This document shows, one piece after another, positions 1 to 64,000 of a DNA stretch of 64,000 nucleotides (its first letter is position 1; each line of letters begins with the position of its first letter). The stretch is from Asanoa ishikariensis (GTDB taxonomy: Bacteria; Actinomycetota; Actinomycetes; Mycobacteriales; Micromonosporaceae): NCBI RefSeq assembly GCF_900107455.1, contig NZ_FNQB01000001.1, positions 1 to 64,000 of the forward strand, read 5' to 3'. Made by a program: the position numbers and the translations under genes. The notes below the pieces were generated by a model that worked only from the letters and a program-made list of their open reading frames with translations, ran no database searches and had not been told where the DNA came from.

Positions 1-60
1 ACCTGGCAACCATTATTAACGGATGCCAAAATCAATCACAATTGGCACTGGCTTATCAAA

Positions 61-90
61 CACCCTGTTGAGTTCTCAAAGAACAAACAC
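61..90 (-). promoter_or_regulatory. rrn leader / antitermination-type box
   Basis: The minus strand reads TGTTCTTTGAGAACTCAACA here, which matches the conserved sequence found shortly upstream of 16S rRNA genes in actinomycetes and contains the inverted repeat GTTCT-TTG-AGAAC. The 16S gene itself is not in the window; it is expected to start within a few hundred bases beyond position 1 on the minus strand. Recognition is from known actinomycete rrn leaders; no 16S sequence is visible. Confidence 0.75.
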
Positions 91-145
91 ACACCGAGTT
101 CGCGACCGATTCTCTCGATCCCGTCCTGCGGGGCACAACTTGTCC

Positions 146-174
146 AGCTTACTCGGTCGTTTTCGCGCTGTCAA
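146..174 (-). promoter_or_regulatory. rRNA operon promoter, proximal (P3)
   Basis: On the minus strand a perfect TTGACA -35 (169-174), a 17-nt spacer and TAAGCT -10 (146-151) form the strongest promoter in the window. Transcription should begin near 139 and run through the leader box at 61-90 towards position 1. Tandem strong promoters are typical of actinobacterial rrn operons. Confidence 0.75.
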
Positions 175-334
175 GCCGGTATTTTCGGCTTTCTTTCGCT
201 TCGCCCGAGATCCAGCAACTTGGACGCGATGACTCGCTTCCGTTTCTTGCTAGGAATCCTGCAGACCGGCCGGATTTCCGTCGCTCCCGTGAGGGGCTCT
301 CGGATCATCCCGCCCGGCTCCTGCCGGCTTGGTT

Positions 335-363
335 ACTTTACCCGGTCGGCTTCGCAATCTCAA
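335..363 (-). promoter_or_regulatory. rRNA operon promoter, middle (P2)
   Basis: On the minus strand TTGAGA (358-363) and TAAAGT (335-340) are separated by 17 nt, close to the housekeeping sigma-70 consensus. It lies about 140 nt upstream (in the minus sense) of the next hexamer pair and in the same orientation. Confidence 0.6.
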
Positions 364-474
364 ATCCGGTCTAGCCGGTAGATCGCACCGCCCGAACCCT
401 CCACCAGCAAACTGCCTGGTAGTGGTGCCTGCGTCCCCCCGGTCGTTTTGTCCGGTGTTCCGCTTGCAGAGAGA

Positions 475-503
475 AAGTTACGTTGGACGTCCCCGAAACG
501 CAA
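475..503 (-). promoter_or_regulatory. rRNA operon promoter, distal (P1)
   Basis: On the minus strand TTGCGT (498-503) and TAACTT (475-480) are separated by exactly 17 nt. It is the outermost of three similarly spaced hexamer pairs that lie upstream of an rrn leader box and point out of the left end of the window. It has the weakest match of the three; assignment is by position and spacing only. Confidence 0.5.
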
Positions 504-519
504 ATCAGGGTTGGTCCAT

Positions 520-950
520 GTCCACTTGCTCCGCTTGTGGCGGACGCCAGCAGGGTGAGTGCCCACGTCGTGGTCGCCCTGGAGCAGGACACCGACCTTC
601 CAGGACGATCCACGTCCTGACCTGCTCTTCCACCCCGGAGCCGTCCACTTCGCCGCCGGATCGTCGGGGCGTTGAAGGCGGTTCGTTGCCCGGGGGTCGC
701 AGACGCGGCGGCAGCGGAATTACTACCTGAGCGAGTTCTCCGCGCCCCGCAAGCCTTGAGTCGCCGAACCCTCCGAACGCTGGACGAGCTGGAGCCGACT
801 CGCCGCTCATCGCAAGGTGCAGGGGCCCTCTGGGTGAACCACGTCGACGCGATTGGCCCGTGCGGCGGTCACTGGGAGCCGAGGCACGCAGGGTGATCCG
901 CAAAGGGCTGCCCCACGATCTAAGGAGGGGCGGCGCCTACCCAGCAGCGA
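520..950. other. Intergenic stretch without a supported gene
   Basis: Open frames are present on both strands, but none has a family-like sequence, an acceptable ribosome-binding site or a convincing composition. At 906-930 an imperfect hairpin (arms GCTGCCCC and GGGGCGGC) could end transcription of the methionine aminopeptidase gene. I see nothing else. Confidence 0.5.
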
Positions 951-1772
951 TCAGGAGGCTGCCGCGGGGTTCTCTGTGGTGTCGGCTGCTGACCCAGCGA
1001 CCTGAGCAGGGCGGCGGGTCAGGACCTGGGGACCGGAGTCCGTGATCGCGACCGTGTGCTCCGAGTGCGCGGTGCGGGAGCCGTCGGCGGACCGGATCGT
1101 CCAACCATCGCGGTCGTACATGATTTTGTCCGTCGAGCGGCAGAACCACGGCTCGATGGCAATCGTGAGGCCAGGCTCGAGTCTCATGCCGCGCCCGGCG
1201 CGCCCATCGTTGGAGACGTGCGGGGACTCGTGCATGGTGCGACCGATCCCATGGCCACCGAACTCGCCGTTGACGCCGTAGCCGTACGAGCGGGCGACCT
1301 CGCCGATCGCATTGGAGACGTCACCCAGTCGACCGCCGGCTTGGGACGCGGCGATGGCGGCCTCCAGCGCGACCTCGGTGGCCTCGATCAGCTTGAGATC
1401 GGCCGGATCGGGGGTGCCGACGATGACGGACACCGCGGAGTCGGCTACCCAGCCGTCGACGCCGACCGCCATGTCGATGCTGAGCAGGTCACCGTCCTGG
1501 AGGACGTAGTCGTGCGGGAGCCCGTGCAGCACCGCGTCGTTGACCGAGAGGCACAGCACGTTGCGGAACGGACCGCGGCCGAACGAAGGCGCGTAGTCCC
1601 AGTAGCAGGACTCGGCGCCGCGTTCCTTGATCCGCCGGCGGGCGAGATGTTCGAGGTCCATCAGGTTGACGCCGACCGCGGCGACGCCGCTGAGCTCGCC
1701 GAGCAACTCCCCGACGAACTGGCCGGTCACCGCCATCCGCCTGATCTCCTCGGCGGACTTGAGCTCGATCAC
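951..1772 (-). CDS. map: Type I methionine aminopeptidase
   Basis: Removes the initiator methionine from nascent proteins in the cytoplasm, as a metal-dependent M24-family enzyme. The 273-residue product shows the pita-bread fold signatures in order: LSIDMAVGVDGWVAD with the two metal-binding Asp, GHGIGRTMHESPHV with the metal/catalytic His residues, IAIEPWF with the first metal Glu, and AHSEHTVAI with the second. The open frame extends further upstream, but GTG at 1770-1772 is preferred because GGGAGG lies 6 nt before it and the protein then begins MIELKSAEEI, as in the family. A -10-like TATAAA (minus 1801-1806) lies inside the palindrome shared with the divergent regulator, so the two genes may be co-regulated. 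Length is normal for the family. Confidence 0.93.
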   Translation of the reverse strand: MIELKSAEEIRRMAVTGQFVGELLGELSGVAAVGVNLMDLEHLARRRIKERGAESCYWDYAPSFGRGPFRNVLCLSVNDAVLHGLPHDYVLQDGDLLSIDMAVGVDGWVADSAVSVIVGTPDPADLKLIEATEVALEAAIAASQAGGRLGDVSNAIGEVARSYGYGVNGEFGGHGIGRTMHESPHVSNDGRAGRGMRLEPGLTIAIEPWFCRSTDKIMYDRDGWTIRSADGSRTAHSEHTVAITDSGPQVLTRRPAQVAGSAADTTENPAAAS

Positions 1773-1794
1773 GAAAGCCTCCCTATCGATGTGC

Positions 1795-1808
1795 GGTATT
1801 TTTATACC
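1795..1808. promoter_or_regulatory. Palindromic operator candidate between map and XRE gene
   Basis: GGTAT-TTTT-ATACC is a perfect 5-bp inverted repeat in the 63-bp divergent gap. It overlaps the likely map -10 and the -35 region of the regulator, whose -10 is TATCCT at 1824-1829. Autorepression by the neighbouring HTH protein is an inference. Confidence 0.45.
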
Positions 1809-1835
1809 ACGCTTCCAGAGGGCTATCCTGCTCGC

Positions 1836-2102
1836 ATGGTTCGCCAGCCGCTCACCCCCGAACAGATCGCAGCGGGCCAACGTCTCGGAGTCGCCCTCCG
1901 GGCCGCGCGCGCCGGTCGAAGCCTCGTCGAGGTGGCCCTGGCAGCCGGCATCTCCCCGGAAACGCTACGCAAGATCGAGGCAGGCCGCCTCCCAGCGCCC
2001 GCCTTCGGCACGGTCGTCGGCCTCAGCCAGGCGCTCGACGTACCCCTGAGCGATCTTGCCGAGGTCTGGCTCGCCGATCTGCCCGTCCGTCAGGCGTCCT
2101 AG
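1836..2102 (+). CDS. Small XRE-family transcriptional regulator
   Basis: An 88-residue protein that is essentially a single Cro/C1-type helix-turn-helix domain. Residues 10-70 contain the helix pattern RLGVALRAARAGRSL, VALAAGISPETLRKIEAGR and VVGLSQALDVPLSDLAEVW, which is the usual XRE fold with the recognition helix around SPETLRKIE. No effector domain is present. The ATG at 1836 follows TATCCT by 6 nt with no Shine-Dalgarno sequence, so the mRNA is probably leaderless. It is divergent from map and shares a palindrome with it. Its stop overlaps the stop end of the convergent gene at 2099. The target beyond its own promoter is unknown. Confidence 0.85.
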   Translation: MVRQPLTPEQIAAGQRLGVALRAARAGRSLVEVALAAGISPETLRKIEAGRLPAPAFGTVVGLSQALDVPLSDLAEVWLADLPVRQAS

Positions 2103-2632
2103 CGACGAGTCGTGCTGCGAATCAGGTGGACGGATTGACCGAGCACCTCGCGCAGCACCCGGAGTTGTCTAGGGCTCCAGATCGGGCTGTAGGACTCCAT
2201 CTTGTAGACCCACGGCACCACGGCGGCGAAGAGTTTGTCGTGGCATGTCGCCCCGACCGCGCCGCCGCCGTTCCATGGGAGGGACGTGCTGTGCGCGACG
2301 TCGGCTCCCCAGTTCCACAGGTCCAGGGCCGCCTGTGGGTCGATGGCCATCCGCTTTCCGCGTAGCCAGTCCTGCGCCGGCTCCAGGTCCGTGACCTCTA
2401 CTACGCCGTCGTCGCCGTCCGCGCTGGGCCAGTCGCGCGCGGACGCCATCGCGCGGCAGGCGTCCTCGGACGCGAAGGTGTGCAGCTGGCCGGCTCGGCC
2501 CGCGATGCAGTCCTGGCCGGCGGGGTCTGAGCCGTACCACAGGTAGACCAGGCGTCCGTCGAACTGGATCCCGGTCACCCAACCCTCGACCGGGACGAGC
2601 TCGGCACCGCGTCTCGACAGATCCAGTCCCAC
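2099..2632 (-). CDS. Hypothetical protein
   Basis: A 177-residue protein not assigned to a family. It is soluble, Trp-rich and acidic, with a segment reading VYLWYGSDPAGQDCIAGRAG and later ALDLWNWGADVAHS, followed by a basic C-terminal tail (LIRSTTRR). No signal peptide or membrane segment is visible. It begins at a GTG (2630-2632) without a clear Shine-Dalgarno sequence, and its 3' end overlaps that of the XRE gene by 4 bp. Codon use looks normal for this genome, which supports a real gene. Function unknown. Confidence 0.6.
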   Translation of the reverse strand: MGLDLSRRGAELVPVEGWVTGIQFDGRLVYLWYGSDPAGQDCIAGRAGQLHTFASEDACRAMASARDWPSADGDDGVVEVTDLEPAQDWLRGKRMAIDPQAALDLWNWGADVAHSTSLPWNGGGAVGATCHDKLFAAVVPWVYKMESYSPIWSPRQLRVLREVLGQSVHLIRSTTRR

Positions 2633-2686
2633 GATCTACGACACTGCCACACCTGGGCACGCGCGTACGCGTACAACACAGCGCGA

Positions 2687-2715
2687 AAGGCCCGGCCCCC
2701 ACGTGGCCGGGCCTT
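2687..2715. terminator. Bidirectional hairpin terminator
   Basis: AAGGCCCGGCC and GGCCGGGCCTT form a perfect 11-bp stem with a 7-nt loop, 12 bp beyond the stop of the minus-strand membrane protein gene (2728). The A/T ends can serve as a short U tract in either direction. Confidence 0.75.
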
Positions 2716-2727
2716 CGTCGAGAGCTG

Positions 2728-3681
2728 TCAGGCGGCGGTGCGGCGGAGCTTGATGATGCTCTCCGCGAAGTGCCAGAGGACGATCACGATCGTTGCCACG
2801 ATGGTGACGGTGGCGACCGTGTCGAGGTTGTCGGGCTGGCTGAGCCAGTCGAAGCGGGCCACGAGCTCGGGGCTGAGCAGGCGGTCGTTCTGCATCAGGA
2901 AGATGACTGGGATCGCGAAGGCCAGGTCCAGCACCGCGCTGGTCACGACCAGGGGGAGGGTCCAGCGGCCGACGCGGTACTTGGCGATCTCCAGACCCAC
3001 CGTCGCGATCAGGACGACCATCAGGAACGGCAGCCAGAAGCTCCACAGCGCCGGGTTGAGGATCGGCAGGTGGCCGTCGCCCGCCCGGGCCGGGACGAAG
3101 GACAAGAAGTGCTGGAGCGGCAGGTACGCGGTGAAGATGACGAGCCAGCCGATCGAGACCGCTGCGTCCGCGAGGGTGATCTGCCGCTCCGGGCGGTCCT
3201 GCGGGAGCTGGTCGACCGTCCACGCCGGGAGGTCGAGCTTGGTGTTGGTCCGTTCCAGCACCGCGAAGACCAGCGTGACCCAGAAGGCGATCTGCACGGC
3301 GGTCTGGATCGCCGCGCCGATGCCGGCACCGACCGCCCCGCCGACGTTGTCGCCGTCGGTGGCCTGCACCAGGCCGGCCACGACACCGACGAGCGCCGGC
3401 ACGAAGCTGAGCAGGAGTTTGAGCAGCCGCCACCAGGCCAGGTAGTAGGTCGGGCCGATCAACTGCAGCCGGCGGTCGGCATAACGCGCGGCGAGCTGAG
3501 CCGGGTCGCCCAGCTCGGTGAGCACCTCCCGCTCGGCGGCGGTCGTGTCCTCGCCGCCGGCCGCGCGGCCGTCGATCATGTCCTCGATCGAACCGCGCAG
3601 CTCGGCCGCGATCTCCTCGCGGCGCGCGGCCGGGACGGTGCGCAGGGTCGCCGCAACGTAGCGGTCGGTGAGGGATGTCAT
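2728..3681 (-). CDS. Multipass membrane protein with N-terminal HAAS-like domain
   Basis: A 317-residue protein. Residues 1-85 are helical and charged (TLRTVPAARREEIAAELRG, VLTELGDPAQLAARYADR), the pattern of the HAAS/DUF1700 helical module usually partnered with PadR regulators. The rest has about six hydrophobic segments, for example LLSFVPALVGVVAGLV, IAFWVTLVFAVL and SFWLPFLMVVLIATVGL. Its ATG at 3679-3681 overlaps the stop of the PadR gene as ATGA, so the two are translationally coupled; a longer upstream start would lie inside the PadR gene and is rejected. PadR-HAAS pairs are known genetic partners, but the activity of this membrane protein is not known. Confidence 0.8.
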   Translation of the reverse strand: MTSLTDRYVAATLRTVPAARREEIAAELRGSIEDMIDGRAAGGEDTTAAEREVLTELGDPAQLAARYADRRLQLIGPTYYLAWWRLLKLLLSFVPALVGVVAGLVQATDGDNVGGAVGAGIGAAIQTAVQIAFWVTLVFAVLERTNTKLDLPAWTVDQLPQDRPERQITLADAAVSIGWLVIFTAYLPLQHFLSFVPARAGDGHLPILNPALWSFWLPFLMVVLIATVGLEIAKYRVGRWTLPLVVTSAVLDLAFAIPVIFLMQNDRLLSPELVARFDWLSQPDNLDTVATVTIVATIVIVLWHFAESIIKLRRTAA

Positions 3682-4019
3682 CGTTCCACTCCTTGGATCA
3701 GTGCGGTCATCGAGGTCTGTACGGCGGCCAGGTCGGCGATGAGCAGGGTCAACGTGGACTCGCCCTCCGCACTGGTCCGGTAGAACTTGCGCGGCCGGCT
3801 CTCTTCGGTGTTCCACTCGCTGGTCAGCAGCCCCTGCTCCTCCAGCCGGCGAAGCAGCGGGTAGAGCGTGTTGGCATCCACCGGGAAGCCGTGGGCCGCG
3901 AGTCGTTGCAGCAGGGCGTAGCCGTAGTCGGGGTGGCGCAGGGCTACGAGGCTCGCCACGACGACGGTCCCCCGCCGCAGCTCTTGGAGGTGGATCCGCA
4001 GGATCTCATCGCTCGCCAT
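3678..4019 (-). CDS. PadR-family transcriptional regulator
   Basis: A 113-residue winged-helix repressor. The family pattern is clear: LRRGTVVVASLVALRHPDYGYALLQRL, then DANTLYPLLRRLEEQGLLTSEW with the recognition helix and wing, and a C-terminal dimerisation helix (LTLLIADLAAVQTSMTALI). The ATG at 4019 lies 7 nt after a TATGGT -10 (minus 4027-4032), with TAGACA 18 nt further upstream, so the transcript appears leaderless. A perfect palindrome sits between -35 and -10, suggesting autorepression. It is co-transcribed with the HAAS membrane protein through a 4-bp overlap. The inducer is unknown. Confidence 0.9.
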   Translation of the reverse strand: MASDEILRIHLQELRRGTVVVASLVALRHPDYGYALLQRLAAHGFPVDANTLYPLLRRLEEQGLLTSEWNTEESRPRKFYRTSAEGESTLTLLIADLAAVQTSMTALIQGVER

Positions 4020-4033
4020 GCGTCACACCATAC

Positions 4034-4046
4034 TGTGTGGCACACA
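4034..4046. promoter_or_regulatory. PadR operator candidate
   Basis: TGTGTG-G-CACACA is a perfect 6-bp inverted repeat located between the -35 (TAGACA) and -10 (TATGGT) of the padR gene on the minus strand. The position is ideal for autorepression; binding by the adjacent PadR protein is inferred. Confidence 0.5.
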
Positions 4047-4112
4047 CCAATGTCTAGAGGCACATCATCGTGCCGGTCAACCATGTTGTGTCGGGCCGAT
4101 ACCGTCGGGGCC

Positions 4113-4916
4113 ATGCGAGTAGCGATGGCGACCGCCGCGGCCGAGCCCGGCCGGGTCAACGAGGACTTCTTCGCGGCCGGCCCGACGGCCGCCGTGCTGC
4201 TGGACGGTGCCGGGATCCGAGGGATCGAGGAGATCTGCCGGCACGGCGTGGCCTGGTACACGACGCGGCTGGGCGGCGAGCTCGTCGCCCGGTTGGCGCT
4301 CGCCGACGGACGCGACCTGGTGTCGCTGCTCAGCGAGGCGATCGACGCGGTGGCCAGCTCCCATCGCGACACCTGCGACCTGACCGACCCGAGCAGCCCC
4401 TCGGCCACGGTGGCCATCCTGCGGCTGACCGGCGACCGGGCCGACCACCTCGTACTCGGCGACTCGGTTCTGGTGCTCGATCGCGGCGACGCAGGCCTGG
4501 CCGTCGTGCACGATCGCCGGGAGCTCGTCGTGCGGGAGCGCTTCGGCTCGGCCTACGAGGCCGCACCCGAGGGCAGTGCGGAGAAGGACCGCGAGCGCGA
4601 GAGGTACGTGACGGCGTTGCGGGCCAACCGCAACCAGCCGGGCGGCTTCTGGCTCGCCAAGGATGACCCGGCGGCGGCGGCCGAGGCGATCATCGGCAGC
4701 GAACCGATCCTCGACCTCACCGACGCCACGCTGCTCACCAACGGCGCCAGCCGCCTCGTCGACCGGTTCGGCGCCGCCGACTGGCCGAGCGCGCTGGCGA
4801 TCGTCCGAGCGCACGGGCCCGCCGAGATCATTCGCCGGGTACGCGCGACGGAGCAGGCCGGCGGTATCGCCCGCGACGACGCGACGGTCGCGCATTGCGC
4901 CGGACTGGCCGACTGA
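4113..4916 (+). CDS. PP2C-like serine/threonine phosphatase domain protein
   Basis: A 267-residue soluble protein resembling PPM/PP2C phosphatases. Visible motifs are GRVNEDFFAA near residue 14 (the NxD element of motif 1), AVLLDGAGI near 32, SATVAILRL near 108, and LVLGDSVLVL and LLTNGASRLVDRF near 230, which correspond to the family's strand-loop metal-binding sites. Some metal ligands are atypical (GDS in place of GDSR), so activity may be weak or altered. The ATG at 4113 is chosen because TACCGT lies 7 nt upstream (leaderless pattern) and the conserved domain begins directly after it. No membrane segment is present. The substrate is unknown, and it is not linked to a kinase gene here. Confidence 0.72.
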   Translation: MRVAMATAAAEPGRVNEDFFAAGPTAAVLLDGAGIRGIEEICRHGVAWYTTRLGGELVARLALADGRDLVSLLSEAIDAVASSHRDTCDLTDPSSPSATVAILRLTGDRADHLVLGDSVLVLDRGDAGLAVVHDRRELVVRERFGSAYEAAPEGSAEKDRERERYVTALRANRNQPGGFWLAKDDPAAAAEAIIGSEPILDLTDATLLTNGASRLVDRFGAADWPSALAIVRAHGPAEIIRRVRATEQAGGIARDDATVAHCAGLAD

Positions 4917-4917
4917 C

Positions 4918-5280
4918 CTACCAGATCACCACTGACCCGCCGGCCGAGCGGGCTCGGTTTATGGCGTCGGCGATGTTGGTCAGGCGTTGGGTGAGGAAGT
5001 CCGGGTCGCGACCGACCGACGCGGAGACGTAGCCGAGGTTGTCGAGGAGCAGGACACAGTCGGCGTCGAGGGCGTCGAGTTCGGCGGCCGTCTCGGCGTA
5101 CACGTCCTGTGTCGCCAGCATCGGCAGCATCCTCGCTCCCAGCGCCACCACGCAGGGCGCGCCGTAGATGCCGGTGCGTGCGGTCGTCGGGCCGGCCAGG
5201 TCGGACCCGGCCGGACCGTCGAGGAACAGCATCTCGCCGGCCGGGCCGCGGACGTACGCGTGCACGAGGAGGCTCATCAT
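4918..5280 (-). CDS. Hypothetical protein
   Basis: A 120-residue protein of unrecognised family, with a beta-alpha pattern (MSLLVHAYVRGPAGEMLFLDG, ALDADCVLLLDNLGYVSASV) and no signal peptide. Two start codons follow each other (ATGATG at 5275-5280), and TAACGA lies 6 nt before the first. The gene is convergent with the PP2C-like gene, with 1 bp between the stops. It is divergent from the ArsR gene, and the intervening region holds a tandem operator-like repeat that could affect both. Function unknown. Confidence 0.55.
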   Translation of the reverse strand: MMSLLVHAYVRGPAGEMLFLDGPAGSDLAGPTTARTGIYGAPCVVALGARMLPMLATQDVYAETAAELDALDADCVLLLDNLGYVSASVGRDPDFLTQRLTNIADAINRARSAGGSVVIW

Positions 5281-5316
5281 CGTCGATCGTTACACATCGA
5301 CGACGCTCCGCGTACA

Positions 5317-5348
5317 CAACTAAGAGGTTGTGCAACTGATTGGTTGTG
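5317..5348. promoter_or_regulatory. Tandem operator repeats before ArsR gene
   Basis: Two adjacent 16-nt units, 5317-5332 and 5333-5348, agree at 13 of 16 positions (CAACT-x-A-x-x-GGTTGTG), and each is itself an inverted repeat CAAC...GTTG. They cover the -35 (TTGTGC, 5328-5333) and most of the 17-nt spacer before the TATGGT -10 at 5351-5356. This is the expected position for autorepression by ArsR. Confidence 0.55.
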
Positions 5349-5362
5349 GATATGGTCGCAGG

Positions 5363-5701
5363 GTGACCACCGACGAGCTCAGCCTGGTCTTCGCCGCTCT
5401 GGCCGACCCGACCCGCCGCGCCATCCTGGAGCGGCTCGCGCGCGGCGACGCCACCGTCAACCAGCTCGCCGAGCCGTTCGCGATGAGCCAGCAGGCCGTG
5501 TCGAAACACATCAAGGTGCTGGAGAAGGCCCGCCTGGTGCAGCGCACGCAGGTCGCGCAGTCCCGGCCGTGCGTGCTCGACACCGTGCGCCTCGACGCCG
5601 CGGCCGGCTGGATCGCCGAGCACCGGCGGGTCTGGGCCGAGCGCTACGACCGCCTCGACGAGCACCTCGCGCGCTTGCGCGTTGGAGAGGAGTCCCGATG
5701 A
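5363..5701 (+). CDS. ArsR-family transcriptional regulator
   Basis: A 112-residue winged-helix protein of the ArsR type that controls SRPBCC genes. The pattern VFAALADPTRRAILERLA is followed by VNQLAEPFAMSQQAVSKHIKVLEKAR with the recognition helix. Metal-binding Cys motifs (ELCVCDL) are absent, so it is probably not a metal sensor. The GTG at 5363 is preferred to an upstream ATG at 5330 because TATGGT lies 6 nt before it (leaderless) and the domain begins at once; the ATG would sit inside the promoter. It is the first gene of an ArsR-SRPBCC-hydrolase operon with ATGA overlaps at both junctions. Confidence 0.9.
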   Translation: MTTDELSLVFAALADPTRRAILERLARGDATVNQLAEPFAMSQQAVSKHIKVLEKARLVQRTQVAQSRPCVLDTVRLDAAAGWIAEHRRVWAERYDRLDEHLARLRVGEESR

Positions 5702-6141
5702 CCGACACCGGCGAGCTGACCTACCGCCGCGTCCACGACGCGCCGCCGGAGCTCCTCTTCGACTGCATGACCCAGCCCGCGCACCTGACGCGTTTCTGGG
5801 GCCCGACCGGCATGACGACACCGCTCGACGGCATCGTCGTCGACCTTCGGCCGGGCGGCGCGTTCGAGACGACGATGGTCAACGATCGCGACGGCAGCAG
5901 CTACACGATGCGCGCGACGTACGTCGAGGTCTCGCGGCCCCACCGGCTGGTCTGGATCGATCCGGAGTCGCACGGCGGAATGCGGACCACGGTCACCTTC
6001 AGCGCGCTCGGCGACGGCCGCACCGAGGTGGTCACCCACCAGACCAACGTGCCGGAGGCATACCGCAGCGCCGAGGCCCAGGCTGGGTTCCAGACGAGCC
6101 TGGACCGCTTCGCGGCCTACATCGAGGGGGGAACGTCATGA
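5698..6141 (+). CDS. SRPBCC / AHSA1-like domain protein
   Basis: A 147-residue START/Bet v1-like fold. The family signature appears as YRRVHDAPPELLFDCMTQP and HLTRFWGPTGM near the N terminus, followed by LRPGGAFETTM, YVEVSRPHRLVWI and GRTEVVTHQTN. Such proteins bind hydrophobic ligands in a deep cavity and are commonly encoded next to ArsR regulators in actinobacteria. The ATG at 5698 overlaps the ArsR stop (ATGA), indicating coupled translation. The ligand is unknown; the adjacent alpha/beta hydrolase suggests a small organic compound. Confidence 0.88.
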   Translation: MTDTGELTYRRVHDAPPELLFDCMTQPAHLTRFWGPTGMTTPLDGIVVDLRPGGAFETTMVNDRDGSSYTMRATYVEVSRPHRLVWIDPESHGGMRTTVTFSALGDGRTEVVTHQTNVPEAYRSAEAQAGFQTSLDRFAAYIEGGTS

Positions 6142-6905
6142 GCAAGGTGATTTCTGACGACGGCACGACCATCGCGTACGAACGCAGCGGCACTGGGCCA
6201 CCGGTGATCCTGGTCGACGGCGCGATGTGCCACCGCGCGTCCGGGCCGATGCGCGGCTTCGCGGCGGCACTTTCGGAGCATTTCGCCGTGTACGCGTACG
6301 ACCGGCGGGGTCGGGGCGAGAGCGGAGACACGCAGCCGTACGCGGTCGAACGGGAGCTCGACGACCTGCGCGCGCTGGTGGCCGCGGCCGGCGGGACCGC
6401 TTACGGCTTCGGCATCTCGTCGGGCGCCGCCCTGCTGATCGCCGCGTCGGCGGCCGGGATCGAGTTCGGGCGGCTGGCGCTCTACGAACCGCCGTACGTT
6501 TCTGACCGGGACCCGTCCTACGCGCCACGGCTGGCCGAGCTGCTGTCCGCCGGCCGCAACGGCGACGCGATCGCGCTGTTCATGACCTCGATCGGAATGC
6601 CCGCCGACATGGTGGCCGGGATGCGGACCCAGCCGTTCTGGCCGGTGTTCGAGGCGGTCGCGCCGACGCTGGCCTACGACAACGCGGTCATGGGCGACAG
6701 TTCGGTTCCCCTGGTGGCCGCTGGGTCGGTGACGGTCCCGACGCTGGTGGCGGCCGGAGGGGCGAGTCCGGCCAACCTGCGGGCCGCGGCCAAGGCGGTG
6801 GCGGAAGCGGTGCCGGGTGCCGAGCACCGCGAGCTGCCGGGCGAGACGCACGACGCGTCCCCGTCGGTCCTGGGTCCGGTGCTGGTGGAGTTCTTCCGCG
6901 GCTGA
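6138..6905 (+). CDS. Alpha/beta-fold hydrolase
   Basis: A 255-residue soluble hydrolase. Visible elements are ISDDGTTIAYERSGTGPPVILVDG at the start, VYAYDRRGRGESGD after strand 4, the nucleophile elbow GFGISSG (Ser near residue 96), and a C-terminal ELPGETHDASP with the catalytic His. The oxyanion segment HG is replaced by DGAM. Its ATG overlaps the stop of the SRPBCC gene (ATGA), making it the third gene of the ArsR operon. The substrate cannot be predicted from sequence. Its stop is 2 bp from that of the convergent FAD monooxygenase gene. Confidence 0.88.
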   Translation: MSKVISDDGTTIAYERSGTGPPVILVDGAMCHRASGPMRGFAAALSEHFAVYAYDRRGRGESGDTQPYAVERELDDLRALVAAAGGTAYGFGISSGAALLIAASAAGIEFGRLALYEPPYVSDRDPSYAPRLAELLSAGRNGDAIALFMTSIGMPADMVAGMRTQPFWPVFEAVAPTLAYDNAVMGDSSVPLVAAGSVTVPTLVAAGGASPANLRAAAKAVAEAVPGAEHRELPGETHDASPSVLGPVLVEFFRG

Positions 6906-6907
6906 CG

Positions 6908-8149
6908 TCAGAGGTGTTCGGGCCGGACGCCGAGCCCCACGACCCGCGCGGCCAGGCGCTGCAGCCTAGGCGTGCGGTCGAGCAGGCGCATCGGGCCGGG
7001 GATGTTGACCGGGCCGGTCAGGTGCAGCAACGGATCGACGATGCGCCGTTGCGCGAGACGCTGGCCGGCCTGGGTCACGGCAGTCGGGAAACTCCGCCGG
7101 CGTTGCACCCTCGCGAGGTCGTTGTCGCTGAAGGTGCCCGCGGCGAGCGCCGGGCCGAGTATCCGCGCTGTCGCCACGGCGTCCTGGACGGCCAGGTTGA
7201 TGCCGACCCCACCGATGGGCGACATCGCGTGCGCGGCGTCGCCGATCAGCAGCGCACCGGGCACGGACCAGTCGCGCAGCCGATCCAGCCGCACGGTCAA
7301 CAGCCGCACGTCGTCCCAGCTCGCGACCTCGCCCACCCGGTCGTGCAGATGCGGAGCCCGGGCGGCGATCCGGTCGCGGAAGGCGTCGAGGCCCTTTTCC
7401 CGCACCTCGTCGTAGCCGCCCTTGGCGATCACGTACGCGCACTGGAAGTAGTCGTCCCGGTCGATGCAGAGCATCAGCCCACCGGCGCCGACCCGCATGT
7501 CGAGCCCGACCGGATCGCCGGGCCGCCGGGAGACCCGAAACCAGAGCACGTCCATCGGCGCCCCGAACTCCTGGGACCGCAGGCCGAGCTTGGCGCGGAC
7601 CACGGACCCACGCCCGTCACAGCCGACGGTGAGCCGCGCGCGGACCTCCTGCCTGTCTTCCGTGCGAACGCCGACGACTCGACCGCCGTCGCCCCGGAGC
7701 ACATCGACCACCTCGGTCGACCGCACCAATCTGAAGGTGGGCAGCTTGGCCGCTTCGTCGGCGAGCAGGTCGAGAAAATCCCACTGCGGCAGGAAGAGGA
7801 CGTACGGGTGAGCGCCCGGCAGCCGACTGAAATCAGCGACCCGCACGGTCCCGTCGTCGAAGGTGGCCCGCAGTGCGTCGACCTTGCGCCCAGGGCGCGC
7901 GGCCAGCGCCGCTCCTAGGCCGAGCTCGTCGAGCAGGTTCAGCGTCGACGGATGAACGGTGTCGCCGCGGAAGTCCCGCAGGAAATCGGCGTGCTTCTCC
8001 AGGACGACGACGTCGACACCTTGCCGGGCGAGCAGCAGCCCGAGCACGACCCCGGCAGGCCCGCCACCCACGACACAAACGGTTGCCTCGACGTTGACCC
8101 TCCTCGATGGAAGCCAGCCCCAGGCTATGACCCACCCGGCCCCAAACAC
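6908..8149 (-). CDS. FAD-dependent monooxygenase (PHBH-like), start uncertain
   Basis: Group A flavoprotein hydroxylase, expected to oxidise an aromatic or similar substrate with NAD(P)H and oxygen. The N-terminal Rossmann motif VCVVGGGPAGVVLG, the DG motif TVGCDGRGSVVRA and the GD motif LIGDAAHAMSPIGGVGINLAVQDA are all intact, and the length is normal for the family. The start is a problem: the conserved beta strand begins just after codons reading GTC AAC GTC GAG, preceded by a strong GAGGAGG, and no ATG/GTG/TTG occurs there. The nearest upstream GTG is 8147-8149, which adds about 19 unusual residues. Either that start is used, or the original start was mutated, or a rare start is used. It is convergent with the hydrolase gene. 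Confidence 0.8.
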   Translation of the reverse strand: MFGAGWVIAWGWLPSRRVNVEATVCVVGGGPAGVVLGLLLARQGVDVVVLEKHADFLRDFRGDTVHPSTLNLLDELGLGAALAARPGRKVDALRATFDDGTVRVADFSRLPGAHPYVLFLPQWDFLDLLADEAAKLPTFRLVRSTEVVDVLRGDGGRVVGVRTEDRQEVRARLTVGCDGRGSVVRAKLGLRSQEFGAPMDVLWFRVSRRPGDPVGLDMRVGAGGLMLCIDRDDYFQCAYVIAKGGYDEVREKGLDAFRDRIAARAPHLHDRVGEVASWDDVRLLTVRLDRLRDWSVPGALLIGDAAHAMSPIGGVGINLAVQDAVATARILGPALAAGTFSDNDLARVQRRRSFPTAVTQAGQRLAQRRIVDPLLHLTGPVNIPGPMRLLDRTPRLQRLAARVVGLGVRPEHL

Positions 8150-8207
8150 AACGAACTTGCGGAGAGCCCCGCAGACTCGCGTGATCCACTCGCGATTGGA
8201 TGGCCAC

Positions 8208-8686
8208 ATGATGATTCCGTCGCTCGCGTTCAAGCTGCTCCATCGCATGCGCAGCGTCTACTGGCGGATCGCCAAGCCGACCACCTACGGCGTGAAGGCG
8301 CTGATCATCCACCCAGCCGACACAGACCGAGTCCTCCTCGTCCAACACAGCTACGGCGACACGTCCCTGTGGAGCCTGCCCGGAGGCGGTTACAAACCAG
8401 CCCGAGAGACCCCGGAGGAAGCAGCCAGACGGAGTGCGTCGAAGAGCTACGCATCGAGTTGGACTCGTCGGCCCTTGTTCTGGAGGAACACCTAACCGAC
8501 ACCCACGGCAAACAGGGCCATCTAAAGATCGTCCGCCTGCACGCGACCGCAGAGTCGATCAACCCAAACGGCGAGATCTCCAGAGCCCGCTGGGCGGCCG
8601 CCGACCTCACGGACCTACCGGACAACGCAACGGTCTCCAAGTGGGTGCACTCAGCCCTGAAGCAACATCACCGCGGCCTCAGCTAG
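8208..8686 (+). pseudogene. NUDIX hydrolase, frameshifted in the Nudix box
   Basis: From ATG 8208 the frame encodes TYGVKALIIHP, VLLVQHSYGDTSLWSLPGGG and then the Nudix box GGGYKPARETPEEAARR, after which it runs into non-homologous sequence and a stop at 8495. In the next frame the box continues as ECVEELRIELD and the rest of the domain (EEHLTDTHGK, ISRARWAAADL) runs to the stop at 8684-8686. The joint lies at about 8430-8433, where inserting one G into CGGAG would restore ARRECVEEL. The intact product would be about 159 residues, a normal size. It is either a decayed gene or a sequencing/assembly indel. It is divergent from the FAD monooxygenase gene. Confidence 0.85.
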
Positions 8687-9210
8687 TCGGAAGCCTTGGT
8701 TGGCAGAACCCCTCGGTCACGCAGCCAGGCTTCGAGTTCCTCGGCGGTGCCGCTCAACGGCGGCGCGTCGTCGGTGAAGTACGAGTAGGGCGCGATGGCC
8801 ACGCCCTCAACGATGCGACGCGGATCGTCCTCGGGCGCGGCCGGGTCCAGTCGGTGCGCGGACAGCGACGCCATGGAGAAGATGGTGAAGCCGGCCCGCA
8901 GGTTGAACCCGATGTCGGACGGAGTTCCGGGGTGCCCTTTGGCGGCCAGGTCGGCCGTCACCTCGGCCCTGAATCGGTAGGTCAGCTGCACCCCGTCGAA
9001 GAAGACCTGGTCGTGTTGGCCATAGCCGACTTCGATGAGCTCAACAGCGTCGTCCTGGTCGTACGTCAAGACGAGCGTCGGGTCCACCGAGTCGTAGACG
9101 GCTCTGGTGTGAACGCCGGCGTGAGCTGGCGACCCGAGCCGCCGCTCAACCACCTCGCGCGGGTCACCGATCTTCGCCGCGTCAACGCCGACCCCAGGGA
9201 TGATCTCCAT
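8683..9210 (-). CDS. Hypothetical protein
   Basis: A 175-residue soluble protein of unrecognised family. It begins MEIIPGVGVDAAKIGDPREV, followed by VVERRLGSPAHAG and strand-rich segments (LVLTYDQDDAVELIEVGYG, VFFDGVQLTYRF), and ends in an acidic helix GTAEELEAWLRDRG. ATG 9208-9210 is chosen because the upstream part of the open frame is low-complexity Arg/Gly/Pro and overlaps the neighbouring broken gene. Its stop shares CTAG with the end of the NUDIX pseudogene. No signal peptide or membrane segment is visible. Function unknown. Confidence 0.62.
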   Translation of the reverse strand: MEIIPGVGVDAAKIGDPREVVERRLGSPAHAGVHTRAVYDSVDPTLVLTYDQDDAVELIEVGYGQHDQVFFDGVQLTYRFRAEVTADLAAKGHPGTPSDIGFNLRAGFTIFSMASLSAHRLDPAAPEDDPRRIVEGVAIAPYSYFTDDAPPLSGTAEELEAWLRDRGVLPTKASD

Positions 9211-9278
9211 CCCCCGAGTATCAGTCGACAACTGCCAGCGCAACCCAGTCGTGGCCGCCGTGGAGGATTTCCTCAACG

Positions 9279-9688
9279 CTATTCGCTGGCCGCGTTGACA
9301 CCCAGGAAGTGAGTGAGGTGGGCGGCCAGGCGGGTCATCTCCTCGCCCGCTTCTAACACGAAGACCGCCCTGGCGGACCAGGCCGTGCCCTCCAGGTCGA
9401 GACCCCGTGGCCGAAGGCTGACGCCCAGCGACACATACCCTCGCCCGTCGTGCCGGGCATCGAGTTCGAGGCACGAACCCCGCCCCAACCCCGCCAGTCA
9501 GCCGCGAGCCCCTGAACAAACCCGGACAGCGTCGTAGCCGGATCGGCATAACAGCCATCGATCTTGGCCGCCGTCGAAGCCGTCATCCCCAGCTCATGCA
9601 GCTCAACGGCAACTGCGAAGACGTAGCCATCGCCATAGGGATCCCGCGGCGGATGAACGCTCTCGCTCAAAGGGCCCGCCGCAACCAC
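9279..9688 (-). pseudogene. DUF6228-like gene with internal frameshift
   Basis: The upstream frame (from GTG 9686-9688) encodes DPYGDGYVFAVAVELHELGM, and GFVQGLAADWRGWGG, then leaves the family pattern. The overlapping frame supplies the continuation CLELDARHDGRGYVSLGVSL, and VFVLEAGEEMTRLAAHLTHF, to the stop at 9279. Together they resemble the small DUF6228 immunity-like proteins of actinobacteria (recalled family resemblance). The break is in a G-rich run near 9475-9490. This is the second frameshifted gene within 1.3 kb. It may be true decay or a homopolymer error. Confidence 0.65.
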
Positions 9689-9735
9689 TGGAACGTGGGG
9701 TGTCCGGGGCTCGGCCCCGGAGCCGGAATGCGGAA

Positions 9736-9770
9736 TCGCTCATGTCCGCGGTCTAGGCGGACATGAGCGA
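9736..9770 (-). terminator. Hairpin terminator after tRNA-Gly
   Basis: A perfect 14-bp stem (arms 9736-9749 and 9757-9770, e.g. GCGGACATGAGCGA) with a 7-nt loop, immediately after the CCA end of the minus-strand tRNA. No strong U tract follows, as is common in actinobacterial terminators. Confidence 0.75.
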
Positions 9771-9844
9771 TGGAGCGGGTGACGGGAATCGAACCCGCAC
9801 TGTCAGCTTGGGAAGCTGATGTTCTGCCATTGAACTACACCCGC
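9771..9844 (-). tRNA. tRNA-Gly (anticodon CCC)
   Basis: Read on the minus strand the gene begins GCGGGTGTAGTTCAATGGCA. The acceptor stem GCGGGTG pairs with CACCCGC, the anticodon stem-loop CAGCTTCCCAAGCTG presents CCC, and the T arm GCGGGTTCGATTCCCGT is canonical. The discriminator is T, and CCA is encoded (9771-9773 on the plus strand reads TGG). A TAGAGT -10-like box lies 12 nt before the 5' end. Confidence 0.95.
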
Positions 9845-10000
9845 GAGCCAGGCCACTCTACCCAACGTGCGCAGGTTGCGCACCAACCCCCTCGGTGAGG
9901 GGCGTGGCAAGGGCCGGGGCGAGGGTTTCGGCCGTTCCTTCACATCATGCTCATCAGTAACGTCCTTCACATCTGTTCCACGGGGAGGAAGAGGTGAGCA

Positions 10001-10972
10001 ATGACGCTTCAGGGAACACGTTGGGCGTGGCGGGCGGCTACGACCGCGGGTGCCGCGCTCGCGCTCGTGCTCAGCGCCGGCGCTTCCGGGGTCGCCAGCG
10101 CTAAGAGCGCCGCGCCGGCGGGCGACGTCTGTGTCGCCGGGCAGGGCAGCAGCAGCGGCAGCAACCTCAAGGTGCGCAAGGGCGCGCAGCGGCACGACCC
10201 CAACGACCTGTCGGCGGCCGAGGTCGCCGCAGCAGAGGTCGAGTTCGACGCGGCCGCCGCGGCGCGCAGTGGTGGGGTTGCCGACGAGCGGGCTAAGAAG
10301 GTCACCGTCCCGGTTGTCGTCCATGTCGTGTCCGCCGACGGCACGCGGGCGACCGGCAACATCCCCCGGTCGATGATCGACGCTCAGATGAACGTGCTCA
10401 ACCTTGCCTACGGTGGCTACACCGGCGGCGCGGCCTCGTCCTTCGCGTTCAAGCTGAAGAAGGTCAACCGGGTGGTCAACCCCGCCTGGTCGCCGATCCT
10501 CGCGGAGACTCCCGCCGAGGTGCAGATGAAGAAGAAGCTGCGTGAGGGCGGGCCGGAGACGCTCAACATCTACATCGGGATCGTCGACCCCGGGCTGCTC
10601 GGCTGGGCGACCTATCCCGAGCGGAAGATCACGAAGTATGACGGTGCCGTGATTCTGTCCGAGTCGCTGCCCGGTGGGACCGCCGTGCCCTACAACGAGG
10701 GTGACACCGCCACCCACGAGGTCGGGCACTGGCTGAACCTCATGCACACGTTCGAGAACGGGTGTGAGGGCAAGGGCGACCACGTCGCGGACACTCCGGC
10801 CGAGGCCGACGCTCAGTTTGAGTGCCCGATCGGCGCCGACACCTGTGCGGCACCGGGGCTGGACCCGATCCACAACTTCATGGACTACACCGACGACGTC
10901 TGCATGTATCAGTTCACCGCGGGCCAGGTGAAGCGCATGAACCGCGCCTGGAACGCCTTCCGCGCACCATAA
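10001..10972 (+). CDS. Secreted M43-type zinc metalloprotease
   Basis: A 323-residue exported protease. The N terminus (TLQGTRWAWRAATTAGAA, LALVLSAGASGVASA) is a signal peptide with a long hydrophobic core, followed by a spacer region and a catalytic domain. The zinc site HEVGHWLNLMH (HExxHxxxxxH, near residue 240) and the Met-turn NFMDYTDDVCMYQFT are the hallmarks of the M43/pappalysin (cytophagalysin) group. Several Cys (NGCEGK, FECPIGADTCAAPG) are placed as in that family's disulfides. GAGG lies upstream of ATG 10001. It is a stand-alone gene between tRNA-Gly and a strong bidirectional terminator. It probably acts outside the cell on proteins; the substrate is unknown. Confidence 0.9.
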   Translation: MTLQGTRWAWRAATTAGAALALVLSAGASGVASAKSAAPAGDVCVAGQGSSSGSNLKVRKGAQRHDPNDLSAAEVAAAEVEFDAAAAARSGGVADERAKKVTVPVVVHVVSADGTRATGNIPRSMIDAQMNVLNLAYGGYTGGAASSFAFKLKKVNRVVNPAWSPILAETPAEVQMKKKLREGGPETLNIYIGIVDPGLLGWATYPERKITKYDGAVILSESLPGGTAVPYNEGDTATHEVGHWLNLMHTFENGCEGKGDHVADTPAEADAQFECPIGADTCAAPGLDPIHNFMDYTDDVCMYQFTAGQVKRMNRAWNAFRAP

Positions 10973-10990
10973 GGCGTAAGGAACGAGACC

Positions 10991-11027
10991 GCCGCCGGCG
11001 CCGCGAAAGATGAGCGGCGCCGGCGGC
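10991..11027. terminator. Bidirectional hairpin terminator
   Basis: GCCGCCGGCGCCGC (10991-11004) and GCGGCGCCGGCGGC (11014-11027) form a perfect 14-bp stem with a 9-nt loop between the convergent metalloprotease and PPOX genes; it can serve both. Confidence 0.8.
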
Positions 11028-11030
11028 GTC

Positions 11031-11558
11031 TTAGTTGACCGCTTCGGCGAGCGCCAGGGCGGGTGTGCGCAGCGCCGGCCTCGCACCGGAGCGGCGCGGG
11101 GATGATCGTCGACGCTGGCCCGACGGGTCGAGCCAGATGCGCACCTCAGGAGCCGTGCCGCGCTGGGACAGCATCGCCGCCTCGACGGTGAGCTCGAAGA
11201 GCCGCCAGTCGACCCGGGGCTCGGCACGTAGGTTGACGGCGATGGCCTGGATCCGACGCGGATCGGTGACCGGCTTGGCCCGCCCGGCGACATAGGCCTC
11301 GTCGTCGCTGTCTTCGGGTGGGAACGAGTGCAGCGCGTAGCGCCCATCGCGCTCGAGGTCGCGCCGTTTGGGTGAGTCGACGACGAAGCAGAAGAGGCCG
11401 TCATCGGTGATCACCGGTGAGACCGGGTGCACCCGTGGACCACCGTCGGCCCGGACGGTCGCCAGGTAGCCCAGGCCGGGCCCGTATTGGTGCAGGAGGG
11501 CGTGGATCGCCCGCGCAAGTCGCGGCTCATCGGACGCGAACTCAGACCAGGAAGCCAT
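11031..11558 (-). CDS. Pyridoxamine 5'-phosphate oxidase-fold protein
   Basis: A 175-residue split-barrel flavin- or F420-binding protein. The start GYLATVRADGGPRVHPVSPV and FCFVVDSPKRRDLERDGRYALH match the PPOX-like pattern of a beta barrel with basic cofactor-binding residues. The C-terminal 25 residues are Arg/Ala-rich and probably disordered. The ATG at 11556-11558 follows a TAGAAT -10 by 7 nt (leaderless). It is divergent from dcd, with a shared palindrome between them. The cofactor (FMN, F420 or heme) and substrate cannot be decided from sequence. Confidence 0.78.
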   Translation of the reverse strand: MASWSEFASDEPRLARAIHALLHQYGPGLGYLATVRADGGPRVHPVSPVITDDGLFCFVVDSPKRRDLERDGRYALHSFPPEDSDDEAYVAGRAKPVTDPRRIQAIAVNLRAEPRVDWRLFELTVEAAMLSQRGTAPEVRIWLDPSGQRRRSSPRRSGARPALRTPALALAEAVN

Positions 11559-11570
11559 GGAGTGATTCTA

Positions 11571-11586
11571 TCGTACATACGTACGA
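11571..11586. promoter_or_regulatory. Palindrome shared by PPOX gene and dcd promoters
   Basis: TCGTAC-ATAC-GTACGA is a perfect 6-bp inverted repeat in the 44-bp divergent gap. It abuts the PPOX -10 (TAGAAT, minus 11566-11571) and lies just before the dcd -10 (TAGGGT, 11591-11596). It is an operator candidate with no obvious adjacent regulator gene. Confidence 0.45.
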
Positions 11587-11602
11587 ACCATAGGGTGATT
11601 CA

Positions 11603-12190
11603 ATGCTGCTCTCCGACCGTGACCTGGTCACGGAGATCAAGTCGGGCGCGTTGACGCTGGAGCCGTTCGAGCCCGCGCTGGTGCAACCGTCCAGCATCGA
11701 CGTGCGCCTTGACCGGCTGTTTCGGGTGTTCAACAACCACCTCTACACCCACATCGACCCGGCCACCCAGCAGGACGAGCTGACCTCGCTGGTGGAGGTG
11801 CCGGACGGTCAGCCGTTCGTGTTGCACCCGGGCGAGTTCGTGCTCGCCTCGACCATGGAGGTCATCTCCCTGGGTGACAACCTCGCCGGGCGGCTGGAGG
11901 GCAAGTCGAGCCTCGGCCGGCTGGGCCTGCTCACGCACTCGACCGCGGGCTTCATCGACCCGGGCTTCTCCGGCCACGTCACGCTGGAACTGTCGAACGT
12001 GGCCAACCTGCCGATCATGCTCTGGCCGGGCATGAAGATCGGGCAGCTCTGCATCTTCCGGCTCTCGTCGCCGGCCGAGCACCCCTACGGCGCCGCGGTC
12101 TACGGCTCGCGCTACCAGGGCCAGCGCGGCCCGACGCCCAGCCGGGCCTGGCAGAACTGGCGCACCTGGCCAACCGCGCCAGGCGCGTAA
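11603..12190 (+). CDS. dcd: dCTP deaminase (possibly bifunctional dCTP deaminase/dUTPase)
   Basis: Converts dCTP towards dUTP/dUMP for thymidylate synthesis in the cytosol. The 195-residue product begins [12 protein letters not shown] and has the family motifs [31 protein letters not shown] with the substrate-binding segment, and [19 protein letters not shown] with the catalytic region. It ends in the Arg/Trp-rich tail typical of the dUTPase superfamily's C-terminal arm. Mycobacterial homologues perform both deamination and diphosphate hydrolysis; whether this one does is inferred. The ATG at 11603 follows TAGGGT by 6 nt with no Shine-Dalgarno, so it is probably leaderless. Confidence 0.95.
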
Positions 12191-12203
12191 GCGAGAACAC
12201 GAA

Positions 12204-12229
12204 AGCGGGGGCCCCGAAGGGCCCCCGCT
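12204..12229. terminator. Hairpin terminator between dcd and NlpC/P60 gene
   Basis: AGCGGGGGCCC and GGGCCCCCGCT form a perfect 11-bp stem with a CGAA loop between two convergent genes. It can act in both directions. Confidence 0.8.
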
Positions 12230-12243
12230 CCGAAAGAAAGCCG

Positions 12244-13197
12244 CTAGCGCTTCTTAACCGACCGGTATCCCGTGATCGGCATGTTGCTGACGCTGGACAC
12301 CTGCACCGGCTCGCCGGCCCGTGGCGCGTGCACCATCTTGCCGTTGCCGATGTAGAGCCCGACGTGGCTGATCGGACTGTAGAAGAAGACCAGGTCACCG
12401 GCCCGCGGACTGGATACCGCATAGGTCTCGTCCCACTGGTCACCGGTGTAGTGGGTCAGCGACACACCAGCCTTGCCCCACGCGTAGAGCGTCAGGCCGG
12501 AGCAGTCGAAGGTGCTCGGCCCGTCGGTGTTGAAGACGTAGGGCTTGCCGACCTGCTGACAGGCGGTCCGGACCGCGGTGCCCTCGGCCGTCGTGACAGT
12601 CGTGATCTTCGGGCAGTTGGCCACGTTGACCCGCGTCGGCGGCAGCGAGGCCTCGAGCTTCTTGATGTCCGCGGCGATCGTCTTCTTTCGCGCGGCCAGC
12701 TCGGTGTCGGTCTTCTTGTTCTCGGCGACCAGGGCGTCGAGCTTGACCTTCTCCGCGTTGAACTTGTCGCGGGCGGCCACGACGTCGGCGATCTGCGCCT
12801 GCTCGTGCCGCGCCAGCATGTCGATCATCGCGAGCTGGTCGGTGATGTCGCTGGTGTTGCCGCCGCTCAGCAGCATCGTCAGCTCGCTGCTCGGGCCGGC
12901 TTTGTAATGCTGCGCCGCGATAGCGCCGATTCGATCGAGTGCGATGTCGGCCTGCAGCGACAGCGGGGTGATTTTCTTTTGCAGGTCTTTTGCTTTCCTT
13001 TGGTTTTTCTCAAGTTGCGAGTGAACCTTGTTGTACTGCTCGATGACGGGCTCGAGCTGCCGCCATTTCTTGTCGATTTCGGCCTCGATCTGCTGCGGGC
13101 TCGGCTCGGCAGCAGCGAGACCTGCCGGGAGTACGGCAGCGACCAGGCCGAAGCAGACGGCCAGCAACACGTGGACAAACGGCCGGGACGCGCGCAA
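12244..13197 (-). CDS. Secreted NlpC/P60 peptidoglycan endopeptidase (RipA-like)
   Basis: A 317-residue cell-wall hydrolase that should cleave D-Glu-mDAP-type peptide bonds outside the membrane. Residues 1-30 are a signal peptide (VHVLLAVCFGLVAAVLPAG). Residues 35-190 are a long alpha-helical coiled coil rich in Lys/Glu/Gln that keeps such enzymes autoinhibited or recruits partners. Residues 200-317 are the NlpC/P60 domain with FDCSGLTLYAW (catalytic Cys), ISHVGLYIGNGK (His) and VHAPRAGEPV. The first codon is TTG (13195-13197), supported by GGGAGG 8 nt upstream and by the immediate signal peptide. The closest known relatives are the RipA/DIP1281-type proteins needed for daughter-cell separation. 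Confidence 0.9.
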   Translation of the reverse strand: MRASRPFVHVLLAVCFGLVAAVLPAGLAAAEPSPQQIEAEIDKKWRQLEPVIEQYNKVHSQLEKNQRKAKDLQKKITPLSLQADIALDRIGAIAAQHYKAGPSSELTMLLSGGNTSDITDQLAMIDMLARHEQAQIADVVAARDKFNAEKVKLDALVAENKKTDTELAARKKTIAADIKKLEASLPPTRVNVANCPKITTVTTAEGTAVRTACQQVGKPYVFNTDGPSTFDCSGLTLYAWGKAGVSLTHYTGDQWDETYAVSSPRAGDLVFFYSPISHVGLYIGNGKMVHAPRAGEPVQVSSVSNMPITGYRSVKKR

Positions 13198-13302
13198 GGC
13201 GATTGCCTCCCGTAGTGAGACGAATGGGCGTGGGGGGTACGCCGCCGAGGAAAGACATTAGAGAGAAGCGAAAGCGCCCGCAAGGCCGCATTCGCTGTGC
13301 TG

Positions 13303-14355
13303 TCAGGCGGGTACGGGCGGTGTAACACCAACGCCGGGAAAGCCCGAATTGCCCTGTCCGACAACCGCATTCAATACATCGTCGAGAGTCACTACTCCCA
13401 GCGGCGCCCGACCGTCACTGACCAACACCATGTGCTGTCGCTCACGCCGCATCGACAACAACAGGTCGGCCAGAGAGCGATCCGGCGGTACGACGGTGAG
13501 CCCTCGCACGACCTCCACCGGCACCGGCGCGGTCCGGCTGGCACCCGCGTACCCGAGGATGTCCTTGACGTGCACGAAGCCCAGCACCCGACGCGTGCTG
13601 CGCTGCACGACCGGGAAGCGCGAGCGCCCGGTGTGGGTGGCCAGCACCTCCAGTGACGCCGGCGACACGTCCTCGGCGACCGTGGTGACCGACGACCACG
13701 GCCGCATCGCGTCGGAGGCGGTGCGGTCGTGCAGGGCCAGGGCGCCGGTGATCCGGGCGTGCTCCTCCGAGCCGAGCAACCCCTCCGTGCGCGCCTGCGA
13801 GACCAGTCCGGCGAGCTCCTCGGCGGTGAACACGGTCTTCACCGCGTCGGCCGCCTCGATCCGCCACAGCTTGAGCACGAGCCGGGAGACCCACTTCAGC
13901 GCGACCAGCAGCGGCTTGGTCGCCACGCAGAACGCCAGCATCGCCGGGCCGAGCCAGAGCGCCGAGATCTCGGGTCCGGCGATGGCGATGTTCTTCGGCA
14001 CCATCTCGCCGATGACGGTGTGCAGGTAGACCACGATCATCAGCGCGATGACGAACGCCACCGGGTGCACCGCGGCCTCCGGCAGCCCGACCGCGTGGAT
14101 CGGGCTCTCCAGCAGGTGCGCGATCGCGGGCTCGGCGATCGCACCGAGGCCGAGCGAGCAGATGGTGATGCCGAGCTGCGCGCCGGCGATCATCAGCGGG
14201 ATCTGGTTCATCGCCGAGAGCGCCAGCCGGGCCCGCCGCGACCCGGCGGCCATCGGCTCGATGACGGTCCGGCGCGACGCGATGAGGGCGAACTCGCTGC
14301 CGACGAAGAACGCGTTGCCGAGGATCAGGACGGCCGTGACCAGCAGATTAAGCAT
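13303..14355 (-). CDS. CNNM/HlyC-type membrane protein with CBS pair (second of tandem)
   Basis: A 350-residue member of the CNNM/CorC-like 'hemolysin family'. The N-terminal DUF21 domain (residues 1-150) has about three to four membrane segments and the family signatures FFVGSEFALIASRR, GAQLGITICSLGLGAI and GEMVPKNIAI. A CBS pair follows (MRPWSSVTTVAED, RFPVVQRSTRRVLGFVHVKDIL, MVLVSDGRAPLGVVTLDDVL). The C-terminal CorC/HlyC domain is missing, unlike in its upstream neighbour. Some homologues transport or sense Mg2+; the substrate here is unproven. The ATG overlaps the upstream gene's stop region by 8 bp, so the pair is one operon. Confidence 0.9.
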   Translation of the reverse strand: MLNLLVTAVLILGNAFFVGSEFALIASRRTVIEPMAAGSRRARLALSAMNQIPLMIAGAQLGITICSLGLGAIAEPAIAHLLESPIHAVGLPEAAVHPVAFVIALMIVVYLHTVIGEMVPKNIAIAGPEISALWLGPAMLAFCVATKPLLVALKWVSRLVLKLWRIEAADAVKTVFTAEELAGLVSQARTEGLLGSEEHARITGALALHDRTASDAMRPWSSVTTVAEDVSPASLEVLATHTGRSRFPVVQRSTRRVLGFVHVKDILGYAGASRTAPVPVEVVRGLTVVPPDRSLADLLLSMRRERQHMVLVSDGRAPLGVVTLDDVLNAVVGQGNSGFPGVGVTPPVPA

Positions 14356-15637
14356 GATCGGCCTCCGGGCAGACCACGCGTACCTGCTCGACCCGGTGCC
14401 GTTCGACCTCGACGACCGTGAACTCCCAGCCCGTCTCGTGGATGGTCTCGCCGGCCACCGGGATGTGCCCGAGCCGGGCCATCAGGAAGCCGGCGAGCGT
14501 CTCGTACGGGCCTTCGGGCAGCCGGAAACCGGTCATCTCGGCCAGCTCGTCCTCGCGGAGCATGCCGTCGACCAGGAAGGTGCGCTCGCCGCCCGGCACG
14601 GTGAGCTCGACCGCGCCCGTCTCCTCGATCACTTCCAGGTCGAACTCGTCGGCGATCTCACCGACCAGTTCCTCGACCAGGTCCTCGACGGTCACCACGC
14701 CGTCGGTGCCGCCGTACTCGTCGACGACGATCGCGAGGTCCGCGTCCGCCGCCCGCAGCGCCGCGAGCACGCCGTCCAGGTTGAGGCTCTCCGGCACGTA
14801 CACGGGTTCGCGGGCGACCGCGGACACCGACGTGGTCGCGCGCCGGGCCAGTTGCACGCCGAGCGCGTCCGGCACCGCGGCGACGCCGGTGACCAGGTCG
14901 AGGGTGTCCTCGTAGACCGGGAACCGGGTGCGCCCGGTCTGCCGCGCGGCCTCGAGCAGTTCGGCGACGGTGGCCGTACTCCGCAGCGCGATGACGTCGA
15001 CCCGGGGTGTCATGGCCTCCGCCGCGCGCTTGTCGCCGAACCGGATGGTCCGCTGCAACAGCATCGCGGTGTCGCTGGGCAGGGCGCCGGCCCGGGCGGA
15101 GATCGCGGCGAGCAGCCCGAGCTCCTCAGGCGAGCGGGCGCTGGCCAGTTCTTCCTGAGGCTCGACGCCGAGGCGCCGGACCACCCAGTTCGCGGAGGCG
15201 TTGAGGCCCGCGATCAGCCATCTGCAGCTCGCCGAGAACATCCGCAGCGGGACCACGGTGCCGAGCACCACGGACATCGGCCGGGCCAGCGCCGCATTCT
15301 TCGGCACCAGCTCGCCGAAGAGCATGGAGAGCAGGGTGGCCAGGGCCAGGGCGAGGATCGTCGTCACCGTGCGGGTGGATTCGTGCGCCAGTGGCTCGAT
15401 CACCGGCCGGAACAGCTTGGCCAGCGCCGGCTCGGCCAGATAGCCGGTGAGCAGCGCGGCGATGGTGATGCCGAGTTGGGCGCCGGAGAGCTGGAAGGAC
15501 AGTTCGGACAGTGCCCGGCGCACCGTGGCGGCGCGCCTTTCCCCGCCGGTCGCGCGCCGGGCGATCTCCGCCCGGTCGACGGTGACCAGGCCGAACTCGG
15601 CTGCGACGAAGAACGCGTTGGCGCCGGTCAGAAGCAC
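14348..15637 (-). CDS. CNNM/HlyC-type membrane protein with CBS pair and CorC domain (first of tandem)
   Basis: A full-length paralogue of the following gene: DUF21 domain (NAFFVAAEFGLVTVDRAE, GAQLGITIAALLTGYLAEPA, FGELVPKNAALARP), CBS pair (MTPRVDVIALRS, RFPVYEDTLDLVTGVAAV, IVVDEYGGTDGVVTVEDLVE) and a C-terminal CorC/HlyC domain (FLVDGMLREDELAEMTGF). The GTG at 15635-15637 truncates the first membrane helix. In frame, the helix extends upstream to ATC ATC GAC (15674-15682), with GAGGTG 5 nt before ATC, but no ATG/GTG/TTG is present there. The true start may therefore be the rare ATC at 15682, giving 444 residues. Divergent from the DedA gene. Confidence 0.88.
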   Translation of the reverse strand: MLLTGANAFFVAAEFGLVTVDRAEIARRATGGERRAATVRRALSELSFQLSGAQLGITIAALLTGYLAEPALAKLFRPVIEPLAHESTRTVTTILALALATLLSMLFGELVPKNAALARPMSVVLGTVVPLRMFSASCRWLIAGLNASANWVVRRLGVEPQEELASARSPEELGLLAAISARAGALPSDTAMLLQRTIRFGDKRAAEAMTPRVDVIALRSTATVAELLEAARQTGRTRFPVYEDTLDLVTGVAAVPDALGVQLARRATTSVSAVAREPVYVPESLNLDGVLAALRAADADLAIVVDEYGGTDGVVTVEDLVEELVGEIADEFDLEVIEETGAVELTVPGGERTFLVDGMLREDELAEMTGFRLPEGPYETLAGFLMARLGHIPVAGETIHETGWEFTVVEVERHRVEQVRVVCPEADHA

Positions 15638-15793
15638 GAACCCGACCAGCGGAAGGATGGTGGTCAGTACGACGTCGATGATCGGTTCACCTCGGCCGGG
15701 ATTGTTTCACGCTTGCCTTCCTGAGGTTTTCCGCAGTGCGGCCGGTGGTCCGCCGCATGGTGAACGGCCGGTGGCGTCCATAGCGTCGATCGC

Positions 15794-16441
15794 ATGATCA
15801 TTGCCAGTGCCCCCCAGCCCACCGACGGAATCGCCGGCTGGGCCGTCGACCTGATGGACCGGCTCGGCGCACCCGGCGCCGGCCTGGCCGTCGCCCTCGA
15901 GAACCTGTTCCCGCCGCTGCCCAGCGAGATCATCCTGCCGCTCGCCGGCTTCACCGCCAGCCGCGGCGAACTCAGCCTGCTCGCGGCGCTGTTCTGGACC
16001 ACCGCCGGCTCGGTCGTCGGCGCGCTGGCGCTCTACCTGGTCGGCGCCGCGGTCGGCCGGGAACGCGTCCGCGCGATCGCCACCCGGTTGCCGCTGATCC
16101 GGCTGCACGACATCGACCGCACCGAGGCCTGGTTCGCCCGGCACGGGACCAAGGCGGTGTTCCTCGGACGGATGATTCCCATCTTCCGCAGTCTGATCTC
16201 CGTGCCGGCCGGCGTGGAGCGAATGCCGGTGCTGACCTTCCTCGCCCTGACCACTGCCGGCAGCCTGATCTGGAACACCGTGTTCGTGCTGGCCGGCTAC
16301 CAACTGGGCGAATCCTGGTGGCGCGTCGAGGCGTACGCCGGCGTGCTCCAGAAGGTCGTGATCGGGGCCGTCGTCGTGCTGTTGGCCTGGTTCGTCGCGA
16401 CCCGCCTGCGCCGCCCGATCGGCCGCCACGGCAGCCACTAG
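15794..16441 (+). CDS. DedA-family (VTT-domain) membrane protein
   Basis: A 215-residue multipass protein of the DedA/SNARE-associated family, members of which are implicated in undecaprenyl-phosphate or phospholipid recycling and envelope homeostasis. The signature ENLFPPLPSEIILPLAGFTA near residue 35, GSVVGALALYLVGAAVGRER, and FLGRMIPIFRSLISVPAGVE with the conserved Arg and Pro residues are all present, followed by two hydrophobic helices (LIWNTVFVLAGYQLG, VIGAVVVLLAWFV). ATG 15794 follows TAGCGT by 7 nt, so it is probably leaderless. The stop codon abuts a MITE-like palindrome whose left end overlaps it. Confidence 0.92.
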   Translation: MIIASAPQPTDGIAGWAVDLMDRLGAPGAGLAVALENLFPPLPSEIILPLAGFTASRGELSLLAALFWTTAGSVVGALALYLVGAAVGRERVRAIATRLPLIRLHDIDRTEAWFARHGTKAVFLGRMIPIFRSLISVPAGVERMPVLTFLALTTAGSLIWNTVFVLAGYQLGESWWRVEAYAGVLQKVVIGAVVVLLAWFVATRLRRPIGRHGSH

Positions 16442-16603
16442 GGGTGTCTCGTGGATCGGGGTGGTGCTGCGGCGAGGTCCAGGCGGCGTCCGACCGTGCG
16501 CGGAGGCCGGTCGGATACCGGTGTTGTATCTGGCCGGTCACCGCGTGCGGTCGGTCGTCGTCTGGGCCCGGCGCGGTGCCGCCCTGATCCACGAGACACC
16601 CCT
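16440..16603. mobile_element. MITE-like 164-bp palindromic element
   Basis: The ends are perfect 18-bp inverted repeats: AGGGGTGTCTCGTGGATC at 16440-16457 and its exact complement at 16586-16603. The two halves between them remain roughly 70% complementary over about 60 nt (for example CCGACCGTGCGCGG against CCGACCGCACGCGG), so the whole unit could fold into one long hairpin. It encodes nothing convincing. Terminal repeats starting GGGGTGTCTCGTGG resemble ends of actinobacterial DDE insertion sequences, which suggests a non-autonomous derivative; this is an inference. The left end overlaps the stop codon of dedA. Confidence 0.6.
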
Positions 16604-16694
16604 GGGGGGACGCAAGATCGGCGCCATCGACGTACCCTTTCGGCACCGCTACCGTAGGTGCGCTCTGCTCTCTTTTACCCTTGGGGAACAACCG

Positions 16695-18662
16695 ATGGCG
16701 ACCACTCCCCGTCTGGTTCTACTGCGCGACAGCCGGTGGCCCGACGTGCCCGGCGTGTGCTGCTGGCGCGCCGCCGCCGAGGCCGCGTTCGGCGCCGCCG
16801 GCACGGCCGTCGCGGATGCGACCTGGGAAGGTCCGAAGTACTTTCCGCCCGGTTCCGAGCCACCGAAGCCACCGCCGCCCCCGCCGGTCAAGGGTCGCGC
16901 GGAGTGGCTGCCGATGCCGGTGCGGCGCGGCGTGCGGCTGGTGCGGAAGGTCGTCCGCAAGGTTCACCGGCTGGTCACCCCGCCGCCGCCACCACCCCCG
17001 CCGCCGCCCCCGCCGCCGCCACCGGCGGTGCCCGGCCTCGAAGGTGCCGCGATCGTGGTCGCCGAGTCGCTGGCGGCCGCCGTCGCCGCGCTCAAGGGCG
17101 GTGCGCCCGGCGACCGGCTGTGGGCTCTCGCGCTGGCGCCGACCCGCACGGTGCAGGGCGGCTCCACGTCGTTCGGCACCTTGGTCAACGAGCTCGCCGA
17201 CCGGGTCGCCGGGTTCGTGACCGACAGCGAGCTCGGGCGGGACGCGGTCGAACGGGCCGCGACCAGCGGACGCCCCCGGGTGGTCGTGCTGCCCCCGCTC
17301 GCGGCGGACCGGGCCTGTCCGTCATGTGCCGACGCGGCAGTCCCCGCGCTGCCCGAGCTGGACCCCGACACCACCGCCGCCGTCGCGCAGCTCGCCGCCT
17401 GGCGCCACCCGAGCGACACCTACTCGGGCCCGATGGCCCGCCGCCGGGGTCTGGCCGCCGACTGGGGGCCCACCGGCTGGCTCGACTGGAACCAGGACGG
17501 CCGCAGCCTGCCCCGGCCGGGCCTGCCCGACGCGCAGCCGGACTGGACGGCCGCCGCCCAGGATCGCGGTGCCCGCGAGGTTGTCGCGGCGACCCTGCCC
17601 GTCGACTCGGCTTCCGCTCGCGCGGGGCGGAACGTGCTGATCTCCGGCTTCGACCTCAAGTTCATCCGCGAGCTGGGCAGCCGGCTGGACCAGCGCGGCG
17701 ACCTGGACGTCTCGCTCGACGAGTGGCGGATGATCCGCACGCAGCAGTCGCCCTCGGAGCAGACCGAGGACCTGCTGCTCAAGGCGGACACGGTCGTCGC
17801 CGAGTGGGTCCGCCCGAGTGCCGTCTGGCTGACCGAGCGCAAGCAGCCCGAGTCGAAGCTCATCCTGCGGCTGCATCGCTTCGAGCTCGACACCGCGTAC
17901 CCGAGCAAGATCGACATCGACAAGGTTGATGCTGTGGTCTACATCGCTCCCGCGCTCGGCCCGCGGATCCGCGACGAGATCGGGTGGCCCAAGGAGAAGC
18001 TGGTCTACATCCCGAACTACCTCGACATCGACTGGCTCGACCGGCCGAAACTGCCCGACGCCCGGTTCGCGATCGGCATGGTCGGCACCGAGCGCTTCCT
18101 CAAGCGCCTCGACCTCGCCCTCGACGTGGTGGCCGCCGTCCGCCGCGAGGACCCGCGGTTCGCGCTGCACATCCGGTCGATGAACCCGCAGGACAACCAG
18201 TACGTCTGGGCCAGCCGGGACGAGCAGGAGTACGCGGGCTGGTGCCAGGACCGCATCGAGCGCGACCCGCTGCTGCGTGGCGGGGTCACCTTCGAGGCAC
18301 CCGGCCGGGACATGGCCCGCTGGTACCGCCGCGTCGGCGGTTTCCTTTCGATGAGCGACATCGAGGGCGTGCACCTGGCCGCGGCCGAGGCCATGGCCTC
18401 CGGCGCCGTCCCGGTGTTCCGGCCCTGGCCCGGGGTTCGCGAGGTGTACGACGACCACTGGATCCACCCGTCGGTCGACGAGGCGGCCGCCGCGCTGCTG
18501 GCCAACGCCGACCCGGACGTCTGGGCCGAGCGGTCGGCCGCGGCCAAGGCCGAGATGCGCCGCCGCTACGACCCGGCCGCCGTCCTGACCGCCTGGACCG
18601 ACCTGGTGCACGGCGACGTCGACAAGGCCCGCGAGCCGTTCGCCTCGTACGTCCGGATCTGA
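16695..18662 (+). CDS. Glycosyltransferase-like protein with polyproline linker
   Basis: A 655-residue cytosolic protein. The C-terminal third is GT-B-like: a donor-domain start VYIPNYLDIDWLDRP, IGMVGTERFLKRLDLALDV, and the acidic nucleotide-sugar-binding stretch FLSMSDIEGVHLAAAEAMAS near residue 560. The N-terminal part is unlike standard glycosyltransferases and contains two proline tracts, PPKPPPPPPVKG near residue 60 and a run of 15 prolines near 95-110. A TRTVQGGSTSFGTLVNELA-like segment after them matches no domain I recognise. ATG 16695 is used; the frame is open further upstream, but that part lies in the palindromic element. The acceptor is unknown; cell-surface polysaccharide or glycolipid synthesis is plausible. 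Confidence 0.72.
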   Translation: MATTPRLVLLRDSRWPDVPGVCCWRAAAEAAFGAAGTAVADATWEGPKYFPPGSEPPKPPPPPPVKGRAEWLPMPVRRGVRLVRKVVRKVHRLVTPPPPPPPPPPPPPPPAVPGLEGAAIVVAESLAAAVAALKGGAPGDRLWALALAPTRTVQGGSTSFGTLVNELADRVAGFVTDSELGRDAVERAATSGRPRVVVLPPLAADRACPSCADAAVPALPELDPDTTAAVAQLAAWRHPSDTYSGPMARRRGLAADWGPTGWLDWNQDGRSLPRPGLPDAQPDWTAAAQDRGAREVVAATLPVDSASARAGRNVLISGFDLKFIRELGSRLDQRGDLDVSLDEWRMIRTQQSPSEQTEDLLLKADTVVAEWVRPSAVWLTERKQPESKLILRLHRFELDTAYPSKIDIDKVDAVVYIAPALGPRIRDEIGWPKEKLVYIPNYLDIDWLDRPKLPDARFAIGMVGTERFLKRLDLALDVVAAVRREDPRFALHIRSMNPQDNQYVWASRDEQEYAGWCQDRIERDPLLRGGVTFEAPGRDMARWYRRVGGFLSMSDIEGVHLAAAEAMASGAVPVFRPWPGVREVYDDHWIHPSVDEAAAALLANADPDVWAERSAAAKAEMRRRYDPAAVLTAWTDLVHGDVDKAREPFASYVRI

Positions 18663-18667
18663 TTGAC

Positions 18668-18695
18668 GGGCTCCTGACCCACGGGTCAGGAGCCC
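18668..18695. terminator. Hairpin terminator between convergent genes
   Basis: GGGCTCCTGACCC and GGGTCAGGAGCCC form a perfect 13-bp stem with a 2-nt loop. The right arm contains the stop codon of the response-regulator gene. Confidence 0.75.
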
Positions 18696-19330
18696 AGGTA
18701 ATGCAGGACCGCCAGCACCCGGCGGCTGTAGCCGGTCGTGTATGACAGGCCGAGCTTGTCGAAGATCGCGTTGACGTGCTTCTCCACCGCGCTCTGCGAG
18801 ACGTGCAGTGCGGCGGCGATGCCGGCGTTGGTGTGGCCCTGCGCCATCCGGTCGAGCACCTCGGCCTCGCGCGGGGTCAGCCGGCGCAGCGGGTCCGTGT
18901 GCGAAGTGCGGGCGAGGAGTTGGCGGACCACCTCCGGGTCGAACGCGGCCCGCCCGGCGGCCACCCGGTCCAGCGCGTCGAGAAACTCGCCCACCTCCGC
19001 GACCCGGTCCTTGAGTAGATAGCCGACCCCGTCACTGCGCGTGGTCAGCAACTCGACCGCGTACCGGCGCTCGACGTACTGGGACAGCACCAGCACACCG
19101 ACGGACGGCCAACGGCCGCGGATCTCGACCGCGGCCCGCAGCCCGTCGTCACGGTGCGTCGGCGGCATCCGGACGTCGGCCACGACGACGTCGGGCTGAT
19201 CGGCGGCGACCGCGGCCAGCAACGCCGGCGCGTCGCCGACCTCGGCCACGACCTCATGACCCTCGTCGGTCAACAACCGCGCCAGGCCAGCCCGGAGCAG
19301 AACAGAGTCTTCCGCGAGGATCACGCGCAT
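18686..19330 (-). CDS. NarL/LuxR-type response regulator
   Basis: A 214-residue transcription factor that should be phosphorylated by the kinase encoded just upstream. The receiver domain has MRVILAEDSVLLRAGL, the phospho-acceptor Asp in DVVVADVRMPP (near residue 54), the conserved Ser in VLVLSQY and Lys in GYLLKDRV. The C-terminal LuxR HTH reads LTPREAEVLDRMAQGHTNAG and SQSAVEKHVNAIFDKLGL. The start overlaps the 3' end of the kinase gene by 10 bp, so the pair is coupled. Target genes are unknown. Confidence 0.94.
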   Translation of the reverse strand: MRVILAEDSVLLRAGLARLLTDEGHEVVAEVGDAPALLAAVAADQPDVVVADVRMPPTHRDDGLRAAVEIRGRWPSVGVLVLSQYVERRYAVELLTTRSDGVGYLLKDRVAEVGEFLDALDRVAAGRAAFDPEVVRQLLARTSHTDPLRRLTPREAEVLDRMAQGHTNAGIAAALHVSQSAVEKHVNAIFDKLGLSYTTGYSRRVLAVLHYLGS

Positions 19331-20454
19331 GGCAGCACCGCTGTCACAGTGGTCGGACCGCCGGGTGGGCTGTCAACGATCAGCGATCCGTCGAGGGCCG
19401 CGGCCCGCCGGGCCAGCCCGGACAGGCCTCCACCGGACGGGTCGGCACCGCCGGGTCCGTCGTCGGTGACGGTCACTCGTACCCCCTGCTCGATCCGCCC
19501 GACGGTGACAGTGACCCGGCTGTCGGGCGCGTGCTTGGCCGCGTTGGTCACCGCCTCGGAGACCACGAAGTACGCGGCCGTCTCGACCGCGGACGGCAGC
19601 CGGTCGACCGGGCAGTCTACGGAGACCGGCACCCCACCGCGCTCGGCCACCCGGGACAGCGCCTCGGCGAGGCCGAGGTTGTCGAGGTCGGCCGGGTACG
19701 CGCGCCAGGCCACGTCGCGGAGTTCCGCCAGGATCTCCCGGGCCTCGTCGTGCGCCTGCCGGACGAGCTCGTCGGAACGGTCGCGGTCGGTGCCGCGCCG
19801 GGCCTGACCGAGCAGCAGGCCGAGTGCGACCAGCCGCTGCTGGACCCCGTCGTGCAGGTCACGCTCGATCCGCCGCCGCTCGGCGTCGACCGCGGCGACC
19901 ACGCCCGCGCGGCTGGCCGCCAACTCGCTGATCCGGCGCTCGTAGCGGGCCCGGTCGCCGGGCACCAGCAGCCGCCCGGCCAACCACCGGTCCAGCGCGG
20001 CCACGCCGAGGAAGCCCTGCACGGCCAGGAAGAGAAGCACGAGGCCGCCGACCACCTGGGCGCCGACCAGGAGCGCGCTGCTGCGGCCGACGAACAGGTC
20101 GCGGGCCCAGACCGCGCCGGTGCCGAGCCCGTAGAGGAAGAGCAGCGCGACGAACCCACCGAGCAGACCGACAGCCCAACGGATCGCGAGGTACGCGACC
20201 GCGCGGCGCTCGGTGTAGTCGTCCAGCGCGTCGACAGCGCCGCCACCGGGCAGGAACGCGGCGATCCGCCAGCGCTGAACCTCGACCAGGTGGCGGGCGG
20301 GCCGCTCGATGGCGGTGGGCCGGCGGCCGCGGGTCAACTCGATCAGGACGACCAGCGCGGCCCAACCGAGAAAGGCGAGCTCAGCGACGGCGGTGGCAGC
20401 GCCGACGACCACGCCGACGAACAGCCGCCCGCCCGCGCTCAGCACCGCTCCCAT
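19321..20454 (-). CDS. NarL-family sensor histidine kinase
   Basis: A 377-residue membrane kinase. Four hydrophobic segments occupy the first 170 residues (for example VGAATAVAELAFLGWAALV, VGLLGGFVALLFLYGLG), with almost no extracellular domain, so it probably senses within the membrane. The HisKA_3 motif RRRIERDLHDGVQQRLVALG carries the phospho-His, and the ATPase region has VVSEAVTNAAKHA (N box), VTDDGPGG (G1) and GGGLSGLARRAAALDG. ATG 20454 follows TAGCGT by 7 nt (leaderless pattern); a GTG 30 nt upstream is the alternative. It forms an operon with the downstream response regulator. The signal is unknown. Confidence 0.92.
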   Translation of the reverse strand: MGAVLSAGGRLFVGVVVGAATAVAELAFLGWAALVVLIELTRGRRPTAIERPARHLVEVQRWRIAAFLPGGGAVDALDDYTERRAVAYLAIRWAVGLLGGFVALLFLYGLGTGAVWARDLFVGRSSALLVGAQVVGGLVLLFLAVQGFLGVAALDRWLAGRLLVPGDRARYERRISELAASRAGVVAAVDAERRRIERDLHDGVQQRLVALGLLLGQARRGTDRDRSDELVRQAHDEAREILAELRDVAWRAYPADLDNLGLAEALSRVAERGGVPVSVDCPVDRLPSAVETAAYFVVSEAVTNAAKHAPDSRVTVTVGRIEQGVRVTVTDDGPGGADPSGGGLSGLARRAAALDGSLIVDSPPGGPTTVTAVLPCA

Positions 20455-20503
20455 GCGCTGCACGCTACCGCTGCGGTTTTCCACACCCCCTGGGCTGTGG
20501 AAT

Positions 20504-21595
20504 TCACTCAGGTGTGTAGGCCAGCAGTTTGAGGTCGTTGACCGCCGCGGGCTCGTCCACCTCCGCCTTGACCGTGAAGTCCGGACCGAGCAGCGTCAGC
20601 TTGCCCGAGGTCCGCACCAGGATGTCGCCGTTGGGCTGGAAAAGGATCGCCTCGACGTCACCCCGGACCGGCAGGCCCACGTTCTCGCCCGTACGCACGT
20701 CGATGATCGTGTCCGCGATCAGATCCCGGGCGATGTCGGAGTCTTCCTCCTGACCCTTGCGCTGCCATACGGAGATCAGACCGCCGTCCGCCGACATGCT
20801 GTACGGGTCGCAGCTACGTCGCTGCGCGTAGTTCGCCTGCACGTCGTCACTGCCGAACCCGGGGACGACACGGACGTTGCCCCCGTCGGGATCGGCCGTC
20901 GCGAGCTTGCAGTCGCCGGTGGCGTACCCGATGTGTTTCCCGTCGGCCGACCACATGAAATGGATCGCCGACCGCTGGTCCTCCAGCGCGGTGAAGCGGC
21001 CCGTCGCGATCGTGACTATGCCCTTCGTGACCTCTCCGTCCGGGCCCTTCGCCAGCAGCAGCCGCTCGGAGTCCGGCGACCACGCCGGCTCGTACCCGTA
21101 ATATTTGGCGCCCTGGAACACGGTGCGACGGTTCTGACCGTCGCGGTCGGTCACGACCACTTTCCCGCTCTTGTCGACGAAGGCGACGCGCGCACCGTCC
21201 GGCGACACGCTCGACGCGTAGGCGTCCTTCTCCAACACCGTGTCCACACCGGACTTCGTGACCCGGACCAACTGCTCGGAGTTGGCGTAGTACAGCCAGC
21301 CGGGCAACCCGGCGATCGAGCTCGCGGCCGGAGTGGCGCTGGGAGAAGGCGAAACGGACGGCAGCGACGTCGGGACGGTGGCCGGCGAGGGCTGGTCCGG
21401 CCCGGTCAGGCCCACTTGCCAGGCCAGGCCGCCGGCCAGCACCAGCGCGCAGGCCGTGGCGGCACCGCTGATGAGCGCCCGGTTGCGGCCGATCCGCTTC
21501 GAGCGGGCCAGCGACCGGTCGACGAAGTCCACCGGCTTCGCCCGGTCACCGATTTCCGTCAGGCTGTCCCGCAGCAGGTCGTCGTCGTCGTTCAT
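20504..21595 (-). CDS. Membrane-anchored beta-propeller protein, putative sigma-factor partner
   Basis: A 363-residue protein with a short cytosolic N terminus (DLLRDSLTEIGDRAKPVDFV), one membrane helix (residues 40-60, ALISGAATACALVLAGGLAW), a Pro/Ser linker and a TolB/WD40-like propeller. The propeller repeats the PD40 pattern: SVSPDGARVAFVDKS, PAWSPDSERLLLAKG, FMWSADGKHIGYATG, YSMSADGGLISVWQ. Its ATG overlaps the stop of the ECF sigma gene (ATGA), the usual position of an anti-sigma factor, though no zinc-finger anti-sigma motif is seen. It is a paralogue of the lipoprotein at 22256-23254, with long identical stretches such as SDIARDLIADTIID and ILFQPNGDILVRTSGKL. Confidence 0.75.
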   Translation of the reverse strand: MNDDDDLLRDSLTEIGDRAKPVDFVDRSLARSKRIGRNRALISGAATACALVLAGGLAWQVGLTGPDQPSPATVPTSLPSVSPSPSATPAASSIAGLPGWLYYANSEQLVRVTKSGVDTVLEKDAYASSVSPDGARVAFVDKSGKVVVTDRDGQNRRTVFQGAKYYGYEPAWSPDSERLLLAKGPDGEVTKGIVTIATGRFTALEDQRSAIHFMWSADGKHIGYATGDCKLATADPDGGNVRVVPGFGSDDVQANYAQRRSCDPYSMSADGGLISVWQRKGQEEDSDIARDLIADTIIDVRTGENVGLPVRGDVEAILFQPNGDILVRTSGKLTLLGPDFTVKAEVDEPAAVNDLKLLAYTPE

Positions 21596-22194
21596 CTTCC
21601 GGTCCCTTCCGTGGTCCGGAATCGCCTGAGCTCGGGTACGAGCTTGCGCAACTGCTCGAGTGCCCGCGCGGTCTGCGTCTTGACGGTGCTGACCGATACG
21701 CCGAGCAGCTCCGCCGCCTCGACCTCCGTGTGGTCCTCGAAGTAGCGAAGCACGACGACGGCGCGTTGCCGTGGGCTGAGCGACCGCAGCGCCCGTTCGA
21801 CGGTCATCCGCCGCGTGATCGACTCTGAGTCGTCGTCGCCGCGGCGGTCAGCCGGTTCGGGAAGGTCGCCGGAGAGCACCTCCGTCGTCCTGCGCCGTCG
21901 CCACACGGAGACCTGTTGGTGATACATGACCCGGCGGGCGTACGCCTCGGCGTTGCCTAGCTCGTGGAGTCGGGACCAGGCCCGGTGCGTACGCGCGAGG
22001 GCCTCCTGCACCAGGTCCTCGGCCAGGTGTTGGTCACCGGTGAGCAGATAGGCCGACCGCAGCAGGGCATGGCTTCGGGCTCGCACGAACGCGACGTACT
22101 CGTCCTCGGCGACAGCCACGCTCGATCCGATCGACGACGAATGATGTGCGGGCCAGGATTCTAGCCCCGCCAACGCCGTTGTCTGGACCTGCAC
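21592..22194 (-). CDS. ECF RNA polymerase sigma factor (SigE-like family)
   Basis: A 200-residue extracytoplasmic-function sigma factor. Region 2 reads ARSHALLRSAYLLTGDQHLAEDLVQEALARTH, with the -10-binding segment AEAYARRVMYHQQVSVWRRR. Region 4 reads ALRSLSPRQRAVVVLRYFEDHTEVEAAELLGVSVSTVKTQTARAL with a clear HTH. GTG 22194 is preferred because GGGGAG lies 5-6 nt before it. A GTG at 22119 would remove an N-terminal extension of 25 residues that is not part of the conserved fold, so it remains an alternative. It is co-transcribed with the membrane propeller protein. A strong terminator separates it from the upstream propeller lipoprotein. Confidence 0.9.
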   Translation of the reverse strand: MQVQTTALAGLESWPAHHSSSIGSSVAVAEDEYVAFVRARSHALLRSAYLLTGDQHLAEDLVQEALARTHRAWSRLHELGNAEAYARRVMYHQQVSVWRRRRTTEVLSGDLPEPADRRGDDDSESITRRMTVERALRSLSPRQRAVVVLRYFEDHTEVEAAELLGVSVSTVKTQTARALEQLRKLVPELRRFRTTEGTGR

Positions 22195-22215
22195 CGGATC
22201 TCCCCTGGTCGAGGC

Positions 22216-22253
22216 TGCCCCGCAGCGCCCCCGTGTGCGCTGCGGGGCAGCGG
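22216..22253. terminator. Hairpin terminator between lipoprotein gene and sigma gene
   Basis: GCTGCCCCGCAGCG and CGCTGCGGGGCAGC form a perfect 14-bp stem with a 10-nt loop, 3 nt beyond the lipoprotein stop (minus strand). It should isolate the sigma operon from the gene upstream. Confidence 0.8.
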
Positions 22254-22255
22254 GC

Positions 22256-23254
22256 TCAGTTGGACCTGTAGGTGAGCAGTTCGAAGTCCTTGACCTCGGC
22301 GGGCTCGGCCACCTCCGCCTTGACCTTCCAGTTCGGACCGAACAGGGTCAGCTTGCCGTTGGTACGCACCAGGATGTCGCCGTTGGGCTGGAACAGGATC
22401 GCCCTGATCTCGCCCCTGACCGGCACACCGACGTTTTCCCCTGTGCGGGTGTCGACGATCGCGTCCGCGATCAGATCGCGGGCAATGTCAGAGGAATCCT
22501 CGTCGTTCGTGCGCTGCCACACCGAGATCAGACGACCATTGGCCGAAATGCTGTACGTGTCGGAACTCCGCCGTCGCTGCGGGTTCAGCCGCCTGTCGTC
22601 GCTGCCGAACACCGGCACGACCCGAGCGTTACGCCCGTCCGGATCAGCCAGCACGAGCCGATAGCCATCCACGTACCCGACGTGCTTTCCGTCAGCCGTC
22701 CACAGAAACCCCTGCCCGAGGCTTTGACGCTCCCAAGGTGTGAAACGGCCCGTCGCGATCGTGAGGACACCGACCGTGCGCAGCCCGGGGCCGCGGTTCT
22801 TCGCGATCAGCAGTCGCTTCGAGTCCGGCGACCACGCCGGCTCGAACCCGGCGCGGTCGGCACCCCGAAACACCGTGCGACGGTTCCGGCCGTCCCGGTC
22901 GGCGACCACCACGTTCCCGGCCTCGATCGGGCTCCCGTCGATGAAGGCGATATGCGCACCATCCGGCGATACGTTCGCCGCATACGCGTCCTTCTCCAAC
23001 ACCGTCTTCACATCGGGCCCCGTGACCCGAACCAACCGCTCGTGTTCGAGGTAGTACAGGCGACCCGGGATGGCAGCGGCCGGCGACGACGCGGTCCGTG
23101 ACTGGGCCGCCGAAGTTGGGGCCGAGATGGACGGTGCTGAGGACACCGGTCGACTTCCGGCGGGCGTCGGGGTGGGCTCGCAGGCGGCGGTCAGTGCGAC
23201 CGCGGTGGCAAGGACGGTCCAGCGGGCAATACTCCGCGAAGAGATCGCGTTCAT
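22256..23254 (-). CDS. Beta-propeller lipoprotein, paralogue of the sigma-linked protein
   Basis: A 332-residue exported lipoprotein. ATG 23254 gives a lipoprotein signal (RWTVLATAVALTAACEPTP) with the lipobox Cys near residue 25; an upstream ATG would hide it. A Ser/Pro-rich linker is followed by a PD40/TolB-like propeller (NVSPDGAHIAFIDGS, PAWSPDSKRLLIAKN, FLWTADGKHVGYVDG, YSISANGRLISVWQ). It matches the neighbouring membrane propeller over its full length, for example VLEKDAYAANVSPDGA and RTVFRGADRAGFEPAWSPDS, so the two arose by tandem duplication on either side of the sigma gene. It probably acts on the outer face of the membrane; the ligand is unknown. Confidence 0.82.
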   Translation of the reverse strand: MNAISSRSIARWTVLATAVALTAACEPTPTPAGSRPVSSAPSISAPTSAAQSRTASSPAAAIPGRLYYLEHERLVRVTGPDVKTVLEKDAYAANVSPDGAHIAFIDGSPIEAGNVVVADRDGRNRRTVFRGADRAGFEPAWSPDSKRLLIAKNRGPGLRTVGVLTIATGRFTPWERQSLGQGFLWTADGKHVGYVDGYRLVLADPDGRNARVVPVFGSDDRRLNPQRRRSSDTYSISANGRLISVWQRTNDEDSSDIARDLIADAIVDTRTGENVGVPVRGEIRAILFQPNGDILVRTNGKLTLFGPNWKVKAEVAEPAEVKDFELLTYRSN

Positions 23255-23386
23255 GAGGGCACCGTTTCTGAGAAGAGAAAGGCGTCGCCGGCCGGGCGTC
23301 GTGCACATCGTGTGCACACACCAAGACGCGACCTCGTTCCCAGAAGGACGACGGGCCGTTCGGCTCGCTTTCGCTCAACCGAAAGG

Positions 23387-25579
23387 TCAGCCCGCGGCGG
23401 CGGCCTCCGGCTGGGCCGCGGCCGGGCTTTCCGGCTTGACCGAGCGCAGCAGCACCGTGGCCACGTCGACGACCTCGACGCCGTCGGTGGCACCAGACGC
23501 CTGCTTGGCCGTGACACCGTCGCTGATCATGGTGAAGCAGAACGGGCAGCCGACCGCGATCGTGTGTGCGCCGGTGGAGATGGCTTCCTCGACACGCTCG
23601 ATGTTGATCCGCTTGCCGATCCGCTCCTCCATCCACATGCGAGCGCCACCGGCGCCGCAGCAGAAGGACCGCTCGCTGTTGCGGGGCATCTCGGTCAGGT
23701 CAGCGCCGCCGGACGAGGCCTCCAGCACCTCGCGCGGCGGGGTAAAGACCCGGTTGTGCCGGCCCAGGTAGCAGGGGTCGTGGTACGTGACGCCGCCGTC
23801 GACGGGCTGCACGGGGGTCAGCTTTCCGGACGCGACCAGGTCGGCCAGGAGTTGGGTGTGGTGCACGACCTCGAAGCTTCCGCCCAGGGCGCCGTACTCG
23901 TTGCGCAAGGTGTTGAAGCAGTGCGGGCAGGACGCGACGATCTTCTTGACGCCCGCCTCGTTGAGCGTCTCGACGTTCTGCTGGGCCAGCATCTGGAAGA
24001 CGAACTCGTTGCCCATCCGCCGGGCCGGGTCGCCGGTGCAGGTCTCGCCCTCGCCCAGGATCGCGAAGTCGACGCCGGCCTCGTGCAGCAGCGTCGCGAC
24101 CGCCCGGGTGGTCTTCTTCGCCCGGTCCTCGAAGGCACCCGCGCAGCCGACCCAGAAGAGGTATTCGAAGTCGTCGCCCGCGCCGGCCCGCTTGACCTCG
24201 AAGTCCAGTCCCTTCGTCCAGTCCTCGCGGGTGTTCGGCGGCGCGCCCCAGGGGTTGCCCTTGTTCTCGAGGTTGCGCAGCATGACGCCGGCCTCGGACG
24301 GGAAGGACGACTCGATCAGCACCTGATAGCGGCGCATGTCGACGATGTGGTCCACGTGCTCGATGTCGACCGGGCACTGCTCGACGCACGCGCCGCAGGT
24401 GGTGCAGGACCAGAGCACGTCGGGGTCGATCACACCGCCGTCTGCCGCGCCGCCGATCAGGGGCCGGTTGGCCTCCGCCATCGCCAGCACGTCGACGCCG
24501 ACCAACTGCTCCGCGGCGGCCTTCTCCTCGCCGGTCAGGTCCTTGCCGCCACCGGCCAGAAGATAGGGCGCCTTCGCGTACGCGTGGTCGCGCAGCGAGA
24601 GGATCAGCAGCTTGGGCGAGAGCGGCTTGCCGGTGTTCCACGCCGGGCACTGCGACTGGCACCGACCGCACTCCGTGCAGGTGGAGAAGTCCAGCAGGCC
24701 CTTCCAGGTGAACTGCTCGACCTGGGCGACGCCGAACTGGTCCTTCTCAGGGTCGGCCTCCTCGAAGTCGAGGACCGCGCCGTTGGAGGTCATCGGCCGC
24801 AGCGCACCGAGGCCGGAACCGGCCGGCTTGGCCGGGTCGCGCTTGAAGAAGATGTTCGGGAAGGCCAGGAAGCGGTGCCAGGCGACGCCCATCGTCACGT
24901 TCAACGAGATCACGATCAGCCAGGTCATCGAGATGACGATCTTGATCGCGGCGACCACCGGAGCGCCGGACTCCCACGCCGGCAGCACCGAGCCCAGGCC
25001 GTGCGAGAGCGGCGCGGCCCAGGTGGGGAAGTCGAGATGATCGTTGGCGGCCTTGAAGCCGCGGATCAGGAACCCGCAGACCAGGACGCCGACGATGATC
25101 CACTCGACGAAGTAGCCCTGCCACATGGTCGAGCCGGTGAATCGGGACAGGCCACGCGCCTTGCCCGGCCGGTTCCGCAGCCGCACCGAGATCAGGTAGA
25201 AGATGCCGATGATGCCCAGGATGCCGAGGATCTCGGTGACGAAGCCGAACACCACCCAGTTCGACAGCCACGGAATGTGGCCTGTCGGCGAGGCCACCTC
25301 GAAGTAGGCCTCCAGCACGAGCAGGGAGAGCACGACGAAGGCGACCATCACGAACCAGTGCGCCGCACCGATCGCGGACCACTTCAACATCCGGGTGTGG
25401 CCGGCGGTCTCCTTGAGCATGACCTTGGTCCGGGCGCCCCAGGAGCCGAGCCTGGCCGGGTCTGGCTGGCCGAGCCGAACGACGGCCAACATCCGCGTGA
25501 CAGCGCGGACCGCGAGCGCGACCGCGACGAGCGTGATGAGACCAGCGATGGTCGTACAGATGATCTCGACGACGCCCAT
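23387..25579 (-). CDS. Membrane-bound (Fe-S) heterodisulfide reductase-like oxidoreductase
   Basis: A 730-residue protein related to the mycobacterial Fe-S reductase Rv0338c. The first 270 residues have about six membrane helices (WFVMVAFVVLSLLVLEAYF, ILGILGIIGIFYLISV, IIVGVLVCGFLIRG), resembling a quinone-interacting cytochrome-like domain. Then two 4Fe-4S motifs, CTECGRCQSQCP and CTTCGACVEQCP, are followed by two CCG domains (SCPHCFNTL; HDPCYLGRH; FCCGAGGARMW; GCPFCFTM) as in HdrB/GlpC-type subunits. It probably moves electrons between a soluble donor and the quinone pool. The C-terminal 20 residues are Pro/Ala-rich. It is a single gene, with crgA immediately upstream on the same strand. 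Confidence 0.9.
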   Translation of the reverse strand: MGVVEIICTTIAGLITLVAVALAVRAVTRMLAVVRLGQPDPARLGSWGARTKVMLKETAGHTRMLKWSAIGAAHWFVMVAFVVLSLLVLEAYFEVASPTGHIPWLSNWVVFGFVTEILGILGIIGIFYLISVRLRNRPGKARGLSRFTGSTMWQGYFVEWIIVGVLVCGFLIRGFKAANDHLDFPTWAAPLSHGLGSVLPAWESGAPVVAAIKIVISMTWLIVISLNVTMGVAWHRFLAFPNIFFKRDPAKPAGSGLGALRPMTSNGAVLDFEEADPEKDQFGVAQVEQFTWKGLLDFSTCTECGRCQSQCPAWNTGKPLSPKLLILSLRDHAYAKAPYLLAGGGKDLTGEEKAAAEQLVGVDVLAMAEANRPLIGGAADGGVIDPDVLWSCTTCGACVEQCPVDIEHVDHIVDMRRYQVLIESSFPSEAGVMLRNLENKGNPWGAPPNTREDWTKGLDFEVKRAGAGDDFEYLFWVGCAGAFEDRAKKTTRAVATLLHEAGVDFAILGEGETCTGDPARRMGNEFVFQMLAQQNVETLNEAGVKKIVASCPHCFNTLRNEYGALGGSFEVVHHTQLLADLVASGKLTPVQPVDGGVTYHDPCYLGRHNRVFTPPREVLEASSGGADLTEMPRNSERSFCCGAGGARMWMEERIGKRINIERVEEAISTGAHTIAVGCPFCFTMISDGVTAKQASGATDGVEVVDVATVLLRSVKPESPAAAQPEAAAAG

Positions 25580-25695
25580 ACGCGCAGCCTCCGTTGGCCT
25601 AGGTGTGGCTGAGGACCAGGCTACGGCACTAGTTACTTGTCAGTAACGTGAGGTGTGCCGCACCTGGTCTTCAGATCACCTTAGTAAATCGGAGA

Positions 25696-25959
25696 TCAGC
25701 GCCAGCGGCTGAACACCGCGAGCGAGGCGACCATCGCACCGAACCCGATCGCCAGGTTCCAGTAGCTCCACGACGCCACGGGGTAGTCGGTGTCAGAGAG
25801 GTAGTAGACCACCAGCCAGGCGATGCCGAACGCGATCAGTGCGACGCCGGTCACCGGGAGCCACCGCGGGCTGGGCTTGCGGCTCGCCGCGACCGACGAC
25901 GGGCGTACGTCGGTCGGAGGGGTGTAGACCTTCTTCTTGCGAACCTGCGACTTGGGCAC
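25696..25959 (-). CDS. crgA: Cell division protein CrgA
   Basis: An 87-residue small membrane protein that helps recruit divisome components, such as FtsZ partners and penicillin-binding proteins, in actinobacteria. It has a basic N terminus (MPKSQVRKKKVYTPP), a first helix WLPVTGVALIAFGIAWLVVYYL, a short outer loop SDTDYPVASWSYWN, and a second helix AIGFGAMVASLAVFSRW: exactly the CrgA layout and length. The start is GTG 25957-25959 with AGGAGA about 8 nt upstream. Its position beside the DUF881, sortase, pabA and pkn cluster matches the known actinobacterial order (Rv0011c in M. tuberculosis). Confidence 0.95.
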   Translation of the reverse strand: MPKSQVRKKKVYTPPTDVRPSSVAASRKPSPRWLPVTGVALIAFGIAWLVVYYLSDTDYPVASWSYWNLAIGFGAMVASLAVFSRWR

Positions 25960-26137
25960 GACGCTCTCTCCTGGTTGTGGTCCTCGCTCGGGCCTGTCAA
26001 CCGGCGACGGTCCATGGCCAATAATGTTCGCCAGCTAGCGTAATCAACGCGGCGCGTCGCGGCCATGCACGGGCGGCACCGGGTTATGGGAATAATCCCG
26101 GCAACCGGATCGATCAGCGTGTACGGAGGAGGAACCG

Positions 26138-26917
26138 GTGCGGAACTCGTCTGTCTGGCGGGCAGGTCTGCGCCGGGTGGCGCGGGTCCGGAAACCCCGC
26201 AACGTCTGGTCGGCCCTGGTGCCGCTGATCGCGCTGGCCGCCGGGCTGCTTTTCACCACGACAGCCCGCACCGCCGACGGTACCGCGCTGCGCGAGGATC
26301 GCCGCCCCCGGCTGGCCCAGGTGGTCAACGAGGAGCGCGACCGGGTCACCGCCAGCCAGCAGCAGGCTCGCGAGCTCGCCGAGGCGGTCAAGACCCAGAC
26401 CGACTCCCTGGCCCGCACCGACGGGCCGATCCGGGCGGAGAGCCAGCGGGCCCAGGGCATGGAACCTGCCGCCGGGTTCACCGCTGTGCACGGCCCCGGG
26501 CTGACGGTCCAGCTCGACGACGCGCCCCAGCGGGCGGGCGACCGGCCGAACGGGGTCCGCCCCGACGATCTGGTGGTCCACCAGGGCGACGTGCAGGCCG
26601 CCGTCAACGCGCTCTGGGCCGGCGGTGCCGAGGCCATGTCGATCATGGGGGTCCGGGTTTTGTCAACCAGCGCGGTACGCTGCGTCGGCAACACCTTGCT
26701 CCTGCACGGACGTGTCTACTCACCACCGTTCGTGATCACGGCGATCGGTGATCCCAGCGCGATGCGACAGGCATTGGGAGAATCCGACGGCGTACGTCTC
26801 TTCAAAGACGCTGTGGACCACTTCCAGCTGGGCTATCAAGAGACGGTGGAGAAGGACGTGACGATACCCGCGTTCGAGGGGTCTAGCGCCCTCCGATCAG
26901 CGAAGGTGACTTCATGA
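26138..26917 (+). CDS. DUF881 membrane-anchored extracellular protein
   Basis: A 259-residue protein with one N-terminal signal anchor ([20 protein letters not shown], residues 28-48), a coiled-coil segment ([20 protein letters not shown]) and the DUF881 domain. Family marks are [32 protein letters not shown] and [14 protein letters not shown]. The start is GTG 26138 with GGAGG just upstream. DUF881 genes are regularly found near crgA and division loci in actinobacteria (cf. Rv0012); their biochemical role is not established. It lies 13 bp before the sortase gene, so it probably forms the first gene of a four-gene operon ending in pabA. Confidence 0.88.
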
Positions 26918-26930
26918 GGCTTTTGCCGTC

Positions 26931-28214
26931 ATGACGGGCGATCAGAACGGCCGTCACCGTGCGCCTGACACCAACGACGCCACCGCGGTCATCCCCCGCA
27001 TCACTGAGCGGCCCAAGGACGCTCCGGTGCGCCCGGCACCGACCGCGCGGCCGCACCCCCGCCCGCTCGACTTCCCGGCCGACGCCCGCAATCCGGTGCG
27101 GGATGTCCCGGTAACCCCCGGCCCGACGCTGCGCCCGCCGGCACCCGAGCCCGGCCCGGACGTGACCGCGGTCATTCCCAAGGTCATGCCGCCGGCAGCG
27201 ACGCGGGTCACAGCCCCTGACGCGACGGCGGTCATCCCAAAGGTCACGGTGTCGCCGGCGCCCGCGCGGGTCGTCGCGCCCGACGCGACCGCGGTGATCC
27301 CCAAGGTGGTCGACGAGACGGCCGTCATACCCAAGGTGCCGAGCCCGAAGACGCCGGCCACCCAGTCGCCCGACATGACCACCGTGATGGGCGCGGTGCC
27401 GCCGGCCCCGGCCAAGCCGGACCCGGCCGACCTGCCCGCGCCGGTGGCGCCGCGCCGGGGCGAGCGCGTGGTGCGCCTGCGGGCGGAGAACGTCGGCGAC
27501 GACTACAAGAGCGTCTACTCCGAGCTGACCCGGCCGACCGTGTGGTCGCGAATCCGGTCCGGCATCCGGGTCGGCGGCGAGCTGATGATCACCTTCGGCC
27601 TGGTGGTGCTGCTCTTCGCGGCGTACGAGGTCTGGGGTGTCGGAGTCGTCCAGGGCGGCAAGCAGGACTCCCTGGCCAACGCGCTCGAGCAGCAGTGGGC
27701 CAACGAGCCGGGCGACGACCCCACGGTCGGCCCGACCGCCGGCACCGGCGGCCTCGGCTCCAAGATCCACGGCATTGCGAAGCTATACATTCCGGCCCTC
27801 GCCCAGGAGTGGGTGGTGGTCGACGGGGTAACCCAGGCCGACATCCGCTACGCGCCGGGCCACTACCCGGACACCGCGCTGCCGGGCCAGATCGGCAACT
27901 TCTCCGTCGCCGGACACCGCAACCGGGCCACCTTCTGGCGGCTCGACGAGCTCAACAACGGCGACTCGATCGTGGTCGAGGACAAGGAGAACTGGTACGT
28001 CTACCACGTGGTGAAGACCCGGATCGTCAAGCCGACCCAGGTCGAGGTGGTCGCGCCGGTGCCGATGCTGCCAGGCTCGAAGCCGACGAAGGCGATGGTC
28101 ACGCTGACCACCTGCAACCCGAAGTTCGACAACTACCAGCGCCTGATCGTGCACGGCGAGCTGGTGCGCAGCCAGCCGAAGTCGCAGGGCGACCCGGCCG
28201 AGCTGAAGGGCTGA
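26931..28214 (+). CDS. Class E sortase with long Thr-motif cytosolic tail
   Basis: A 427-residue membrane transpeptidase that anchors proteins to the cell wall. The C-terminal half is a sortase E domain: [13 protein letters not shown] (catalytic His), [12 protein letters not shown] (TLTTC, catalytic Cys) and [10 protein letters not shown] with the family Arg. A membrane helix lies near residues 218-238 ([19 protein letters not shown]). The first 200 residues are cytosolic, Pro-rich and contain the motif [D/E]-x-T-A-V-I-P-[K/R]-[V/I] or a close form at Thr 18, 79, 99, 120 and 130, with a sixth variant at 150. This pattern resembles repeated phosphoacceptor sites, and the pknA/pknB genes are nearby. 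In this lineage, sortases typically recognise LAxTG-like signals. Confidence 0.9.
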
Positions 28215-28217
28215 ACG

Positions 28218-28511
28218 ATGTACGCGTGGATCTGGCGCAAGCTGCCGTTCGACGGCGTCTTCGGCAAGCTGCTGACCTCGCTCGTACTGATCACGGGCAT
28301 ACTCGCGCTGTTCTGGTTCGTCGTGTTCCCGTGGGCCGAGCCACTATTGCCGTTCGACGACGTGCAGGTGACCCAGGAGGGCGGCGTGCCGGGCGCACCG
28401 GGCGCCGGCGACCCGGGCCTGATCGGCCAGTCACCCGACCCGCGCGAGTCCGGCCTCGACGACCACGACATCCCGTACTCGACCGCGACCGACAACCCGC
28501 TTCCGAGGTAA
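28218..28511 (+). CDS. Small conserved membrane protein of the sortase operon
   Basis: A 97-residue protein that starts with a basic, aromatic N terminus (MYAWIWRKLPFDGVFGKLL), one membrane helix (SLVLITGILALFWFVVFPW, residues 20-39), and an acidic, Pro/Gly-rich tail (VPGAPGAGDPGLIGQSPDP), presumably outside the cell. It starts 3 bp after the sortase stop and ends 4 bp before pabA, so it is certainly in the operon. I cannot assign a family. The location suggests a membrane accessory to the sortase or division machinery; this is inference. Confidence 0.75.
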   Translation: MYAWIWRKLPFDGVFGKLLTSLVLITGILALFWFVVFPWAEPLLPFDDVQVTQEGGVPGAPGAGDPGLIGQSPDPRESGLDDHDIPYSTATDNPLPR

Positions 28512-28515
28512 CGCC

Positions 28516-29166
28516 ATGCGCGTGCTGGTGATCGACAACTACGACTCGTTCGTCTTCAACCTGGTGCAATATCTGGGCCAGCTCGGAGTCGAGTGTGACG
28601 TGCGCCGCAACGACGAGCTCGACGTGGCCGATGTCGGCCGCTCCGGCGCCGCCGGCGTGCTGCTCTCACCCGGTCCGGGCACGCCCGAGCGCGCCGGGAT
28701 CTGCATCGACGTGATCAAGGAGTACGCGGGCGAGCTGCCGATCTTCGGCGTCTGCCTCGGCCACCAGGCGATCGGCGCCGCGTTCGGTGCGACCGTGACC
28801 CGGGCACCGGAGCTGCTGCACGGCAAGACCTCGCTGGTGCACCACGGCGGTGTCGGAGTGCTCGGTGGGCTGCCTGACCCGTTCACCGCCACCCGCTACC
28901 ACTCGCTCGCGGTGCTGCCGGAGACGCTGCCCGACGAGCTCGAGGTGACCGGCACCACCGAGTCCGGGGTGGTGATGGCCATGCGCCACCGCACGCTGCC
29001 GATCGAAGGTGTCCAGTTCCACCCCGAGTCGGTGCTGACCGAGGGCGGCCACCTGATGCTCGCCAACTGGCTGGCGGCGTGCGGCCACCCTGAGGCGCTG
29101 GAGCGGGCACCGGAGCTGTCGGCCGAGGTCGACGCCCGCCGTCGGGCCGCGTTCGCCGCCGCCTGA
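28516..29166 (+). CDS. pabA: Glutamine amidotransferase component of aminodeoxychorismate/anthranilate synthase
   Basis: A 216-residue class I glutamine amidotransferase supplying ammonia for p-aminobenzoate or anthranilate synthesis. The motifs are complete: MRVLVIDNYDSFVFNLVQYL, LLSPGPGTPERAG, FGVCLGHQAIG with the catalytic Cys near residue 78, and VQFHPESVL with the catalytic His/Glu. The family cannot separate pabA from trpG by sequence, and one copy may serve both pathways. The conserved location next to pknB matches M. tuberculosis Rv0013 (trpG/pabA), so the folate/tryptophan role is likely. No pabB or trpE is in the window. Confidence 0.92.
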   Translation: MRVLVIDNYDSFVFNLVQYLGQLGVECDVRRNDELDVADVGRSGAAGVLLSPGPGTPERAGICIDVIKEYAGELPIFGVCLGHQAIGAAFGATVTRAPELLHGKTSLVHHGGVGVLGGLPDPFTATRYHSLAVLPETLPDELEVTGTTESGVVMAMRHRTLPIEGVQFHPESVLTEGGHLMLANWLAACGHPEALERAPELSAEVDARRRAAFAAA

Positions 29167-29186
29167 CCGGCGGCGGCGCGTGCCGC

Positions 29187-31000
29187 TCAGTTCCTGTGCG
29201 CCCGGTCTTCGCCGATGATCGGGTTGCCGCCGCCGATGCCCGGCAGGATGTCGCCGATGCCACCGTTGTTGCCGCCCGGGGGGTTCGAGGTCGGGTCGCC
29301 CGACGGCTCGTTGTCGGGCTCCTCGAACACCGTCACGGTGATGGTCACCGTGTCGTTGAGCTTGGCTTCCTGATCGGCGTTGGGGTCCTGGTCGATCACC
29401 TTGTCGGCCAGGTTCTCATTTTGAACCTGCTGGCCTTCCTCGACGTCGACCTTGAAGCCGGCCTGGCCCAGCAGGGCCTCGGCGACCTCTCGGGACTTGC
29501 CGACCACGTTCGGCACCTTCTTGAGCTGACCGTTGGAGATCTCGACCTTGATCTTGGTGCCGGGCTTGACCGAGGTGCCGGCCTTGTCGACGCGGAGGAC
29601 GGTGTTCTCCGGCTGCGAGCTGTTCACCTCGTCGAAGTCGGCCACGAGTTTGCGGCTCTCGAACTCGCGCTCGACGTCGGCCTTGGTCTGGCCCTTGAGG
29701 TTCGGCACCTCCACCGTGCCGGGACCGGCGCAGACGGTCAGCGTGACCCTGCTGTCCTTCGCCGCCTTCGCGCCGGCGGCCGGGTTCTGCTCGATGACGG
29801 TGTTCTCGCGGCACTCGGGGTCTTCCCGCGGCGTGGTCTGCACGTCGAAGCCGGCAGTGGTGAGCGTCTGTTGGGCCGTGGCGACCGGCTGGCCCAGCAC
29901 CGAGACCACCTCGATCTTCTCGCCCCGGGCATTTTGCACCAGCAGGCCGGCCACCAGCGCGATCACGGCGAGCACGCCGAGCACGCTCAGCACGGCCAGC
30001 ACCCAGTTGGAGCGCTTGCGTCGGTGCGCGTCGCCGACCGCGGCGGCCGGGATCGTGCGCGTCGCCGCGCCCTGCGGCCCGCGGACCACGGCCGTGGCGG
30101 CGTTGGCCCCGCCCATCGCCATGGTTTCCTGGTCACGCATCACCGGGGTGGCCATGACCGGCCGCCCGGTGGCCGCGCGCAGGACGTCGGCACGCATCTC
30201 GCCGGCACTCTGGTAGCGGTTGAGCGGGTTCTTCGACAGCGCCTTGAGCACGATCGCGTCGATCGGCGGCGTCACGTCGCGGTTGATCTCGCTCGGCGCC
30301 CGGGGGTCTTCCCGCACATGCTGGTAGGCCACGCTGACCGGGCTGTCACCGACGAACGGCGGGTGCCCGCAGAGGAGCTCGAAGAGCACGCAGCCGCCGG
30401 CGTAGACGTCGGAACGGGCGTCGACCGGCTCACCGCGAGCCTGCTCGGGCGACAGATACTGCGCCGTCCCGATCACCGCGCTGGTCTGCGTCATCGTGGT
30501 CGCGCCGCTGGCCAAGGCCCGGGCGATGCCGAAGTCCATGACCTTGACCTGGCCGTTCTGCGTGAGCATCACGTTGCCGGGCTTGATGTCGCGGTGGATG
30601 ATGCCGTGCCGGTGGCTGAACTCCAGCGCGGCGCAGATGTCGGCGGTGATCTCCAGAGCCCGGCGCGGCTGCAACCGGCCCTCGGCGGCCAGCACCTCCT
30701 TGAGGGTGCGGCCGTTGACGAACTCCATGACGATGAACGGCAGGGTCTCGCCCGTGGGGGCGATCTCCTCACCGGTGTCGTAGACGGCGACGATGGCCGG
30801 GTGGTTGAGCGAGGCGGCGTTCTGTGCCTCACGCCGGAACCGCATCTGGAACGTCGCGTCGCGGGCGAGGTCGGTGCGGAGCATCTTGATCGCGACGTCC
30901 CGGCCGAGCCGGAGGTCACGGCCACGGTGCACCTCGGCCATGCCGCCGTATCCGAGCAGCTCGCCGACCTGATACCTGCCACCCAGCAGGCGGGCCTGCG

Positions 31001-31004
<4 letters not shown>
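29187..31004 (-). CDS. pknB: Ser/Thr protein kinase PknB with PASTA repeats
   Basis: A 605-residue receptor kinase controlling growth and septation. The kinase domain (residues 1-275) has YQVGELLGYGGMAEVHRGRD, VAIKMLRTD (catalytic Lys), IIHRDIKPGNVM (HRD), VMDFGIARAL (DFG) and ATTMTQTSAVIGTAQYLSPEQ, with the activation-loop Thr pair. A membrane helix lies at about 335-357. Three recognisable PASTA repeats follow (VVSVLGQPVATAQQTL, VEVPNLKGQTKADVEREF, KKVPNVVGKSREVAEALL), fewer than the four in M. tuberculosis PknB. The tail is Gly/Pro-rich. The ATG overlaps the pknA stop (ATGA). It is the last gene of the fhaA-to-pknB operon. Confidence 0.96.
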
Positions 31005-32380
<1,376 letters not shown>

Positions 32381-32381
32381 C

Positions 32382-33887
32382 TCAGCTACCCTCCGCGTCG
32401 GTGACCACCGCGCGCATGATCTGGCCGGCGATCCGGGCCGCCTCGCCACTGCCGCCGCTGCCGGCCTCCTGGAGGAAGACGGCGACCGCGCTGACCGGCT
32501 GGCCGTCCTTGATCGCGAAGCCGATGAACCAGCCGTGGTCCTTGCGGTCCGGCGCGGACTGGGCGGTGCCGGTCTTGCCACCGACGACGATGTTGTCGAT
32601 CTGGGCGTTGCGGCCGGTGCCGTTCTGGACCACGTTGACCATCATGTCCCGCAGCTCACCGGCCACATCGCTGCTGACGACGGAGCCGTTGAGCTCCTTC
32701 GGCGTGGCCGTGTAGTGCGAGGTCGTGCGGTCGGGGCCGAGCAGCTTCTGCACCAGGTACGGACGCATCTGCCGGCCGTTGTTGGCGACCGCGGCGGCGA
32801 TCAGCGCACCCTGCATCGGGGTCATCCGGACGTTGTTCTGGCCGATGCCGCTCTGCGCCAGCGCGGCCGGGTCATCCCCGCCGTCCGGGTTCTTGATCTC
32901 ACCGGTCTCGCTGGTGGCGACCGGCAGGCCCTCGGCGTTGAGCCGCCCGCAAGTGAGGTCCGTCTGACCGAAACCGAACTTGCGCGCCTCTTCCTTGATC
33001 TTGTCGGCGCCGAGCGTCACCGCGAGTTGGGCGAAGCCGGTGTTGCACGACTCGGTCAGCGCCTCGCGCAGGGTGACCTGGGACTCGGGGCAGATCGACG
33101 CGGCCGCGTTCCGGATGTCGGTGCCGGACGTCGGCGCGCGGTAGACCGGGCCGGCCGGGATCTGGGTCTGCTGGGTGTAGCCGTTCTCCAGCGCCGCCGC
33201 GGCGTCGATCACCTTGAACGTCGAACCGGGCGGGTACGTCTCGCTCAGCGCGCGGTTGATCAGCGGCTTGTCGGGGTCGCCGTCGAGCTTGTCGAAGGCG
33301 GCCTCGGCTGCATCCGTGTCGTGGCTGACCAGCGGGTTCGGGTCGAAGCTCGGCATCGAGACCAGGGCCTGCACCGCGCCGGTCCGCGGGTTGATCGCAA
33401 CCGCCGCGCCCTTCTCGGCACCGACCCGGTTGTTGGTCATCTCCTTGAACGCCGTCTCCTGCGCGCGCTTGGAGAGGCTGAGTAGCACGCTGCCGCCCGG
33501 CGTCTTCTCACCCGTCCACAGGTCGGAGATCCGGTCGGCGACCAGCGCGTCGGAGGTGCCGGCGAGGAACTCGTCCTCGCTGCGCTCGATGCCGGTGGCC
33601 GCCAGGTTGACCGGGTTGTAGCCGACGACGTGCGCGTACGCCTCGTCCGCCGGGTACTGCCGAACGTATTTGAGCTCGCCGTCGGTCGGCTTGCTGGTGG
33701 CCAGCGCGGTGCGGCCGGCCTCGATCACGCCGCGCTCCCGCTCGTACTCGGCGATCTGCACTCGGCCGTTGTAGTCGCTGTTGCGGTATTCGTCCGCCTT
33801 GTAGGCCTGAACCCAGTTGAGGTTGGCGAAGAGCAGCGCGAAGAGAACCAGGACGACGACGCCGACCCGGCGCAGCGGTGCGTTCAC
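32382..33887 (-). CDS. pbpA: Class B penicillin-binding protein PbpA
   Basis: A 501-residue transpeptidase, membrane-anchored by VGVVVLVLFALLFANLNW (residues 7-25). Catalytic motifs are STFK (in TYPPGSTFKVIDAA, near residue 220), SCN (ALTESCNTGFAQL) and KTGTAQ (VVGGKTGTAQSAP). The N-terminal pedestal domain is present and the size is normal for the M. tuberculosis PbpA type. It pairs with the adjacent RodA polymerase, whose 3' end overlaps its start as ATGA. PbpA is known to be regulated by PknB phosphorylation in mycobacteria, in line with this operon. Confidence 0.95.
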   Translation of the reverse strand: MNAPLRRVGVVVLVLFALLFANLNWVQAYKADEYRNSDYNGRVQIAEYERERGVIEAGRTALATSKPTDGELKYVRQYPADEAYAHVVGYNPVNLAATGIERSEDEFLAGTSDALVADRISDLWTGEKTPGGSVLLSLSKRAQETAFKEMTNNRVGAEKGAAVAINPRTGAVQALVSMPSFDPNPLVSHDTDAAEAAFDKLDGDPDKPLINRALSETYPPGSTFKVIDAAAALENGYTQQTQIPAGPVYRAPTSGTDIRNAAASICPESQVTLREALTESCNTGFAQLAVTLGADKIKEEARKFGFGQTDLTCGRLNAEGLPVATSETGEIKNPDGGDDPAALAQSGIGQNNVRMTPMQGALIAAAVANNGRQMRPYLVQKLLGPDRTTSHYTATPKELNGSVVSSDVAGELRDMMVNVVQNGTGRNAQIDNIVVGGKTGTAQSAPDRKDHGWFIGFAIKDGQPVSAVAVFLQEAGSGGSGEAARIAGQIMRAVVTDAEGS

Positions 33888-35377
33888 GGCTTGATCACCT
33901 CCGTGGGCGCCCCGTGCAGTTGCGCGGGGGCACTCGCTGTCGCGCCGCTGGGTCGGGCCGAAGCCGACCCGTCGACCGGCCGCCGTGCGGCGTCGGAGAC
34001 GCGCAACAGCAACGCGATCAGCATCCAGTTGGCCATCAGCGACGAGCCACCGGCGGACAGGAACGGCGTGGTCTGGCCGGTCAGCGGGATCAACCGGCTG
34101 ATTCCACCCACGATGACGAACACCTGGAGGCCCAGCGTGAAGGCCAGGCCGCCGGCGAGCAGCTTGCCGAACGAGTCCCGCACCGCCAGGCCGGCCCGCA
34201 GGCCGCGCTGGACGATCAGCAGATAGACGATCAGCAGCGCCGAGAGCCCGAACAGGCCGATCTCCTCACCGAGCCCGGCGAAGATGAAGTCGTTGTGCAC
34301 CTCGGGGATGATCGTCGGCTGCCCACCGCCCGGCCCGGTGCCGAACAGGCCGCCGCTGCCCAGGCCGAGCAGCGACTGCACGAGTTGGAAACCCCGCTCG
34401 TACGGGTCGGAGAACGGATCGAGCCAGATCTGGGCGCGGTCGTAGAAGTTGGCGAACGGACCGCCGACCGAGGCACCGAGCAAGTAGGCGCTGTAGGCGC
34501 CGCCGAAGAAGAGCAGCAGGCCGATGATCAGCCAGCTCACCCGCTCGGTGGCGATATAGAGCGTGACCACGAACATGCCGAAGTAGAGCAGCGAGGTGCC
34601 GAGGTCCTTCTCGAAGACCAGGACCAGCAGACTGACGGCCCAGACCGCGAGCACCGGACCCAGGTCGCGGCCGCGCGGGAAGTCGATGCCGAGCACCCGC
34701 TTGCTGGCCAGCGAGAGCACCTCGCGCTTACGCACCAGGTAGTAGGCGAAGAAGGCGAGCAGTGCCAGCTTGGCGAACTCGCCGGGCTGGATCTGGAAGC
34801 CGCCGACCCTGATCCACAGCTTGGCGCCGTTGATCTCCGAGAACCGCCCGGGCAGCAGGGCCGGGATCAGCACCAGGACGATGCCGCCAAGGCCCAGCGT
34901 GTACGCGTACCGGGAGATCGCCCGGTGGTCCTTGATGACCAGGAGCACGATCGCGGCGAACAGGACCGCGATCAGCGTCCAGGCGAGCTGGCGGCCACCC
35001 GTGCCCGCGAAGATGGGGTACGTGAGCCGCTCGGCGGCCGGCGCCTCGGCCAGGTCGAGCCGGCGCAGGAACGCCACGCCGATCCCGTTGAGCAGGGCGA
35101 CGGCCGGGATGAGGGCCGGGTCGGCGTAGGGCGCCGTGTATCGGACCACCAGATGCAGGCCGAGGAACAGCGCGCTGAGGATCGCCGCCGGCACCCAGAA
35201 GTTGCCGGTGATCGTGTCGAACATGGTGACCTGGATGGTCGCGCTGTACGCGGCGACCAGCGCCATCGCAAAGCCGAGCAGGGCGAGCTCGGCGTTGCGA
35301 CGGGTCTGGACGTCACGGACGCGCGGAAGCTCACCCGTCGCCGCGGGTGTGTTAACCGAACCGGCCTGCGAACTCAC
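33884..35377 (-). CDS. rodA: SEDS peptidoglycan glycosyltransferase RodA/FtsW family
   Basis: A 497-residue polytopic protein with about 10-12 membrane helices. SEDS marks include WVPAAILSALFLGLHLVVRY, GAKLWIRVGGFQIQPGEFAKLALLAFFAYYL (the conserved GAKLWI and QPGE elements), VFEKDLGTSLLYFG, and at the C terminus FIFAGLGEEIGLFG and FLSAGGSSLMANW. It polymerises lipid II and works with a class B PBP, here PbpA encoded just downstream. The N-terminal 35 residues are soluble and rich in Pro/Thr. The start is GTG 35375-35377, 4 bp after the pstP stop. Confidence 0.95.
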   Translation of the reverse strand: MSSQAGSVNTPAATGELPRVRDVQTRRNAELALLGFAMALVAAYSATIQVTMFDTITGNFWVPAAILSALFLGLHLVVRYTAPYADPALIPAVALLNGIGVAFLRRLDLAEAPAAERLTYPIFAGTGGRQLAWTLIAVLFAAIVLLVIKDHRAISRYAYTLGLGGIVLVLIPALLPGRFSEINGAKLWIRVGGFQIQPGEFAKLALLAFFAYYLVRKREVLSLASKRVLGIDFPRGRDLGPVLAVWAVSLLVLVFEKDLGTSLLYFGMFVVTLYIATERVSWLIIGLLLFFGGAYSAYLLGASVGGPFANFYDRAQIWLDPFSDPYERGFQLVQSLLGLGSGGLFGTGPGGGQPTIIPEVHNDFIFAGLGEEIGLFGLSALLIVYLLIVQRGLRAGLAVRDSFGKLLAGGLAFTLGLQVFVIVGGISRLIPLTGQTTPFLSAGGSSLMANWMLIALLLRVSDAARRPVDGSASARPSGATASAPAQLHGAPTEVIKP

Positions 35378-35381
35378 GATG

Positions 35382-36827
35382 TCAGTTGGACGGCCGGCAG
35401 TCCGCCGGATCGATGACCGGCGGGACGGTGTCGGTTGGCGTCCCGTCCGGCACCGCGGTAGCTGAGCCGACGCCGGTCGGCGGAGTGGTGGTCGGCGCCG
35501 TCGCGACGACCGTCGGGGTGACCGGCGGAACCGTCGGCGTGTTCAGTTGCTCACCGGCGACGCCCGGGGTCGGACAGGCCGGCTTGAGGTTCGGGTTGGT
35601 CGGGTCGTCGGTCGTGAGCTCCGACAGCCGGCGCTGCGCGTCGGCTTCGCTGTTGGCCTGGATGCCCTGCTTGACCCGCTCCTGCGCGACCGAGGTGAGC
35701 TCGTTGAGGCTGGTGGCGCTGGTCGACTGGACGCTCGACAGGTCGACACCCGCGATCTGGCCCGGCACGCCGCGGAACACGGCGAGCTGACCTTCCTCGG
35801 TGGCACCGACGTAGAACTGCTGCTGGGTGACTCGCCAGCCGGCCCAGAGGCCGCCGCCAAGGATGATCAGCAGCACCCCGAACAGCACCGCGGTGCGCAA
35901 AGGCCGTCGGCGACGCCGGTCGGCATCGTCTTCGTGTGCGCCGCCGCGGCCGTTGGCCTCGGCCGGAAGGTTCTGGTCGGGCACCGCCGCCCGTGGAGCC
36001 GAGAGCGCCGCCGAGGCGCGAGCGGCCGGGGTGTCGGGGCTGGCCGAGGTGGTGTTGCCCCGGTCCCGGGCCGCCGCACCGCCGACGATCGGCGCCTGCT
36101 CGACGATGTCCTGGTCGGTCGCGTCCGCGATGACCACGGTGATGTTGTCAGGGCCGCCGCCGCGCAGGGCGAGCGCGATCAGTCGTTCGACGCACTGCTG
36201 CGGGTCGACGAAGTCGCGCAGCGACTCGGCGATCGTCTCGGCGCTGACCACGCCGGAGAGCCCGTCGCTGCAGATCAGGTAGCGATCACCGCGGAGCACC
36301 TGACGGACGGAGTATTCAGGGTCGATGTCGCGGCCGTCGAGCGCGCGGGTGAGCAGCGACCGCTGCGGGTGGCTGCTCGCCTCCTCGGCGCTGATCCGAC
36401 CCTCGTCGACGAGCATCTGAACGTACGTGTCGTCCTTGGTGATCTGCGCGAACTCGCCGTCGCGGAGCATGTAGGCGCGCGAGTCACCGATGTGCACCAT
36501 GCCGATCTTGCTGCCCGAGAACAGGATGGCGGTGAGCGTGGTGCCCATGCCCTCTAGCTGCGGGTTGGCATCGACGGTGTCGCGCAGTTGTTGGTTGGCG
36601 GTATCGACAGCCGTGCGCAGCGCGTCGACGAGAGCGTCACCAGGGACGTCCTCGTCGAGCGGGGCCATGGCTCCGATGACGATGTTGCTCGCGACGTCAC
36701 CGGCGGCCATGCCGCCCATGCCGTCGGCAACGGCGAGCAGCCGCGGTCCGGCGTAGACGGAGTCTTGATTTCCGTCCCGGATCAGACCGCGGTCACTGCG
36801 GGCCGCGTAACGCAGTGTCAGTGTCAT
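35382..36827 (-). CDS. pstP: PP2C-family Ser/Thr phosphatase PstP
   Basis: A 481-residue membrane phosphatase that dephosphorylates PknA, PknB and their substrates. The catalytic domain (residues 1-235) has RYAARSDRGLIRDGNQDSVY, LLAVADGMGGMAAGDVAS, VHIGDSRAYMLRDGEF, LTRALDG and YLICSDGLSGVV with the metal-binding Asp set. After an Ala-rich linker, a membrane helix (RTAVLFGVLLIILGGGLWAG, near 322-342) is followed by an extracellular region with Thr/Pro-rich repeats (VPPVTPTVVATAPTTTPP). The ATG overlaps the fhaB stop (ATGA). The layout matches Rv0018c. Confidence 0.96.
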   Translation of the reverse strand: MTLTLRYAARSDRGLIRDGNQDSVYAGPRLLAVADGMGGMAAGDVASNIVIGAMAPLDEDVPGDALVDALRTAVDTANQQLRDTVDANPQLEGMGTTLTAILFSGSKIGMVHIGDSRAYMLRDGEFAQITKDDTYVQMLVDEGRISAEEASSHPQRSLLTRALDGRDIDPEYSVRQVLRGDRYLICSDGLSGVVSAETIAESLRDFVDPQQCVERLIALALRGGGPDNITVVIADATDQDIVEQAPIVGGAAARDRGNTTSASPDTPAARASAALSAPRAAVPDQNLPAEANGRGGAHEDDADRRRRRPLRTAVLFGVLLIILGGGLWAGWRVTQQQFYVGATEEGQLAVFRGVPGQIAGVDLSSVQSTSATSLNELTSVAQERVKQGIQANSEADAQRRLSELTTDDPTNPNLKPACPTPGVAGEQLNTPTVPPVTPTVVATAPTTTPPTGVGSATAVPDGTPTDTVPPVIDPADCRPSN

Positions 36828-37309
36828 GGCCGTAACTCGAGTGAAGTGCGGCCGATACGGATCGGCACGCCGAGGGGGACGGGGGTCGGTCCGGTGACCT
36901 TAGCGCGATCGAGATACGTCCCGTTCGTCGAGCCCAGGTCTTCTACGAACCACTGCCCTGACCTGGGAACAAGCCGGGCGTGACGCGCCGACGCGTAATC
37001 GTCGGTGATCACCAGTGTCGAGTCCTCGGCGCGGCCGATTGTAATCTGGCCGTCACCGAGCGTGATTCGTGTGCCGGCAAGCTGGCCCGCGGTCACCACT
37101 AGCTGGTGAGCCGCGCGGCCCCGCTTCACCTTCGCCGGCCGCGTTTGGCCGGTCGACGCACCCACCCCGCGTGGTGCGGCGACCAGCCTGCTGGATCGGG
37201 CCCCGGCGAAGAGGTCACGCCGGATCACACCCACGACCGTGAACACGAAGATCCACAGCAGAATGAGAAATCCGATCCGGGCGACTTCGACGACGAAATC
37301 TCCGGCCAA
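36824..37309 (-). CDS. fhaB: FHA-domain membrane protein FhaB (FipA-like)
   Basis: A 161-residue protein with a single N-terminal helix (IGFLILLWIFVFTVVGVI, residues 11-28), a basic linker (RSSRLVAAPRGVGAST) and a C-terminal FHA domain that binds phosphothreonine. Diagnostic residues are ITIGRAEDSTLVITDDYASARHARL (GR, S and H) and VEDLGSTNGTYLDRAKV (LGSTNGT). It probably reads PknA/PknB phosphorylation, and in mycobacteria the protein FipA (Rv0019c) couples FtsZ and FtsQ. Overlaps and short gaps on both sides place it inside the operon. Confidence 0.95.
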   Translation of the reverse strand: MAGDFVVEVARIGFLILLWIFVFTVVGVIRRDLFAGARSSRLVAAPRGVGASTGQTRPAKVKRGRAAHQLVVTAGQLAGTRITLGDGQITIGRAEDSTLVITDDYASARHARLVPRSGQWFVEDLGSTNGTYLDRAKVTGPTPVPLGVPIRIGRTSLELRP

Positions 37310-37313
37310 CGGG

Positions 37314-38096
37314 CTAACCGTCCACGCGGAACGTCAGCGTCGTCGTGCCGAGCTGGATCATGTCGCCGGGGTTGAGCGCCACGGCCGAGACACGCTGGCC
37401 GTTGACCATCGTGCCGTTGGTCGAGCCGAGGTCCGTCAGGACGACCTGCGCACCGTCGAAGTCGAGTCGGGCGTGTCGCCGCGAGATCCCGACGTCGGGG
37501 AGGCGCAGGTTGGCCTGGTCGCCCCGGCCGATCACGGTCGAGCCCATCTGCAGCGGATAGGTTCGTCCATCGCCGGAGACCAGCCGGATGTTGCGACCAC
37601 CGGCGCCGCCACCACCGCCATGCATCGGCGGCTGCCCGTAGCCCTGGTCGTACGGCTGCTGATAGCCGCCACCACCACCGCCACCGGGCGCGTCGTAGCC
37701 CTGTTGCACCGGGGCGACGTCGCCGCCGGTGTAGACCTCGGCCGTGACCCGGAACATTCCGGTGTCCAGGCCGTCGCCACGCTCGATCTCGACGATCACG
37801 TCGCCGTAGACCGTCCACGCCTGCTCACCGATGAACTCAGCCTGCGACTGCGCGAGTTCCTGGGCGAGCGCGGCCGCGTAAGGCGCCAGCCGGCTGTGGT
37901 CATAGGGAGATAGGTCAATCACGTAGCGGTTCGGCACCAGAGTCCGCCCGCCGGCCAGGATAGCCTTGTGCGCCTCCGCCTCCCGCTGCATGGCGTTGAG
38001 GATCTCCACAGGGTGGACGACCCCCTTGAACACCTTGGCGAAGGCCCCTTCGACCAGGCCTTCCAAACGCTTCTCAAAGCGTTGCAGCACGCTCAC
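37314..38096 (-). CDS. fhaA: FHA-domain protein FhaA
   Basis: A 260-residue adaptor whose N-terminal 115 residues (MSVLQRFEKRLEGLVEGAF, and KVFKGVVHPVEILNAMQREA) are the FhaA-specific DUF3662 domain and whose C-terminal 90 residues are an FHA domain (STVIGRGDQANLRLPDVGIS, LTDLGSTNGTMVNGQRV). A Gly/Tyr-rich hinge (GGGGGGGYQQPYDQGYG) connects them. GTG 38094-38096 is preferred because GAGGAGG lies 5 nt before it and the domain then begins as in homologues; an ATG at 38123 would add nine residues. In mycobacteria FhaA binds phosphorylated MviN and links kinases to lipid II flipping. First gene of the operon. Confidence 0.94.
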   Translation of the reverse strand: MSVLQRFEKRLEGLVEGAFAKVFKGVVHPVEILNAMQREAEAHKAILAGGRTLVPNRYVIDLSPYDHSRLAPYAAALAQELAQSQAEFIGEQAWTVYGDVIVEIERGDGLDTGMFRVTAEVYTGGDVAPVQQGYDAPGGGGGGGYQQPYDQGYGQPPMHGGGGGAGGRNIRLVSGDGRTYPLQMGSTVIGRGDQANLRLPDVGISRRHARLDFDGAQVVLTDLGSTNGTMVNGQRVSAVALNPGDMIQLGTTTLTFRVDG

Positions 38097-38237
38097 CGGC
38101 TCCTCCTCGGGTTCCGAGGCCATGATGGTATCCGGCCGGGGCACATGCAGTCCGCATGGCGACCGACCGACTGTCTACGCCAGTCTCCGCAGAACGCCGT
38201 GGGAGCGCTGCCGCGCGTGGCGTCTGGGCGACCGTAA

Positions 38238-38257
38238 CCCGCCACCGGAGTGGCGGG
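38238..38257. terminator. Small hairpin upstream of tRNA-Leu
   Basis: CCCGCCAC and GTGGCGGG pair perfectly around a CGGA loop. It sits in the 252-bp gap between fhaA (start 38096) and tRNA-Leu (38349), where no gene on either strand ends, so its role as a terminator is uncertain; a structural or regulatory role is possible. Confidence 0.35.
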
Positions 38258-38348
38258 CAGCGTCGTGTTAGTCTTCCCAGGCGCCGCGAGCGGTAACCGC
38301 CCACGGCCACCGGCAGGCATAGCGTAATATGTGCCGGCAGCTGTTCCA

Positions 38349-38434
38349 GGGGAAGTGGCGGAATGGCAGACGCGCACGGTTCAGGTCCGTGTGCCCGAAA
38401 GGGCGTGGGGGTTCAACTCCCCCCTTCCCCACCA
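38349..38434 (+). tRNA. tRNA-Leu (anticodon CAG)
   Basis: A class II tRNA with a long variable arm. The acceptor GGGGAAG pairs with CTTCCCC, the anticodon stem-loop CACGGTTCAGGTCCGTG presents CAG, the variable region is GCCCGAAAGGGC, and the T arm is GGGGGTTCAACTCCCCC. The encoded end is ACCA. The T loop TTCAACT is slightly atypical of TTCRANT but acceptable. A TAGCGT -10-like box lies about 25 nt upstream. Confidence 0.95.
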
Positions 38435-38508
38435 TGACGTTTGGGCTCCGCGATTCGCGGGGCCTTAACGTTATGCACCCCCATTGCCGAGCAGCACCTG
38501 GAGTTGGC

Positions 38509-39582
38509 GTGTCCGTCGCGTTGGTGACCGGTTCCGGAGGCTTGATCGGCTCGGAGGCCACCCGGCACTTCGCCGGCCTGGGTCTCGACGTCGTTGGCAT
38601 CGACAACGACATGCGGCGCTACTTCTACGGCGAGGACGGCTCTACCGCCTGGAGTGTCGCGAGCCTTGGCAAGGACCTCGGCACCGCCTACACGCACTAC
38701 GAGACCGATATCCGGGATCGCGCCGGGCTCGAGCAGATCTTCAAGAAGTACGGCTCCGACATCGCTGTGGTAATCCACACCGCCGGCCAGCCCTCGCACG
38801 ACTGGGCCGCGAAAGAGCCGTTCACCGACTTCGACGTCAACGCCGTCGGCACCCTCAATGTGCTGGAGAACACCCGCGCGCACTCGATCGACGCGCCGTT
38901 CATCTTCTGCTCGACCAACAAGGTCTACGGCGACCGGCCCAACAGCCTGCCGCTGGTCGAGCTCGAAACTCGTTATGAAATCGCGCCCGACCACGCCTAC
39001 GCGGACGGCGTGACCGAGGACATGTCGATCGACGACTCCATGCACTCGATCTTCGGCGTGAGCAAGGTCGCCGGCGACGTGATGGTCCAGGAGTACGGCC
39101 GCTACTTCGGCATGAAGACGGCCGCGTTCCGCGGCGGCACGCTGACCGGCCCGGCCCACTCGGCCGCCGAGCTACACGGCTTCCTCGGCTACGTGATGCG
39201 CTGCGTGATGGAAGAGCGGGTCTACAACCTCTTCGGCTACAAGGGCAAGATGGTCCGCGACGCCATCCACTCCCACGACGTGCTGACGGCGTTCGAGGCG
39301 TTCTTCCGGGCCCCGCGCTCCGGCCAGATCTACAACCTGGGCGGCGGCCGGCACTCCAACACCTCGCACATCGAGGCGTTCGCCCTCGCCAAGGAGATCT
39401 CCGGCCGAGAGCCGAAGATCAACTACGTGGAGCAGGCGCGGATGGGCGACCACCAGTGGTGGATCAGCAGCATGGCCCGCTTCCAGGACCACTACCCCGA
39501 CTGGACGCAGACGTACGACGTGCCCATGATCCTTCGCGAGATCCACGACGCGAACGTCGACCGCTGGGTGCCCGGGTCGTGA
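38509..39582 (+). CDS. NAD-dependent sugar-nucleotide epimerase/dehydratase (SDR)
   Basis: A 357-residue extended SDR enzyme. The cofactor motif VALVTGSGGLIGSEATRHFA is at the N terminus and VIHTAGQPSHD follows. The active site appears as STNKVYGD, where Asn-Lys-Val-Tyr-Gly-Asp carries the family Ser/Tyr positions, and HSIFGVSKVAGDVMVQEYG with the catalytic Lys. It resembles CDP-paratose/CDP-tyvelose 2-epimerases more than UDP-glucose epimerases. GTG 38509 is used because GGAG lies 6 nt before it and the Rossmann strand follows. The 3' end overlaps the next gene (GTGA). Probably acts in the synthesis of a surface polysaccharide or glycolipid. Confidence 0.85.
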   Translation: MSVALVTGSGGLIGSEATRHFAGLGLDVVGIDNDMRRYFYGEDGSTAWSVASLGKDLGTAYTHYETDIRDRAGLEQIFKKYGSDIAVVIHTAGQPSHDWAAKEPFTDFDVNAVGTLNVLENTRAHSIDAPFIFCSTNKVYGDRPNSLPLVELETRYEIAPDHAYADGVTEDMSIDDSMHSIFGVSKVAGDVMVQEYGRYFGMKTAAFRGGTLTGPAHSAAELHGFLGYVMRCVMEERVYNLFGYKGKMVRDAIHSHDVLTAFEAFFRAPRSGQIYNLGGGRHSNTSHIEAFALAKEISGREPKINYVEQARMGDHQWWISSMARFQDHYPDWTQTYDVPMILREIHDANVDRWVPGS

Positions 39583-40385
39583 TCGACAAGGGCCGGCACA
39601 GCGTCCTCGGCGTCCTGGTGGACGCCGTCGACTACGAGACCGCGACCGCCCGAGTGATCGAGGCGGCGCACGAACGCCGGCCCATGGCGCTCACCGCGCT
39701 GGCCGTGCACGGCGTGATGACCGGCGTGCTCGACCCGCCGCACAACGCCCGACTCAACTCGTTCGACGTGGTCACGCCCGACGGGCAGCCCGTGCGCTGG
39801 GGCCTCAACCTGCTGCACGGCACCGGGCTCACCGACCGGGTCTACGGCCCGACGCTGACCCTGCGGGTGCTGGCCCGCTGCGCGGCCGAAGGGTTGCCGG
39901 TCTACCTCTACGGCTCGACCGACGAGACGCTCGCCCGCCTGGTCCCGGCGCTGGAGAAGATGTTCCCGGCGCTCAAGTTCGCCGGCCACGAGCAGTCGAA
40001 GTTCCGGATGGCCCGGCCCGGCGAGGCCGTCGAGATCGCCGACCGGATCCGCGCGTCCGGCGCCCGGGTCGTGCTCGTCGGGCTCGGCTGCCCGCGGCAG
40101 GAGATCTTCGCGTACGCCATGCGCCCGCTGCTCGACATGCCGCAGCTCGCCGTCGGCGCGGCCTTCGACTATCACGCCGGGCTGCTCCGCAAGCCGCCCG
40201 AGTGGATGCAGAAGGCCGCCCTGGAGTGGCTCTGGCGACTCGGCCTCGAGCCGCGCCGGCTGTGGCGCCGCTACGTGATCCTCAACCCGGCCTACCTGAG
40301 CCGGCTGTTCGCGCAGAAGCTCGGCATGTGGAAAGCGACCCCGCCGCCACCGGCGACGGAGCCGCTCTCCGAGTTCCCTGTCTAG
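39579..40385 (+). CDS. WecG/TagA/CpsF-family glycosyltransferase
   Basis: A 268-residue GT26-type enzyme that transfers a sugar to a lipid-linked acceptor at the inner membrane face. The family core is complete: TALAVHGVMTGVLDPPHNARLNSFDVVTPDG with the conserved Asp, VYLYGSTDETLARL, VVLVGLGCPRQEIFAY (GLGCPRQE) and AVGAAFDYHAG. The C-terminal basic helix (WLWRLGLEPRRLWRRYVI) is typical of membrane association. The GTG start overlaps the epimerase stop (GTGA), so the two genes are coupled. The stop shares CTAG with that of the convergent subtilase. The sugar and acceptor are unknown. Confidence 0.9.
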   Translation: MIDKGRHSVLGVLVDAVDYETATARVIEAAHERRPMALTALAVHGVMTGVLDPPHNARLNSFDVVTPDGQPVRWGLNLLHGTGLTDRVYGPTLTLRVLARCAAEGLPVYLYGSTDETLARLVPALEKMFPALKFAGHEQSKFRMARPGEAVEIADRIRASGARVVLVGLGCPRQEIFAYAMRPLLDMPQLAVGAAFDYHAGLLRKPPEWMQKAALEWLWRLGLEPRRLWRRYVILNPAYLSRLFAQKLGMWKATPPPPATEPLSEFPV

Positions 40386-42244
40386 AGCGTCAGCGTCCAG
40401 TTGTTGATCTGGCCGGCGTCGCCGGCCAACAGGTCCTGCACCCGCAGCTTCCAGTTCCCGTTCGCCGACTCACCCGACACGTTGACCGTGTAGGTCTTGG
40501 TGACGTTGGGGACGGTGTCGTACGGGCTGGCGGCCTTGAGGCGGTACGACGTGCCGTCGGGAGCGACCAGGTCGATCAGCAGGTCACCCCGGAAGCCGTG
40601 CACGATGTCGACGGCCACGCCCGACGTCGCCGACGCGTTGCGGTCGCAGCCCAGGATCCAGTTCGAGCTCGTCACCGCGCCACCCCGGTCGGGGATCGCC
40701 ACGTCGACGCCGTTGCTGTTGGAGCAGCCGCCCGACCCGGCGACGACCGTCAGCGTGTAGGTCGCCGAGCGGGTGCCTGACGTGCCGGTGCCCGTCACCG
40801 TCACCGGGTACGTGCCCGGCTCGGTGTCGGCCGAGGTGCTGATGGTCAGCGTCGACGAGCCGCCCGAGGTGACCGTGGCCGGGTTGAAGCCGGCCGTGGC
40901 ACCGGTCGGCAGGCCGCTCGCGGTCAGCGCGACCGACTGTGTGGGACCGGTGTTGCTGGTGCCGACCGTGACGGTGGTCGAGCCACCGGCCAGGATCGCG
41001 CCCGAGGTCGGCGTGGCCGAGAGCCCGAATTCGCTGGCTGGCGGCGCGTCCTTGATGAAGAGCAGCCGGTTCGGCGTGCCGGTGCCGATGTTGGTGATGA
41101 GGTCCGGCGTCGAGTTGCTGACCAGGTAGTCGCGGACCTGCTGGTTGTTCCAGGTCGGGTTGGTCGAGAGCACCATCGCGGCCGCTCCCGCGACGTGCGG
41201 GCTCGCCATCGACGTGCCGCTGATGGTCTCGCTCGCGGTGTTGCCCGTCGCCCAGGACGAGGTGATGTTGACGCCCGGTCCGAGGATGTCGACGCAGTTG
41301 CCGAAGTTCGAGAACGAGGCGGCGCCGTCGTTGATCTGCGTCGCGCCCACCGTGATCGCGTTGGGCGTGCGGGCTGGCGAGTAGTTGCAGGCGTTCTGCC
41401 GCCGGCCGAAGAGGTCACCGTTGCCGGCCGCGACCGCGAAGGTGATGCCGGAGTTGATCGCGCCGTTGACCGCCGCGTCGAGCCCGGCGCTGGCTTCGCC
41501 ACCGAGGCTCATGTTGGCCACCGCGGGCTTGACCGCGTTCTCGGCGACCCATTCGATGCCCCTGATCACCTCGGCGTCGGTGCCGTTGCCCTCGCAGTTG
41601 AGCACCCGCACCGCGACGAGCTGGACGCTCTTCGCCACGCCGTAGGTGCTGCCACCGACCGTGCCGGCCACGTGCGTGCCGTGCCCGTGGCAGTCGTCAG
41701 CCGTACCACCGTCGACCGCGTCGAACCCGCTCTTGGCCCGCCCACCGAACTCCTGGTGGGTCGTCCGGATGCCGGTGTCGATGATGTAGGCGTGCACGTT
41801 GGCCGCGCCGTTCGGGTACGTGTAGGACTGGTTCAGCGGCAGGTTCCGCTGGTCGATCCGGTCCAGCCCCCACGACGGCGGGTTGGCCTGGGTCCCGTAC
41901 GCCCGCACCGTGTGGTTCTGCTCGACGTAGGCCACGCTCGGATCGGCCGCTATCTTCTTCGCCTGCGCCGCGCTGGCCTTCAACTCGAAGCCGCGTAGGG
42001 CGGTGCGGAAGGTGTGGAGCACCGTGCCACCGACCCGGAGCGTCAGCTTCTTGGCCTTGCCGGCGACGGCCGTCGGCGCAACCGCGTTGTCCTTCAGGAC
42101 GACGATGTAGCTGCCGGCGACGGCGGTCGCCCCGCCCGCCCGATGCACGATTCCGGTCGGGTCCGCGGCGGCCGCGGGCGCTGCGAACGCGACCACAGTC
42201 ATGGCGCTCACCGCGACCAGAATGGACTTGCGTGGGAGTCTCAT
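40382..42244 (-). CDS. Secreted subtilisin-like protease with P/homoB domain (copy 1)
   Basis: A 620-residue S8 serine peptidase. Signal peptide (KSILVAVSAMTVVAFAAPAA), I9 propeptide (GSYIVVLKDNAVAPTA and IAADPSVAYVEQNHTVRAYG), and a proteinase K-type catalytic domain with YIIDTGIRTTH (Asp), CHGHGTHVAGTVGG (His) and ISGTSMASPHVAGAAAM (Ser). An Ig-like/Thr-rich linker and a C-terminal P/homoB domain (VDIVHGFRGDLLIDLVAPDG, VSGESANGNWKLRVQDL) follow. ATG 42244 has no clear -10. It is a tandem paralogue of the gene at 42430-44304. Probably an extracellular nutrient or morphogenetic protease. Confidence 0.93.
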   Translation of the reverse strand: MRLPRKSILVAVSAMTVVAFAAPAAAADPTGIVHRAGGATAVAGSYIVVLKDNAVAPTAVAGKAKKLTLRVGGTVLHTFRTALRGFELKASAAQAKKIAADPSVAYVEQNHTVRAYGTQANPPSWGLDRIDQRNLPLNQSYTYPNGAANVHAYIIDTGIRTTHQEFGGRAKSGFDAVDGGTADDCHGHGTHVAGTVGGSTYGVAKSVQLVAVRVLNCEGNGTDAEVIRGIEWVAENAVKPAVANMSLGGEASAGLDAAVNGAINSGITFAVAAGNGDLFGRRQNACNYSPARTPNAITVGATQINDGAASFSNFGNCVDILGPGVNITSSWATGNTASETISGTSMASPHVAGAAAMVLSTNPTWNNQQVRDYLVSNSTPDLITNIGTGTPNRLLFIKDAPPASEFGLSATPTSGAILAGGSTTVTVGTSNTGPTQSVALTASGLPTGATAGFNPATVTSGGSSTLTISTSADTEPGTYPVTVTGTGTSGTRSATYTLTVVAGSGGCSNSNGVDVAIPDRGGAVTSSNWILGCDRNASATSGVAVDIVHGFRGDLLIDLVAPDGTSYRLKAASPYDTVPNVTKTYTVNVSGESANGNWKLRVQDLLAGDAGQINNWTLTL

Positions 42245-42429
42245 CTCCCGTTCTCCCCTCCTGTCCGCAGACTGGCCGCCCCGTTTGTGACATGGCTGTC
42301 CGCAGACCGATGCTGAGGCTATGCGGCAGAGGAAGACATGAACAGATGTCTGTTAGTCAAGATCGGGCAACTCTCGGCCAAAGAAAAGCGGCCCCGGCCG
42401 CCGGAGCCGCTTTCCCTTGTGCGCGGGTA

Positions 42430-44304
42430 TTAGAGGGTCAACGTCCAGGTGTTGATGTAGCCGGTGTCGGCGCTGTAGACGTCACGCACCCGAAGTTGCC
42501 AGTTGCCATTGGCGGATTCACCGGACAGGTTGACGGTGTACGTCGCGTTGACGTTGTCGGCACTGTCCAGCGAACTGCTGTTCTTCAGGCGGAACGCGGT
42601 GCCGTCCGGAGCCACCAGGTCGATGACCAGGTCGCCGCGGTACGTGTGGACGATGTTGACGGCCACGGTCGACGAGCTTGACGGAGCCCGCCCGCAACCG
42701 GAGACGGCGATCGTACTGGCCACATTGGAGTTGTTGTCCGGGATGGCCACGTCAGTTCCGTTGGTGCCCGAGCAGCCACCACCCGTGCCACCTGTCACCG
42801 TGAGCGAGTAGGTCGCGGTCCGCGCGCCGGCGGCGCCCGTGCCCGTGACCGTCACGGCGTAGGTCCCCGACGGTGTCGAGGCCGAGGTGGTGATGGTCAG
42901 CGTCGACGAGCCACCCGACGTGACGGAGGTTGGGCTGAAGCTCGCCGTCGCGCCGGACGGGAGGCCGCTCGCGGAGAACGAGACGGACTGCGCCGAGCCG
43001 GACGTGGTGGCGGTGCTGACCGTCGTGCTCGCCGCGCTGCCCGCGGTCACCGAACCGGCGGCCGGTGACACCGAGACGCCGAAGTCGTTGGCCGGCGGTG
43101 TGCCGTCGTTGACCACGAAGAGCAGCCGGTTCGGGGTCCCGGTGCCGGGGTTGGTCACGACGTTGGGTGTCGAGTTGTTGACCAGGTAGTCGCGTACCTG
43201 TTGGTTGCTCCAGCCGGGGTTTGCCGAGAGCACGAGGGCGGCAGCTCCGGCGACGTGCGGGGTCGCCATCGACGTACCGCTGATGGTGTTCGTCGCGGTG
43301 TTGCTCGTCGACCAGGCCGAGGTGATGTTGACGCCCGGTCCGAGGATGTCGACGCACGTGCCGAAGTTCGAGAACGAGGCCGCGGCGTCGTTGTTCTGGG
43401 TGGCGCCGACGGTGATGGCGTTGGGCACCCGGGCCGGCGAGTAGTTGCAGGCGTTCTGCCGCTGGCCGAGGGCGTTGCCGTTGCCTGCCGCGATCGCGAA
43501 CGTGACACCTGAGTTGATCGCACTGTTCACGGCGTTGTCGATGGCGGTGTTCGCGCCGCCGCCGAGGCTCATGTTGGCCACCGCGGGCTTGATCGCGTTG
43601 GCGGTCACCCAGTCGATGCCGCCGACCACCTGCGCGTTGGTGCCGCTGCCCTGACAGTTGAGCACCCGCACCGCGACCAACTGCACGCCCTTGGCCACGC
43701 CGTACGCGCCGCCGCCGACCGTGCCGGCCACGTGGGTGCCGTGCCCGTTGCAGTCGTCGGCCGCACCGCCGTCCACGGCGTCGAAGCCGCTGGTCGCCCG
43801 CCCACCGAAGTCCTGGTGGGTGGTCCGGATGCCGGTGTCGACGATGTACGCGTGCACGTTCGACGCCGTGTTCGGGTACGTGTAGGACTGGTTCAGCGGC
43901 AGGTTCCGCTGGTCGATCCGGTCCAGCCCCCACGACGGCGGGTTGGTCTGCGTGCCGAACGCGTGCACCGTGTGGTTCTGCTCGACGTACGCGACGTTCG
44001 GGTTGGCCGCGATCCTCTTCGCCTGCGCCGCGCTGGCCTTCAACTCGAAGCCACGCAGAGCGGTGCGGTACGTGCGCACCACACTGCCACCGTGCCGGCC
44101 GGCGAGGGTCGCCGCGTTGCTGTCGACCGAGGCCCGGGCGACCGCGGTGTCCTTGAACACCACGATGTAGCTGTCGGCCACGGCGGTGTCGCCGCCGACG
44201 TGCAGGACCGTTCCACTCGGTTCGGCGGCGGCCGCCGGCGAGGTGAACGCGAACGCGGTCAGGGCACCTACCCCGACCAGGATGAACTTGCGCGGGAGAC
44301 TCAT
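42430..44304 (-). CDS. Secreted subtilisin-like protease with P/homoB domain (copy 2)
   Basis: A 624-residue paralogue of the downstream gene, with the same domain order: signal peptide (SLPRKFILVGVGALTAFAF), I9 propeptide, catalytic triad in YIVDTGIRTTH, CNGHGTHVAGTVGG and ISGTSMATPHVAGAAAL, a Ser/Thr-rich linker and a P/homoB domain (VNIVHTYRGDLVIDLVAPDG, LSGESANGNWQLRVRDV). ATG 44304 follows TCATCTCCCTCCT-complement, that is, GAGGAGGGAGATG on the minus strand, a good Shine-Dalgarno. It lies 185 bp upstream of copy 1 on the same strand, with no clear terminator between; the two may be co-expressed. The linkers differ most, suggesting divergence of specificity. Confidence 0.93.
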   Translation of the reverse strand: MSLPRKFILVGVGALTAFAFTSPAAAAEPSGTVLHVGGDTAVADSYIVVFKDTAVARASVDSNAATLAGRHGGSVVRTYRTALRGFELKASAAQAKRIAANPNVAYVEQNHTVHAFGTQTNPPSWGLDRIDQRNLPLNQSYTYPNTASNVHAYIVDTGIRTTHQDFGGRATSGFDAVDGGAADDCNGHGTHVAGTVGGGAYGVAKGVQLVAVRVLNCQGSGTNAQVVGGIDWVTANAIKPAVANMSLGGGANTAIDNAVNSAINSGVTFAIAAGNGNALGQRQNACNYSPARVPNAITVGATQNNDAAASFSNFGTCVDILGPGVNITSAWSTSNTATNTISGTSMATPHVAGAAALVLSANPGWSNQQVRDYLVNNSTPNVVTNPGTGTPNRLLFVVNDGTPPANDFGVSVSPAAGSVTAGSAASTTVSTATTSGSAQSVSFSASGLPSGATASFSPTSVTSGGSSTLTITTSASTPSGTYAVTVTGTGAAGARTATYSLTVTGGTGGGCSGTNGTDVAIPDNNSNVASTIAVSGCGRAPSSSSTVAVNIVHTYRGDLVIDLVAPDGTAFRLKNSSSLDSADNVNATYTVNLSGESANGNWQLRVRDVYSADTGYINTWTLTL

Positions 44305-44505
44305 CTCCCTCCTCCCCTCCGATCGGCGGACCGGCCGTCTCGCTCGTGGCGAGATATCGGCGTTCACCGATCGATGGTGAGGTTATTCGGCTTGGGGCGA
44401 AGTAGACAGATGTCGAATTTTGCTGGCCCCTACGGGGCGCTTCTGCGGGTCGGCCCCGGGTGCGGCCCGGATGTGCGCGATCCGCTGATCGGCGAGCCTC
44501 TAGGC

Positions 44506-45084
44506 ATGGGGACCGAACTGGCGCTGACCGCCACCATCGCGACCGCCGCGCTCGCCGCGGCCGGACTCGTCGACCTACTACCGCGGGCCACCACCGCCGC
44601 CGTCCTGCGCCGCCGGGCCGCCCGCCTCCAGCTTCTGGTCGGCACGCTGCTCGCGGTGCTGGCCGGCATCGGTCTGGCCGGGCTGGCCGGCTACGGCGAC
44701 CTGGTGCCGGCGGTCGTGCCGTTCGCGGTGCCGGCGCTGGCCGTCGCCTTCGTCTCGATGCGCCGGCTCGGCCGGGTGCGCCGCGGCGCCGCCGCGTTCG
44801 CGACGGCGCCGCACACTCCCACGCCGCCCGGGCTGCGTGCCACCGCGGCGCACCCGTTGCTCGCGCTGCCGATCCAGATCACCGCGCTGGCGGGCGTCGC
44901 GGCCGTGTTGGCCGCGGCCGGCCTGGTCGCGCTGACGGTCCCGGCCGTGCTCGGCGCGGTGTTGACCGCGGCCGGCCTGGTCGTCGCCGGCATCGGTGTG
45001 CGGGACGCCCTGCGGCACAGCCGCCTCGCCGAGGGTGCGGTGGCGCGGCCCGAGCGCCTAGCGCGGCCGGTTGGCGTCCTGTAG
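44506..45084 (+). CDS. Integral membrane protein of unknown function
   Basis: A 192-residue protein with about five hydrophobic helices (LALTATIATAALAAAGLVD, LLVGTLLAVLAGIGLAGLAG, VVPFAVPALAVAFVSM, LLALPIQITALAGVAAVLAA, LTVPAVLGAVLTAAGLVVAG) and short Arg-rich loops (RRRAARLQ, RRLGRVRRG). No family recognised. ATG 44506 gives MGTELALT and a first helix immediately afterwards; upstream parts of the frame overlap the subtilase leader. Its stop lies 27 bp inside the 3' end of the convergent hypothetical gene. Divergent from subtilase copy 2, with a 201-bp gap. Confidence 0.55.
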   Translation: MGTELALTATIATAALAAAGLVDLLPRATTAAVLRRRAARLQLLVGTLLAVLAGIGLAGLAGYGDLVPAVVPFAVPALAVAFVSMRRLGRVRRGAAAFATAPHTPTPPGLRATAAHPLLALPIQITALAGVAAVLAAAGLVALTVPAVLGAVLTAAGLVVAGIGVRDALRHSRLAEGAVARPERLARPVGVL

Positions 45085-45453
45085 GTAGAGCAACTCGAGG
45101 ATCGACCGGGCGGCCTCGAACCAGCGGTCCAGCCAGCCGGCGGTCGGGATGCTGCCCTTCGGCGGCAACTCCAACAGCAGGCCCCGCAGCAGCGGGTGGT
45201 CGGCGATCAGCGCTTCCTGCTCGGTGCTCCACTGTGGCTGGTAGACGGCCTCCAGGGCGGGCAGCCCCGGCCGGTCCGCGGCGCCGTTGCCACTGTTGAG
45301 ATCCGCCGGAAGCCCCTGGCGCACCACCCGGTCCGGCTCGCGATCCGCCGGCGCCTCGATGGTCAGGGCCGCCTCGCGCCGGGTCTTGCGGTACGGCCCG
45401 GTGAACCGCTCCTGCGCCGCCGAACCGTTTCCGAGGTTGTCGGGCATGGTCAT
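45058..45453 (-). CDS. Hypothetical protein
   Basis: A 131-residue soluble protein with no recognised domain. The N-terminal half is polar and Arg/Asn-rich (PDNLGNGSAAQERFTGPYRK), the C-terminal half is more ordered (PALEAVYQPQWSTEQEALIA, RGLLLELPPKGSIPTAGWLD, RWFEAARSILELLYLQDANR), with a Trp/Phe-rich helix. ATG 45453 (MTMPDN) is preferred to an upstream ATG. It converges with and overlaps the 3' end of the membrane protein gene by 27 bp, which lowers certainty that both are real. It sits downstream of the XRE/DUF397 pair on the same strand, but a terminator lies between. Confidence 0.5.
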   Translation of the reverse strand: MTMPDNLGNGSAAQERFTGPYRKTRREAALTIEAPADREPDRVVRQGLPADLNSGNGAADRPGLPALEAVYQPQWSTEQEALIADHPLLRGLLLELPPKGSIPTAGWLDRWFEAARSILELLYLQDANRPR

Positions 45454-45572
45454 TCGTCTGTCGCCTGCCTGCTCGTTCGGACTAACCCGCTCGGCGGGTT
45501 GACCTGGCATTTGCCGTGTCTTCTGGTACAACGACCCGGCGCGGCGACAGCGACGGGCCCTTCGACGAAAGC

Positions 45573-45599
45573 AGGCGCCCTCCGGGGCGGAGGGCGCCT
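45573..45599 (-). terminator. Hairpin terminator after DUF397 gene
   Basis: AGGCGCCCTCCG and CGGAGGGCGCCT form a perfect 12-bp stem with a 3-nt loop, 19 bp beyond the DUF397 stop (45619, minus strand). Confidence 0.8.
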
Positions 45600-45618
45600 G
45601 TCTTTGGGGCTTGGGGCA

Positions 45619-45843
45619 CTACAGGTCGAACTCGCCGTCCTTGGCACCGCCGACGAACGCGTCCCACTCGTCGATGGTGAACAGCAAGGCCGGTCCGGTC
45701 GGGTTCTTCGAATCCCGGACGGCAACCGCATCCGGTACGAAGGCGACCTCGACGCAGTTGTCGCAGTTGGGCCCGCTACGGGTGCTCTTCTGCCAGACCG
45801 CGCCGGTCAGATCGACATGAAACCCCTTGGTCGCGCCTTCCAC
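45619..45843 (-). CDS. DUF397 domain protein
   Basis: A 74-residue protein with the DUF397 core: VWQKSTRSGPNCDNCVEVAF, VAVRDSKNPTGPALLFTIDE and WDAFVGGAKDGEFDL. DUF397 proteins are small actinobacterial partners of XRE/DUF5753 regulators (whiJ-like cassettes) and act in development or toxin-antitoxin-like control. The ATG overlaps the 3' end of the XRE gene by 37 bp, tighter coupling than usual. The two Cys (NCDNC) are conserved in the family. Confidence 0.9.
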   Translation of the reverse strand: MEGATKGFHVDLTGAVWQKSTRSGPNCDNCVEVAFVPDAVAVRDSKNPTGPALLFTIDEWDAFVGGAKDGEFDL

Positions 45844-46688
45844 AGTGGCTCCTTAGCTAGCTTGGCGATGTAGGCGACCGACTCCTCGGGGCGGAGTGCG
45901 GCCGCACGGATGTGGTCGAAGATGAAGACGTACTTCCGCAACTCATCGCTCTTCTCGATGAAGAGGCCCCCGGTGGCGTTCTCCGCGTAGACCACTTCAG
46001 GGTCACTCGGTTCGGGGAACTCCAGAATCGCGAACGTGCCGTCCATGCCGGCATGAGCACCTGCCTCGAAGGGCAGGATCTGCAAGGTCACATTTGGGGA
46101 CTCTGCCGCCTTCACAAGCCTTTCCAGTTGGGCCCGCATGACGGCATCACCACCTACAGGCCGGCTCACCACAGCTTCATCAAGAACGAACCACAGGTCG
46201 ATCGGGTCGTCCTCTTTCAATAACGATTGACGAGCGCGACGGACACTCACCCGTTTGTCTACATCTTCGGCGGTGAAGTCCGGCCGCGCAGCGCGGATCA
46301 TGGCTTTCGCATAGTCCTCGGTCTGCAGCAGACCGGGCACCACTTGGTGTTCGTACGCGCGGATCGAATGGGCCGCCGCTTCGAGCCCGACATAGGCGCC
46401 GGCCAGCACCGCACCGTACGGATGCCACCAGCCTTTCTGTCTCGCCTCGCGGGCGATCTGCACGAGCTCTTCGCACTCCGGGCCGGTGATGCCATAGATG
46501 GCGAGCATGTCCCGGACGTCGCGCGGGGTCGCGGAGGTGTGGCCGGTCTCGATGCGCGAGATCTTCGACGCGGAGCATTCGAGCCGCTCAGCGACACCGT
46601 CGATGGTGACGCCCGCCCCCTCTCGACGGCGGCGTAGCTCGGCGCCTAGTCGCCGACGGCGGATGGTCGGGCTCCGGCGCTCGGTCAC
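45807..46688 (-). CDS. XRE-family regulator with DUF5753 domain (WhiJ-like)
   Basis: A 293-residue regulator. The N-terminal HTH reads LGAELRRRREGAGVTIDGVA and ERLECSASKISRIETGHTSA (residues 12-55), and the C-terminal DUF5753 domain has ALVMA-like features: RAYEHQVVPGLLQTEDYAKAMI, RRARQSLLKEDDPIDLWFVLDEAV, and LERLVKAAESPNVTLQILPFEAGAHAG. This domain pair is characteristic of the actinobacterial WhiJ/DUF397 cassette that regulates aerial growth and sporulation. A TGCAA-C-TTGCA palindrome lies upstream at 46882-46892. It is co-transcribed with the DUF397 gene downstream. Confidence 0.93.
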   Translation of the reverse strand: MTERRSPTIRRRRLGAELRRRREGAGVTIDGVAERLECSASKISRIETGHTSATPRDVRDMLAIYGITGPECEELVQIAREARQKGWWHPYGAVLAGAYVGLEAAAHSIRAYEHQVVPGLLQTEDYAKAMIRAARPDFTAEDVDKRVSVRRARQSLLKEDDPIDLWFVLDEAVVSRPVGGDAVMRAQLERLVKAAESPNVTLQILPFEAGAHAGMDGTFAILEFPEPSDPEVVYAENATGGLFIEKSDELRKYVFIFDHIRAAALRPEESVAYIAKLAKEPLWKARPRGFMSI

Positions 46689-47033
46689 CGGGTCACCTCC
46701 GGACAGGTGCGGAAAGACGTTGGCGTCCGCACCCGCCGCGGGAACGGACCAAATCGGACGAACGCGGCGAGCTGCGCGAAATGCAACGGTCGCTGGGTGA
46801 TACGGCTTCAGTCTGACGCGCTAATCGGTTGGACATCAAGGACCATTGCGGCCGCAAGTGGCCACGAAAGCACTACCAAAGTGCAACTTGCATTGATCAT
46901 GTTGTTGGTGCACTCTCTACGTATGCCACGGGTTACTCAGCGTTTCTGAAAGATCAGTTCTCCCCGACGGCCTTTCTTGAGTCCTCCCCGATTCTGAGTT
47001 ACCTCGATCAACGGCTTCGGAACAGGAGTTGAT
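46689..47033. other. Divergent regulatory gap between XRE gene and small hypothetical gene
   Basis: This 345-bp AT-richer stretch contains the TGCAA-C-TTGCA palindrome at 46882-46892 and a second related half-site GTTGGTGCAC near 46904-46912. No convincing gene is visible. It should hold the promoters of both divergent genes. Confidence 0.5.
46882..46892. promoter_or_regulatory. WhiJ-type operator candidate
   Basis: TGCAA-C-TTGCA is a perfect palindrome within AAGTGCAACTTGCATT, 194 bp upstream of the XRE start. TGCAA-type repeats are plausible binding sites for this regulator class; assignment is by position and symmetry. Confidence 0.4.
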
Positions 47034-47318
47034 GTGCTTCCTCGCTCCGGTGACGTCCTGCACGTGACGCGCGCGGCGAGCGTCCAGTTCATCGACCCGC
47101 TTCTCTTCCGCGTAATCCGCGTCCACGACTGGCCGACCTACGACGGCTGGGTCTGGCTCGACGGCTACGAGCTCAACGCGGCAGGCGACGCGGTCGAGCG
47201 GCGCTCGATCTTCGTGCAGGTCAGCGGCCTACGCCAGTTGCGCTCGCCAAACGACCTACGCAACGCGCCACGCCGCATCGGCGTCCAGGCGATGCCGCTC
47301 GCGGCGCGCGCGGGCTGA
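47034..47318 (+). CDS. Small hypothetical protein next to WhiJ-like cassette
   Basis: A 94-residue soluble protein with a Tudor/SH3-like sequence flavour: VLHVTRAASVQFIDPLLFRV, IRVHDWPTYDGWVWLDGYEL, and SIFVQVSGLRQL. GTG 47034 is supported by AGGAG 5 nt upstream. Similar small genes often sit beside XRE/DUF397 cassettes in actinobacteria, so it may belong to the unit; the function is not known. It is divergent from the XRE gene. A weak hairpin CCGTGATGCACGG follows the stop. Confidence 0.7.
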   Translation: MLPRSGDVLHVTRAASVQFIDPLLFRVIRVHDWPTYDGWVWLDGYELNAAGDAVERRSIFVQVSGLRQLRSPNDLRNAPRRIGVQAMPLAARAG

Positions 47319-47426
47319 CCGTTCCGCGTTCCCGTGATGCACGGGCCTTCCCGGCTCTAGACTCGACATACCCACCGAAAAGTTCTGCCCGGGCGTGACC
47401 AGGACCCCTATTCCTGGGGGTCACCC

Positions 47427-48200
47427 ATGGTCAAGCCACCGGCGCGACCGCTGATCCGCTGTGCCCCAGTGTGTCTCGCGGCCGCCGCGTTCCTAATCGG
47501 CGGCGTCGCGCTACCGGGCGTCGCCCTACCCGGCGCCGCGCTGGCCGCACGCGGCGCGGCGTTCGCCGAGCCGGCCGGGCTGCCGGGCGTGCCCGGGATC
47601 CCGTCCGTCGTCATGCCCGACGTGCCAGGGTTGGCTCCTGGGCTGTCCCTTTCCGAGGGTCTGCTGCCCGGCATCGTTCTGCCGACCCCGGTGTGGCGAC
47701 ACCTGGACCCGTTGCGCGCGCCGACCGCCATGCCCGGGATCGGCGGCATCGCCCAGCCGGGTGACCCGGACGGGTGGTTCGACCGCCCGGACGATCCCGC
47801 GGCGCCCGAAGAGCCGGCACCCGACGAGGAGGAGCCGGACGTACGGCCTCCCGCCGTGCCGGAGGTGCCCGCCCCACCGGTGGAGCCGATGCGACCGACC
47901 ATCGCTCCGCCGCCGCCACCTACCGCCGCCGCACCCCGTCCCGCACCGGCCAGTCCGGCGGCGCCACGGCCGTCACGCACTCCGAAGGCCACCCCGTCGC
48001 CAGCCGACACCAGGGGTCTGGACGAGCTCTTCCCCGACCGCCCGTCGACCGACACGCCCGAGGCCGGCGCACCGCACGGCTCAGCGGGCAAGGCGGAGCC
48101 GGTGGGCTACGGCCCCCCACTGATCTACTCAGGAATCGCCGGCATGCTCATCTCAGCGATCGGCATCGGCGTAGTCCTCAACCGCCGACGCGGCTGGTGA
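47427..48200 (+). CDS. Secreted proline-rich protein with C-terminal membrane anchor
   Basis: A 257-residue cell-surface protein. Signal peptide (VCLAAAAFLIGGVALPGVAL, residues 15-40), a Gly/Pro-rich region with VPGIPSVVMPDVPGLAPGLS, then a disordered Pro/Ala/Thr-rich stalk (PPPPPTAAAPRPAPASPAAP), and a C-terminal helix (PLIYSGIAGMLISAIGIGVV) followed by LNRRRGW. That end (hydrophobic helix plus basic tail) resembles a sortase sorting signal, but no LPxTG/LAxTG motif precedes the helix, so it is more likely a plain tail anchor. It converges with the PASTA gene, with 12 bp between stops. Function unknown. Confidence 0.75.
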   Translation: MVKPPARPLIRCAPVCLAAAAFLIGGVALPGVALPGAALAARGAAFAEPAGLPGVPGIPSVVMPDVPGLAPGLSLSEGLLPGIVLPTPVWRHLDPLRAPTAMPGIGGIAQPGDPDGWFDRPDDPAAPEEPAPDEEEPDVRPPAVPEVPAPPVEPMRPTIAPPPPPTAAAPRPAPASPAAPRPSRTPKATPSPADTRGLDELFPDRPSTDTPEAGAPHGSAGKAEPVGYGPPLIYSGIAGMLISAIGIGVVLNRRRGW

Positions 48201-48212
48201 CCCTCCGGGCCG

Positions 48213-49220
48213 TCAGGGACCAGGCGGAACGCTCGGTGTGACGGTGGGTGTCGGCGTTGGCGTGGCGGTCGGAGTGGGCGCACCGGACGAGACGTCCAGG
48301 GTGACCGTGGACCCCGGTTGCACCTGGGTACCCGGGCCGGGATCGGAGTCCACCACGGTGCCGGTCGGACGGTCGGACTCGACGAAGTTAAGCCGAGCGC
48401 CCAGCCCAAGCTCCGCCAGGCGCTGCACGGCCGCGTCCTGGGTCAACCCTTCCAGGATCGGCACGGCAACCGCCGCCGGCGTCGTAGGAGTCGGAGATGG
48501 CGACCTGCTAGTCGGCGCCGCGCTGGTAGGTGCGGGTGTGGTCGCGGCCGGCGTGGTGCGGCTCGGCTCCGGCGTAGGGCTGCCGTCGCCACGCAGAATC
48601 AGCCAGAGACCGAAGGCGAGAACACCGAGCAGGATCAACGCGATGATGCCGATCAGGATCGGCATCCACCACCGCCGCCCATCGGGTGGCCCGGGCTGCC
48701 AGTTGTCCGGCGGTCCGTCGTCAGGCGGCCCACCCGGCCCGCCGGGCTGCGGTATGCCAGCGCGGCCGGCCCAAGCCCGATCCACCGGCGGCGTGGCGTT
48801 GCGCGGACCGTTCTGCTGGATCTGGGTGGTCCGGTCGTCGTCGCGGGGCCGATCACCACGGTCAGCCGCCGAGATCTGAGTCGTGCGGTCGTTGGCGCTC
48901 GCCCGCTCGATGCGGGCCGTGCGGTCCGGATCCTCCGGGAGCCGCTGGGTCGCGTCATGCCCATTCGAGGGCAACGCCTGCTGGTTCGCATCGGGCCTGT
49001 CCTGGGTCGCCGCCTGCTGCGTCGCGTCAGGCTCGGCCGGCGGTGGCACCCGCTGCGTGGCGTCGGGCTCACTCGGGGGCGTCACCCGTTGGGTTCGCTC
49101 CGCATCGTCGGGGTCCTCGTCGCGGATCGGGTCGAACGGCGCTGTCTGGTCGAGCGGCTGGTCGGGGTCGTTCGAGCCGGAGCCGTCCCGCGCACGCGGG
49201 TCTTCGGGCTGGTCGGCCAT
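48213..49220 (-). CDS. PASTA-domain membrane protein with repeated Thr motifs
   Basis: A 335-residue protein, probably cytosolic N terminus, one helix, extracellular PASTA. Residues 1-183 are disordered and acidic and repeat [D/E]-x-T-Q-x-[V/L/I] or close forms at Thr 43, 55, 67, 91, 101, 114 and 132. The helix is MPILIGIIALILLGVLAFGLW (186-207). After a Pro/Thr linker there is one PASTA domain (VAVPILEGLTQDAAVQRLAE, DPGPGTQVQPGSTVTLDVS), then a Thr/Pro tail. ATG 49220 is used; an upstream ATG 60 nt earlier lacks a ribosome-binding site. The motif, with acidic residues before and Gln after Thr, fits known preferences of actinobacterial PknA/PknB-type kinases, so this may be a phosphorylated PASTA sensor lacking a kinase domain. 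Confidence 0.8.
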   Translation of the reverse strand: MADQPEDPRARDGSGSNDPDQPLDQTAPFDPIRDEDPDDAERTQRVTPPSEPDATQRVPPPAEPDATQQAATQDRPDANQQALPSNGHDATQRLPEDPDRTARIERASANDRTTQISAADRGDRPRDDDRTTQIQQNGPRNATPPVDRAWAGRAGIPQPGGPGGPPDDGPPDNWQPGPPDGRRWWMPILIGIIALILLGVLAFGLWLILRGDGSPTPEPSRTTPAATTPAPTSAAPTSRSPSPTPTTPAAVAVPILEGLTQDAAVQRLAELGLGARLNFVESDRPTGTVVDSDPGPGTQVQPGSTVTLDVSSGAPTPTATPTPTPTVTPSVPPGP

Positions 49221-49351
49221 CCTCGATCCCTTCGCTGCCTGGAAGATCCGGACCGACCCTAGCCTGCCCGGGTGGATCACGCTCCGTACGAGCCGGCCCC
49301 GGGGGCCAGCAAGACTCGCCCGCGTCGCGGGCGGACGCTACGCTGCCCGGC

Positions 49352-50482
49352 ATGGCCGTACGAGGCTGGGGAGGATCGATCGCTGCGGCGATCGGTATTG
49401 CTGCCTGCGCTGGTGCCGCGCAGCTCGGTCTCGGCTACGGCCTGGGCATCATCACCTGGCTGCCGGCGTCCGACCGGGTCGGCGAGGCGGCCTGGGCCGC
49501 CAGCCTGTCGTGGGCCGCGTGGATCGCCGCGACCTCGACGGTCGCGGGCGCGATCGGAGCGCAGCGGCTCACTGAAGCCGCCGACACCGACGATGACGAG
49601 CCACCAGGCGCCACGTTCCTCGGCCGCATCTCGCTGGTCGTCGCCGCCGCGGTCGGTGCGCTGGTCACCGTCGCACTGGTGGCCGTGCCGGCCCGCGCCG
49701 CGGTCCGCGCCGACACGTTCTCGCCGCAGACGATCGCCGCCGGCTACGCGGTGATCGGCGTTCTGCTCGGCCTGGTCTTCGCGACCTGGTCCCTGTCGTC
49801 GCGTGCGGCGGCGAGCAATGTCATCGCGACGGTTGGCTGGCTCTGGTTGCTCGCTGTGGTCTCGGTGACCGAGGGGGTGGTCTCGGGCGGCGACCAGCCG
49901 CCGGCCCAACTCGGCGTCTGGCAGATCACCACCGGCAGCGACGCCTTCTGGTTCCGGGACTATCTCTACTGGCCCGGCGCGGCGCTCGCACTCGGCGCGG
50001 CGTTCGTGATCGGTGCCCTGGTCGCCCGCCGCCCGGCCCGCGACCCCTTGCACCGGGTCGGCGCCGCGGTGTCCGGCATCGCGGGTCCGCTCGTGGTGGC
50101 GTCCGCCTACTTCCTGGCCGCGCCGCGGCTGTCCGGCATCCGTGCCGAGCAGGTCTCGGCGCATCTGCTGGCGCCTTATGCGGTGCTGGCCGGCCTAGCC
50201 GGCTCGGTCCTCGTCACCACCCTGGCGCAGCGCGCCGACCGGTCCCTGGTGACGGTGCCGACACAGCGCGCGCACACCGACGACCCAACCCGCGAGCCCG
50301 CCACCGCCACCGCCAACGTCGCACGGCCGGAGCCGACGACCGGCGGCGACGGCACGGAGACCGCACGCGCCACTCCATTGTGGCCAGAGGGCACCGCACC
50401 CGGCGAGACCCTGACGCCCAAGCCCGAACGCAAGCGCCGCTTCGGCCGCCGCAACAGCAGCGACGCCGAAGACAACGCTTAG
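49352..50482 (+). CDS. Polytopic membrane protein of unknown function
   Basis: A 376-residue protein with about eight membrane helices (IAAAIGIAACAGAAQLGLGY, VVAAAVGALVTVALVAVPA, VIGVLLGLVFATWSLS, VIATVGWLWLLAVVSVTEGV, PGAALALGAAFVIGALVA, IAGPLVVASAYFLAAPRL, LAPYAVLAGLAGSVLVTTLA) and a charged, Thr/Pro-rich tail ending KPERKRRFGRRNSSDAEDNA. ATG 49352 follows TACGCT by 7 nt, so probably leaderless. No family recognised. It is divergent from the PASTA-protein gene with 131 bp between. Its C-terminal tail contains several Thr/Pro sites, so it might also be a kinase target; that is speculation. Confidence 0.75.
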   Translation: MAVRGWGGSIAAAIGIAACAGAAQLGLGYGLGIITWLPASDRVGEAAWAASLSWAAWIAATSTVAGAIGAQRLTEAADTDDDEPPGATFLGRISLVVAAAVGALVTVALVAVPARAAVRADTFSPQTIAAGYAVIGVLLGLVFATWSLSSRAAASNVIATVGWLWLLAVVSVTEGVVSGGDQPPAQLGVWQITTGSDAFWFRDYLYWPGAALALGAAFVIGALVARRPARDPLHRVGAAVSGIAGPLVVASAYFLAAPRLSGIRAEQVSAHLLAPYAVLAGLAGSVLVTTLAQRADRSLVTVPTQRAHTDDPTREPATATANVARPEPTTGGDGTETARATPLWPEGTAPGETLTPKPERKRRFGRRNSSDAEDNA

Positions 50483-50554
50483 GGCGCGGCCCTGGCCATC
50501 AACGCGGCCTGCGACGGGCCCAGCCGCCTCGGCTCACGCCAGGCAGGACACGCG

Positions 50555-52033
50555 CTAGTCGATCGGCCAGGTGTGCACGGGATCGTTGGTGCGCTGTAGC
50601 TCCGCGTAACGATCGAGCATGTGGTGCAGCGCCGTGGTGCGGTCCAGTCCACGCTTGCGTTCCGCTGCCCGCACCATCGCCGTCTGCCAGGCCGCGCCGT
50701 TCTGGCCGGTGCGGCAGCGTTCGGCGATGATGCCCAGCAACCGGTCGCGGAAGTGCGGTGCGACACCGAAGCGGTCCAGCCCCGCCGCCGCCCGTGGCAG
50801 CAACACCTCGGGCACCAGGTCCGCGATCCGCACCTCGCCGTGCCGGGGCCAGTAGACCCGGGCATCGAGGCCGCGCCGGGCCGCGGCGTGGAAGTTCTCC
50901 TCCGCCTTGGTGAACGGCAATTGGCTCCAAATCGGACGGTCTGCCTCGGCGAGATCGCGGACGAGTCCGAAGTAGAAGGCCGCGTTGGCCAACATGTCGA
51001 TCACAGTGGGGCCGGCGGGCAGGACGCGGTTCTCGACCCGCAGGTGCGGCCGACCATTGTGGATGTCGTACACGGGCCGGTTCCACCGGTAGATCGTGCC
51101 GTTGTGCAGCCGCAGCTCACCCAGGTGTGGCACGCCGCCGCTGTGTAGGACCTCGACCGGGTCCTCGTCGTCGGTGATCGGCAGCAGCGGTGGGAAATAG
51201 CGCACGTTCTCCTCGAACAGGTCGAAGATCGAGGTGATCCACCGTTCGCCGAACCACACGCGAGGCCGTACCCCCTGTGATTTCAGCTCGTCCGGCCGGG
51301 TGTCCGTGGCCTGCTCGAACAGCGCGATGCGGGTCTCGGCCCAGAGCTGTTTCCCATAGAGATAGGGCGAGTTGGCCCCGATGCCGACCTGGATGCCGGC
51401 GATCGACTGCGCGGCGTTCCAGTAGTCAGCGAACGTGTCCGGCGAGACCTGCAGGTGGAACTGCACGCTGGTGCACGCCGACTCGGGCGCGATCGAGTCG
51501 GTGAAGGTCTGTAACCGTTCCACACCACGGATGTCGAGCCCGATGTCCTCACCGCGGGCCGCGACGATCTGCTCGTTGAGCGCCCAGTAGCGCTCGTTGC
51601 TGGAGAGGTTGGCGAGCACCAGGTGGCGCGGGGTGAGGGTGGGCAGGATGCCGATCAGCACGATCGTCGCGTCGGCCTTGTTGGCCCGGTCTTCCGCGCG
51701 GCCAAGGCTGGCCTGGATGTCGTGCTGGTAGTCGGCGAACCCGTCGCCCTCGATCAGCCGCGGTCGGGCGTTGAGCTCGAGGTTGAACAGACCGAGCTCG
51801 GTCTGGAACGTCGGATCCGCGAGGCTGGCCAGGATTTCCGCGTTGCGCATGGCTGGCTCGGCGTCTTTGTCGACCAGGTTGAGCTCGATCTCCAGACCCG
51901 TCGTCGGCCGCTCGGCGTCGAACTCGAAGTCATCGAGCATCAGCGCGAAGACATCGAGACATCGCCGGACTTTCTGCCGATAGCGGACGCGGTCCTCGCG
52001 GGAGAAAAAAACCGGCGACACATCCTTGCCCAT
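50555..52033 (-). CDS. GCS2-family glutamate-cysteine ligase-like (YbdK) enzyme
   Basis: A 492-residue cytosolic ATP-dependent carboxylate-amine ligase of the GCS2/YbdK type. Family landmarks are TGLEIELNLVDKDAEPA near residue 45, LELNARPRLIEGDG, ACTSVQFHLQVSPDTFADYW, GANSPYLYG, WFGERWITSIFDLF and LRVENRVLPAGPTVIDM. In actinobacteria such proteins are annotated as glutamate-cysteine ligase or EgtA-like, but actinobacteria use mycothiol, so glutathione synthesis cannot be assumed. No egtB-E genes lie nearby. The start ATG 52033 gives MGKDVSPVFFSREDR. It is convergent with the polytopic membrane protein gene. Confidence 0.82.
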   Translation of the reverse strand: MGKDVSPVFFSREDRVRYRQKVRRCLDVFALMLDDFEFDAERPTTGLEIELNLVDKDAEPAMRNAEILASLADPTFQTELGLFNLELNARPRLIEGDGFADYQHDIQASLGRAEDRANKADATIVLIGILPTLTPRHLVLANLSSNERYWALNEQIVAARGEDIGLDIRGVERLQTFTDSIAPESACTSVQFHLQVSPDTFADYWNAAQSIAGIQVGIGANSPYLYGKQLWAETRIALFEQATDTRPDELKSQGVRPRVWFGERWITSIFDLFEENVRYFPPLLPITDDEDPVEVLHSGGVPHLGELRLHNGTIYRWNRPVYDIHNGRPHLRVENRVLPAGPTVIDMLANAAFYFGLVRDLAEADRPIWSQLPFTKAEENFHAAARRGLDARVYWPRHGEVRIADLVPEVLLPRAAAGLDRFGVAPHFRDRLLGIIAERCRTGQNGAAWQTAMVRAAERKRGLDRTTALHHMLDRYAELQRTNDPVHTWPID

Positions 52034-52174
52034 GTGTGCCCTCCCCGGCGCACGGCCCCGTATGAGTGGCGAGTGGACCCTTCACGGTAGGAGGGCCGAG
52101 GCCGCTCGGCCAGAGTCAAACCAGATACTTATCACCCTTTGTAAGCGGATCAAAGCGTTCAGTCCACCATACGT

Positions 52175-52212
52175 CAAGGCCCCGGCAGCCAGTGATCGCT
52201 GCCGGGGCCTTG
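52175..52212 (-). terminator. Hairpin terminator after YceI gene
   Basis: CAAGGCCCCGGCAGC and GCTGCCGGGGCCTTG form a perfect 15-bp stem with an 8-nt loop, 13 bp after the yceI stop (minus strand). Confidence 0.85.
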
Positions 52213-52225
52213 AAAGAGGCGGTTG

Positions 52226-52810
52226 TCACGCCTGGCGAACAGCTTCGCCCTCGAGCTCGATGCGGACCTTCTTGCCCACCAGAACGCCACCGGTCTCCAG
52301 GTTGACGTTCCAGGTCAGGCCGAACTCCTCGCGGTCGATCTCGGTGTGCGCCGAGAAGCCGAAGATGTCCATGCCGTACGGGTTGCGCCCGGCACCCTCG
52401 AACTCGACCTTGAGCTCGACCTTGCGGGTGACGCCGCGGATGGTCAGCTCACCAGGGAGCACGAACTCCGTGCCGTTGACCTTCGTCACGCCACCGAGGC
52501 TCTGGAACTCGATGGTCGGGAACTCCTCGGACTTGAGGAAGTCGGGGCTGCGGAGGTGGGCGTCACGGTCAGCGACACCAGTGGTGATGCTGGCGGTCTT
52601 GATGGTGGCCGAGACGCTGGACTCGGTCGGGTCCTCGGCGACCGTAATGGTCGCGGCGGCCTCGTCGAAGTGACCGCGAACCTTCGCGACCATCATGTGA
52701 CGGGCAACGAAACCGACCAACTTGTGCGCGGGGTCGAGTTCGTACGTGCCGGGGGCCGGGATGGTCACGCCGTTCCAGACGCGGGTGTTGTTGGTAGCGG
52801 TGTCGCTCAT
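52226..52810 (-). CDS. YceI-family (polyisoprenoid-binding-like) protein
   Basis: A 194-residue lipocalin-like beta-barrel without a signal peptide. Family marks are GTYELDPAHKLVGFVARHMM, KVRGHFDEAAATITVAED, DAHLRSPDFLKSEEFPTIEF and EFVLPGELTIRGVTRKVEL. YceI homologues bind isoprenoid lipids or fatty amides; the cytosolic form here is common in actinobacteria. Divergent from a marR gene. A TTGACA/GATATA (17-nt spacer) promoter reads into this gene, and a palindrome overlaps its -10, so repression by the MarR protein is likely. Such MarR-YceI pairs are often induced by phenolic or oxidative stress. Confidence 0.92.
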   Translation of the reverse strand: MSDTATNNTRVWNGVTIPAPGTYELDPAHKLVGFVARHMMVAKVRGHFDEAAATITVAEDPTESSVSATIKTASITTGVADRDAHLRSPDFLKSEEFPTIEFQSLGGVTKVNGTEFVLPGELTIRGVTRKVELKVEFEGAGRNPYGMDIFGFSAHTEIDREEFGLTWNVNLETGGVLVGKKVRIELEGEAVRQA

Positions 52811-52850
52811 CGCGGGGGTGCTCCTTCAAGAGTCAGCGGTTTGCCTGATC

Positions 52851-52866
52851 AGTTGATGAAGCAACT
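52851..52866. promoter_or_regulatory. MarR operator candidate overlapping yceI promoter
   Basis: AGTTG-ATGAAG-CAACT is an inverted repeat with perfect 5-bp arms. It overlaps the yceI -10 (minus strand GATATA 52866-52871 or TATAGT 52864-52869), whose -35 TTGACA is at 52889-52894. The marR -10 (TATAGT, 52902-52907) is just beyond, so a single bound repressor could affect both. Confidence 0.5.
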
Positions 52867-52914
52867 ATATCGTCAGCAATATTCCGCGTGTCAAGGACTG
52901 CTATAGTAGGCCTC

Positions 52915-53421
52915 GTGAGTGAGCTGCACGACGACCCCCGGATCACCGCGATCGGGCTGCTCGCCGAGGCCTTTACCGGGCTCTCGGCGCGGTTCGACGC
53001 GCATCTGGCCGGCCACAAGCTGTCCGGGGTCGAGTTCGAGGTGCTGATGCGCCTGGCGCGCTCGTCGGGGCACGAGTTGCGAATGACCGATCTCGCCGCC
53101 CAGACCTCGCTCTCTACCAGCGGCGTTACCCGCGTCGTCGACCGCATGGAGCGCGACGGCCTGCTCCGTCGTCGAGCCTGCCCTACGGACCGCCGCAGTT
53201 CCTATGCCGGTGTGACGACCGCCGGTATGACACGGCTCACCGAGACGTTGCCGGGCCATCTTGAGCTCATCGACCAGTGGTTCACCACCCAACTGGCACC
53301 CGAGGAGCTCGAGCAGTTCCTCGACTACGTGCGGCGGATCCGCGACGCGGTCAACCCCTGCGCCACGGCCGGGGCCGACCGCAATCCCGAGTCCGAGTCG
53401 CCCGACGCGGTCAGCGCCTGA
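52915..53421 (+). CDS. MarR-family transcriptional regulator
   Basis: A 168-residue winged-helix regulator. The core reads LSGVEFEVLMRLARSSGHELRMTDLAAQTSLSTSGVTRVVDRMERDGLLRRR with the wing CPTDRRSSYAGVTTAGM, and dimerisation helices at both ends. GTG 52915 is chosen because TATAGT lies 7 nt upstream (leaderless); an ATG 27 nt earlier would lie within the -10 region. The C-terminal tail (DRNPESESPDAVSA) is acidic and disordered. Probably represses itself and the divergent yceI gene; the ligand is unknown. Confidence 0.92.
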   Translation: MSELHDDPRITAIGLLAEAFTGLSARFDAHLAGHKLSGVEFEVLMRLARSSGHELRMTDLAAQTSLSTSGVTRVVDRMERDGLLRRRACPTDRRSSYAGVTTAGMTRLTETLPGHLELIDQWFTTQLAPEELEQFLDYVRRIRDAVNPCATAGADRNPESESPDAVSA

Positions 53422-53633
53422 GGTTCGTCCGGGTTACCGGCAGAAAGACCGGCAGAACCGTTCGCGTCTTATCGCCAAAAGCCACATTTGGTACGCCGGG
53501 CGCTTGACCCCCGATACGGTACTCACGAACAACGATCCACGGGGGCAAGGCGTAAGCGCTACGGGGGCGCGACGCGGATGTTCCGAAGGTCCGTCGGGGG
53601 GCGGGCCAGTCCGCGTCGAGCGGGGGTGGAAGG

Positions 53634-53675
53634 CAGCCGGTGCTGACCGATTGGGAGGGCGGTCAGCGCCGGCTG
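53634..53675 (-). terminator. Hairpin over the 3' end of the HTH-ATPase gene
   Basis: CAGCCGGTGCTGACC and GGTCAGCGCCGGCTG pair over 15 bp with one wobble and a 12-nt loop. The right arm overlaps the stop codon of the HTH-ATPase gene (53663). It may also end marR transcription. Confidence 0.6.
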
Positions 53676-56185
53676 TCTTCATGTTCGGCCTGCGCCCGCT
53701 CCGCCGGCAGCAATGTGATTCCGCCTTCTTTGCAGACCGCCTCGAGCCGCATGGCCACCGCGGCGCGGCTGGCCGTGTCGTCCGTCGCCGATGCCAGCCC
53801 CACCAGTGCCTCTGCCACGTCCCGCAGGTCCCGCCCGCCGGCGAACGACTGCACCGCGACGCCGAACCACTCCGCCGCCAGCACCCGGTCGCCCCGCTTG
53901 GCCGCCAGCGTCGCCTCGATCATCGCGCTCGGGCCCTGCACGTCGTTGACCGGCGCGTCACCGATGCCCGGATCCGCACCGACCGCGGCTTCGCGCAGTT
54001 GCGCCAGCACCGCGAACGCGTCATCGGGCCGGTCGGCCAGAGCGAGCGAGAGCCCGATCGTGCCCAGCACGCGTGCGCGATGGCCGGGGTCGCCGAGCCG
54101 CTCCAGCGCCACGATCGCCCGCCGGCCCATCTTCACGGCGTCCTCGTAACGGCCGTCGAGTCGGTTGACCTCGGCGACGTTGGCCAGCGCCAGCGCACGC
54201 AGCCGGTCATCGCCACACTGGGCGGCCAGCCGGTCCACCGCGGCCATCCGCCGCCGGGCCGCGGCCAGCTCGCCGGCCCGGATCTCGTGCCAGGCCAGGT
54301 TGCTCTGAGCCACCGCCATGTCCCGGGTGCGCCCGGTGCGGGTGGCCAGCGCCAACGCCGCCGCACCGTGCCGGCGCGCCTCGTCGTAGCCACCCGTCGA
54401 CATCCACAACCCCGAGAGTTGGTTGCGCGCGGCCAGCTCGCCGGAGACGTCGCCCTGCTCACGGAAGGTCTCCAGCGCGGCCTCGGCGGCCGGCAACTCG
54501 GTCGGGCCGGCGCTGTGCTCGGCGGCGAGCTGGGCCACGCCGAGCTGCGCCCAGGCCCGCAGGACTGAGTCGGCACTGGCCGTACGCGGGTCGTCGAGCA
54601 GCCGGCGCAGCCACTGCCGCCCAGCCGCGTCCCGGCCCCGGAACCGCCACCAGCGCGGCAGGTTCGCGGCCAACAGCAGTGCGGTGTGTGGGTCGTCGAT
54701 CGCCGAATGGGCCAGCGCACCCCACAGGTCGCTGGTCAGCTCGTCGAGCCGGGCCACCGCGCCGGGCAGGCTGCCGCCGGCGAGCTCGGGCGCCACCCGC
54801 GCGGCGAACCGGGCCATCACCAACGCGTGCCGGCGGCGGATCGCGGCCAGCTCGCCCTCGGCCGCGGCCTGCTCCTCGGCATAGTCGCGGACCACGTCGA
54901 GCAGGCGGAACCGCATCGAGCCGGCGCCCCGCATGCCGAGCAGGCCGAGCGCGACGAGCCGGTCCAGCAGCGGCACCGGGTCACCGTCGAGGGGGCCACC
55001 GGGAGCGTCGGGGTCGGCCAGCATGGCCTCGCCCAGCTCGACCGACCAGCGGTTACGGAAGGGCGAGAGCCGGCGTACCGCCACCTGCTCCTCGGGTTCG
55101 AGCAGTCGGTAGCTGGCCGCGACCGCGTCACGCAGGCTCACGGCGACCGCCTGGTACGCACCGCTCTCCGGGCCGGCGAGGTCGAGCAGCCGGTGCCCGT
55201 AGCGGTCGAGGATCTGGTTCATGTCGAGCACGCGGCCGCGGGCGGCGGCGAGCTCGATGGCCAGCGGCAGCCCACCCAGCCGGCGGACCAGCCGGACCAG
55301 CGCACCGACCTCGCCCGGCTCGAGCGGGTCCCGCCGCACCCGGCGCAGCCGGTCGAGGAAGAGCGCCACTGAAGGGAACCGCGACACGGCGGCCAGGTCG
55401 AGGTCGTCGGTCGGCGGCACCTCCAACGGGACCACCGGCCAGACCCGCTCACCGGGCAGGCCGATCGGGTGCCGACCGGTGGCCAGGATGCGCAGCGACG
55501 GCGCCACGCTGGCCAGCCGGTGCAGGGCCTCGGCAACAGCACCCGGCGCCCGCTCGACCGCGTCGACCAGCAGCAGACTCGGTGCGCCGGCCAACCGTCC
55601 GGCCAACTCGTCGGCCCGGGCCACACCCAGCACGGTCGCCGCCGCGGTCAGCACGTCGCTCTCGGTCGAACCCTCGGTGATCAGGATGCCCGCGACGCCG
55701 GCCGGGTGGCGTTCCTTGACCCGTTCGATCACGGCGAGCGCGACGCTGGTCTTGCCGACGCCGGCGAGCCCGACCAGGGTGACCAGCCCGTCGCCACGCA
55801 GCAGGGTCAGCGCCACCTCGGCGACGTCGAGGTCGCGACCGACGAGCTGACCGGGCGGCGGCAACCCGCGACCACGGGCGGTCGAGATCGACGCCGACGC
55901 GAGCGAGGTCATCGCCGGCGGCTCCTCGGGCGCGGGCCCCGTCGGCGTGCCGCGTGCGACCGCCAGGAACTCGACGCGGGCGGCGCCGGCCAGGTTGAGC
56001 GCGGTGGCCAACAGGTCGACGGTGGTGCGCTGGGGCCGGGACGCCCGACCGCGCTCGAGGTCGCGAACGGTCCGGACACCGATGCCGGCCCGGGACGCGA
56101 GCTCGTTCTGGGTCAGACCGGCTTCCTGACGGCGGGCTTTGAGCAGGGCGTCGAAACCCTGGTCAGCGCCGTGATCCGCGGTCAT
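53663..56185 (-). CDS. Large HTH-NTPase-TPR transcriptional regulator
   Basis: An 840-residue regulator. The N-terminal XRE-type HTH (FDALLKARRQEAGLTQNELA, GIGVRTVRDLERGRA, residues 9-70) is followed by an NB-ARC/STAND-like ATPase with Walker A LVGLAGVGKTSVALAV (near residue 135) and Walker B SLLLVDAVERAP. Winged-helix/sensor segments (GLPLAIELAAARGR, RFRLLDVVRDYAEEQ) and a long TPR-like C-terminal half (AEAALETFREQGDVSGELAA, ARRHGAAALALATRTGRT) complete it. ATG 56185 (MTADHG) is used. This is the architecture of actinobacterial AfsR/GutR-like signal-transduction ATPases, except that the DNA-binding domain is XRE rather than SARP. It lies near the MMPL gene on the same strand and might control it. 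Confidence 0.88.
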   Translation of the reverse strand: MTADHGADQGFDALLKARRQEAGLTQNELASRAGIGVRTVRDLERGRASRPQRTTVDLLATALNLAGAARVEFLAVARGTPTGPAPEEPPAMTSLASASISTARGRGLPPPGQLVGRDLDVAEVALTLLRGDGLVTLVGLAGVGKTSVALAVIERVKERHPAGVAGILITEGSTESDVLTAAATVLGVARADELAGRLAGAPSLLLVDAVERAPGAVAEALHRLASVAPSLRILATGRHPIGLPGERVWPVVPLEVPPTDDLDLAAVSRFPSVALFLDRLRRVRRDPLEPGEVGALVRLVRRLGGLPLAIELAAARGRVLDMNQILDRYGHRLLDLAGPESGAYQAVAVSLRDAVAASYRLLEPEEQVAVRRLSPFRNRWSVELGEAMLADPDAPGGPLDGDPVPLLDRLVALGLLGMRGAGSMRFRLLDVVRDYAEEQAAAEGELAAIRRRHALVMARFAARVAPELAGGSLPGAVARLDELTSDLWGALAHSAIDDPHTALLLAANLPRWWRFRGRDAAGRQWLRRLLDDPRTASADSVLRAWAQLGVAQLAAEHSAGPTELPAAEAALETFREQGDVSGELAARNQLSGLWMSTGGYDEARRHGAAALALATRTGRTRDMAVAQSNLAWHEIRAGELAAARRRMAAVDRLAAQCGDDRLRALALANVAEVNRLDGRYEDAVKMGRRAIVALERLGDPGHRARVLGTIGLSLALADRPDDAFAVLAQLREAAVGADPGIGDAPVNDVQGPSAMIEATLAAKRGDRVLAAEWFGVAVQSFAGGRDLRDVAEALVGLASATDDTASRAAVAMRLEAVCKEGGITLLPAERAQAEHEDSRR

Positions 56186-56281
56186 GGCCAGGAAGGTTAC
56201 GCAGCGCGGGCCCGAACCGGGAGCACAACGTCGCGTCACTGACCGGTTAACGCCCGATTCCCGACAGAGGAAGACTGATTG

Positions 56282-58498
56282 TCAGGTGGAAATCGTTGTC
56301 TTGGGTGCAGAATCGGCCCTCGGCGCGGACACCGCAGCCGTGGCGCGAACGCGGGCGCCGCTGGCGAACCAGCGTTGGTGCAGCCGACGCAGGGGCGCCG
56401 GCGCCCACCAGTTCCACTCGCCGAGCAGGCTCATCAGCGCCGGCAGCAACAGGCCGCGGACCACGGTCACGTCGAGTACGACCGCGACCACCATGCCGAA
56501 GCCGATCTCCTTGACCGCGGTCAGGCCGCCGAGCAGGAAGCCGAGGAACACCACCGAGATGGACAGGGCGGCGGCGGTGACCACCGGGCCGGTCTTCGTG
56601 ATGCCGGCGAGCACGGCCCGATCGCTGGCCGCGGCGTCGTCACTGGACCGGCGACGGCGTACCCGCCGATCCCATTCCTCCTTGATCCGCGCCAGCAGGA
56701 AGACCTCGTAGTCCATCGAGAGCCCGAAGATGAAGACGAAGAGCAGCACCGGCGTGGTCACGTCGATCGCGCCCCACGAGTCGAAGCCGAGCAACACGTC
56801 ACCGACACCCCACTGGAACACCACGACCAGCACACCGAGCGTGCCGAGCAGCGTGAGCGCGTTCATCAGCAGGGCCTTGACCGGAATCACCAGCGAGCCG
56901 GTGAGTACGAACAGCAGGATCGCGGTAACCAGGAACAGCACGAGCACGGCGATCGGCAGCCGGCCCGCGACCGACTCCTGATAGTCGACCAGTTCGGCCG
57001 CCGGCCCACCGACCAGCAACGACACCGGGGTGTTCAGCGCGCGGATCTGGCGCACCAGGTCGCGCGAGGTCTGGTCGCCCGTCGCACCCTCCGGCGTGAC
57101 GTCGATGATCGCGGCCCGACCCGGCACGTCGGGCCGAGGCTGCATCAGCACCACGCCGGGCATCGAGTTGAGCTGGTTGAGCAGGTCGCGCACGGCGGCC
57201 GTGGCCGGGTCCGCGTCGACCACGACCACCACCGGCTCCGCCCGGCCGACGTTGAAGTCGCGCTGCACCACCTCGTAGAGCTGGCGGGCCTCGGCCCGCG
57301 CGGGCAGCGCCCGGGCATCGGAGTTGGCCAGGTTGGCACCGAGCACGAACGGCAGCGACAGCACGATCAGGCCGACGGAGACGGCCAGCGCGACCGGGCC
57401 GGGCCGCGCCTGCGCGACGACGGCGAGCCTCGGCAGCAGGGCTTTGCGTGGTCGGGGCAGCCGGTCGAGAATCCAGTGGCGGGTGCCCTCGGCCGGTATC
57501 CGCCGGTGCGCGACAGCGATCAGCGCCGGCACCGCGGTCAGTCCGGCGGCGGTGGCCAGCACGACGACGACCGCACCGCCGAGGGCCATGCTGGCCAGCA
57601 GCGGTTCCGCGAAGGCGAAGAGCCCGAGCATCGCGGCCGCGACGGCCAACCCGGAGATCAAGACGGTCCGACCCGCGGTCTCGGTGGTACGGGCGAGCAG
57701 CTCGCCGGGTGCGGCAGTCAGGTCGTTCGCCCGCTCCTCGCGGAACCGCGCGATCATCAGGAGCGCGTAGTCCACCGCGAGCCCGATGCCCAGCAGGGTC
57801 ACCACGTTGACGGTGAACTCGCCGACGTCGCCGAACGCGGTCAACAGCAGCAGCCCGAGCAGCGTCGCCGCGACGGACGCGAGGGCGGCGGCCAGCGGCA
57901 CGAGCCCGACGACGAACCCGCCGAGGGTCAGGACCAGGACGATCAGGAGTACGGCGAGCGCGATGCTCTCACCGACAGCGGCGTCCCGGATCGCCTGCTC
58001 CTCGAACTCCCGCTCGGCGAGCTTCTCGCCACCCACCAGCACCTGAGGCGCGTCGATCCGGTGCAACGCGGCGACCACCAGGTCCTCTGTCCGCTCACGC
58101 TGCGCGTCGGCGAGCCCCGGCCGAAGCTCAACCTCCACAAGGGAGCTTCGGTTGTCGGCGCCGATCCGCCCACCGGGTGCGCTGTAGAGGTCGTCGACGG
58201 TCTTGACCCCGTCGATGCCACGGATCTCGCCGGCGATCTTCTGCACGTTCTCGACCAGCGGCGGGTCGTAGATGTCGCGATCCCGGATGACCGCGACGAC
58301 CTTGTCGCCCTCCGGCTTGAGCTCCTGCACACGCCGATCGGCCTGCTGCGACTCGGAATCAGGCCGCAGGTTGTCGGTGCTGGCCAGCCGATCGAAGACC
58401 TGGCCGCCAAAGGCCGCACCGACGACGACCAGCACCAGCCACCCGGCCAGCACCGCCCACCGCCACCGCGCCATCGCCCGCCCGAGCGCACCGAACAT
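56282..58498 (-). CDS. MMPL-family RND-type transporter
   Basis: A 738-residue exporter with about twelve membrane helices and two large outer loops. RND/MMPL marks are WAVLAGWLVLVVVGAAFGG at the first helix, GLAVDYALLMIARFREER near residue 225 with the intramembrane Asp, and VFIFGLSMDYEVFLLARIKE near residue 600 (SMDYEVFL) with the second proton-relay Asp. ATG 58498 is supported by GGGGAGG 5 nt upstream; a longer start lacks one. MMPL proteins export lipids, siderophores or antibiotics in actinobacteria; the cargo here is unknown. The neighbouring HTH-ATPase-TPR regulator lies downstream on the same strand (97-bp gap). Confidence 0.92.
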   Translation of the reverse strand: MFGALGRAMARWRWAVLAGWLVLVVVGAAFGGQVFDRLASTDNLRPDSESQQADRRVQELKPEGDKVVAVIRDRDIYDPPLVENVQKIAGEIRGIDGVKTVDDLYSAPGGRIGADNRSSLVEVELRPGLADAQRERTEDLVVAALHRIDAPQVLVGGEKLAEREFEEQAIRDAAVGESIALAVLLIVLVLTLGGFVVGLVPLAAALASVAATLLGLLLLTAFGDVGEFTVNVVTLLGIGLAVDYALLMIARFREERANDLTAAPGELLARTTETAGRTVLISGLAVAAAMLGLFAFAEPLLASMALGGAVVVVLATAAGLTAVPALIAVAHRRIPAEGTRHWILDRLPRPRKALLPRLAVVAQARPGPVALAVSVGLIVLSLPFVLGANLANSDARALPARAEARQLYEVVQRDFNVGRAEPVVVVVDADPATAAVRDLLNQLNSMPGVVLMQPRPDVPGRAAIIDVTPEGATGDQTSRDLVRQIRALNTPVSLLVGGPAAELVDYQESVAGRLPIAVLVLFLVTAILLFVLTGSLVIPVKALLMNALTLLGTLGVLVVVFQWGVGDVLLGFDSWGAIDVTTPVLLFVFIFGLSMDYEVFLLARIKEEWDRRVRRRRSSDDAAASDRAVLAGITKTGPVVTAAALSISVVFLGFLLGGLTAVKEIGFGMVVAVVLDVTVVRGLLLPALMSLLGEWNWWAPAPLRRLHQRWFASGARVRATAAVSAPRADSAPKTTIST

Positions 58499-58922
58499 GA
58501 GACCTCCCCGGATGGATACCGAGGAATGCAAACACCTCGAATTCCTCCGCACCACCCGGCGTTTGGCCGGGCTTTACGTCGGATATCCGCGCCGGCCGGC
58601 CGGATGCGGGCGAACGAAAAGCCCCCAGGCGAAGCGGCCGACGACCGTCAAACCAACCCGCGAGCATGCGTCCACTGCGTGAGCAGCGACCGGCCGGCGG
58701 CAACCAGCGGTGAACGAGCCGACCAGCCCTTGCCCAGCACCGCGGTGAGACGGAGAACCGCAAACCGTGGCGACCACGGCGACCAAGCGCGTCGCCGGCA
58801 CACGCGAGGGAGCGTAGTGGCGCGGTCGTGTCGCGCGGTGTCGGCCGGCCGAGCGAAGCAAGGGCCGGCCGGCGCCGCGCGACACGACCTTAGAGCGCCA
58901 CGAAGCGACTGAGCCCAGAAAA
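58499..58922. other. Intergenic stretch before the MMPL gene
   Basis: No supported gene is visible over 424 bp. It contains the large palindrome at 58824-58889, which probably ends the acyl-CoA dehydrogenase operon (minus strand, stop 58923), and the promoter of the MMPL gene, for which no clear hexamer pair stands out. Other open frames here are Arg/Pro-rich and unconvincing. Confidence 0.5.
58824..58889. terminator. Long nested palindrome after acyl-CoA dehydrogenase gene
   Basis: The outer arms GGTCGTGTCGCGCGG (58824-58838) and CCGCGCGACACGACC (58875-58889) are perfect 15-bp complements; inner arms GGCCGGCC (58843-58850 and 58863-58870) extend the stem. Located 33 bp past the minus-strand stop at 58923, it is probably a terminator, but its size also fits a repeat-type element. 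Confidence 0.6.
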
Positions 58923-60062
58923 CTAGAGTCCGAGATCCCGCGCGATCACCATGCGCTGGATCTCGGACGTACCCTCGCCGATTTCGAGGATTTTGGAGTC
59001 GCGCCAGAAGCGGGCGACGGGGAACTCGTTCATGAAGCCGTAACCGCCGTGGATCTGGGTGGCGTCGCGCGCGTTGTCCACCGCGCTTTCGCTGGCGTAC
59101 AGCTTGGCGATCGCCGCCTTGCGTTTGAAGTCGCGGCCGGCCAGCATTTCGGCGGCGGCGTCGTGGTAGGCCAGGCGGCCCAGGTGGGCGCGCTTCTCCA
59201 TGTCCGCGATCTTGAACTGGATCGCCTGGAAGCCGGCGATCGGCTGGCCGAAGGCGTGGCGCTCCTTGGCGTAGCGCACGGACTCGTCGACGCAACCCTG
59301 CGCCAGGCCGACGGCGAGCGCGGCGATCGCGATGCGGCCCTCGTCGAGGATGCGCAGGAACTGGGCGAAGCCTCGGCCACGCTCGCCGAGCAGGTTCTCG
59401 GCGGGGACGCGGACGTCTTCGAAGCTGAGCTCGTGGGTGTCGGAGGCGCACCAGCCGACCTTCGAGTAGCCCGGCGCTACCGTGAAGCCGGGCGTGCCCG
59501 ACGGCACGATGATGGTCGACAGTTCCTTGCTGCCGTCGGGGCGGGTGCCGGTCACCGCGGTCACCGTGACGAACGACGTGATGTCGGTGCCCGAGTTGGT
59601 GATGAAGGCCTTCGCCCCGTTGATCACCCACTCGTCGCCGTCGAGGACGGCGCGGGTGGCGGTGCCGCCGGCGTCGCTGCCGAAGCCGGGCTCGGTCAGG
59701 CCGAAGCCGGCCAGTGCCTCGCCCCGCAGCAACGGCGGGAGCCAGCGGCGCTTCTGCTCCTCGGTGCCGAACCGGTAGATCGGCATGGCGCCCAGCGAGA
59801 CCGCGGCCTCAAGGGTGATCGCCACGCTCGAGTCGATCCGGGCCAGCTCTTCGAGGGCCAGGCAGAGGGCGAAGTAGTCGCCGCCCATGCCGCCGTGCTC
59901 CTCGGCGAACGGCAGGCCGAACAGGCCCATCTTGCCCATCGCCGCGACGATGTCGTACGGGAAGGTGTGGTTGTCGTAGTGCTTGGCGATGACGGGCGCG
60001 ACCACGTCGTTGGCGAACTCGCGGACGCTTTCCCGCAGCGCCTCGTGCTCTTCGTTGAGCAT
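58923..60062 (-). CDS. Acyl-CoA dehydrogenase
   Basis: A 379-residue FAD enzyme that introduces the alpha,beta double bond in acyl-CoA (beta-oxidation or branched-chain amino acid breakdown). The three-domain ACAD layout is complete: the N-terminal helices (HEALRESVREFANDVVAPVI), LTEPGFGSDAGGTATRAV with the FAD/substrate loop, a middle beta domain (WCASDTHELSFEDVRVP), and the C-terminal helices (GFQAIQFKIADMEKRAHLGR, QIHGGYGFMNEFPVARFWRD) where the catalytic Glu is expected near the end (EIGEGTSEIQR). Linked by 16 bp to the acyl-CoA carboxylase subunit, so the operon resembles the actinobacterial leucine/isovalerate breakdown module. Confidence 0.92.
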   Translation of the reverse strand: MLNEEHEALRESVREFANDVVAPVIAKHYDNHTFPYDIVAAMGKMGLFGLPFAEEHGGMGGDYFALCLALEELARIDSSVAITLEAAVSLGAMPIYRFGTEEQKRRWLPPLLRGEALAGFGLTEPGFGSDAGGTATRAVLDGDEWVINGAKAFITNSGTDITSFVTVTAVTGTRPDGSKELSTIIVPSGTPGFTVAPGYSKVGWCASDTHELSFEDVRVPAENLLGERGRGFAQFLRILDEGRIAIAALAVGLAQGCVDESVRYAKERHAFGQPIAGFQAIQFKIADMEKRAHLGRLAYHDAAAEMLAGRDFKRKAAIAKLYASESAVDNARDATQIHGGYGFMNEFPVARFWRDSKILEIGEGTSEIQRMVIARDLGL

Positions 60063-60078
60063 GGCGGGCTCCTTGTGG

Positions 60079-61608
60079 TTAGACGGGTGTCACGCCGTGG
60101 CGACGGCGGGAGAAGTGGCGGTCCTTGCCCTGGGCGGCCGCGTAGCGGGCGACCAGCTCGGCGCGCAGCAGCTCGGGCGGCACGATCGCGTCGATCACGA
60201 GCTCGCTCGCGAGGTGGACGATGTCGATGTCCCGCTCGTAGGCCTCGCGCCGCTCGCTGACGAAGGCGGCCCGCGCCTCCGGGTCCTCGATCGCGGCGAT
60301 CTTGTTTGCGTAGACCGCGTTGACGGCGGCCTCGGCGCCCATCACCGCGATCTTCGCGGTCGGCAGGGCGATGGTCGCGTCGGGCATGAAACCGGGGCCG
60401 GCCATCGCATAAAGGCCGGCACCGTACGCCTTGCGGACCACGACGCAGATCTTCGGCACGGTGGCCTCGGAGATCGCGGTGATCATCTTGGCGCCGTGCC
60501 GGATGATCCCCTGCTTTTCGACGGCGGTGCCGACCATGAAGCCGGGCACGTCGGAGAGGAAGAGCAGCGGCACGTTGAACGCGTCGCAAAGCTGGACGAA
60601 CCTGGTGGCCTTGTCGGCGGAGTCGACGAACAGCACGCCGCCCTTGAACATCGAGTTGTTGGCCACGACGCCGACCACCTGGCCGTCGAGACGGCCGAAC
60701 CCGATCGTCAGCTCCTTCGCCCAGAGGGCCTGGATCTCGAAGAACGTGCCCTCGTCGAGCAGCCCCTTGGCGAACTTGCGCATGTCGAAGGCCTGCCGCT
60801 CGCTGGGCGGCACCATCGCGGCGAGGTCGGCCTGCGGCGGGGCGACCGCGGCAAGAGCCGGCGGCTGCTCGGTGTAGTTGGCCGGCAGGTAGGACAGGTA
60901 GCGGCGGACCGTCTCGAGCGCCTCGTCCTCGGTCTTGCAGAGGAAATGGCCGACGCCGGACTCGCGGGTGTGCACGGCGGCGCCGCCCATCGCCTCCAGC
61001 GTGGTCTTCTCACCGGTGACCATCTCGACCATGCGGTCGGAGCCGAGGTACATGCTGGCGTTGCCGTCGACCATCGCGACCACGTCGCAGAACGCCGGGA
61101 TGTAGGCGCCGCCGGCCGCGGACGGGCCGAACAGCGCGCAGACCTGCGGGATCGAGCCGGAGGCGCGGACCTGGTTCCAGAAGATGTGCCCGGCGCCGCG
61201 GCGGCCGGGGAACAGGTCGACCTGGTCGGTGATCCGGGCGCCGGCCGAGTCGACCAGGTAGACCATCGGCAGGCCGGACTGATAGGCCCGCTCGATGATC
61301 CGGATGATCTTCTCGACGGTACGCGCGCCCCACGAGCCGGCCTTCACGGTCGAGTCGTTGGCCATCAGGCAGACCCGGCGGCCGTCGATGGTCGCCTGGC
61401 CGGTGATCACGCCGTCGGCCGGCAGGCCCTCGGCCAGGGCGTTGGCGTAGAGCCCGTCTTCGACGAAGGAGCCCTCGTCGACCAGATGGGCCACCCGCTC
61501 GCGGGCGAACATCTTGCCCTTGGCCGCGTTGGACGCGTGGTAGCGCTCCGCGCCACCGGCCCGGACCCGCTTGCCGAGCTGCTCGAGATCTTCGTCGTCG
61601 AGTGCCAC
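60079..61608 (-). CDS. Acyl-CoA carboxylase carboxyltransferase (beta) subunit
   Basis: A 509-residue biotin-dependent carboxyltransferase that transfers CO2 from biotin to an acyl-CoA. It has two crotonase-like halves. Recognised segments are AERYHASNAAKGKMFARERV, LMANDSTVKAGSWGARTVEK, LVDSAGARITDQVDLFPGRR and LFGPSAAGGAYIPAFCDVVA in the N half, and LFLSDVPGFMVGTAVEKQGI with VVRKAYGAGLYAMAGPGF in the C half. The N-half pattern is closest to the methylcrotonyl/AccD1-like group. The biotinylated alpha subunit is not in the window. Co-transcribed with the acyl-CoA dehydrogenase, 16 bp apart. Leucine catabolism is the likely role. Confidence 0.92.
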   Translation of the reverse strand: MALDDEDLEQLGKRVRAGGAERYHASNAAKGKMFARERVAHLVDEGSFVEDGLYANALAEGLPADGVITGQATIDGRRVCLMANDSTVKAGSWGARTVEKIIRIIERAYQSGLPMVYLVDSAGARITDQVDLFPGRRGAGHIFWNQVRASGSIPQVCALFGPSAAGGAYIPAFCDVVAMVDGNASMYLGSDRMVEMVTGEKTTLEAMGGAAVHTRESGVGHFLCKTEDEALETVRRYLSYLPANYTEQPPALAAVAPPQADLAAMVPPSERQAFDMRKFAKGLLDEGTFFEIQALWAKELTIGFGRLDGQVVGVVANNSMFKGGVLFVDSADKATRFVQLCDAFNVPLLFLSDVPGFMVGTAVEKQGIIRHGAKMITAISEATVPKICVVVRKAYGAGLYAMAGPGFMPDATIALPTAKIAVMGAEAAVNAVYANKIAAIEDPEARAAFVSERREAYERDIDIVHLASELVIDAIVPPELLRAELVARYAAAQGKDRHFSRRRHGVTPV

Positions 61609-61664
61609 ACCGACCCCTTCGCCAACGCGACTGAACTATCGTTAAGGTACTACATCCGAATACG

Positions 61665-61695
61665 AAAGGGCCCCCGCAGGTCGCGGGGGCCCTTT
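61665..61695. terminator. Hairpin terminator between chaplin-like and carboxylase genes
   Basis: AAAGGGCCCCCGC and GCGGGGGCCCTTT form a perfect 13-bp stem with a 5-nt loop; T tracts flank it on both sides. It lies 31 bp beyond the minus-strand stop at 61726. Confidence 0.85.
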
Positions 61696-61725
61696 TTCGT
61701 GCGGGTCGTGCGGTCGTGCGGTGGA

Positions 61726-63270
61726 TCAGTTGAGGGCGAGCGCCCCGCCCTGGCTCTGCGCGAAGGCGACGCCACCGGCGGCGGCGATCGCGTTGCCGCT
61801 GATGTCGACCGGGATCTGGATCGGGGTGTACACCTGGGTGCCGTTGCCGATGCCGTAGTTCCCGGTGGTGATCAGGTTGGTGCCACCGCCGTTGGAGGCG
61901 ACAGCGCCGCCACGCGGACCGCGCTGGTCGTGCTTCTTGCCGTGCTTGCCGTGACCACGGTCGTCGTCGTCGTAGTCGTCACCCTCGGTGGCACCGGCCG
62001 AGCGGGCGCCCGGCGCGTCGGCCATCTTGGGGGCGGCGGCTGCGGGGGCGGTGTTCTGCCCCAGCGACCCGACGACCGGCAGGCCGGCGACGACGGGGAG
62101 CGAGCCGAGAACCGGCAGCGCCTCGTCGCGGGCACCCTCGGAACGAGCGCTCTCGTTGAGAGCGATCGCGCCACCGTCGCACTGCGCGAACGCGACAGCC
62201 GCAGCACCGGCGATCGAGTTGCCGCAGACGTCGATCGGAATCTGGATCGGCGCGTACACCTGGGTGCCGTTGGCGATGCCGTAGTTGCCGGTCGTGATGA
62301 CGTTGGTGCCCTCGGAGCGGGCGCTCTCGTTGACGGCGACCGCGCCACCGTCGCAAGCCGCGAACGCGACACCAGCGGCGGCGGCGATGCCGTTGCCGCA
62401 GATGCTGATCGGCGCCTGGATCGGCGCGTACAGCTGGGTGCCGTTGCCGATGCCGAAGTTGTTGCCGGTGAAGAGCGTCGTGCCGCCGTTGCCGCCGTTG
62501 TCACGGTGGCCACGGCCGTCGTGGTCACGGCCGTCGTGGCCACGACCGTCGTAGTCGTCGCCCTCCGCGCGAGCGCTCTCGTTGACCGCAGCCGCGCCGC
62601 CGTCGCACGAGGCGAAGGCAACCGCGCCGATCAGCGGGATCGAGTTGCCGCAGATGCTGATCGGAACCTGGATCGGCGCGTAGACCTGGGTGCCGTTCAG
62701 GATCCCGTAGTTGCCCGACGAGACGATGTTGGTCGCCTGGTCGTTCCAAGCACCCTTGTTCTTCTTGTGCTTCTTGCTGCCCTCGGCCATCGCGAGAGCC
62801 TCGTCGGAGGCGTCCTTGTGGCTCTTGTGGTAGCCACCGTCGTTCTTGTCGCTGCTCTCGCCGCCACCGTTGACGGCCAGGGCGCCACCGTCACACGCGG
62901 CGAACGCCACGCCGGCCGCGGCCGCGATGCCGTTGCCGCAGACGTCGATGACGGCCTGGATCGGCGCCACGAGCTGAGTGCCGTTGCCGATGCCGAAGTT
63001 GCCCGACGAGACGATGTTGCCGCCGCCGCCCACGCCGTTGACTGCGGCTGCGCCGCCGTCACACTGCGCGAACGCGACGCCGCCGGCGCCGGCGATGCTG
63101 TTGCCGCAGATGTCCGCGACGATCTGGATCGGCGTCACGACCTGGGTGCCGTTGCCGATGCCGAAGTTGCCGTTGGTGATGACGTCGGCCTGAGCCGCCG
63201 CCTGCGTCGCGAGCAGACCACCAGCCGCCATGACGCCAACGCTGATGGACTTGCGAACCCAAGTCTTCAT
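61726..63270 (-). CDS. Secreted chaplin-like protein with six repeats and charged linkers
   Basis: A 514-residue exported protein. Signal peptide (KSISVGVMAAGGLLATQAAA), then six approx. 48-residue repeats of the pattern GNFGIGNGTQ-x-x-x-PIQ-x-x-x-x-x-CGN-(I)-x-x-x-x-x-VAFA-x-C-x-GGA, starting near residues 33, 88, 186, 260, 320 and 470. In repeats 1-5 two Cys are 14-15 residues apart, like the disulfide pair of chaplins (DUF320). The sixth has Ser at both positions (DISGNAIAAAGGVAFAQSQG). Linkers are rich in charge: SDKNDGGYHKSHKDASDE, GDDYDGRGHDGRDHDGRG and DDYDDDDRGHGKHGKKHDQR. Chaplins coat aerial structures as amyloid surfactants. This one is far longer than usual, which suggests a cell-wall or spore-coat amyloid. 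GAAAGG precedes ATG 63270. Confidence 0.78.
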   Translation of the reverse strand: MKTWVRKSISVGVMAAGGLLATQAAAQADVITNGNFGIGNGTQVVTPIQIVADICGNSIAGAGGVAFAQCDGGAAAVNGVGGGGNIVSSGNFGIGNGTQLVAPIQAVIDVCGNGIAAAAGVAFAACDGGALAVNGGGESSDKNDGGYHKSHKDASDEALAMAEGSKKHKKNKGAWNDQATNIVSSGNYGILNGTQVYAPIQVPISICGNSIPLIGAVAFASCDGGAAAVNESARAEGDDYDGRGHDGRDHDGRGHRDNGGNGGTTLFTGNNFGIGNGTQLYAPIQAPISICGNGIAAAAGVAFAACDGGAVAVNESARSEGTNVITTGNYGIANGTQVYAPIQIPIDVCGNSIAGAAAVAFAQCDGGAIALNESARSEGARDEALPVLGSLPVVAGLPVVGSLGQNTAPAAAAPKMADAPGARSAGATEGDDYDDDDRGHGKHGKKHDQRGPRGGAVASNGGGTNLITTGNYGIGNGTQVYTPIQIPVDISGNAIAAAGGVAFAQSQGGALALN

Positions 63271-63522
63271 TGGGTGAAGTGACCTTTCAATAATGTCAGT
63301 AAGAGGGTGTTGCCGTGGTGTCGCTGTCCGGGCGCGACGGTGCCGTGAGGTGCCCTGACTCCGCCTGTCGACGTGCGCCCAGGTGTGGTTCGTGATGTCC
63401 GGCCAGGGTTTCGCCGCTAGTGCGAGCGGTCATCGGAATCCCTGATCTGCCGCGCTACGCGGGCCGGGTGGCCCGGTGGGGCTGGTCGGCTCCTGCCCGT
63501 CGCCGGTGCAGGTCCTTCATCA
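63271..63522. other. Upstream region of the chaplin-like gene
   Basis: This 252-bp interval lies between the chaplin-like gene and the end of the partial gene on the same strand. No gene is supported. It should hold the chaplin-like promoter; I see no clear hexamers, which would fit use of an alternative sigma factor. Confidence 0.4.
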
Positions 63523-64000
63523 CTAGTCAGGTGAGACGGTCGGTTCCTCGGCGTCACGCCGCGGTACCACTGTGTCGGCCGATTTCGGCAGCAACTGGTA
63601 GGCCAGCATGCTGTCTGCGACCGACGAGGGAACGGTGGCGAACGCACCACCGCCCATCGGCGAACCCGCCGCATTGGCCGGGGTCCCCGAAGCACTGCCT
63701 TCACCCCGTGTGGGCACGGGATACGGCAGGCTGGGCGCATCGCCCTTGTTCCGGGACGACACGGTCTCGACCGCGCGTTCCGGCCGGCCGGCGTGCTGCC
63801 GGACGGTGCTCGTCTCGGTGTGAGCGGCCCGAAGTGTGGCCGGTGTGGCCGCACCCGGAGCGGTCGTGCCGGTCGTGCCGGATGACACGCCTCCGTGCAC
63901 GCCGACGAGACCGTTGGGCGTGACAACCGAGGTTGGCCGGCCGCGGGGGCCGGGCAGAGTGCCGGTCACCGTCCTGGCCACCACGCCGACCGTGCTGAAC
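63523..64000 (-). CDS. 3' part of an unidentified gene (cut by window end)
   Basis: The minus-strand frame is open from the window edge to the stop at 63523-63525 and encodes at least 158 residues, rich in Thr, Ser, Gly, Pro and Ala with little hydrophobic core (VSSGTTGTTAPGAATPATLR, GDAPSLPYPVPTRGEGSASG), ending SADTVVPRRDAEEPTVSPD. It may be the disordered C-terminal part of a secreted or surface protein. An internal GTG (63982-63984) could be a start but lacks an evident ribosome-binding site. It points in the same direction as the chaplin-like gene, 252 bp upstream of its start. Confidence 0.5.
   Translation of the reverse strand, partial: FSTVGVVARTVTGTLPGPRGRPTSVVTPNGLVGVHGGVSSGTTGTTAPGAATPATLRAAHTETSTVRQHAGRPERAVETVSSRNKGDAPSLPYPVPTRGEGSASGTPANAAGSPMGGGAFATVPSSVADSMLAYQLLPKSADTVVPRRDAEEPTVSPD

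Follow-up and report, generated by a model that had tools for sequence, protein, structure and literature searches.

A gene on the minus strand of the 64,000-nucleotide stretch of DNA analysed here (the window), from the filamentous soil bacterium Asanoa ishikariensis, encodes a protein with six similar repeats, five of which contain a pair of cysteines while the last contains none. The locus raises the question of whether this protein is a chaplin, built of the module found in water-repellent coats, and what a Cys-free repeat at its very end might mean for its role. Judged from its sequence, the protein is not of a new kind but a genuine variant within an established family of coat proteins, and its Cys-free end domain has counterparts among related genera.

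A six-domain chaplin gene

The gene is an open reading frame with an ATG start that encodes 514 aa followed by a stop codon. Its parts are as follows.

61726..63270, minus strand: predicted six-domain secreted chaplin gene (open reading frame, 514 aa; PF03777 55.1 bits, cut-off 21)
63187..63270, minus strand: putative signal peptide, residues 1-28 (MKTWVRKSISVGVMAAGGLLATQAAAQA), cleavage inferred before D29 (read from sequence)
63037..63183, minus strand: chaplin domain 1, residues 30-78, two Cys (55/70)
62869..63015, minus strand: chaplin domain 2, residues 86-134, two Cys (111/126)
62728..62868, minus strand: linker 2, residues 135-181 (47 aa), K/H/D-rich
62581..62727, minus strand: chaplin domain 3, residues 182-230, two Cys (207/222)
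62479..62580, minus strand: linker 3, residues 231-264 (34 aa), D/R/H/G repeats
62506-62552: 15-bp tandem repeat in the linker 3 coding region
62329..62478, minus strand: chaplin domain 4, residues 265-314, two Cys (291/306)
62155..62301, minus strand: chaplin domain 5, residues 324-372, two Cys (349/364)
61876..62154, minus strand: linker 5, residues 373-465 (93 aa), the longest, a hydrophobic block followed by a charged D/K/H-rich block
61729..61875, minus strand: chaplin domain 6, residues 466-514, Ser at the two Cys sites, end of the protein

The six repeats, each 49-50 aa long with pairwise identities of 59-82%, are laid out as two close pairs (1-2 and 4-5, with linkers of 7 and 9 aa) and two lone repeats, 3 and 6, residue 514 being the last of both repeat 6 and the protein. 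Searched against Pfam-A, the whole protein matched PF03777 (the ChpA-C family, formerly DUF320) with 55.1 bits and an E-value of 6.8e-15, well above the curated cut-off of 21 bits, and four stretches individually reached E up to 1. All six repeats were matched by a 19-row domain model, which was built in part from the window protein's own repeats. The chaplin-like nature of the six repeats, proposed in a first-pass annotation of this DNA, is thereby borne out, as is its residue-level description of five repeats with a Cys pair and a last one with Ser at both sites: the Cys are confined to domains 1-5, one pair each and 15 residues apart, and repeat 6 reads DISGNA...AQSQGG.

Inspected by eye, the N-terminus has the typical basic-hydrophobic-AxA arrangement of a candidate Sec-type signal, which is nearly identical in four other full-length Asanoa proteins. 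A search for relatives of solved structure returned none at E up to 1, and the predicted structures were of low confidence, both for the whole protein (mean pLDDT 51.6, 28 alignment rows) and for domains 1-2 alone (mean pLDDT 60.3, 38 alignment rows). A phage origin was rejected, PHROGs giving only two matches, with E-values of 0.036 and 0.045. An alignment of five Asanoa genomes shows strong conservation of the gene's 5' region; a promoter scan of 61600-63700, which covers the sigma-70 type alone, found none. Between the chaplin stop codon and the next gene lies a perfect 13-bp inverted repeat (AAAGGGCCCCCGC, loop of 5) at 61665-61697, which was read by eye, is absent from the listing of that scan and is likely a terminator.

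Comparison with chaplins of Streptomyces and other families

The short chaplins of Streptomyces (ChpD-H) are single PF03777 domains of about 55 aa without a sortase signal, and the long ones (ChpA-C) are sortase-anchored proteins with two domains and a C-terminal sorting signal. Like the short chaplins, the window protein is predicted to be secreted and carries no sortase signal, and it contains both of their domain types, the Cys-bearing one of ChpD, F, G and H and the Cys-free one of ChpE; unlike them, it joins six domains by long charged linkers into one 514-aa chain. With the long chaplins it shares the presence of more than one domain per chain, and its Cys-free domain 6 has a parallel in the C-terminal domain of ChpB (PMC13251363) and in a further protein, L222, with the Cys pattern 2,0. 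It differs from the long class in having six domains and in ending at the last of them. An LPXTG motif was looked for in the 514-aa protein and none was found, and a sortase-anchored long chaplin was rejected as its identity on these grounds. Its domains place the protein in the PF03777 family, yet it fits neither of the two chaplin classes, short or long.

Two Cys per domain, the usual state in the family, are found in five of the six domains, and domain 6 resembles the known exceptions. A Cys-less chaplin domain is not new as such, because ChpE and the C-terminal domain of ChpB both lack Cys (PMC5618241, PMC7766987, PMC13251363). Among 34 Streptomyces-type controls with 44 domains among the matches listed, two Cys were present in 42 domains and none in two, namely one ChpE-like single domain and one ChpB-like second domain of a two-domain protein. 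Streptomyces-type chaplin domains have been described as containing three GN motifs, 12-13 residues apart (PMC13251363). By our reading, the middle [C/S]GN is present in 6/6 domains of the window protein and the GN beside the second Cys, which most Streptomyces-type controls possess, in 0/6.

Chaplin-like proteins have been reported beyond the streptomycetes in Stackebrandtia, Thermobifida, Streptosporangium, Nocardiopsis and Arthrobacter (PMC4255298). The 19-row model gave matches in 76 of the 296 genomes of a class-wide sample, representing 25 of 106 genera, and multi-gene or multi-domain chaplins are therefore not confined to Micromonosporaceae; eight genomes taken as Streptomyces from canonical sequences gave 5 to 11 domain matches each. 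Outside Micromonosporaceae, 20 proteins of the class were retrieved, 17 from family f29, which we guess to be the Streptosporangiaceae, and three from family f46. The multi-domain chaplins of f29 have four to eight domains per chain, as in the window type. In 13 of the 17 (L179-L191), however, it is the first domain that is Cys-free, and a C-terminal hydrophobic segment with basic residues is present, whereas the window chaplin has a Cys-free last domain and ends there; the other four carry a Cys pair in all domains. The f46 proteins (L192, L197 and L198) have 6-10 domains, none with Cys. In open-access papers, to which the literature search was confined and which were available as excerpts, no multi-domain Micromonosporaceae chaplin was found, and prior publication is possible.

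The chaplin gene set of Asanoa and a proposed role

Searched with the 19-row model at E up to 0.05, the 9.09 Mb genome of A. ishikariensis contains seven chaplin domains, six in the window gene and one at C4:1316423. This second chaplin (G000:C4:1316420, L003), which scores 23.0 bits against PF03777 (cut-off 21), consists of a single domain with a Cys pair, an LPKTG motif, a hydrophobic segment and a basic tail. The two proteins thus have a PF03777 domain and a genome in common but differ in build, one Cys-pair domain with a presumed wall anchor standing against six unanchored domains. The same two genes occur in the other five Asanoa genomes, one of which (G002) has one extra match at E = 0.048; both the LPXTG single-domain chaplin and sortases were found in 6/6 genomes. 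Within the window, a sortase gene (PF04203, 117 bits) is located at 27783-28166 on the plus strand.

In Streptomyces, the minimal set needed for a chaplin apparatus seems to consist of ChpC, ChpE and ChpH, and ChpE, which has no Cys and is expressed early, is thought to coordinate assembly (PMC3079736). We read the two Asanoa genes as holding the anchored, Cys-free and Cys-bearing elements of such a set. With slightly better than even confidence, we propose that one secreted, unanchored six-domain chain serves as the several short chaplins of Streptomyces do, with the two domain types in fixed proportion. The chain would be exported without an anchor, its six amyloid-prone chaplin domains spaced by charged, disordered linkers, and the five presumably disulfide-bearing, ChpH-type domains would be the building blocks of a hydrophobic layer on spores or hyphae. 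The ChpE-type end domain, free of Cys and set on its long linker, could act as a differently behaving unit, either surface-active or coordinating assembly, and a single chain would let Cys-bearing and Cys-free types co-assemble in fixed proportion. Attachment of the layer to the wall probably falls to the separate single-domain LPXTG chaplin, in a role like that of ChpC. That the 514-aa protein forms a surface fibre or coat, as had been suggested at first reading, may fairly be inferred.

Aerial mycelium is scant in most Micromonosporaceae, which speaks for an alternative in which the protein is mainly a secreted surfactant or adhesin, acting in attachment or hyphal aggregation, and not a structural aerial coat. 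Its lack of an LPXTG motif would suit such a function, and attachment to surfaces is a further role of some chaplins (PMC4255298). We nevertheless consider this alternative rather unlikely, as an LPXTG single-domain chaplin throughout Asanoa fits an anchored layer. The preferred reading, a single chain in the place of several short chaplins, would suggest a chaplin-type layer for Micromonosporaceae, a family in which hydrophobic surface proteins of other kinds have recently been described from Actinoplanes missouriensis (PMC13251363).

The Cys-free end domain within Asanoa

Orthologues of the window chaplin were identified in five other Asanoa genomes, the nearest named relatives being A. hainanensis (78% identity in the best segment), A. 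iriomotensis and A. siamensis. Four of the orthologues are full length; in A. siamensis the orthologue is divided between two contigs (L009 and L024). The Cys-less last repeat is present in all five full-length proteins, the window's own included, and in the end piece (L024) of the sixth. Sequencing error, which would have made the last repeat of the window protein only apparently Cys-less, was rejected because the Asanoa orthologues share the same Ser/Ser state, the 81%-identical L005 agreeing with three more full-length orthologues and with L024. Domain 3 is more variable: its Cys pair, present in the window protein, is missing in A. iriomotensis, A. siamensis and two other Asanoa orthologues, leaving this domain Cys-free in four of the six genomes.

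Distribution of Cys-free domains in Micromonosporaceae

A total of 300 Micromonosporaceae genomes were sampled, 138 of which, from 27 of 42 genera, gave PF03777 matches. From 139 loci, picked by match strength and hence favouring multi-domain proteins, 109 distinct proteins were obtained (109 of 110 rows kept), and 90 of these were complete at the 3' end and contained three or more domains. The end-domain count uses these 90; a 91st protein with enough domains, L009, was dropped for its cut 3' end. Counts of linkers and outer Cys also leave out 5'-cut proteins and cover 41 proteins whose last domain is Cys-free (class A) and 48 whose last domain has a Cys pair (class B). The profile covers the last domain of L047 and of L048 only in part. 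The first-pass annotation had suggested a novel subfamily on the strength of length and linker chemistry; the length and architecture are indeed unlike those of the short and long streptomycete chaplins, but with 90 of 109 proteins being multi-domain they are not the oddity of one protein.

The 415 domains surveyed contained either two Cys (278) or none (137), and among 124 representatives at 70% identity the numbers were 76 and 48. Cys are therefore gained and lost as a pair, no domain having a single one, as expected of a disulfide. Where the protein ends within 6 residues of its last domain, that domain is Cys-free in 42/42 cases; where a longer C-terminal tail follows, it is Cys-free in 0/48 and carries a Cys pair in 48/48. 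The Cys-less last unit noted in the window protein is thus a feature of 42 of the 90 proteins, while the 48 tailed ones keep the pair. It is not a mark of the end alone, because first and inner domains may also be Cys-free, in class A and class B alike, and the terminal domains of the 42 tail-less proteins make up only 42 of the 137 Cys-free domains. Both types of domain occur together in 82 of the 91 multi-domain proteins, and nine have no Cys-free domain.

Although perfect in the sample, the association between end type and Cys state rests on few events and not on 90 independent cases, because the tree requires about five changes between end types, three of them forced by well-supported branches (range 3-5); this tree was built on the signal and first two domains of 88 of 89 proteins, a short alignment with a bootstrap that had not settled. 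The longest linker directly precedes the end domain in 39/41 class A proteins, compared with 4/48 of class B. In 32/41 class A proteins (tallied from the table, with genera assigned by hand) the end domain resembles a Cys-bearing domain within the same chain more closely than any end domain from another genus, a result that holds for 8/14 genera by majority. This suggests that domains are homogenised within chains while the Cys-free state of the last one seems to be kept.

Published findings on the chaplin disulfide point in different directions. Removal of Cys from ChpH compromised aerial hyphae (PMC3079736), fibrils form in vitro without Cys, and ChpE has none (PMC5618249, PMC3079736). Because Cys are dispensable for fibrils in vitro, the Cys-free domain need not differ in function, and neutral drift offers another explanation, in which a terminal repeat no longer needed its disulfide and acquired no distinct function. 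The switching of inner domain 3 between the two states within Asanoa and the small number of changes on the tree are both consistent with drift. Against drift stand the strict division between tail-less and tailed proteins, the absence of any domain caught with a single Cys and the persistence of the Cys-free state although 32 of 41 end domains are more like a Cys-bearing domain of their own protein than like any end domain of another genus, and we regard it as unlikely. Whichever way the disulfide acts, a natural chain with both Cys types at fixed positions, in a genus where two chaplin genes were found, makes the question directly testable.

Further Cys lie outside the end domain in many class A proteins. 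One Cys at most 14 residues before the Cys-free end domain and another in the protein's last residues are present together in 22/41; a further 17/41 have neither, 2/41 only the first and 0/41 only the second. This outer pair was seen in Dactylosporangium, Virgisporangium, a Hamadaea MAG and three further genera (L039-L046, L026, L027, L031, L038, L069 and others), and is absent in Asanoa. It looks as if the disulfide had been shifted outwards, from within the end domain to either side of it.

Linkers

The linkers of the window chaplin are strongly charged, D/E/K/R/H making up about 31% of linker residues compared with 3% inside the domains, and the charged polar stretches quoted in the initial description are present. 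Class medians are 24% in class A and 28.5% in class B, and across genera the charge of the linkers is preserved while their sequence is not. Within Asanoa, linker 5 retains an ALP-hydrophobic block (ALPVLGSLPVVAGLPVVGSL) and the motif ATEGDDYD. We read the linkers as disordered spacers, with nothing in their composition suggesting metal. The divalent-metal binding first proposed for them, and with it a polyampholyte coat in which chaplin domains form the fibres and His/Asp-containing linkers hold the metal, is very improbable, for all the charge of these linkers and the His/Cys-rich ones of some relatives (L012), given just three His in each of linkers 2, 3 and 5, no metal-site motif seen by eye in the linkers of the 514-aa protein, linker sequences that vary between genera, class B linkers that are equally charged and mostly short among the matches listed, and the high charge expected of any soluble disordered spacer. 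As an alternation of amyloid-prone domains and linkers, the window chaplin offers a designable block protein.

An upstream predicted secreted partner

Directly upstream of the chaplin gene, on the same strand and separated from it by 252 bp, lies a second gene that extends beyond the window.

63523..64000, continuing to G000:C2:64683 (L050:8524-9684), minus strand: putative secreted partner gene, 386 aa, C-terminus ...DAEEPTVSPD

The encoded protein is of low complexity with a signal-like N-terminus, and had no match in Pfam or NCBIfam up to E = 1. Relatives of the partner (E below 0.01) precede a chaplin gene on its strand in 36/36 loci from 24 genomes, an adjacency that arises partly by choice because the loci were fetched for their chaplins. 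A search with the C-terminus found the partner in at least 87 of 300 Micromonosporaceae genomes and 14 of 42 genera, the best 14 candidates per genome being scored, so that copies of this low-complexity protein may be missed; in the class-wide sample of 296 genomes it was found only in the own genome. In at least 60 of the 87 partner genomes a chaplin domain lies 0.26-1.1 kb downstream on the same strand among the matches listed. The listed chaplin domain is 5.5 kb from the partner in G045, on another contig in G183 and elsewhere than beside the partner in G069 and G101, and none was found in G152 and G245; the chaplin coordinates of the other 21 genomes fall outside the matches listed.

A predicted secreted partner upstream is therefore common to many relatives. 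Among the matches listed, a partner match was obtained for at least 79 of the 138 PF03777-positive genomes but not for the other 59, which include genomes with class A chaplins (among them G009, G014, G020, G021 and G022), and a general role of the partner is disfavoured because of these 59. A wider reading, which we put forward tentatively as possible rather than probable, is that the hydrophobic coat of Micromonosporaceae is made by a covalently fused chaplin apparatus, Cys-bearing building blocks and a dedicated Cys-free end domain sharing an unanchored chain, with the outer Cys as a staple in 22/41 class A proteins and, in many genera, a family-specific, predicted secreted partner from the gene just upstream (C-terminus PTVSPD or similar) that would assist assembly as rodlins do in Streptomyces.

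Chaplin and partner are together flanked by genes that we take to be biotin carboxylase-like on one side and carboxyltransferase-/acyl-CoA dehydrogenase-like on the other (58923-61608; L050:9826-11190). In another genome (G056:C1:2592946-2593167) the partner lies beside a six-domain chaplin and has a stop codon inside the matched C-terminal part.
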